Source of the DNA: a virus
Virus record (IMG/VR): IMGVR_UViG_3300007541_000199
Location: 1-25,074 of that record
Direction: 5' to 3' (one strand)
DNA: 25,074 bases
Below, piece by piece: positions 1 through 25,074 of this stretch. The number at the start of each line of letters is the position of its first letter. The stretch's first letter is position 1. The notes under the pieces were generated by a model. It did not search any database. It was not told the origin of the DNA and saw nothing but the letters and a program-made list of their open reading frames with translations. Position numbers and translations under genes: made by a program.

Positions 1-34
1 CTATTAGACCGACTTCGTATTTAATGAGAGGCAT
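1..34 (-). CDS. Possible start of a further minus-strand gene (truncated by window edge)
   Basis: An ATG lies 12 bases beyond the stop of the preceding minus-strand gene and opens a frame (MPLIKYEVGLI) that runs off the left edge without a stop. The spacing fits the compact gene order of this strand. There is no clear Shine-Dalgarno sequence and only eleven codons are visible, so no function can be proposed. Confidence 0.35.
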   Translation of the reverse strand, partial: MPLIKYEVGLI

Positions 35-46
35 ACCAGGTCGTTT

Positions 47-346
47 TTAACTATCAGAACTCCAGATACCCGCATCCCACATAGGTTCCTGAGGAGCTTT
101 GATTATTTCTTCGGTTGCTTTATTAATAAAAGCCGCCCTTCTAGCCCACGTGTCTCCGCCAGAGCAGCCTTTCATCGGATTTAGGCAACGTGGGTCATTA
201 ATCTGATTGCAAACTAACCCTGCTAAATCGAGCTCGTTACCTTTAGCGCCCGTGCGCCAGATATGTTGGCCGTTTAACCATGTTGCTCCGCAACGCTCAC
301 ACTCTTTCCGATCTAACTTAAGGTCAGAAAACTCACGTTCCGCCAT
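47..346 (-). CDS. Small Cys-containing hypothetical protein (99 aa)
   Basis: I do not recognise this protein. It has five cysteines: a C-x2-C pair near residues 16-19 (CERCG) followed by single cysteines near 46, 54 and 61. That could form a small zinc-binding site, but the second half of a standard zinc ribbon is not obvious. No membrane segment or signal peptide is visible. It is the first gene after the strong terminator that closes the capsid genes, so it is probably a separate transcription unit, with the 87 bases upstream as leader. It is followed after 12 bases by the start of another frame at the window edge. Confidence 0.6.
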   Translation of the reverse strand: MAEREFSDLKLDRKECERCGATWLNGQHIWRTGAKGNELDLAGLVCNQINDPRCLNPMKGCSGGDTWARRAAFINKATEEIIKAPQEPMWDAGIWSSDS

Positions 347-433
347 AGCAGACTGGCATCGGGATACGTCCTATTTACTCTGACAGCGAAAAGTAACTTC
401 AGGACAATAAATTTAGATTAACTTTCAAATCCA

Positions 434-462
434 AATAAAAAACCCCTCCCGAAGGAGGGGCT
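434..462 (-). terminator. Rho-independent terminator after the capsid genes
   Basis: On the minus strand, an 8-bp perfect stem (CCCCTCC/GGAGGGG core, short loop) is followed at once by a run of six T and an AT-rich tail. It lies about 30 bases past the stop of the capsid-adjacent gene, so it ends the head-gene transcript. On the plus strand the hairpin is not followed by T residues. Confidence 0.85.
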
Positions 463-490
463 GATTTCTCTGTGTCCCGTCCTTAGTTTA

Positions 491-1369
491 TCAGGAAGGG
501 GAAGTAGAGGTGTACACGGAGGACTCGATGATGCCGCCGGGCTGCAGAGCGAGATCTTGACGCTCGGGGGGCTCATCGGGAACGATCCAGCAAACTTCGC
601 AGATTGCCAGAGCTTTGTCCTTACCAGCCAGTTTGCCAGCACCAGCGCGGGGATCATAGATACCCGAACCTTGTGCCAGACCGGAAGCAGCAACGCCGCC
701 CAGGTTGGTGGTGGTAAACAGTTTCCACTGAGTTTCAGCAGACAGAGCAGACAGGCTGCTGCTGTCGATGATGTTGGTGGAACCCACGCTGCCGTTAGCG
801 ATACGGCTGTTCGAACCGGTGAGGGAGGTACCGAACTGACCCGACACAACGGTGGTGGTGTTGAAAAGACCTTGGCCCACGGCGGGGATCAGGGTCAGTT
901 GAGGAGTAGCCGAACCGCCGGCAACGCCGGAGCTGACCACATCGCCACCATCCACACGGAGGGAGGTGCGGTACACGTAGGCACCTGCAGGCACCTTGAT
1001 ACCATCGGTGATGTCCGCCCGCACATCCTTTTGGAAGTCGGGAGAAGGAACGATCACGCTGGCATTCAGGAAGGGCTGCTCAGCGCTGTTCTGACCAGAA
1101 CCGTAAGGCTTGGTGTAGTAAGACAGCTGGTTAGTGGTGCCGAGAGCCTGATAGCTCAGGTCAACATAACCAACAGCCTGCTGGGCAATCCAACCGGGAC
1201 GGAACACCACACCGACAGGACCGCCGACAGGCTGAGCGGTCAGATTGGTGGAAACACCGTTCGCGTTGTCATACTGAACGGTTTTCTCTTCGTGCCAATA
1301 ACGAAGAACGTTGGTGTAGTTACCAGGATAAATCTTGGCAACGTGCAGCTGATTAGAGTTAATAGCCAT
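491..1369 (-). CDS. Probable virion structural protein next to the capsid gene (292 aa)
   Basis: This gene follows the putative major capsid gene by 14 bases and has one of the best ribosome binding sites in the window (AGGAGG, 9 bases before the ATG), which suggests high expression. The protein is rich in Gly, Ser, Thr, Val and Asn and looks beta-rich, with no membrane segment, catalytic motif or charged coiled coil. Position and composition fit a head decoration, cement or major tail/head-fibre protein; decoration is my preferred reading, but no family signature is recognised. The gene is closed by a strong terminator. A long open frame exists on the opposite strand and is treated as a shadow. 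Confidence 0.7.
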   Translation of the reverse strand: MAINSNQLHVAKIYPGNYTNVLRYWHEEKTVQYDNANGVSTNLTAQPVGGPVGVVFRPGWIAQQAVGYVDLSYQALGTTNQLSYYTKPYGSGQNSAEQPFLNASVIVPSPDFQKDVRADITDGIKVPAGAYVYRTSLRVDGGDVVSSGVAGGSATPQLTLIPAVGQGLFNTTTVVSGQFGTSLTGSNSRIANGSVGSTNIIDSSSLSALSAETQWKLFTTTNLGGVAASGLAQGSGIYDPRAGAGKLAGKDKALAICEVCWIVPDEPPERQDLALQPGGIIESSVYTSTSPS

Positions 1370-1383
1370 TTTTAGTTACCTCC

Positions 1384-2499
1384 TCAAGCGTCGAAAGAGT
1401 AGGCAACGGTGACGAAATCAGCGTTCAGGAGTTCGAAACCTGCGTACAGGCTCCAAATCATCATGATGAAACGGCTGAAGTCATCATTGTTGTTGAGCAG
1501 CACCTGGGCGTTGTTACCGCCGATGCCCACGCCAACAGACTGAGGACCGAAGAACATACCAATTGCTGCGTTGTAGTCAGCAGTGGTAGAAGCAATGGTC
1601 GCATTCTGCGTTTGAGTAGGCATGTTGGTGCTTTCGAAGAAGCGCACGCCTTCAAACACGAAGCCGGTGGGCATGATCGGTTCGCCGGCCACGAAGGTGG
1701 CTTGACCGAAGCCCTGACCCATGTAGAGAGCAGCGTTGGGCTGCATCCCGGACATGAGGGGGTTGATCTGACCGTTGCCAGGATAACGAGCAACTTCGCG
1801 GAAGTCGCTGTTCTGACGAAGGTGCATCAGGAAGGTAGGATCGCAAACGCAGCGATAGAAACCATCCTGGTAGGTAGGAGTGTTCCGCTTGCGCAGGCTC
1901 TTCACCACGCGCAGCAGGTCATCCTTAACGTCGAACTTAGCTTGCTCGGCGTTGGTATAGGTCAGAGCACCGGTAGCGAGATCGCCAGGGAAGTAGTAAC
2001 CGCCTTGGGTATCGCTGGACTGACCTTTGGAAACAGCCTTCAGGAGTTCATTGATGAACACCCGGTCACGCCAACGACGATAGTCGTCAAGCAGAGTCAG
2101 GCTGCCGATCGATTGGTGGAAAGTGGTGAGGTTACCAGTGTCCAGCAGCAAACGCTGGGCAGTGATAAGGGTCTCACGTGCGATTTTGAAGGTGCTGGGC
2201 TGAGTGGGATCACTCGGGTCAGCAGGGCCGGTGTACTCGCGAAGCGTCACGAGCACCTTATCCTTCACGATATTGCGGCTGTTAGCAGTACCGATGGTCT
2301 GCTCAGCAGTACGTTCGCGAGATTCTTTGGAGCCGGGGTTACCGAAGAAACGGTAACGATCAAGCTGCACAGTCTGGCCGGGTTGCTTCGAGAAGTCGTG
2401 AACAACCACAGGCTCCGCAGCCATCTCAACGATGTATGCGGGGTGAGGACGGTACAGTTCAGCACCAAGAATCTTCGGAAAATCATTATCGATAAACAT
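1384..2499 (-). CDS. Major capsid protein, HK97-fold type (371 aa)
   Basis: This is the shell subunit of the head. The N-terminal half has an extended arm-like segment followed by a long helix-rich region (residues about 120-160). The C-terminus has the beta-rich ending typical of HK97-fold capsid proteins, including the stretch FIMMIWSLYAGFELLNADFV near residues 343-362 just before the end. Its length is usual for the family. It resembles capsid proteins of the N4 gp56-like group, though this is recognition by eye. Position supports the call: portal, scaffold, one further gene, then this one. An SD-like GAGGAG lies about 35 bases before the ATG, too far for direct use, so the leader (2500-2580) may be structured. 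Confidence 0.75.
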   Translation of the reverse strand: MFIDNDFPKILGAELYRPHPAYIVEMAAEPVVVHDFSKQPGQTVQLDRYRFFGNPGSKESRERTAEQTIGTANSRNIVKDKVLVTLREYTGPADPSDPTQPSTFKIARETLITAQRLLLDTGNLTTFHQSIGSLTLLDDYRRWRDRVFINELLKAVSKGQSSDTQGGYYFPGDLATGALTYTNAEQAKFDVKDDLLRVVKSLRKRNTPTYQDGFYRCVCDPTFLMHLRQNSDFREVARYPGNGQINPLMSGMQPNAALYMGQGFGQATFVAGEPIMPTGFVFEGVRFFESTNMPTQTQNATIASTTADYNAAIGMFFGPQSVGVGIGGNNAQVLLNNNDDFSRFIMMIWSLYAGFELLNADFVTVAYSFDA

Positions 2500-2580
2500 C
2501 GATAAGACTCAGAAGAAACTACAAATAAATCTTAACTCCTCGTGAATACTATTAAACAGTCTTTGTCGCATTCATAGCGG

Positions 2581-4125
2581 TTAAGCACCAGGGCTAAACG
2601 TACGGATGATGTTACGGATACCCTCGCCACCGACACCATAGATCGAACCATAGTTACTTACGTAGCGAGAAGAGTGTCCCCTATACATATTCCTGATTAC
2701 TGTGCTCATCTGTCCGGGTAGATCGGATCGCACTGCCTCGACATAAGACTCGCAATAGCTTGGGTAGTGATAAACCCACGCTGCCCGCGAACCAGAGGTG
2801 TCGTTAGTGGGGTTTGTTAATGCAGGGAAGCGAACCCGAGGATAAATACCAGGACCCCCTGTGCTTCCTTGACCTCCTGTATTAGCTTCAGGTGTTTTAA
2901 AAGGATCATATGATTGGTTATCAGGGACATTAGGCCCAAACCAGGTATAGGAGCCTTTATCTCGCAGACCAGGCTGAGGGCCAATAGCCGTCTGCACCGT
3001 GGCATTTGCAACCGAGAGTAAACCCTGCCGCCTGTAGCCGTCGTAAACAGTTAGGAGACCCGATGCCCGTGGAGCCTTATCGTCATAATCAGTCCAGTAA
3101 CCAGAAATACTCCTAGTTACAGCACGCCAATCTGTAGAAAAATACCAGGGACGTGTTTCTAAAGGCGTTACAACCCTGAAGGCACCACCCATCAAGGTAG
3201 AAGTAGTCCCGAAGTAGTAGAGGTTATCAGGGGCTGAGAAAGGTACAGTAAAAACAACTTGAGAGTTAGCTGAACCTGCCGTACCGCTAACAACGACACC
3301 ACTCGAGTAAACAGTTCCGCTAGTTAGAACAGTTATTAGTCCGCTGGGGTAGACCACAGAGCAACCGCTTGGAAGCTCTCCACTAGGCCCAACAGGATAA
3401 GTAATTAAACATCCAGTATTCGGTGTCCCGCTGTAACAACCGGAAGGTAGGTTGTCGTAACCAGAATTAGTACATCCACTTAAAATTCCACTGGCAACCC
3501 AGTAACTTGAATCAGTAATAGTGTGATAGCCATCAGGGGAAGTAGAGAATAAAACCCCGTTACCGACGTTACTAGCAGCAGACTGATCGAATATATAGAT
3601 CGCTCCTCGACGAATCTCTAGGGAGGGTTTTGTTATGCCGTCGATTATGTATTCATCTTGAATGCCGCTCGCTAACAAGCCGCTTACATAAACTACAGAA
3701 CACCCACTAGGTAGCTCGCCACTAACACCCACAGGGTAAGTAATACTACAAGCAGCGTCAGCAGTGCCGCTATAACAACCTGAAGGAAGATTGTCATACC
3801 CTGAGTTTGTGCATCCACTCAGGATACCGCTCGCGGTCCAGACTTCATAGTAATAGCTGTTTACTGTTACATAGTGCGTCTCAACAATCTGTTCCGGCTC
3901 TACGGCATAATTTGGCGGACCGAGTGCAATAACACCAAAATCTGCTCCGTAATCCTCGACGCCATACCAGGTTTGCTGAGTTCCCGAGGGGTATACATAG
4001 CCACTAGAGACAGTTGTATAGGTATCAGTTAAATTCAGGTCATCAGCTGTCTGCTGTGGACCAGATTGAATTGAGTGGTAGAGATTTTTGTCGTACTTCC
4101 AATTGGTCTCGGAGAAATATGTCAT
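2581..4125 (-). CDS. Ser/Gly-rich structural protein with two Cys-rich repeats (514 aa)
   Basis: I do not recognise the family. The protein is rich in Tyr, Ser, Gly and Thr and contains two nearly identical modules at residues about 96-151 and 209-263, each with four cysteines at the same spacing (C105, C117, C126, C142 and C218, C230, C239, C255, exactly 113 residues apart). The modules are full of SG dipeptides. The C-terminal half (about 330-514) is less repetitive, with several Trp and Tyr, and ends in a basic, Tyr-rich segment. The gene lies between the scaffold and capsid genes, so a virion protein such as a head fibre, vertex spike or decoration protein is likely. Paired Cys could form disulfides in the mature particle, which is inference. 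Confidence 0.7.
   Translation of the reverse strand: MTYFSETNWKYDKNLYHSIQSGPQQTADDLNLTDTYTTVSSGYVYPSGTQQTWYGVEDYGADFGVIALGPPNYAVEPEQIVETHYVTVNSYYYEVWTASGILSGCTNSGYDNLPSGCYSGTADAACSITYPVGVSGELPSGCSVVYVSGLLASGIQDEYIIDGITKPSLEIRRGAIYIFDQSAASNVGNGVLFSTSPDGYHTITDSSYWVASGILSGCTNSGYDNLPSGCYSGTPNTGCLITYPVGPSGELPSGCSVVYPSGLITVLTSGTVYSSGVVVSGTAGSANSQVVFTVPFSAPDNLYYFGTTSTLMGGAFRVVTPLETRPWYFSTDWRAVTRSISGYWTDYDDKAPRASGLLTVYDGYRRQGLLSVANATVQTAIGPQPGLRDKGSYTWFGPNVPDNQSYDPFKTPEANTGGQGSTGGPGIYPRVRFPALTNPTNDTSGSRAAWVYHYPSYCESYVEAVRSDLPGQMSTVIRNMYRGHSSRYVSNYGSIYGVGGEGIRNIIRTFSPGA
3337..3840 (-). repeat. Duplicated 54-56 residue Cys/Ser/Gly module within the structural gene
   Basis: Copy 1 is about 3673-3840 and copy 2 about 3337-3501. 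Both encode ASGILSGCTNSGYDNLPSGC and a matching second half ending in SGELPSGCSVVY. The two copies differ at many third codon positions, so the protein sequence is more conserved than the DNA. That suggests an older duplication kept by selection on the protein. Confidence 0.85.
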
Positions 4126-4153
4126 TACTTAAGGAGTTGCTCTTAAATTATTT

Positions 4154-4168
4154 TAAACGGCCCGTTTA
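4154..4168. promoter_or_regulatory. Operator-like palindrome in a divergent intergenic region
   Basis: TAAACGGCCCGTTTA is a perfect inverted repeat with 7-base arms around a single C. It lies between two genes that point away from each other (the repeat protein on minus, the holin-like gene on plus). The 10-mer TTTTAAACGG, which covers the left arm, recurs at 4667-4676 on the other side of the holin-like gene. A dimeric repressor site is plausible; no binding partner is known. Confidence 0.35.
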
Positions 4169-4193
4169 GAATCAAATAAAATATTAAAGGCAG

Positions 4194-4565
4194 ATGTCTT
4201 CTGGGTATCGGTTTATTTCCTTGTTCCTGGAAAACCCAGAAACAACTGCTGCCGCCATCTCAGGTTCCGTAACGGAATCTCTTGCGCACCCGAGGAAGCT
4301 GAAATTAGTGCTTCCTTACCTGATGAAAGCACTTATCGTCGGTTTCCTGTTAGCTAAGTTTGTGAACCCCGCTATAGCGGAAAAGCTAAAGCTAAGTCAA
4401 AAAGAAACACTCGCTATTTCCTTTATAACGGGATTTGCTGGACTAAAAATAATCAACATAGGCGAAAAAGCAATCGACAAGGAGCTTGAACGCCGGATCT
4501 ATATAGCTAAGAACGCGCTTCAGTCAATTACCACGGATTCCTCGAAAACCGGCGACGATTCCTGA
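4194..4565 (+). CDS. Two-helix membrane protein, holin-like (123 aa)
   Basis: The protein has a short soluble N-terminus (1-37), two hydrophobic helices at about 38-56 and 71-89 joined by a short loop with charged residues, and a charged C-terminal tail. That is the layout of small phage holins, which open the inner membrane for lysis. The pattern of VGFLLAKFVNPAIAEKL followed by a second helix ending in a Lys/Glu-rich tail is typical of them, but no specific family can be claimed. It is the only plus-strand gene in the head module and has an AAAGG only 3 bases before the ATG. No endolysin is visible nearby, so lysis is inferred from topology alone; any small membrane protein remains possible. 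Confidence 0.6.
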   Translation: MSSGYRFISLFLENPETTAAAISGSVTESLAHPRKLKLVLPYLMKALIVGFLLAKFVNPAIAEKLKLSQKETLAISFITGFAGLKIINIGEKAIDKELERRIYIAKNALQSITTDSSKTGDDS

Positions 4566-4663
4566 ACCTCTGAAGTCACTTCAGTAGTTTTGGTAGAGGG
4601 TTGCTTCTGAGCACGCTTATTTGTTTTCTCCTCTTTACCTCTGTAAAAGCCAACAGATCGCAT
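4520..4663 (-). CDS. Possible small Lys/Glu-rich protein (47 aa)
   Basis: This frame begins MRSVGFYRGKEEKTNKRAQK and ends in an acidic, Val/Glu-rich tail. It lies downstream of the terminator that follows the scaffold gene and overlaps the 3' end of the plus-strand holin-like gene by 46 bases. There is no good Shine-Dalgarno sequence. A basic N-terminal half and acidic C-terminal half look like a real short phage protein rather than a random frame, but evidence is thin. Confidence 0.3.
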   Translation of the reverse strand: MRSVGFYRGKEEKTNKRAQKQPSTKTTEVTSEVQESSPVFEESVVID

Positions 4664-4698
4664 GAGTTTTAAACGGTTAACTACAGCTTACCAATAAA

Positions 4699-4730
4699 AA
4701 ACCCCCTATTTCTAGGGGGTTTCTTTTTAT
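4699..4730. terminator. Bidirectional rho-independent terminator
   Basis: A 10-bp perfect stem (AAACCCCCTA / TAGGGGGTTT) around the 4-base loop TTTC has a T-rich tail on both strands: TTTCTTTTTAT on plus and TTTTTTATTGG on minus. It can end the portal-scaffold transcript on the minus strand and the holin-like transcript on the plus strand. Confidence 0.85.
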
Positions 4731-4740
4731 AGGCGAAAGA

Positions 4741-5667
4741 TCAGGCGCCTTCCATAAAGAGCAGTTTGCTACGCAGAGCATCAGGACCCATGCCCTGAAG
4801 ATAACGCCAAGCGTTTTCCGGAGAGCGGTTCATCACTTCCGAGAAAGCTTCCCACTGATTTTGGGGATTAACACCTTGGACGCTGCCGCCTGCGTTTGCA
4901 GGGGGAGCAGGCATGTCATAGGAGGGCTGATAAGCCTGGGGCTGACCCTGGGCAACGGGCTCATCAATGTCCACGGGGACCACTTCGGTGAAGAAGCGAT
5001 CAGTGTACTCAGCAAGCTGGTCGGGGTTAGTCAGGATAGTTTCCATAGCACCCGAACGGGAAGCTAAGGCATCCATACGCTGAGCTTGATCGATCAACAG
5101 ATCTTCGAGAGCACAGGCATACTGATTGAGAATGCCAGGGGCTTCGATACCGAAGTGCTCAACTACCTCGGCGCTTACGTTGCTTAGGGCTTGATTGCTG
5201 CTGGCCGTAGAAGCCGGCGAGGAAGTTTGGGTCTGTGAGGCGTTGGTATACGAGGTCGGCGCTACCTGCTGTTCCTGGTAAGCCCATGGCTGGGCCTGTA
5301 AAGTCGGATTGGGCTGTTGAATAGCCTGAGGTTGAGTCGCCAGGTAAGGCGACTGTTGAACCTGGCTGGGGGACGGTTGCTGTAAGTTCGTTTGCGCCAG
5401 CACCCGCTCCAAGGTCCCCATAGCCGCCTCCCAGGGATTGCTGGGGGAGGATTGAGACGTTGACGGGTTGAACTGGGGATTGATAGAAGGGGCCGAAGCC
5501 GGTTGTACCTGCGACGGCGGTTGGGCTGTAGGTACCGAAGCTACCGCCGGGGTAGCTGTTTGCGCCACCCATTGCGGGTAGGCGGTTGAGCCCTGGTCCG
5601 AGGATACCGCCGGGGCTACCGCCGGGGAGACCGGGCTCGGGATCGAAGCTTGGATCTGCTGGCTCAT
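4741..5667 (-). CDS. Scaffold-like head assembly protein (308 aa, or 226 aa from an internal start)
   Basis: Position between portal and capsid genes, together with composition, points to the scaffold that guides procapsid assembly. Residues 1-163 are Gln/Pro/Ser/Ala-rich and probably disordered. A structured, acidic helical part follows (about 164-235, beginning VSAEVVEHFGIEAP), then a short linker and a C-terminal helical tip (about 268-305), the part that in other phages contacts the capsid protein. The first 509 bases overlap the portal gene in another frame. The annotated ATG has no good ribosome binding site, whereas the ATG of Met83 (5421) has GGGAGG five bases upstream and would give 226 residues and a 263-base overlap. 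That GGGAGG also encodes Trp-Glu, so it may be chance. A terminator follows the stop. Confidence 0.65.
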   Translation of the reverse strand: MSQQIQASIPSPVSPAVAPAVSSDQGSTAYPQWVAQTATPAVASVPTAQPPSQVQPASAPSINPQFNPSTSQSSPSNPWEAAMGTLERVLAQTNLQQPSPSQVQQSPYLATQPQAIQQPNPTLQAQPWAYQEQQVAPTSYTNASQTQTSSPASTASSNQALSNVSAEVVEHFGIEAPGILNQYACALEDLLIDQAQRMDALASRSGAMETILTNPDQLAEYTDRFFTEVVPVDIDEPVAQGQPQAYQPSYDMPAPPANAGGSVQGVNPQNQWEAFSEVMNRSPENAWRYLQGMGPDALRSKLLFMEGA

Positions 5668-7396
5668 AGCTACCCGAGTAAGTTAGTTCTTCCGCGAGGT
5701 GGTCGAATGTCCTGTAAAGGAGCGGAGTGATATTCAGTCTAGGGTCAGCCGCAAGTGGCTGATTAGGCGCAAGTGGATGCGGCGACTGCAACATCTGCTG
5801 TAATAATATCAGAAATTGTTGCATCGCTGCTTGAGTTTGTTGCACCATACGGAAAGGAAAACCTTTCAGCATTTCTGCACGCTCAGAGTCAGTCTTTTCA
5901 GGAAAAAGAAACTTCAGAGCCTCGATACTATCGACGCCCAGTTCCTGTAAGTTCCGGACAACGATAGATTTTTGGTTTACATCGTACGCGGTGTCCTCAT
6001 AAACATCGCCCTGGAATCTGTAGGCAACTTCCCGATCACCATCCTCAGGCAAACCAATAACGCCACGGGGGACTGCGTTGTTCTGGATTGCTGTCTGAAT
6101 CTGAACGTCGACTTTTTGATTGAACTTGGCTAGAGCTACTTGGTACTTTTCAAGAGCCTCAACGCTTACTTCGGTAGGTTCTTTAGGCGGCTTTAAACCA
6201 GAGGTAGCGATGAAGGACTCCCGGAAGATAGTTTCCTGGTGATAAATCATCATCTCCAGGAGACGACAGAAACCATAGGTAAGGAAACTTTTGTTCTTAC
6301 GAAGAGCCGTGGCCTGAGCCCGACCCATCAGACCTTTAATTTCTGTTGCAGTAGCGCCCGCAGAGATAGAGATCTCGTCAACTCCGCCTAAAGCGGTACG
6401 AATTTCCTCTCGAAGCAGGAGAACGTACCGGTTCATATCCCCGTTAACGGGGTCCGGAGTCATATAACCGACACGATCCGAAGGCTCGACGTTTGCGATA
6501 ATCCTCGGTACGCGTAGGCCACCGCCCATCGCAGCTCCGAATGGCTCGCTAACACGGGTCGAAGGAGTGTCAACGCCAGCAAAACCGCTTTGACTACTAA
6601 TAGTCGGACGGAAGCTCGAGCCGGCATCGGAAGCCTCCACCAGATCACTCCGGGGACGCGAGCTGATCAGCGTGGGGTTACCAAAGAATTCGATATTTTT
6701 TGAAATATTTCGAGTCAGCTGATCGTGTAAAACGATCTGCTCCATAAAGGGATCGAATTCACCCTCTCCTTCCGTACCACTTGCGTTGGGTTTATTAAGA
6801 ACCTCAACAGCAGGAACAAAACCAAGTGTATTTGGCCTCTTTTTGGCAGGAGTTAAAACAGCACCAGGCTCTAGATCGAAGCTGAGCTCAGTATCTGTTT
6901 CTACTTCGCTGATTTCTTCGGCAGTAATAGCCAGTCGGACATAACGCTTATTCTGTCCGTAGCTGTTGCTGGGTAAACCTAAATTAGAGTTCTTAACTTT
7001 GTAGCTATAGAGAATGATGACTTCTTCAACGTTTCCGTTGATGTCGTGATAGACCCGATACTGATCTTTGTTAAAGAAGTAAATTTGGTACTTAAGCTTT
7101 GGATCCGGGCGGAAGTAGAACAGACCGCAACCGTCAATTAAAAAGTTACGAATAATCGCTGGAAAGCGAATATCTAACTTATTAAGAGCGATAACGTCAT
7201 CAAGAAAACGTCCACGGCTCTTGAACGTGTCCTGATCACAATAAAAAGTCAGACCCTTCTTAATCATCAGAAGGGTCATCTGCTGAAGATGGCTGAGTAC
7301 AACCATCGTGGCAGCAGAGTGCCCACGGTCTTGAGTCCGCGCCGCTTCTAAGATCTCAGCAAAACGGGTTCTGGTTTCAGAATTAGCGACGCTCAT
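5159..7396 (-). CDS. Portal protein (745 aa)
   Basis: The portal is the dodecameric ring at the head vertex through which DNA enters and leaves. The size, the mixed alpha/beta N-terminal half, the central stretch around GNPTLISS and the long helices in the middle (about 350-420 and 520-560) fit the portal families of tailed phages, and the neighbours (scaffold, capsid, TerL) agree. The last 170 residues, from about 576, are a Gly/Pro/Ser-rich, probably disordered tail ending in a basic KQRKRRGS. This tail is unusual and coincides exactly with the region that also encodes the N-terminus of the scaffold. The start ATG at 7396 has no strong Shine-Dalgarno sequence but no better start lies nearby. 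Confidence 0.8.
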   Translation of the reverse strand: MSVANSETRTRFAEILEAARTQDRGHSAATMVVLSHLQQMTLLMIKKGLTFYCDQDTFKSRGRFLDDVIALNKLDIRFPAIIRNFLIDGCGLFYFRPDPKLKYQIYFFNKDQYRVYHDINGNVEEVIILYSYKVKNSNLGLPSNSYGQNKRYVRLAITAEEISEVETDTELSFDLEPGAVLTPAKKRPNTLGFVPAVEVLNKPNASGTEGEGEFDPFMEQIVLHDQLTRNISKNIEFFGNPTLISSRPRSDLVEASDAGSSFRPTISSQSGFAGVDTPSTRVSEPFGAAMGGGLRVPRIIANVEPSDRVGYMTPDPVNGDMNRYVLLLREEIRTALGGVDEISISAGATATEIKGLMGRAQATALRKNKSFLTYGFCRLLEMMIYHQETIFRESFIATSGLKPPKEPTEVSVEALEKYQVALAKFNQKVDVQIQTAIQNNAVPRGVIGLPEDGDREVAYRFQGDVYEDTAYDVNQKSIVVRNLQELGVDSIEALKFLFPEKTDSERAEMLKGFPFRMVQQTQAAMQQFLILLQQMLQSPHPLAPNQPLAADPRLNITPLLYRTFDHLAEELTYSGSYEPADPSFDPEPGLPGGSPGGILGPGLNRLPAMGGANSYPGGSFGTYSPTAVAGTTGFGPFYQSPVQPVNVSILPQQSLGGGYGDLGAGAGANELTATVPQPGSTVALPGDSTSGYSTAQSDFTGPAMGLPGTAGSADLVYQRLTDPNFLAGFYGQQQSSPKQRKRRGS

Positions 7397-7417
7397 TTAC
7401 TCAAAAAACTAGGGAAC

Positions 7418-7573
7418 TCAACGGTCTTTCTTCGAAAAAGCCTTGGCTTTTTGAGCTTTCTCCTTAGCACGCTTGTAGACGGCTTTCTTGGCTTCTTCGC
7501 CACTAGGAGCACTTTCCTTTTCTCGAGCTTGCTTGAATCTTTCAAGCACCTCGGCTGGCATCTTACTAGCCAT
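7418..7573 (-). CDS. Small basic helical protein (51 aa)
   Basis: The sequence starts MASKMPAEVLERFKQAREKE and continues as a Lys/Ala/Glu-rich helix ending in KKDR. It overlaps the 3' end of the GT17 gene by 8 bases and ends 21 bases before the portal start, so it fills the gap between the two and is probably co-translated. A second in-frame Met at position 5 is an alternative start. An imperfect AAAAAGCC/GGCTTTTT inverted repeat lies inside the coding part and simply encodes KAKAF. The function is unknown; a charged helix beside the portal gene could be a small virion or nucleic-acid-binding protein. Confidence 0.6.
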   Translation of the reverse strand: MASKMPAEVLERFKQAREKESAPSGEEAKKAVYKRAKEKAQKAKAFSKKDR

Positions 7574-8378
7574 CAGGTAAAAGATAACTACGTACTCTTT
7601 CCAGTTTAACCGCTCCTTCCGGCAAATCTTCGATGGGATAAGAAGTAATTAGGTGATCCTGACGGCCAAGCATATCAGTAGAGCCCTCTTCTGGAACGAA
7701 CTCATCACAGAGTTTTTGTACTTCTGGCTTATCCCAAATGTAGTACTCAGCGATAGAGCTTAATTTGAGTCGACGCTTATCACTGTCTCCCATCCAGCTC
7801 AAATGCCACCCGGCATCACGGTTACCAAAGTAATAATTATCTTGACTAGCGCGGATAGAGGACAGTGTGCCTAGATCTTTCAGTTGTTTAACAGTGCATA
7901 CCACGCCGCAACGCCAGTCAAACAGCTCTCCCTCTGGAGATACGAGCTGCCGATCAGCACGCCCATAGTGCATAGACATGCTTAGACGAACGATTTTATC
8001 CTTATGTTCATCTACTGCTTTTAAGATATCTGGGATTTTCGCGGGGTTTACGATTTCATCGCAATCAGAGCAAATGAAATAAGTGTCATCCGGGAGCATA
8101 TGCAGGCCCACGCCGAGTGCATCCCGCTGACCTCGCTCCCGAATCCAAGGGTCTGGTGCTTCTTCAAAGGAAGGAAGCTCGACGTGTAGAACCTGTACTT
8201 TCTCCTCGTTGATACCGAGTTCGCGCAGGGTCTCCACGGCGGAGAATTCCTTGTCTACACCTCTATGCGTCTTGTTAGCGTCTGTAATAAGAAAACCATC
8301 TACATGATCATAGAGGGTTTTGATGCGCAGCTCTAAGAGCTCCTTTTCGTTAAAGTACGGAAAGCAATCGATCAGCAC
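7566..8378 (-). CDS. Glycosyltransferase, GT17-like (270 aa)
   Basis: The protein matches the pattern of family GT17 (beta-1,4-N-acetylglucosaminyltransferase type): an opening IDCFPYFNEKELLELRIKTL, ANKTHRG at 34-40, and a metal-binding SDCDEI at about 104-109 after a predicted strand. It would transfer a sugar from a nucleotide donor in the cytoplasm; acceptor and sugar cannot be read from the sequence. The start is GTG with no visible ribosome binding site; the open frame extends only a little further upstream without an ATG. It sits between virion genes and is one of four glycosyltransferases in the window, so modification of a virion protein is a reasonable inference. Length is usual for bacterial and phage members. 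Confidence 0.85.
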   Translation of the reverse strand: MLIDCFPYFNEKELLELRIKTLYDHVDGFLITDANKTHRGVDKEFSAVETLRELGINEEKVQVLHVELPSFEEAPDPWIRERGQRDALGVGLHMLPDDTYFICSDCDEIVNPAKIPDILKAVDEHKDKIVRLSMSMHYGRADRQLVSPEGELFDWRCGVVCTVKQLKDLGTLSSIRASQDNYYFGNRDAGWHLSWMGDSDKRRLKLSSIAEYYIWDKPEVQKLCDEFVPEEGSTDMLGRQDHLITSYPIEDLPEGAVKLERVRSYLLPDG

Positions 8379-8420
8379 AAAAAAGCCCAGCCGCTTGATA
8401 GCAGCATACTACCGCTTATA

Positions 8421-8717
8421 TCAAAAGGAGAAACGCTTTCGCGAATCCTCGACTTCTTTCTTGGCTCGATTAAGCAGCTCCTCACGAACCAAGGCGACAC
8501 GGGTGTCTAAATCCGTGTCGAACTGATCGAGAGTGGTTAACGGATTCTGTGGGCGAGCGGGCTGTGGAGACCCATAAGGCTGAGAAGAACTGGTATTTGC
8601 TACATAACCAGCCTCTTGCTCGGCAGGAGCAGTAACCCGAGCCATGGCGTTAGACGCCTGCATCTGCGCTTGATAAGCGTCAGAGAATAGTTGCGCGTTT
8701 TGTAAGTAGGGGTTCAT
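8421..8717 (-). CDS. Small hypothetical protein, possible head protein (98 aa)
   Basis: I chose the start at MNPYLQNAQLF because its ATG overlaps the TGA of the preceding gene in a TGATG arrangement, typical of translational coupling; the frame would allow five more residues. The N-terminal third is a Gln/Ala/Met-rich helix, the middle is Pro/Ser/Gln-rich and probably disordered, and the C-terminal third is a charged helix (LDTRVALVREELLNRAKKEV). No family is recognised. Position upstream of GT17 and the portal suggests a minor virion or assembly protein. Confidence 0.65.
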   Translation of the reverse strand: MNPYLQNAQLFSDAYQAQMQASNAMARVTAPAEQEAGYVANTSSSQPYGSPQPARPQNPLTTLDQFDTDLDTRVALVREELLNRAKKEVEDSRKRFSF

Positions 8718-9001
8718 CAATACAGAGCCCAAACACCTTGAACAGTGCCGCTAATAAAGGCGGTACAAGCAATAGGAATAAGTGTATTGCCGCTGAAGTA
8801 TTCAGTGGTCGCGTATTGGCCCGGAGCATCGGCTAGCTGAACACTCAGAGTGCCCTTAGTCCCCGTGGCGTTATCTTCAATATAGACTGCACGACACTGA
8901 GCAAAATTCTTCTGGCCATCTGCAGGTCGCCACCGGAAGCCGCTTCCAAAAGGAAGAGTTCCAGTCTGCGAATAGATCGACCCGAAAGCGCGGATATCCA
9001 T
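8717..9001 (-). CDS. Small beta-rich hypothetical protein, possible virion protein (94 aa)
   Basis: The sequence is rich in Gly, Thr, Ala and aromatic residues with alternating hydrophobic strands (CRAVYIEDN, TLSVQLAD, ACTAFISGTVQGVWAL), which suggests a compact beta-sandwich. Such small beta proteins near packaging genes are often decoration or minor head proteins, but no family is recognised. Its stop overlaps the start of the next gene (TGATG), so both are made together. The ATG has no clear Shine-Dalgarno sequence. Confidence 0.65.
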   Translation of the reverse strand: MDIRAFGSIYSQTGTLPFGSGFRWRPADGQKNFAQCRAVYIEDNATGTKGTLSVQLADAPGQYATTEYFSGNTLIPIACTAFISGTVQGVWALY

Positions 9002-9030
9002 TTAAAGGTGTATTTTTCGTAAGTCTAACC

Positions 9031-9261
9031 CTAACGCTCTGAAATTTCGATCAGTTTTTTGATATACCACTCACACTTCTTAAGATCCTCTAGGCCATTT
9101 TTATGTTCTGTACGCCAGAGGTATTTCAGACAAGCACCTCGGCAATACGCTTTTAGACCCTCAACGCCTAAAGCCGCTTCCATAGCATCTATACACTCAA
9201 TACTACCCTGAGTGTAGTGGGAAGGACTATTAACATTATCAGGACGATGTGAATCAGGCAT
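9031..9261 (-). CDS. DUF3310 family protein (76 aa)
   Basis: This is a clear member of the small DUF3310 family found in many phages. The diagnostic features are NSPSHYTQGSIECIDAMEA near the start, the central YCRGACLKYLWR, and the ending HKNGLEDLKKCEWYIKKLI. The family has no firmly known biochemical role; members are often encoded near nucleotide metabolism or replication genes, and some are fused to such proteins. Here it lies instead between a glycosyltransferase and small head genes. The length is usual for a stand-alone member. Confidence 0.93.
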   Translation of the reverse strand: MPDSHRPDNVNSPSHYTQGSIECIDAMEAALGVEGLKAYCRGACLKYLWRTEHKNGLEDLKKCEWYIKKLIEISER

Positions 9262-9281
9262 GGTCTTAAGGAGAGTTAAAG

Positions 9282-10214
9282 TTAAACCAGGTTAAACATA
9301 CTATCAGTCGTTATTAGCTGCTTCTCTTCTTTAGAAAGAGCCTCACTATATTTAGTGTCTTGGTGTTTGACTAAACCCCAACTATGGGGAACCACGTGGC
9401 CTTCTTTCACCTCCAAAGGCACTACACGGCGGTGTTCTCGGTCTCCGTTTAAATTCTCAAAGGCTAACCCCATCGAAGAACGGTCCGCTATAGGCCAGTT
9501 ACGGTGTCCGGTTAGGGCATAGGACTTCACAGGATCAAAGCTGTCCGAATCTATATACTCTTGCAAATCACTCCTATCGAGAATCATCAGACCAGCGTAA
9601 GGATTTCCCAAGGAAGCGAAACCTATTAAAGAGTCAGAGCCCAGATAATTAAAAGATTCGACTTTATAAGGTCGAGAGCCCCAAACAGAAGGAGTTAGTC
9701 CGTTTAAACGCCATACTCTGTAGTTATCAAAAGGCACTTTCTTCTCATTAAGGACTTCGTAACGGCAAAAACCGGGCTCAAGACCCAAAGTTTTCAGTAT
9801 TGGTTTATAAGTTACCCAATATCGATAGTTATCCTTGGTAAACAGCATGTCATCCTCAGCATAAATATACGTATCGTATGCAGAGGAACCAGAAAGCTCC
9901 TTAAGGAAGGGTTTATGCGCCCATGTTAGCGAGTATCCTGTGTACTCAGCAGGAGCTACAACATAATTTATGTTTAACGTCTCAAAATTAGGGTTTAAGG
10001 TCTCCTCGAGAATGCTGAGATCTTCCTTACTCTCAAAATCAATGAAAATATAAACATCCTTCGATCCAGGAAGCGAATCGTAGCTCATCAAGCTGTTTAG
10101 AAGCGTATTTATACGCTTGAGAGGCTTGTGAGCAGTAAGAATAATCAAAAACGAAGGAGAATCTAGTACTCCACTGAGAAGTTGCCCCTTTTTTGCAGAA
10201 ATGTCATTAACCAT
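9282..10214 (-). CDS. Glycosyltransferase-like protein, GT-A fold (310 aa)
   Basis: The N-terminal part has a GT-A layout: a strand SFLIILTAHKP at 21-31, a helix with LKRINTLLNSL, a strand DVYIFIDF, and an acidic metal-binding triplet in DTYIYAEDDMLF (EDD at about 120-122). The C-terminal part contains several Trp, Tyr and His residues as in acceptor-binding regions. I cannot place it in a CAZy family, so donor and acceptor are unknown. The start overlaps the end of the terminase gene by 52 bases in another frame; a later Met (residue 43) would remove the first strand, so the long form is preferred. It is probably translated with TerL. Confidence 0.65.
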   Translation of the reverse strand: MVNDISAKKGQLLSGVLDSPSFLIILTAHKPLKRINTLLNSLMSYDSLPGSKDVYIFIDFESKEDLSILEETLNPNFETLNINYVVAPAEYTGYSLTWAHKPFLKELSGSSAYDTYIYAEDDMLFTKDNYRYWVTYKPILKTLGLEPGFCRYEVLNEKKVPFDNYRVWRLNGLTPSVWGSRPYKVESFNYLGSDSLIGFASLGNPYAGLMILDRSDLQEYIDSDSFDPVKSYALTGHRNWPIADRSSMGLAFENLNGDREHRRVVPLEVKEGHVVPHSWGLVKHQDTKYSEALSKEEKQLITTDSMFNLV

Positions 10215-11683
10215 GTGTAAGCATCCAAAAGATCGTCGTGGGAAGTGGCTCCAATGTTGATTAACTGGTCAACAAGAGCATCAAATTTGCGATACCGGTT
10301 AAAAATAACCTTTTTATTTTCAAGGAGACCGAGAGTACCCCGGAATCTTGCGATTTTGTCGCCTCGAAATCCTTTGACTTCATGAATATGCAGGTTACTG
10401 AGCCCACGTTCGTTTAAAAGTACCCTGCGTAAGTCAGCCGCAAGGGAAGCTTGGTATGCAACGGACTCAACAACGAGCGTAACCGTGGAGTAAGTGGGAA
10501 AATATTCGTCATTTTGCAGTCGTAGGATACCCCACTCCACTAACATATCGCACAGAAGGTCAATTTTCTCTAGATTTCCGATAGAACGCACCTGATGTGC
10601 GTCAATAATATAGTATTTATCTTGTAAACGGCCTCCCATAACAAAAGCTGTGTAGTCGGAGGTTTCGTTTTTACTCGCGGAAAGGTCAATGCCCACCGCC
10701 AGTGAATCGAATTCCGTGACAACTTCGCCTTTTATGATCAGATCTGGCGACAAAACCAGGTCTGAGGTCATTACAGGCTGTTGTTGATACTGGAAAGCAA
10801 ACGCAACAGGGTCTAATTCTTTCTGGCCGAGGAGGTAGTCCACGCTCCACTGCTCTGGCCAGTAACTTTCCGGCTCACCGTCGCGATTGTATGTAAGCGC
10901 TTCTTGCTGAACCTGCTTCCACCCCTTCTGTGGAACGAACATGGTCTTATGAATATCTAGGGGATGGAACCGAGTTCCTAGGCAAATGGCGCGGCCACCC
11001 TCAAAGATAATCGGAGCGATAACGGAGGACCAGTTACCGTTCATCTCCTCCCTAATCGAAGGGTTTTTAATGTCGGTAGAGCTTTTAATAGGGTCATCTA
11101 CGATAACTAGATGAGCACGTTTAGAAGTAATCGAACCTCTAAGTCCTGCAGCCCTTAGAGTAAATTCTTCGTCACCTAATCGGCTAATACCTGCGTAGTC
11201 AAAGTCGATACTCCAGCCAATATCGGATTGCATACCTGCCCGAAGCTGAACTTTCGGAAAGACTTTTTTAAATGTGCTTGAGTCGATAATCTGCTTGATA
11301 ATCCGACTCTTAGGGATTGCCGTAGCGATGTTGTAAGAACAGTAAATAATCTGCAGAGGAAGCCCTTTCGTCGTATGTCTGCCAATAATCCACGCGGTAA
11401 AAAGGTTTAGCACTGTGCTCTTAGCGCTACCCCGAGGAGCGAGAATATCTAGGTTTGGCCCTGCAATATCTATTAGGTACCTGTTGCTTTCTCCTGTAAT
11501 TAAGTGTTTGTGCCACTCGAGCATATGTCGGGCAGGCGCCTTATCCAGAAGAGTACAGAACGTTAAAAAGTCATCCTGCGCTCTAGTGAACACATTATCG
11601 ATTATCGCTGAGTCTTCTTCTAAAGCTCGTACGGCTTTTAACTTAAGAGCACGTCTATAGGCAAAACTTTCGCGGCTTGGCAT
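10163..11683 (-). CDS. Terminase large subunit, TerL (506 aa)
   Basis: TerL drives ATP-powered DNA packaging into the procapsid and cuts the concatemer. All core motifs are visible: Walker A APRGSAKST at 82-90, Walker B HLVIVDDP at 191-198, coupling motif CLGTRFH at 234-240, then the RNase H-like nuclease with GIDLSASKNETSDYTA (Asp333), VVES (Glu406) and HDDLLDAY (Asp483/484). Length is normal and no key residue is missing. The 3' end overlaps the next gene by 52 bases. No small terminase gene is adjacent; the best candidate lies at 14228-14758, beyond a plus-strand cassette. Confidence 0.95.
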   Translation of the reverse strand: MPSRESFAYRRALKLKAVRALEEDSAIIDNVFTRAQDDFLTFCTLLDKAPARHMLEWHKHLITGESNRYLIDIAGPNLDILAPRGSAKSTVLNLFTAWIIGRHTTKGLPLQIIYCSYNIATAIPKSRIIKQIIDSSTFKKVFPKVQLRAGMQSDIGWSIDFDYAGISRLGDEEFTLRAAGLRGSITSKRAHLVIVDDPIKSSTDIKNPSIREEMNGNWSSVIAPIIFEGGRAICLGTRFHPLDIHKTMFVPQKGWKQVQQEALTYNRDGEPESYWPEQWSVDYLLGQKELDPVAFAFQYQQQPVMTSDLVLSPDLIIKGEVVTEFDSLAVGIDLSASKNETSDYTAFVMGGRLQDKYYIIDAHQVRSIGNLEKIDLLCDMLVEWGILRLQNDEYFPTYSTVTLVVESVAYQASLAADLRRVLLNERGLSNLHIHEVKGFRGDKIARFRGTLGLLENKKVIFNRYRKFDALVDQLINIGATSHDDLLDAYTWLMTFLQKRGNFSVEY

Positions 11684-11707
11684 AACTTCTAAGACTGCCT
11701 CTATACT
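11677..11707 (+). promoter_or_regulatory. Weak candidate promoter for the plus-strand sugar cassette
   Basis: TTGGCA and TATACT are separated by 19 bases, 23 bases before the ATG of the GT4 gene. The -10 box is good but the spacer is longer than the preferred 17. It lies between TerL (minus) and GT4 (plus), where a plus-strand promoter is needed. Confidence 0.3.
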
Positions 11708-11729
11708 GGTAGCGAAATTCTACAGGTTT

Positions 11730-12902
11730 ATGGCAAAAGTTCTTTGGTATGGAGATATTCTGTCGAACACAGGATTCGCAAGAGTCACACATAGTGTTCT
11801 AGAACATCTCAGTAAACACCATGAAATCGTTGCGTACGGTATTAACTACTGGGGTGACCCTCACAACCTGCCTTTTAAGGTCTACCCAGCGGGAGCGCAA
11901 AACCCACAAGATCGCTTCGGGATCGGGCGTTTACCTCAAATTGTCGAGCAAGAAAAACCAGATATCTTTATCTGTTTAAACGACATCTGGATCGTCAATC
12001 AGGTTTGGGAGCGTATCCACTTCCTCCAACCCCAACTCAAATTTAAATTTATCCCCTACTTCCCCATCGACTCTGAATGGTATTCGGATGGGATGCTCCG
12101 CTTTATTAAAGACTGGGATTTTGCGATTACTTTCACGATTGAACAGGCAGAACGGATAACCCGTCAGGGTGTCAAGCCAAAGCTGATGGGCGTTATTCCC
12201 CACGGTATCGATGCGGGTAAGTTCTACCAGATCGATAAGGCTGAGGCTCGGAAGGCTCTGGGCTTACCCGAAGATAAGTTCATTGTGCTGAACGGAAACC
12301 GGAATCAGCCTCGCAAAAACATCGATCTCACGATTAAGGCTTTTGCAGAGTTTGCAAAGGACAAACCCGACACCATGCTCTATCTACATATGAGCGAGAA
12401 GGATATGGGTTGGGATGTGAAAGACCTCTTCGAGACTGAAATGAAGAGAAGGGGCGCGGAGTCACAGATGCGTTTAATCATGACTTCCAGCAATATTGAT
12501 TACATCAACGCTCCTCCGGACAGTTTACTTAATCAGGTATATAACGCCTGTGACGTTGGTTTGAACACAGCTAACGGGGAAGGTTGGGGTCTCGTTCCTT
12601 TTGAACACGCTTCCTGCAAAAAACCTCAGGTCTTACCAAACCACACGTCCTGTAGGGACATTTGGAAGGACAAAGCTCTGATGATCGACATCGCAGCTTG
12701 GATCGTGGATCGCGATCTGTCCGTGGAGCGAGGCATCGTTGATGTGAACCACGCTGCTGAGCTTCTCACACAGCTCTACGAAGACAAAACTTTCTACAAC
12801 AAAGTGGCAGAAGACTGTTTTGCTGTAACGCAGGATCCCACCTATCGCTGGGACCGTATCGCGGAAGGTTTCAATAGCGCAATCAAGGAGCTCTTGAAGT
12901 GA
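11730..12902 (+). CDS. Glycosyltransferase, GT4-like, GT-B fold (390 aa)
   Basis: This is a retaining GT-B enzyme of the GT4 type. Seen in order: an N-terminal Rossmann start KVLWYGDILSNTGFARVTHS, a substrate-loop strand VIPHGIDAGKF at 155-165, the C-terminal domain entry VLNGNRNQPRKNIDLTIKAF at 187-205, and the donor-binding E-x7-E motif in GEGWGLVPFEHASC (Glu284 and Glu292). It would move a sugar from a nucleotide donor to an unknown acceptor. Its stop overlaps the GTG start of the GH130-like gene, so the two are probably coupled. The gene lies on the opposite strand from the packaging genes, with its own likely promoter and a terminator at the end of the cassette. Confidence 0.88.
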   Translation: MAKVLWYGDILSNTGFARVTHSVLEHLSKHHEIVAYGINYWGDPHNLPFKVYPAGAQNPQDRFGIGRLPQIVEQEKPDIFICLNDIWIVNQVWERIHFLQPQLKFKFIPYFPIDSEWYSDGMLRFIKDWDFAITFTIEQAERITRQGVKPKLMGVIPHGIDAGKFYQIDKAEARKALGLPEDKFIVLNGNRNQPRKNIDLTIKAFAEFAKDKPDTMLYLHMSEKDMGWDVKDLFETEMKRRGAESQMRLIMTSSNIDYINAPPDSLLNQVYNACDVGLNTANGEGWGLVPFEHASCKKPQVLPNHTSCRDIWKDKALMIDIAAWIVDRDLSVERGIVDVNHAAELLTQLYEDKTFYNKVAEDCFAVTQDPTYRWDRIAEGFNSAIKELLK

Positions 12903-13984
12903 CAAATCAATTCCATCGATACAGCAATCTGCGTCGACGGGTATTACACCCAGTTTCCGTAATCCCGTCAACTGGTTTTCCCTCTGTATACCGTCAGGCA
13001 CAGGATCTCGGTGGTTCCTTCACACGGATTCTGAACGGACTCCCAGAGGGGTCAGTTGCTAACTTCAGCCCAAGTCTGATTAAAGATAAGGACGCGTACT
13101 TATTGGCTTGGCGATCTCAGCCAGAGCCATTCTGCTTCCGAGCAGATATGAAGTACTTCTATTACAAAAATACACCAACAGATGTCTACATCGGCCAACT
13201 GATTGGTGACGATTCGATTTTTGGGGCGAGGAAAATCCGTTCCACACCTCACAGGCTTAGCTACGAAGATCCGCGACTATTCGTAGCCCCTGATGGCACT
13301 TTACAGTGTCAGTTCGTCACCAGTTCTTATGCAACTACATGGGACGCATCCAAGCATACTATGGTGCGTGCTCCTAAAGTCTGCGTGGGTGATGTAAACG
13401 AGTTTGGAGAAGTAACAAACTGTCTATACCCGGCCATCGGTGAGAACCTAACTCCAGATAAGCCCGAGAAAAACTGGTGTTTCTTTAGTGATAACGAGCA
13501 GCTGCGTCTTCTTTACTCAACAATTCCTCTTGTGCTTAAGAGTCCAGGAGAACCGGATCGAGTAATCGATTCAAGCTGCCTGACAAAAGTTACTGGTCCT
13601 CACGCAACCTTTAACTCCACGGCTCCCATCAAAATCGATGATGAGTGGCTTGTCTTCTTCCATTGGAAGTACATGGCTATGGAGACCGCTGTAAGCCGAC
13701 CACATCTTTGTTATCACCTGGGCGCATACTGCTTAGATGAGAAACTTACGCGCATCACACGTATGGTAAAAGAGCCCCTTTTCTCAGGCTCAACTAACGA
13801 TGACCTAATTACGTGGACTGACGCCGTGGGCAACGCGATCTCCAATCAACCAGCGTGCATCCTTCCCTTTGGATGTGTCGTAGATGACGATGAGCTTGTA
13901 ATGTCCTTAGGAATCAATGACTCGTTTATGGGTATATTCAGGACACAGTTGTTTGAGATAACCACCTTGATGGATAAGCCTTAA
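12899..13984 (+). CDS. GH130-like glycoside phosphorylase / five-bladed beta-propeller protein (361 aa)
   Basis: The pattern fits the GH130 family of mannoside phosphorylases and related propellers: NFSPSLIKDKDAYLLAWRSQ at 55-74, EDPR at 123-126, EKNWCFF at 190-196 followed by a strand LRLLYSTIP, NSTAPI at 239-244, and the last blade PFGCVVDDDELVMSLGINDS at 323-342. In the family these residues hold phosphate and sugar; whether this copy is catalytic cannot be decided by eye. The start is GTG, overlapping the GT4 stop (GTGA) and preceded by AGGAG eight bases upstream. Coupling to GT4 suggests both act on the same glycan. An alternative is a non-catalytic sugar-binding or glycosyltransferase-associated propeller. 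Confidence 0.65.
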   Translation: MTNQFHRYSNLRRRVLHPVSVIPSTGFPSVYRQAQDLGGSFTRILNGLPEGSVANFSPSLIKDKDAYLLAWRSQPEPFCFRADMKYFYYKNTPTDVYIGQLIGDDSIFGARKIRSTPHRLSYEDPRLFVAPDGTLQCQFVTSSYATTWDASKHTMVRAPKVCVGDVNEFGEVTNCLYPAIGENLTPDKPEKNWCFFSDNEQLRLLYSTIPLVLKSPGEPDRVIDSSCLTKVTGPHATFNSTAPIKIDDEWLVFFHWKYMAMETAVSRPHLCYHLGAYCLDEKLTRITRMVKEPLFSGSTNDDLITWTDAVGNAISNQPACILPFGCVVDDDELVMSLGINDSFMGIFRTQLFEITTLMDKP

Positions 13985-14011
13985 GTAGGTTTTACCAGAA
14001 TCAATACAAAG

Positions 14012-14040
14012 GCCCTAGCATCGATCTAGGGCTTTTTTAT
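14012..14040 (+). terminator. Rho-independent terminator of the plus-strand sugar cassette
   Basis: A 7-bp perfect stem GCCCTAG/CTAGGGC around a 7-base loop is followed by six T residues and ATT. It lies about 30 bases past the GH130-like stop. The minus strand has no T run after the hairpin, so it acts in the plus direction. Confidence 0.85.
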
Positions 14041-14044
14041 TGGA

Positions 14045-14221
14045 ATGACTTTTGAAGATAGACAGGATTATTTAAATAAAGTAAGAGAGATGGCTGACGA
14101 GGATCAAAGCGACACGATTACAGAAGAGGAGAAACAGCTCCTTAAGGACGCATTAAAAAATTTAGGTATGTTTATCGAAGAAAACACAGCTCTGGACTAC
14201 TACGTAGACACGGATGAGTAA
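14045..14221 (+). CDS. Small acidic hypothetical protein (58 aa)
   Basis: The frame begins MTFEDRQDYLNKVREMADED and stays strongly acidic and helical to the end (YYVDTDE). It starts just after the terminator of the sugar cassette and ends 6 bases before the stop of a convergent minus-strand gene, so it fits the gap exactly. The ATG has no strong ribosome binding site. An acidic helical protein of this size could be a DNA mimic or regulator, but nothing shows that. Since it lies after the terminator it would depend on read-through or on a promoter I cannot see. Confidence 0.55.
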   Translation: MTFEDRQDYLNKVREMADEDQSDTITEEEKQLLKDALKNLGMFIEENTALDYYVDTDE

Positions 14222-14227
14222 CCAGAG

Positions 14228-14758
14228 TCAGCTCTTCTCCTCTCGCTCGATTGTCGACCAGATAACAATAGAGGAATCCTCGAGTAGAGATAAAACAGTA
14301 GGGGCGTCCTCAAAAGTGTTAAATAGTTCTCGAAGGCATCGATCAGCTCCTGCTAATAGGAGGCCACGGCGATCAACACCGTCAGTAAGCTGACGAACTG
14401 CCTGAATGTGGCTGCGGAGTTCCTTCTGTAAAACGGAAATCTTTGTAGCAGCCGTGGCGTGATCTAACATGCCCGTCAAAGTCATTTGACGAACGTTATC
14501 GATATCAGTTTTTAAAGAATCAATCTCAATAAGAAGAATCTTACGTAAGTCTTCTTTTGGATACTTCTCTTGAATCCAAGCAGTCAGGTCAGAAATCGAT
14601 CCTTGATAGCCAGGATTTAAAAACCGAGCATATAAAAAAGCTTCAATATCACTAACGCTATTACGGGCGTAATAGATAAAGGCATCCTTCTGGGCCTTAT
14701 CGAGAGCGGCGAGCCACGATGCGACCGTCGTGGAATCACCGATTTGAGCTTTAATCAT
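14228..14758 (-). CDS. Helical protein, candidate small terminase or other packaging protein (176 aa)
   Basis: The protein is almost wholly helical. An N-terminal part (about 10-70) has a helix-turn-helix-like stretch NPGYQGSISDLTAWIQEKYP, followed by a long charged coiled-coil region (about 70-125) and a shorter acidic C-terminus. A DNA-binding N-terminal domain followed by a coiled-coil oligomerisation region is the plan of many small terminases, and none is found next to TerL, so this is the best candidate in the window. That is inference; no family match is recognised. Its ATG overlaps the stop of the preceding gene (ATGA), so it ends a tightly coupled six-gene run. Confidence 0.5.
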   Translation of the reverse strand: MIKAQIGDSTTVASWLAALDKAQKDAFIYYARNSVSDIEAFLYARFLNPGYQGSISDLTAWIQEKYPKEDLRKILLIEIDSLKTDIDNVRQMTLTGMLDHATAATKISVLQKELRSHIQAVRQLTDGVDRRGLLLAGADRCLRELFNTFEDAPTVLSLLEDSSIVIWSTIEREEKS

Positions 14759-15462
14759 GCAAAGTATCGTGTAGCTGCCAAAGTAGCAGAGCGTCCATCG
14801 CGGCGGAGAGCTAAATCAGCCTCTGTGCGTGCTTTAGTGCGATAGGCATCTGCAAAGGCAGACGCTTGAGTTAGCTTCAGGTTATTAGAAAGTTGCTGAG
14901 CCCCAAGAGCTAAAGCACCTTCGGTTTTGGCTCTCATGCTAAAAGCATCGGCCAAGGTGTTAGCAGCTTTTTCGGCCACGCCAATACGAGTCGCACCCTG
15001 AAGCGCTTTCAGATCGGTATTCGTCATACCGAGATCAAGCGCTAATTGGTTCTCACCTTTTAGCTTTTCTTGACCCGCGAAATTCAGGAATTGAGGTCCG
15101 AGAAGCTCGGTCGCCAGCTTTGCTTGACCTAACTGCTTGTAAAGATCGGTACCTGCCTGAATCTGCCCAAGAATTTCTTGAGCTTGAACGTTGGTAGCTG
15201 TTTTAGAACGATTTAAAACCTCTCCTAACGAGGAGAGCTGAGAAGAGGTGAGTAAATTGCCGTAGTTCCCTAAAGCGCCTCCAAGAGAACCATAGAGCGT
15301 GGCAAGCCCCATAGCATACGCTGTATTAGGCTGCTGTTGTTGGCTACTGCTACTAGCCGCTCCAGTCAGAGCATCGAGACCACCTCCGATAAGACCCCCA
15401 ACAGGTCCCCCGACGCCACCAAAGGCGGATCCGATTGCAGTCCCGATTCCAGCGAAAGCCAT
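14755..15462 (-). CDS. Probable internal virion protein with Gly-rich N-terminus (235 aa)
   Basis: Residues 1-35 form a glycine-zipper-like segment (GTAIGSAFGGVGGPVGGLIG) of the kind that inserts in membranes. After a Ser/Gln linker the rest is Ala/Leu/Gln-rich helix with repeated LAxAxR and TKARTEADLALRR patterns, ending in a basic tail. Many podovirus internal or ejection proteins show a similar glycine-rich head and helical body, so a role in genome delivery is a fair inference. No family is identified. The start is 2 bases after the preceding stop and its own stop overlaps the next ATG. Confidence 0.6.
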   Translation of the reverse strand: MAFAGIGTAIGSAFGGVGGPVGGLIGGGLDALTGAASSSSQQQQPNTAYAMGLATLYGSLGGALGNYGNLLTSSQLSSLGEVLNRSKTATNVQAQEILGQIQAGTDLYKQLGQAKLATELLGPQFLNFAGQEKLKGENQLALDLGMTNTDLKALQGATRIGVAEKAANTLADAFSMRAKTEGALALGAQQLSNNLKLTQASAFADAYRTKARTEADLALRRDGRSATLAATRYFA

Positions 15463-15464
15463 AG

Positions 15465-16112
15465 TTAAACGACGGTAATCTTACCGAAAGCGTTGGAAGC
15501 AGCTGCTGAGTAAGGTGCCATTGCTGACAGCACACCAGCATTAGGCTGATTAGACAAGTAAGCGAGCTGAGCCAAGGAGGTTGCTACAGCGGTCTCCTGG
15601 TTAATCTGAGCAGTGGTAATGTTTTGCCACGCTGCGATCTTCTGCTTCTCGATCTCTCGACGACTAACCTCCTGTTGTTTTTGGAGAGCGTTTTTAGTGA
15701 ACGCGTCAACGCGAGTGATAGCTGCCTGAGTCTCCAGATCGATCTTTTCCTTTAAGTAAGGAATAGAAGAGATACGTTCTTGAAGACGAACCAGATCTTC
15801 TAGAGCTGCTTGCTGAGCATCCGATTGTGCTCCTGCATCCGCACTGCCACCCGGTGTGTTCGTGGGCTGGGGGTCAAAAGCGCCCGGAGGCGGCTCAGGA
15901 GGTAAAGAAGAAGCCCAGTTAGGTTGAGGAGAACCCCCAGCACTTTGATTTTGAGATGCACGAAATGCATCCAAAGCTTTTACAAGCTCTTCTTCCGTGC
16001 TTAGAGCAAACGGACTCTTAACCGCAGGCACTCCAGGGACGGCGCTTAAAGCTCCGCCAAAAGGATCGCCTTGCCGATCAAAGGAAAAGAGAGGAGAAGG
16101 AGTGTAGGTCAT
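15465..16112 (-). CDS. Probable virion protein, disordered N-terminus and coiled-coil body (215 aa)
   Basis: Residues 1-95 are Pro/Ser/Gly/Ala-rich with little predicted order. From about 98 to 175 there is a long charged helix (ALEDLVRLQERISSIPYLKE through KQQEVSRREIEKQKIAAW), and the end is Ala/Asn/Ser-rich. No motif or membrane helix is evident. Its place in a run of six closely packed genes with similar composition suggests an internal virion or assembly protein. The function is not recognised. The start follows the previous stop by 2 bases. Confidence 0.55.
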   Translation of the reverse strand: MTYTPSPLFSFDRQGDPFGGALSAVPGVPAVKSPFALSTEEELVKALDAFRASQNQSAGGSPQPNWASSLPPEPPPGAFDPQPTNTPGGSADAGAQSDAQQAALEDLVRLQERISSIPYLKEKIDLETQAAITRVDAFTKNALQKQQEVSRREIEKQKIAAWQNITTAQINQETAVATSLAQLAYLSNQPNAGVLSAMAPYSAAASNAFGKITVV

Positions 16113-16114
16113 GA

Positions 16115-16735
16115 TTAGTAAGTTTTTATAGCTTCAGCAAGAACATTCTCATAGCTAGGAGTATAAGCGATATTCTGAGCGATACTCCCTAAACCTTGAG
16201 CAGCTGCAGTTCCATAAGTACCCATAGCACGAGCAATCTCAGGGCGAGTTGCTTCTTCTACTGCAAGACGTGCTCTTTGAAGCTCACGCTGGCCCGCTTG
16301 GGCAGCGGATTCACGTAACTCATTCTCACGATTACGGATAATTGAGTCAGCATCTAAGTAGTCGTAATTGCCGCCGGCAGCATTCAAGAGGGAACGGCGA
16401 TAGTTTTCCTCGCTGACATAGCGACGAATCTCCTTTTCGTCTTGTAGGGTAATCATGAATTTTGAGCTCGAACTCCCCTGAGGCTCCGAAGGAGTAACAC
16501 CGCCAGGAGCGAGAAGAGACCCAAGTAAATTAGTACCTCCTTCAGCCAGTAAATTCATCAACAAAGCGCGGCCAAACTGACCTGCGGCAGGAGCAGCAGC
16601 GGCGGCAACAGGAGCAGCAAGAGCAGGTAAGGCCACGTCAGCGTAATCCGAAGGAACTTGGACAAGATTTGTACGAGGTCCCGTAATCGAGCTAGTAGCT
16701 GCGTTCGGGTTTGGGATATACCTATATAAGGACAT
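16115..16735 (-). CDS. Probable virion protein, Ala-rich (206 aa)
   Basis: A hydrophobic Ala/Pro-rich stretch at about 35-52 and a Leu/Gly-rich stretch at about 57-79 (LLMNLLAEGGTNLLGSLLAP) could be weakly membrane-active. The C-terminal half is charged helix (RNRENELRESAAQAGQREL) followed by a Gly/Ala/Tyr-rich end. The start is well supported: ATG overlaps the upstream stop (TAATG) and a GGAGG lies six bases before it. Composition matches the two genes that follow, so these three may be parts of one internal structure. No family is recognised. Confidence 0.55.
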   Translation of the reverse strand: MSLYRYIPNPNAATSSITGPRTNLVQVPSDYADVALPALAAPVAAAAAPAAGQFGRALLMNLLAEGGTNLLGSLLAPGGVTPSEPQGSSSSKFMITLQDEKEIRRYVSEENYRRSLLNAAGGNYDYLDADSIIRNRENELRESAAQAGQRELQRARLAVEEATRPEIARAMGTYGTAAAQGLGSIAQNIAYTPSYENVLAEAIKTY

Positions 16736-16968
16736 TAGGAACCTCCGGGATTGTCATAACGTGTGCCGCTAGGAGGCTTCTTAATTGATTTTAGGGTATC
16801 GTCACCCTGATTATCAATAATTAAACCCCCTTTTTGCTCAGCCGAAGGCATAGCAGCTGTTTGCGGAAAATTAGATGCAAGATACATCTGCAGGAATCCC
16901 TGAGCGTTTAACTCAGGGGAGAGCCTGCGGACATCTCGTTCTCGAAGCTGATTTTCGCGCGGGGTCAT
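16735..16968 (-). CDS. Small hypothetical protein (77 aa)
   Basis: The N-terminus is highly charged (TPRENQLRERDVRRLSPEL), the middle holds a short hydrophobic stretch (GFLQMYLASNF), and the end is polar and Gly/Pro-rich. The ATG follows the previous stop by one base and the stop overlaps the next start, so the gene belongs to the coupled run. Its function is not recognised. Confidence 0.6.
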   Translation of the reverse strand: MTPRENQLRERDVRRLSPELNAQGFLQMYLASNFPQTAAMPSAEQKGGLIIDNQGDDTLKSIKKPPSGTRYDNPGGS

Positions 16969-16969
16969 A

Positions 16970-17473
16970 TCAACCTAAGTTTTGATAGGCCACGGAGGGG
17001 GGAATGTGGCTAGAGCAAGGCGCATTAAGCACCGAATAGTTACCTCCCAAATTGGGAGTGTCGTACTCGAGAGGCCGTTGAGATGAAAGCTGATCAGCTT
17101 GCATTTCACCTTGTTCTTCTTGTTGCTGTAAAAGCATGAGGATGTACTCAGCCATCTCCGGATCCTGCTCAAGGATCATGAGCAGTTCCTGGAGGTACAT
17201 ATCCTCTTCAGGATCAACGGGCTCAGTCTGTAAACGAGACGCTAACCGAGCCTTTTCCATAGGCTGAGTTACATCAGGCATTACGTTCAAAGAACGGGTA
17301 GCCCCTGTGTAAATACCATCGGCTTCCTGCCCCGGCATAGGAGGAAGGGCAGTGCCAAACCGGCGAAGAACTGCAGCAGTTGCAGGAGTAGCAGCAGCCA
17401 TCTCGGCAGGGGTTTCCGGAACAGGAAGCCCTAAAACTCGAGCGGCTAGCTCATAGTCAGCCTTACTAAACAC
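16970..17473 (-). CDS. Hypothetical protein with acidic Met/Leu/Gln-rich helix (167 aa)
   Basis: The start is GTG and overlaps the end of the XRE-type gene by 8 bases. Residues 1-45 are Ala/Pro-rich after a short helix (SKADYELAARVLGLP). A strongly acidic helix follows at about 85-125 (PEEDMYLQELLMILEQDP), then a Gln/Glu stretch and a polar tail. There is no catalytic or metal motif. Acidic helix-rich small proteins at the beginning of such runs may be chaperones or assembly factors, but this cannot be told from sequence. Confidence 0.55.
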   Translation of the reverse strand: MFSKADYELAARVLGLPVPETPAEMAAATPATAAVLRRFGTALPPMPGQEADGIYTGATRSLNVMPDVTQPMEKARLASRLQTEPVDPEEDMYLQELLMILEQDPEMAEYILMLLQQQEEQGEMQADQLSSQRPLEYDTPNLGGNYSVLNAPCSSHIPPSVAYQNLG

Positions 17474-17735
17474 CGGAGCACACCGTTACTGTTGATTCCA
17501 TTGTACTGTTAATGCCAAGTAAATCGCCGGGGTCACAAGATAAAGTCAGACACAACTTTTCAAGGACATCAGGAGAAGGTATATACGATGTATCTGAATA
17601 TATCTTTCTAGTTGTTGTAGGCGATAAGGAAGCGAGCTTGCTCAAAGCAAACGAGGAAATACGTTTGTCATCCAGCAGTTGCTTGAGGTTATTAAAAAGC
17701 CTGCCCTCTGCGGTGTATGAAGAGTAAAAAGGCAT
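17466..17735 (-). CDS. XRE/Cro-CI-type helix-turn-helix regulator (89 aa)
   Basis: Residues about 16-75 fit the compact HTH of the XRE superfamily: NNLKQLLDDKRISSFALSKL, recognition-helix region SPTTTRKIYSDT, then PSPDVLEKLCLTLSCDPGDL. It is the small single-domain type seen in many phages. I chose the start MPFYSSYTAEG because GGAAG precedes it; the open frame runs 43 codons further back but that part is hydrophobic and unlike an HTH protein. It is the first gene of the coupled virion-type run and overlaps the next gene by 8 bases, so it may control that run or other phage promoters. No dimerisation domain beyond the HTH is visible. Confidence 0.8.
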   Translation of the reverse strand: MPFYSSYTAEGRLFNNLKQLLDDKRISSFALSKLASLSPTTTRKIYSDTSYIPSPDVLEKLCLTLSCDPGDLLGINSTMESTVTVCSGV

Positions 17736-17787
17736 AGCAAACTTCCGTATTAGCGCAATAATAAAACTTTTAGAAAAAACCGTCAGC

Positions 17788-18561
17788 CTAAAAACCCAAG
17801 TGCTTGCGACGAACGAACTCAAGGTCGTAAGTAGTGAAGTCAATAGGAAACTCAGGGTTATCAAAGGGTGTTTTATAAGTCTCTCCCTCGATATGAGCCT
17901 GCCACGCTGGGCTCCATTTGTGATGTAAGTAGCGCTTATTTAACTCGTGCGCAACGTGGATAGCTTCAGCAATAGTGGTTTCAGAACGCCATGTCTGGCT
18001 TCCATCTGAATAGTCGTTCTTTTTAGCCCCGTGGTAATAACCATGCTCAAGGTCTAACACCCGTTTGATGTTGTCATGGATAAAACGCATACCGTAATCC
18101 ATGTCCTCGCAGTAGCCGGGATATAGGTTTTCATCAAACAGACCGTATCGCTGAACCATCCAGTCCTTCAAAAGAAAAATATCCCAACCGCCACCTGCAC
18201 CATGAACCGTGCCCACTTCGGGGTCCTGTGCTTTTTCGTGCATCTCCTCTAAAAAACCTGGCTCATACATAACGTCGTGATTACTGATCACCCAGTAAGG
18301 GGCTTTCATAAAAGATTTAATTATTAAATTCCAAGCACCAGAACAACCGATATTAGAAGGCATGTGCGTAACATGCACTTTCTTTACAAATGGATTCGAT
18401 AAATTGTGAACATTTTCTACCGCACTCGTAATCTGACCCCTACCGTTGTTATTAAATACAACAAAATTATCGACAGGGAAGTCGATGCTCATAAAGAGCC
18501 TATGTAGCCAATAGGGATTATTGACGATTGCTGTGCCGATAACAGGGATGGAAGAAGACAT
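17788..18561 (-). CDS. Glycosyltransferase, GT2-like, GT-A fold (257 aa)
   Basis: The sequence has the GT2 plan: first strand PVIGTAIVNNPYWLHRLFMS at 6-25, a strand DNFVVFNNNG at 31-40, SNIGCSGAWNLII at 69-81, the metal/nucleotide motif region WVISNHDVMYEPGFLEEM (His95-Asp96 in place of a strict DxD), and the acceptor-side motif FDENLYPGYCEDMDYGMR at 142-159. The ATG used here is two codons inside a TTG-initiated frame and has AAGG upstream. Acceptor and sugar are unknown. It lies between the zinc-ribbon gene and the XRE gene and is likely transcribed from the promoter near 19880. Confidence 0.82.
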   Translation of the reverse strand: MSSSIPVIGTAIVNNPYWLHRLFMSIDFPVDNFVVFNNNGRGQITSAVENVHNLSNPFVKKVHVTHMPSNIGCSGAWNLIIKSFMKAPYWVISNHDVMYEPGFLEEMHEKAQDPEVGTVHGAGGGWDIFLLKDWMVQRYGLFDENLYPGYCEDMDYGMRFIHDNIKRVLDLEHGYYHGAKKNDYSDGSQTWRSETTIAEAIHVAHELNKRYLHHKWSPAWQAHIEGETYKTPFDNPEFPIDFTTYDLEFVRRKHLGF

Positions 18562-18594
18562 ACCCAAAAACCTTATGGCAGCATAATAACAGAT

Positions 18595-18981
18595 TCAAAC
18601 AACTTCGAGCATCGAACAGTCGATAGCTGCGTAAGTTCCTTCTTCCGGAAAACCAAAGGAACAACCACTATTCACATAATGAACACAATTTAAGCAGGGA
18701 ACAGTTTTAACAGTTTCTGCTCTCTCAGACTTACTTAGTATGTTCTCAAAAGCAGTAAAACATTCTTTTAACTTTTTGTATTCTTTGTATGCCTCTTCAT
18801 TTATCTCGTATCTAGTTTCCCTATGGCCACAGCCTTCGCAACGGAAACGGCGGCGGGTAGCGTCTGTCGTCTTACGAGATTCGATAACAGAAGAAAGTTG
18901 TTTTTTGCAGGCAGAGCAGGGATGCTTTCTACTCAGTCCAATAAGTTGATTTGGGGTGTGAGCTTTTTTTTGAGCTGCCAT
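18595..18981 (-). CDS. NrdR-type zinc-ribbon protein with a second Cys cluster (128 aa)
   Basis: Residues 21-60 closely follow the zinc ribbon of NrdR: HPCSACKKQLSSVIESRKTT, then RRRFRCEGCGHRETRYE (Cys22, 25, 48, 51). NrdR itself continues into an ATP-cone, which is absent here. Instead a charged helix (62-92) leads to a second cluster, CLNCVHYVNSGCSFGFPEEG with Cys96, 99, 107 and 122, a pattern seen in small phage proteins of unknown role. A DNA-binding or protein-binding regulator is a fair guess. It lies just downstream of the tRNA-Leu gene on the same strand. Confidence 0.65.
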   Translation of the reverse strand: MAAQKKAHTPNQLIGLSRKHPCSACKKQLSSVIESRKTTDATRRRFRCEGCGHRETRYEINEEAYKEYKKLKECFTAFENILSKSERAETVKTVPCLNCVHYVNSGCSFGFPEEGTYAAIDCSMLEVV

Positions 18982-18992
18982 AAGATTCTTAA

Positions 18993-19078
18993 TGCTGCAG
19001 GCGGGACTCGAACCCGCAAGGGAGGAAACTCCCGACGCATTTTAAGTGCGATCCGTAGACCAATTCCGGCACTGCAGC
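18993..19078 (-). tRNA. tRNA-Leu (anticodon UAA)
   Basis: On the minus strand an 86-base class II tRNA can be folded: acceptor GCTGCAG/CTGCAGC (7 bp), D arm CCG/CGG with a GGTCTA-type loop, anticodon loop CTTAAAA with TAA at 19042-19044, a long variable arm GGGAG/CTCCC, and a T arm GCGGG/CCCGC with loop TTCGAGT. The long variable arm and UAA anticodon both point to leucine. The outermost anticodon-stem position is a T-T mismatch. The discriminator is A and CCA is not encoded. It reads UUA and UUG codons and may help the phage where the host decodes these poorly. Confidence 0.93.
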
Positions 19079-19086
19079 TTTGTGCC

Positions 19087-19236
19087 TCAACCAGAGGCAG
19101 TAGCACTATAGCGGCAGTCACCGCACTTACCGCAGTGAGCCCAAGTCTCATCGTGGGGCAACGGTTCCGTCCCGTACTCGAAGGTGTCGTAGTCCTCGTC
19201 GTTACGTGGGTCTTGGATCTCGTCAGATTGTTTCAC
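19087..19236 (-). CDS. Small acidic protein with Cys pair (49 aa)
   Basis: The start chosen is GTG at 19236, because AGGAG stands 7 bases before it; the open frame runs further back but only through the preceding gene. The sequence is very acidic (SDEIQDPRNDEDYDTFEYG) and ends in HCGKCGDCRYSATASG with three closely spaced Cys and a His, which may bind a metal. It overlaps the previous stop by 14 bases and ends 8 bases before the tRNA-Leu. Function unknown. Confidence 0.6.
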   Translation of the reverse strand: MKQSDEIQDPRNDEDYDTFEYGTEPLPHDETWAHCGKCGDCRYSATASG

Positions 19237-19450
19237 TGTTCTTCTCCTCTCGTTCTTTCTGGAGTCTAAGCCGCCGGGCGGAGTTAGCTCTCTTGGCATT
19301 GGAGGAACTGGAGCATACATAAGAACAGAAAGGGTCAACAACCACCTCGCGGTTTCGTTGCCTCTTTTTCCAATCTTTTAAACGTTGACCCTTCAGTTCG
19401 AAGGGTGTACCACACTCAGGACAAACACAAAACAAAACAGGCCGGGTCAT
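19223..19450 (-). CDS. Small zinc-finger-like protein (75 aa)
   Basis: A C-x2-C pair in FCVCPECGTPFELKG (Cys10, Cys13) is followed about 29 residues later by C-x3-C in FCSYVCSSS (Cys42, Cys46). This spacing fits a treble-clef or similar single zinc finger. The region between and after the pairs is strongly basic (KDWKKRQRNR, RRLRLQKER), suggesting nucleic acid binding. An AGGT lies 7 bases before the ATG. Similar short Cys4 proteins occur in many phages without a known role. Confidence 0.65.
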   Translation of the reverse strand: MTRPVLFCVCPECGTPFELKGQRLKDWKKRQRNREVVVDPFCSYVCSSSSNAKRANSARRLRLQKEREEKNSETI

Positions 19451-19537
19451 GCGGGTGACCTAACTACAGGCGTAGTATCCCGTGCCTAACTTGAGAGTGC
19501 AAGGGGCGTGTCACAAAATTAGCTGAGTCTCAAGAGA

Positions 19538-19840
19538 CTAGATATTCTCGTAAAGACGCACTTTCGTATTGGCCCACTTCTTACAGAAGATAAGCGCATT
19601 TGTATCAGGCTCACCATACTTAACTAAGTACATAGAAGTACACTGAGCAACCAAAGAGTTATAAGCTTGTTTTCTGGCGTTATCTCGCTCCATATTCTTA
19701 TGAAAGAAAGGAACGAACATAGAGCCTAACCAAATGAGAACTAAAGGAATAAAAACAATACGGAGCACAGCAGGGGTCTGCCAGATAACGGCTGCTCCGA
19801 GAAGATCTCTGCTGTCCAAACGAACTTTGGTATCAGTCAT
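19538..19840 (-). CDS. Small single-pass membrane protein (100 aa)
   Basis: A single hydrophobic helix is seen at about 24-46 (VLRIVFIPLVLIWLGSMFV), preceded by a soluble charged N-terminus and followed by a charged C-terminal half with two Cys. The function is not recognised; a holin, pinholin or membrane-modifying early protein are options. It is the first gene after a strong minus-strand promoter (19864-19892) with a predicted leader of about 17 bases, so it is likely expressed well and possibly early. A short AGTCTC/GAGACT hairpin sits at its stop, without a proper T run. Confidence 0.65.
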   Translation of the reverse strand: MTDTKVRLDSRDLLGAAVIWQTPAVLRIVFIPLVLIWLGSMFVPFFHKNMERDNARKQAYNSLVAQCTSMYLVKYGEPDTNALIFCKKWANTKVRLYENI

Positions 19841-19863
19841 GGTGTTCTTGTGATTACACAGTA

Positions 19864-19892
19864 AGCATAGACCATACGAGTAGGGTTGTCAA
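19864..19892 (-). promoter_or_regulatory. Strong sigma70-type promoter, minus direction
   Basis: Read on the minus strand, a perfect TTGACA (19887-19892) is followed by a 17-base spacer and TATGCT (19864-19869). This is the best consensus promoter I found in the window. It would start transcription near 19857, just before the 100-residue membrane protein, and could supply the genes running to the tRNA-Leu and beyond. Its -35 box overlaps that of the plus-direction promoter. Confidence 0.65.
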
Positions 19893-19913
19893 CCCCAAAA
19901 ATCCTGTTACCAT
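19886..19913 (+). promoter_or_regulatory. Sigma70-like promoter, plus direction, for the methyltransferase
   Basis: TTGTCA (19886-19891), a 16-base spacer and TACCAT (19908-19913) give a fair sigma70 promoter that would start just before the methyltransferase ATG at 19934. The TTGTCA overlaps the minus-strand TTGACA by five positions within GGGTTGTCAACCC. Confidence 0.45.
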
Positions 19914-19933
19914 GATGCCGCTGCCCGATACCT

Positions 19934-20653
19934 ATGACTGCCACAAAGCCTTCCTTTAAGGATCTTATGAACCAAATGAAGGAAGAGACTTCTGAAGCCA
20001 GGGTGGTTGTCGAAGGTAAACGGAAGCTAGACGATCGCTACACGTTTAATCAAACGTGGTATGACGCTCTGCTTAACACCGATATGGTGCTGCAGAACGA
20101 TCCTCAAGCCCGAGCCCTCCGGTTCGAGCAGGATACAAAGCGTCAGATCGTCGAAATTGGGGTTTACGAGGGGGCTTCGACCTGTTTCTGGTCGGATTTT
20201 TACCTCCTCCACCCTGAATCTCGTTTAATTTCGATCGATCCGTTCACAGGTAGCTCGGAACATCACGAAAAACCTGAAAACTACCCGGAATTGGCCAATA
20301 TCGAGCTGACAGCTCGTGGAAATATCGCCAAATCCGACAACGCAGCTAAGATTGAACTCATTAAAGGACTCAGCTGGGACATTTTTCCTGAGTTGAACCG
20401 TCGTTTTGGCCCTGAGCCTTGGATCGATCTCCTCTATATCGATGGAGCCCACGATCCGACCTCGGTTGCACGCGACACTATCCTTTATGTACCTATGGTT
20501 AAGCCCGGCGGCATCGTTCTTTTTGATGACTATGGTCACCCCGATGTCAAACGCGGTGTCGATTGCGCCCTGAACGCATTCGCATCGATGGAATTAGCCG
20601 TATTTACAGGTTGGCAACTCGCTTGCAAAGTCAGTGGCAAAGCCCAAGTATGA
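19934..20653 (+). CDS. Class I SAM-dependent methyltransferase (239 aa)
   Basis: The Rossmann-fold methyltransferase motifs are in order: motif I VEIGVYEGAS at 73-82, post-I LISIDPF at 98-104, the acidic strand IDLLYIDGAHDPTSV at 164-178, and KPGGIVLFDDYGHPDVKRGV at 190-209. This pattern fits the Methyltransf_24 type, which is common in glycan biosynthesis clusters, so sugar O-methylation is a likely role; a small-molecule or protein target cannot be excluded. The N-terminal 70 residues are helical and charged. It has its own promoter and runs against the surrounding genes; its 3' end overlaps the following small gene by 20 bases. Confidence 0.82.
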   Translation: MTATKPSFKDLMNQMKEETSEARVVVEGKRKLDDRYTFNQTWYDALLNTDMVLQNDPQARALRFEQDTKRQIVEIGVYEGASTCFWSDFYLLHPESRLISIDPFTGSSEHHEKPENYPELANIELTARGNIAKSDNAAKIELIKGLSWDIFPELNRRFGPEPWIDLLYIDGAHDPTSVARDTILYVPMVKPGGIVLFDDYGHPDVKRGVDCALNAFASMELAVFTGWQLACKVSGKAQV

Positions 20654-20894
20654 ACACAAAGGCCTCCGGTTCCCCATCGGAACCAAAGTAGGTCGTAAAA
20701 AAGTCTCCGCGACCCTACACCTCCCTAATAAAGAAGGAGTCGTAGTAGGTCACGGTGAGAAAAAGAACGCTGCTGGGGCGATTCAGCGCTTTTATATTGT
20801 TAAAACAACGAAGGGGGCCACGGAAGAATGGTCCCCTGGGATTGTTTACGAACTAGGCAACAGAGGGTCTGTGGATTTAATCGCTTTCGTATGA
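20634..20894 (+). CDS. Small basic beta-rich hypothetical protein (86 aa)
   Basis: The start is GTG inside the last codons of the methyltransferase gene. Alternating strands (KVGRKKVSATLHLP, GVVVGHGEKKN, RFYIVKTTKG, WSPGIVYELG) suggest a small beta-barrel of the SH3 or KOW type, which would fit a protein or nucleic-acid contact. No family is recognised. Its end overlaps a convergent minus-strand gene by 49 bases. Confidence 0.6.
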   Translation: MAKPKYEHKGLRFPIGTKVGRKKVSATLHLPNKEGVVVGHGEKKNAAGAIQRFYIVKTTKGATEEWSPGIVYELGNRGSVDLIAFV

Positions 20895-21082
20895 GCGAGA
20901 GCGGTTTCGCGGTCCACCCTCATATACATCTGCAGCTTGCGCTCATCGACGAGGTGCCACGAACTCACTGTGCTCTTCACACCCCAGGGCGCAGTGATCG
21001 TGATGCTCGAGTCTGGGTTCGAAGTAACTTCGAAGGCGTCCAGCACTTCATTGTCAATTGACGCCTTTTCAGCTTCGGTCAT
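20846..21082 (-). CDS. Small hypothetical protein (78 aa)
   Basis: The N-terminus is acidic and helical (TEAEKASIDNEVLDAF), followed by beta-like stretches (SSITITAPWGVKSTVSSWHL) and a mixed C-terminus. There is no membrane segment or metal motif. The ATG overlaps the TGA of the preceding gene (ATGA), which strongly supports a coupled gene. It converges on the plus-strand gene from the methyltransferase unit with a 49-base overlap. Function unknown. Confidence 0.6.
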   Translation of the reverse strand: MTEAEKASIDNEVLDAFEVTSNPDSSITITAPWGVKSTVSSWHLVDERKLQMYMRVDRETALAHTKAIKSTDPLLPSS

Positions 21083-21225
21083 GGCAGGATTTTGCTCAGG
21101 ATGAAGATGGACAGCAACGCCAGCAAAGCTGCTGATCCACTGATAACTAAGAATAGTCCTAAGGGATCGTGCTGGAAGTAAGTCGGCAGAAAACCTACCA
21201 ATTCCGGTTTGAGCGTGGGAATCAT
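21079..21225 (-). CDS. Tiny single-pass membrane protein (48 aa)
   Basis: The chosen start (MIPTLKPELVGFLPTYFQHD) stands 2 bases after the stop of the previous small gene, a better fit than a further upstream Met inside that gene. A long hydrophobic helix occupies about residues 22-46 (GLFLVISGSAALLALLSIFI) and ends in KILP. Function unknown; small hydrophobic proteins like this often act in lysis or in exclusion of other phages. The stop overlaps the next ATG. Confidence 0.6.
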   Translation of the reverse strand: MIPTLKPELVGFLPTYFQHDPLGLFLVISGSAALLALLSIFILSKILP

Positions 21226-21227
21226 TA

Positions 21228-21401
21228 TCAACGATTCCAATGTCTTATGACTCCAGCAACAATAAAGCAATTAGTAAGTAAGTATGTCGCGAAGATAACC
21301 GTGCGGATCCACGCAACTATATCCGCTTCCAGCTTGCGGTCTGACGCTTTTTCTCCCAGCGCTTTTGCCCATACATGAAAGAGTTTCGAGCGCTTGCCCA
21401 C
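21228..21401 (-). CDS. Small membrane protein, GTG start (57 aa)
   Basis: From GTG at 21401 the frame reads MGKRSKLFHVWAKALGEKAS, then a charged helix, then a hydrophobic helix at about 28-52 (VAWIRTVIFATYLLTNCFIV) and a short basic end (RHWNR). A basic N-terminus followed by one membrane helix is a clear gene-like pattern. It ends 2 bases before the start of the 48-residue membrane protein, giving three coupled genes in a row. No ribosome binding site is visible and the GTG sits in a short GCCC/GGGC hairpin, so the exact start is uncertain. Confidence 0.5.
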   Translation of the reverse strand: MGKRSKLFHVWAKALGEKASDRKLEADIVAWIRTVIFATYLLTNCFIVAGVIRHWNR

Positions 21402-21436
21402 TGGGCTTTTTTATTCAAGCTGGGTTGAGTTTAGCT

Positions 21437-21622
21437 CTAATCAACAACCAGTTCGCCATTGGCGTTCCACGTAAGATAGGCGGCCAATGGAATATGGCTA
21501 GGGCGTTCGGGCTTGATGTTGTGATTCGTAATACGCCCTTGCCCGGATAAGGCAATCAGCTTCCCAACCTCATCAACGATGTCGGGGCGAGGCTCGCCAA
21601 CCTCGAGATCCGGGATCCCCAT
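21437..21622 (-). CDS. Small hypothetical protein (61 aa)
   Basis: The sequence (MGIPDLEVGEPRPDIVDEVG, then a short helix, a basic NIKPERPSHIPLAAYLTW and the ending NANGELVVD) looks like a compact soluble domain, but no family is recognised. The ATG follows a long stem-loop by about 8 bases and has no Shine-Dalgarno sequence. An opposite-strand frame of similar length is judged a shadow because this one fits the operon direction. Confidence 0.5.
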   Translation of the reverse strand: MGIPDLEVGEPRPDIVDEVGKLIALSGQGRITNHNIKPERPSHIPLAAYLTWNANGELVVD

Positions 21623-21629
21623 TGCGAAG

Positions 21630-21700
21630 TTAAAAGCTAGCTTAGTTTAGGTGCCTGCGGGGACCGAAACAGACGCCAAACCGAAACTAAAGCTTTTTAA
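21630..21700. other. Long intergenic stem-loop
   Basis: An inverted structure fills the gap between two minus-strand genes. AAAAGCT (21632-21638) pairs with AGCTTTT (21691-21697) and TTAGTTT (21642-21648) with AAACTAA (21684-21690), with a 3-base bulge. An inner stem GGTGCCTG (21650-21657) / CAGACGCC (21670-21677) pairs at seven of eight positions around a 12-base loop. A short T run lies at the outer end on both strands. It may be a terminator, a processing site, or a leader structure for the gene that starts at 21622. Confidence 0.55.
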
Positions 21701-21705
21701 CAGAA

Positions 21706-22290
21706 TCAAGCAGTCGGAGCCATCTCACCGTCAGACGCGCCAGTCACACCAGGAGCGTTGGACCCACCACGACGGGCCATAAAACGACGGGATAAATCTC
21801 GGGCGGAACGACGACGTTCACCTGCATTTTCACGCATCGCCTCACGACGTTGGCGCTCATCCTCCATCCGACCTTCAAAACGCTCAGCCCGTTGATCAGC
21901 CCGATTCTCATAACGAGCCAGGCGATTCTCATAATTAGGCATACCCGCCGCACGAGCCTCAAACGCTTCACGACGAGCTTCCTCACGAGTATCGAATGCC
22001 GCTTGACGATCCATCAAACGACCCTTAATCGCCTCAAGCTGTTGAGCAAACAAGCGACCGGTTACATCAGCCCCGATACCCATATTTGTACCAGGAGCAC
22101 CAACACCAGGTGCCATAGCGTCACCAGTGGCTGCTTCCAGATTGGAAGAACCGCCAAACATACGTGCCTCGTCACCACGACCACCGCCGAACCGTCCCTT
22201 AGGACCCCCGCCAAAACGAGTGGGGGGACGGAAATCCCGAGCGCTCAGACCTTCGGAATCACCGCCGTAAGCGGGAGGTAAACGAAACAC
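21706..22290 (-). CDS. Arg/Gly-rich protein with charged coiled coil (194 aa)
   Basis: Residues 1-75 are Gly/Pro/Arg-rich and look disordered (RFGGGPKGRFGGGRGDEARM). Residues about 85-165 form a very charged helix with repeated Tyr/Phe-Glu-Asn/Gly-Arg units (YENRLARYENRADQRAERFE and similar), then a basic stretch (GERRRSARDLSRRFMARRGG) and a polar tail. The start is GTG. The combination suggests a DNA-associated or internal virion protein, but nothing identifies a family. It lies downstream of similar unrecognised genes to the right. Confidence 0.55.
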   Translation of the reverse strand: MFRLPPAYGGDSEGLSARDFRPPTRFGGGPKGRFGGGRGDEARMFGGSSNLEAATGDAMAPGVGAPGTNMGIGADVTGRLFAQQLEAIKGRLMDRQAAFDTREEARREAFEARAAGMPNYENRLARYENRADQRAERFEGRMEDERQRREAMRENAGERRRSARDLSRRFMARRGGSNAPGVTGASDGEMAPTA

Positions 22291-22325
22291 GGGACTCTAA
22301 AATATCGTCTATTTAACTTTAACAA

Positions 22326-22559
22326 CTAATCATCGCAACAATCATCGGGGAACAAAGAATTCAACGCATCTGAAATGCGCTGTGCCTTAATCGACACGTG
22401 ATGGTACTCCTCAAGAAGCGCCAACCGAATAACAAGTTGCATACGCTCCAGCGACCCTGGCTCCTCGTCATCGATGTACTCATTAATGGCTTCCGTTAGA
22501 TGGGAGTCCATCCGATCGCGGTAATCCTTCAAGAAACTATCGTCGTAAGGCAAGGTCAC
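22326..22559 (-). CDS. Small acidic helical protein (77 aa)
   Basis: The GTG-initiated frame is acidic and helical throughout (DSHLTEAINEYIDDEEPGSL, then ERMQLVIRLALLEEYHHV) and ends in DDCCDD. No domain is recognised. Its start lies close to the beginning of a plus-strand frame, so the two diverge. Function unknown. Confidence 0.55.
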   Translation of the reverse strand: MTLPYDDSFLKDYRDRMDSHLTEAINEYIDDEEPGSLERMQLVIRLALLEEYHHVSIKAQRISDALNSLFPDDCCDD

Positions 22560-22618
22560 AACGGATGTGGCTTACTGCCCTAAGTTTAGAACTAAAGCCT
22601 CAAACAGCAACCACACCG

Positions 22619-22768
22619 ATGTCAAAGGGGTACAAGAGAACAATTGTTGTTATCTGTGCTTTCTGGGCACTAGGTACTGTGATGCTTTATATCGAAAATC
22701 AGATCAAGCGCCTCCTAAGCGTCCGTAAAAAGGAGACTGACGAGCGCGTTGACGAACCCGCTCCATAA
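22619..22768 (+). CDS. Tiny single-pass membrane protein (49 aa)
   Basis: From the ATG at 22619 the protein is MSKGYKRTIVVICAFWALGT, continuing the hydrophobic helix to about residue 24, then a basic/acidic tail (KRLLSVRKKETDERVDEPAP). Basic residues before the helix and a charged tail after it are normal for a small inner-membrane protein. The frame opens 18 codons earlier, but that part does not look like protein. The end overlaps a convergent minus-strand gene by 65 bases. There is no Shine-Dalgarno sequence, so confidence is moderate. Confidence 0.45.
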   Translation: MSKGYKRTIVVICAFWALGTVMLYIENQIKRLLSVRKKETDERVDEPAP

Positions 22769-22988
22769 GCGCGTCGTAACCAGCAGGCTTCGGAAGAGGA
22801 TTGATCTGATCCATACGGGTATCGATCATGTCCTGGATATTCTCACGGGAATCGAAATAACCAGGAGAACCTGCAATATCGATTCGACCGCCGACTTCGG
22901 GCACAATATTTCCGGAGATATACCGCTCTAAAAACCCAAGGGCCAAACCGTTATCAAGGGGCTCAGCGTAGGAAACAGCTTCGTACAC
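22704..22988 (-). CDS. Hypothetical protein (94 aa)
   Basis: The GTG-initiated protein has a helical N-terminus (LDNGLALGFLERYISGNIVP), a Gly/Asp/Ser-rich middle, then a basic helix (ALMERVRQRARQSPFYGRLGG) at the end. It resembles in style the 165-residue and the partial Ala-rich proteins further right, as if all belong to one module. A TATAAT lies upstream on this strand (23019-23024), inside a CTGACT/AGTCAG inverted repeat, but without a good -35, so a promoter there is only possible. Confidence 0.55.
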   Translation of the reverse strand: MYEAVSYAEPLDNGLALGFLERYISGNIVPEVGGRIDIAGSPGYFDSRENIQDMIDTRMDQINPLPKPAGYDALMERVRQRARQSPFYGRLGGA

Positions 22989-23053
22989 AGTTTTTAGAGT
23001 AACTATCTCTGACTATTAATTATAAGTCAGTCGTACGAAGACAAAAGAGGTCG

Positions 23054-23125
23054 AGGGTCGTGCCGGAATCGAACCGACTTTCTACGTGCGTTGTCCGCCT
23101 GTCCTTACCAATGGACTACCGACCC
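23054..23125 (-). tRNA. tRNA-like element with degenerate anticodon arm (possible pseudo-tRNA)
   Basis: On the minus strand the acceptor (GGGTCG/CGACCC), the D arm (GTCC/GGAC with loop ATTGGTAA) and the T arm (GTCGG/CCGGC with loop TTCGATT) are standard, and total length is 72. The anticodon arm is not: GGCGG faces ACGTA, with only two Watson-Crick pairs and one wobble, and the loop ACAACGC has C where U33 is expected. Taken literally the anticodon would be AAC. G7 also faces A. It may be a decayed tRNA or a tRNA mimic; an amino acid should not be assigned. Confidence 0.55.
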
Positions 23126-23183
23126 GGATAACATAAAAAAGATTATATTAGCTGGCACAACCGCGCAAAACCCAGTCATACCA

Positions 23184-23236
23184 AGGGATCTGAGGTATTG
23201 CTAAAAAACTCAAGCCAGGCAATACCTCAGATTCTT
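23184..23236. other. Strong intergenic stem-loop
   Basis: ATCTGAGGTATTGC (23188-23201) and GCAATACCTCAGAT (23219-23232) form a perfect 14-bp stem with a 17-base loop. On the plus-strand RNA the stem extends four more positions with two G-U pairs, to 23184 and 23236; the minus-strand RNA cannot extend in the same way. It lies 3-4 bases past the stop of the DUF4278 gene. There is no T run directly after it on either strand, so it is not a standard terminator. Confidence 0.6.
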
Positions 23237-23239
23237 CAC

Positions 23240-23401
23240 TCAACGCAGCGTGGTGTTCTCGCGCGAGTAACGAGGATCAACCTCTACCCCACGGTAAACA
23301 CACCGGTGGCTTGCCTCACGGGTCGTTTTTTGCCACTCGAGCATTTCCTTCTGGTGCTCAACAGTGTCATACTGTTTGCCGCGATACGTTAAAACAGTCA
23401 T
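23240..23401 (-). CDS. DUF4278-like small protein (53 aa)
   Basis: The frame from MTVLTYRGKQYDTVEH to the end contains two copies of the short YRG motif: LTYRGKQYD at the start and CVYRGVEVD near residues 35-43. This is the hallmark of DUF4278, a small domain common in cyanobacteria and known from their phages; its biochemical role is unknown. I chose the Met at 23401 because the domain starts there; 25 further in-frame upstream codons look non-coding. The gene is followed by the strong stem-loop at 23184-23236. This is the best host clue in the window. Confidence 0.7.
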   Translation of the reverse strand: MTVLTYRGKQYDTVEHQKEMLEWQKTTREASHRCVYRGVEVDPRYSRENTTLR

Positions 23402-23532
23402 GGGGAGTCTGTAACTACCCCTATTGTAGGGATTGGTAGCGGTTGATACTGTATTACTGCTATACAGAACACACATTATTATTTAAATCCTGACAAAAGC
23501 TCTAGACTTTAGTTGTACCCTGCAGTCCTCCC

Positions 23533-23763
23533 GTGGCAAGGGAGTGGAATACGCCTGTCCGCGCTCCGTGGAACGGCATGATTAAAGCATCACTGGATGC
23601 GGTAGATCGCCATAACGACCACTACCTACGAACAAATAACTATAAACATCTTGTAGCTGCGCACTACCTGAGGCAATACGTCAGCTACGTAAAAGATTTA
23701 ATCCTTGAGGTTGAGTCGATTAACAACATTAAGGAGCCTGGAGCGGGCCAAACACATCCCTGA
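23533..23763 (+). CDS. Small helical hypothetical protein (76 aa; 61 aa from a later start)
   Basis: From GTG at 23533, or from the ATG at 23578 (MIKASLDAVDRHNDHYLRTN), the protein is a helical hairpin with conserved-looking His, Asn and Leu positions (HLVAAHYLRQYVSYVKDLIL). Small phage proteins with a similar pattern are common and uncharacterised. The later start has GGA nearby and contains the whole helical part, so the first 15 residues are doubtful. Its 3' end overlaps a convergent minus-strand gene by 35 bases. No clear promoter is seen in 23402-23532, which contains two short inverted repeats (CTGTAT/ATACAG and CCCTA/TAGGG). Confidence 0.6.
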   Translation: MAREWNTPVRAPWNGMIKASLDAVDRHNDHYLRTNNYKHLVAAHYLRQYVSYVKDLILEVESINNIKEPGAGQTHP

Positions 23764-24226
23764 GCGTTTCTTTATCGTGATCTAAGACATCACGATAATC
23801 CATCATCATATTAAGTTTATCTTGGGGCGTCATAACATAACGATCACCTTTATACCCTGTATACACATTTCGAACCATACGAGGAGACAGCTGAGCCAAA
23901 GGGCTGCGAGGATCCGTTAACAGGAAACGATCTCGATCTAAAAACTCACCAGGATATGCAGGCCCCGGTGTGCGGTACTCCCGTAAGTCCAGCAAATTAG
24001 GATCTACGTAAAAAACACCCTCCGGACGAGGCTGATTGATCATATTTTCAAAAATTTGTTGCTCCCGAGGGTCGCCTAATGGAGACGGAACCTTAAGTCC
24101 GCTTTTTAAATAATCTTCTAAAAACGAACGAGGGTCGATTTCACCTGAATAATCCGGAGATACGCCGTACCCACGCGGGGCATCGGTGTGTCCGAAAACG
24201 TCAGGAGAGTAATAAGACACCGACAA
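23729..24226 (-). CDS. Hypothetical protein rich in Pro, Asp, Arg and Tyr (165 aa)
   Basis: The sequence (YYSPDVFGHTDAPRGYGVSP and so on) has many Pro, Tyr, Asp and Arg and a C-terminal helix (PQDKLNMMMDYRDVLDHDKE). There is no membrane segment or metal site. The start used is TTG; a GTG two codons later is equally possible. A perfect TATAAT (24247-24252) lies just upstream on this strand without a good -35. It follows the Ala-rich gene at the right edge and likely belongs to the same module. Function not recognised. Confidence 0.6.
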   Translation of the reverse strand: MSVSYYSPDVFGHTDAPRGYGVSPDYSGEIDPRSFLEDYLKSGLKVPSPLGDPREQQIFENMINQPRPEGVFYVDPNLLDLREYRTPGPAYPGEFLDRDRFLLTDPRSPLAQLSPRMVRNVYTGYKGDRYVMTPQDKLNMMMDYRDVLDHDKETLRDVFGPLQAP

Positions 24227-24286
24227 AAGTACTCATAGCTTTATTTATTATATTTCAAATGGGAGCCGCAAGGATCGAAACGAGAA

Positions 24287-25074
24287 CTACCGCCCAAAAA
24301 GTAACTCAGACAAACCAAACTCACCTTTACGAGGGTTAAATCGCTGTTTCGCAAGTTCCATTCGGCGCTGCATCTCGCTTTGAATCGCCTGCTGATTCAT
24401 TTTTTGCCTTTGATCTTGCGTAAGGGGCCGAATTTGAGCAGTTAGAGGCTTTTCACCACGTGCTTGGGGTGCAGAAACACCGGTTCGAGGTGCAGTTCCG
24501 AGGAATTGACGCACCTTTGGCACAATACCCTCACCAGTTTCCTGCCGAACAACCTCATTTAGTGCTTTTGCACCCGCAGTCCCAACCATCCCAGCACCGA
24601 TACCCGGTGCAAGAGGAGCTAAAGCAGGCGTGGATAGCAGCATCGCAGCTCCTGCAGCAGTAGGTAAACTCTGTGCAAATTCTTGAGCCATTTGTTTTCC
24701 CATCTCCACGGGGCCTTGAGCATATCCTGTGCGGATTGCTTCGGGACTGGGGATTAAATCAGCTGCGCCAGGTAAAAGAGAAGACGGTACTCGCTTTATA
24801 CTCCCAAGCACGTCTGGGATAGCAGCTGCAGCAAAAGTAAGAGGATCTACTCCATAAAAGAAATTACCTATATCCCCTACACTGCCTTTATACTTTTTAT
24901 CTAATTCTTGAAGAAAACGAATATAACGATTAGGCAGAATATCGACACCTTTACCTAACTTGGAAGCAGCGGAAGGTGAGTCAAGACCAGGAAATTGAGA
25001 AACAATAAGACCGCGCATTTGTTCTGCTGCGGGGCGCACATACTTGTCTTGAAACAGACGCCCTGCTTCAGTCA
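24287..25074 (-). CDS. Partial Ala/Pro-rich protein, possible internal virion protein (at least 262 aa)
   Basis: The frame stays open to the window edge (TEAGRLFQDKYVRPAAEQMR before the first GTG at 25039), so the true N-terminus is outside. It has a hydrophobic Ala/Leu/Pro/Gly-rich stretch in the middle (about 130-165 residues from the GTG: AAGAAMLLSTPALAPLAPGI) that may cross or touch a membrane, then a Gln/Arg/Met-rich basic helix and the ending FGLSELLFGR. Hydrophobic Gly/Ala segments flanked by charged helices occur in ejection proteins, so that is one option. No family is recognised. Confidence 0.6.
   Translation of the reverse strand, partial: TEAGRLFQDKYVRPAAEQMRGLIVSQFPGLDSPSAASKLGKGVDILPNRYIRFLQELDKKYKGSVGDIGNFFYGVDPLTFAAAAIPDVLGSIKRVPSSLLPGAADLIPSPEAIRTGYAQGPVEMGKQMAQEFAQSLPTAAGAAMLLSTPALAPLAPGIGAGMVGTAGAKALNEVVRQETGEGIVPKVRQFLGTAPRTGVSAPQARGEKPLTAQIRPLTQDQRQKMNQQAIQSEMQRRMELAKQRFNPRKGEFGLSELLFGR

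Follow-up and report, generated by a model that had tools for sequence, protein, structure and literature searches.

Cloverleaf RNAs that have left decoding behind are known outside phages. The mascRNA, which comes from MALAT1, is described in the excerpted text of PMC9976931 as a small free RNA with a tRNA-like cloverleaf that lacks a conserved anticodon loop, is matured by tRNA enzymes, is not active in aminoacylation and acts by protein binding. The RNA analysed here resembles it in the cloverleaf and the missing anticodon loop; mascRNA is mammalian, no GAYAA arm is mentioned for it in that text, and the two are likened by description, not by sequence (PMC9976931). It shows that an anticodon-less cloverleaf can work through a protein. 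A second point of comparison is boxB of phage P22, whose GACAA pentaloop, according to the portion of PMC12550061 that deals with it, folds in a GNRA-like manner and loops out its C, which contacts the N peptide. The likeness is limited to the letters of the loop: boxB has the P22 N peptide as its partner, and the present element is compared with it by the loop alone. Phage tRNAs (RF00005) share with the element the acceptor, D and T arms, the length and the location in arrays. In contrast to them, the element has no anticodon arm of 5 bp and 7 nt, its discriminator is variable, and many of its copies go unmatched in some of the Rfam searches. Finally, abiF RNA (RF03085), the partner of AbiF-type (HEPN) abortive-infection proteins, is a small phage RNA of the same arrays that lies immediately 5′ of the element at a few loci; it is 37 nt long, differs in sequence and fold, and is thus a neighbour and not a relative.

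The window, that is, the whole stretch of 25,074 nt analysed here (IMG/VR record IMGVR_UViG_3300007541_000199), contains one tRNA-shaped element at 23054–23125 on the minus strand, which confirms the location and the strand given in the preliminary description. ARAGORN calls it tRNA-Leu(caa) at 23053–23125 (minus strand), and the Rfam tRNA model matches it with 33.8 bits at 23054–23125 (minus strand) when a stretch of 1.2 kb is searched. The Rfam search of the whole window does not list it and reports solely the tRNA-Leu at 18993–19078. The latter is an ordinary tRNA-Leu(taa) on the minus strand (54.1 bits) and the only other gene called by ARAGORN in the window. With position 1 of the element at 23125 and the discriminator U at 23054, the acceptor stem is formed by positions 1–6 (23120–23125) and positions 66–71 of the 71-nt core (23055–23060), the D arm occupies positions 10–25 (23101–23116) and the T arm, with the loop UUCGAUU, positions 48–64 (23062–23078). 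The preliminary description rightly called these arms nearly perfect: the acceptor stem forms 6 of 7 pairs, the D stem 4 of 4 and the T stem 5 of 5 (one of them G-U), and the GG/UUC elbow between the D and T arms is present. Read in the tRNA register, its further observations also hold, namely that the canonical anticodon stem (27–31/39–43) pairs at three of five positions (one G-U), that position 33 is C and that G7 (23119) faces A. Upstream of the element, a perfect TATAAT hexamer at 23142–23147 (minus strand), 17–22 nt before position 1, is by its letters a possible −10 box; a sigma-70 scan of 22600–23600 found no promoter-like pair. A perfect 13-bp inverted repeat at 23189–23231, about 64 nt upstream on the strand of the element, is possibly a terminator, although it is missing from the terminators listed by the scan. 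In the lineage of the window, pairing between leader and trailer seems, judged by eye, to extend beyond the acceptor stem.

The region that had been described as a broken anticodon arm turned out to have a conserved fold of its own. At 23086–23099 (minus strand), positions 27–30 pair with 36–38 and 40, leaving A39 bulged, and enclose a GACAA pentaloop at positions 31–35 (23091–23095). In an alignment of 85 distinct sequences (A2), the proposed structure is paired in 99.3% of the cells, with 99.4% in the acceptor stem (two-sided changes in five of six pairs), 99.1% in the D helix and 99.8% in the T arm (two-sided changes in four of five pairs). The replacement arm, consisting of a 4-bp stem, the bulged A and a GAYAA pentaloop, is paired in 98.8% of the cells and shows two-sided changes at all four pairs, whereas the canonical anticodon stem is paired in 41.4% and an alternative arm, suggested by folding S-PM2-type copies singly, in 60.3%. 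RNAalifold, without being supplied with a structure, recovers three of the arm's four pairs. Because some of the search patterns fixed letters of the stem, the count was repeated on 32 distinct sequences in which the stem was free in the pattern, and the arm was paired in 126 of 128 cells (98.4%) versus 72 of 160 (45.0%) for the canonical stem. Single-element folding of six copies speaks in part against the arm, since the minimum-energy structures of S-PM2, S-RIM32 and contig L168 lack it. The minimum-energy fold of the window element combines six pairs in the acceptor stem and the D and T arms with a GCG-GACAA-CGC hairpin, and so already contains three of the replacement-arm pairs. Folded alone, the 72-nt element reaches −26.9 kcal/mol, which is better than chance (z = −2.55, with 2 of 200 shuffles equally good), and a 141-nt stretch including its flanks gives z = −0.32.

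The invariance of some positions is partly a matter of construction, because the patterns used for collecting the sequences fix letters: two patterns, one for each stem type, do so in parts of the D arm, replacement arm and GACAA loop, a third with the D arm open fixes the loop, A39 and the T loop, and A39 is fixed in all three. Among the 85 aligned sequences, 41 match the first stem-type pattern, 11 the second and 33 neither, although 31 of these 33 fit a similar regular expression for the D stem. The claim about the loop rests on the isolates found by blastn and on a scan in which position 33 was required not to be C. Six of the seven isolates carry GACAA, and S-SZBM1 carries GATAA. The scan, which kept the same D and T arms and left positions 31, 32, 34 and 35 open, retrieved 30 IMG/VR contigs in all; 15 of them are the element, all 15 with GATAA, and the other 15 have ordinary anticodons according to ARAGORN, 10 being labelled tRNA-Glu. 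A census restricted to GANAA loops, run on loci of which most had been selected for GACAA and which include duplicates, counted GACAA 182 times and GATAA 17 times. The restriction to pyrimidines at position 33 would suit a looped-out base. Taken together, the sequence comparison strongly supports the fold of the element and the action of selection on it. The earlier argument that the gene is not decaying stands, and so does the point that the change is limited to the decoding part; this part is not damaged, as had been thought, and has instead been replaced.

The comparison with homologues proposed in the preliminary description showed that relatives keep the same structure. Unannotated homologues are present in seven isolated cyanophages, with no annotated feature beneath any of the matches. 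Six carriers are Kyanoviridae (S-PM2, S-RIM8, S-RIM32, S-CREM1, S-SZBM1 and DSL-LC03) and the seventh, S-EIV1, is unrelated to them; the carriers are viruses of ocean and lake cyanobacteria. A blastn search with the window element retrieved S-CREM1, S-RIM32, DSL-LC03, S-PM2 and S-RIM8, the S-PM2 copy added S-SZBM1, and S-EIV1 was matched by a copy taken from a contig of IMG/VR. The paper on S-CREM1 counts 24 tRNAs and four other RNAs, and its excerpted text makes no mention of the element (PMC9964418). Pattern scans of IMG/VR identified at least 119 contigs for one stem type, 20 for the other and, with the D arm open, at least 120 that overlap with both sets; these counts are lower bounds that are possibly redundant, and contig L092 is apparently S-RIM32 itself. 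A covariance model (R1) built without S-SZBM1 and S-EIV1 scored them at 88.8 and 59.0 bits; the window element, which belongs to the training set, scored 92.1 bits. Each of the seven isolates contains a single match of at least 59 bits, that is, one copy per genome. The next-best matches reach at most 40.9 bits, and the two examined are ordinary tRNAs. In 10 other cyanophages, the best score of R1 was 34.5 bits, within the range of ordinary tRNAs, and the four best matches are indeed ordinary tRNAs, so the RNA is not general among cyanophages. A pattern scan of 84,980 species genomes found none, with a pattern that fixes GACAA and the spacing of the D arm and would miss variants. When R1 was run over 386 cyanobacterial genomes, with E values up to 1e-8 admitted and, among the entries listed, 12 candidates in each genome scored, it gave one match, which was rejected as an ordinary tRNA-Val. 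A blastn match in a 595-kb megaphage was likewise discarded as an ordinary tRNA-Ile, and the first IMG/VR pattern yielded 12 matches whose flanks, as printed, were without tRNA context. Searching the whole window at the nucleotide level against phages gave no match. None of the papers listed in searches of an open-access library deals with the RNA, which may still have been published.

At least two unrelated phage lineages carry the RNA, because the marker proteins of its carriers split into two kinds. The portal-like protein of the window (5159–7396, minus strand) matches, among annotated phages, only that of S-EIV1 (47%), and a portal of this type occurs in 11 of 18 records that carry mostly lone elements. 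The other seven have neither this portal nor the T4-type capsid protein gp23 and are fragments or further lineages. Gp23 is found in 4 of 22 records, namely S-PM2 and three long contigs, one of them apparently S-RIM32, and in none of the 11 portal-bearing records, so that the two never occur together. The window itself looks like a separate branch of the portal lineage, since its portal is 45–47% identical to those of the 11 relatives found, S-EIV1 included. A tblastn search of the window ORFs against 26 loci mostly found the element itself again and otherwise gave matches only in L161, L192 and L193; the L192 and L193 matches are over 3 kb from the element.

Most copies of the element reside in tRNA arrays. 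A tRNA on the same strand lies within 1 kb at 159 of 183 places, and 24 places, that of the window included, show none, being counted as alone when a radius of 1 kb, or the stretch fetched where this ended earlier, contained no tRNA. The whole record of S-EIV1 has zero Rfam tRNA matches; in the same search, 12 of 14 records hold one to five, some of which are the element. The arrays also contain other small RNAs. AbiF RNA was detected in 15 of 48 element-bearing records, 14 times over the cut-off, and examples of the abiF type are found at L180:3037–3073, L201:2635–2671 and L002:1462–1498. A scan of 183 element loci with the abiF core motif gave 39 matches, of which 35 end 12–17 nt before a tRNA (30) or the element (5); three of the remainder, in contigs that are almost identical, stand over 5 kb away from the element and look like chance matches, and one is at the edge of its locus. 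This spacing suggests that the 3′ end of phage abiF-type RNAs is made by RNase P. Another RNA, of about 90 nt and three helices, precedes the element in 46 of 182 loci, with its end 5–6 nt away. Its alignment (A3; L026:559–647, L024:210–298 and 32 other distinct sequences) shows covariation of its own, 13 of the 24 pairs having two-sided changes, and the one locus submitted to Rfam gave no match at E up to 1. Judging by the spacing of these two RNAs, small RNAs often stand directly before a tRNA-shaped unit, and the element is able to be that unit. Several side observations concern the same arrays. Further tRNA-like folds with unusual middles lie directly downstream of the element in S-EIV1 (L200:3069–3200, as folding of this flank suggests) and at L162:6378–6452 (minus strand; 20.4 bits to the Rfam tRNA model), and in phage S-CBS4 (L428:1531–1640) a tRNA-like fold in which ARAGORN calls no tRNA follows an abiF match below the cut-off (34.3 bits). 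Gaps between tRNAs in L017, L019, L023, L060, L071 and others contain several more small hairpin RNAs that recur; they include the GGAAAUGUCC type and GAGUCGG...CCGACUC and look like separate families.

An element with a tRNA body in a tRNA array could be a true tRNA, unusual but still in use for decoding, or one that is decaying. Besides the location of most copies, the ARAGORN call of tRNA-Leu(caa) on the window points in this direction, as do the scores over the Rfam tRNA cut-off of 29 bits reached by the window element and, in the 14-record search, by six elements at 31.1–40.8 bits, which count against a non-decoding reading. Scores of this kind are expected of a tRNA body. No element passed the cut-off among 11 loci searched with the tRNA model, that of S-EIV1 is without a tRNA match even at E 1, and no Rfam family other than tRNA was over its cut-off at the element in the searches run. 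The ARAGORN check suggested earlier thus returns a leucine label at the window element, but the labels are inconsistent within the family: over 183 places in 182 loci they are Leu(caa) 93 times, His(atg) 31, none 27, undefined (???) 27, Cys(aca) four and Arg(acg) once, and no anticodon identity is constant across the orthologues. The discriminator varies too (A 99 times, U 65, C 17 and G 2), and 6 of 183 places encode CCA. Moreover, the arm is selected for a different fold, in which no 5-bp stem closes a 7-nt loop with U33; position 33 sits inside GAYAA and nothing of a 7-nt anticodon loop is left. Decay is opposed by the covariation of the arm together with the identity of the element, which is 0.88–0.92 versus 0.70–0.86 for neighbouring tRNAs and at least equals that of the neighbour in seven of seven groups, values that are inflated by the way the loci were selected. 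A decoding or decaying tRNA is therefore scarcely credible, the least probable of the readings considered. Since the end that would read the code has been swapped for a preserved hairpin, the element probably does not read codons and has another job during infection. One such job could be that of a structure acting in cis in the mRNA of a neighbouring gene, as a regulator or stability element. It would agree with the position of the element between small ORFs in the window and in S-EIV1, but the conserved tRNA core, the placement in tRNA arrays and the finding of a shared protein near the element in a single locus (L161; tblastn, 26 loci) make it very improbable.

The reading that we favour, to which we give an even chance of being right, is that of a non-decoding tRNA-shaped RNA that is processed like a tRNA and whose GAYAA hairpin binds a protein, as a decoy that serves the phage. 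The element would be transcribed alone or within a tRNA array and cut out like a tRNA by the RNase P and the 3′ processing of the host. Its working part would be the hairpin on the distal tip of the L, which would bind a protein that also recognises the tRNA body, for example a host defence factor that acts on tRNA or is controlled by RNA. By occupying this protein, the element would act as a decoy or an antitoxin-like RNA, to the benefit of the phage. That phage tRNAs blunt tRNA-targeting defences has been proposed in one study (PMC10264068) and shown in another (PMC11555353). An alternative role would be that of punctuation, in which the RNase P cut at the 5′ end of the element gives the small RNAs upstream a clean 3′ end. 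This best accounts for the abiF core directly before the element at five loci (L161, L165, L180, L192 and S-EIV1, four of them with the window-type portal), a slot taken in other phages by a genuine tRNA, and it agrees with the close spacing of the 90-nt RNA. However, an Rfam abiF match is present in two of the five loci only (L165 and L180), the others being recognised by the core motif; no abiF match was found near the window element; and tRNAs nearby in the arrays could serve as well. The preservation of the hairpin and its loop, which RNase P should not need, is better explained by the decoy. Punctuation, the main rival, is unlikely, and the two roles may both be true. A third possibility, which we consider improbable, is a mimic derived from tRNA-Glu that is still bound by GluRS or glutamyl-tRNA reductase and blocks or feeds tetrapyrrole synthesis. 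The combination of U11-A24, U13·G22 and a 4-nt variable loop is found in 8 of 15 tRNA-Glu versus 7 of 742 other phage tRNAs, and in Synechococcus WH7803 in its one tRNA-Glu versus none of 40 others; its features are determinants of GluRS in E. coli as far as the excerpted text of PMC9976931 goes. In the element, U11-A24 is present in 85 of 85 sequences and U13·G22 in 67 of 85, with letters of the D arm partly fixed by the search patterns. On the other hand, the window has C13-G22, the first pair and the discriminator vary, the anticodon, a strong determinant in E. coli, is gone, and the similarity of the D arm as a whole does not single out Glu. From the sequence, a tRNA-Glu parent of the element is plausible. 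In order of likelihood, the decoy precedes the RNase P signal and this the GluRS or GluTR mimic. A mimic of tRNA, either a processing signal or a decoy, had already been put forward in the preliminary description and is still the best class of explanation; the processing signal has gained concrete support in one lineage, because an abiF-like RNA adjoins the element in a few loci. A broader picture, doubtful for now, is that the arrays are libraries of anti-host RNAs, in which abiF RNA, the 90-nt RNA and the tRNA mimic lie amid true tRNAs, each a decoy or antitoxin freed by RNase P, and in which the mimic, with its GAYAA hairpin at the end of a tRNA body, would inactivate a tRNA-recognising defence protein of the host.

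In conclusion, if the non-decoding reading is true, the element represents a widespread family of phage RNAs that is present, unannotated in their records, in S-PM2 and six other isolates. It would also mean that RNAs with the shape of a tRNA but no role in translation evolve in phages, and the numbers of 'tRNAs' counted in phage genomes would need to be read again. Being a single-copy gene, and having the GAYAA loop as its one obvious candidate for an active site, the element offers a handle on the question of why phages keep tRNA arrays, and in S-EIV1, which is without any Rfam tRNA gene, its function could be tested free of the background of ordinary phage tRNAs.
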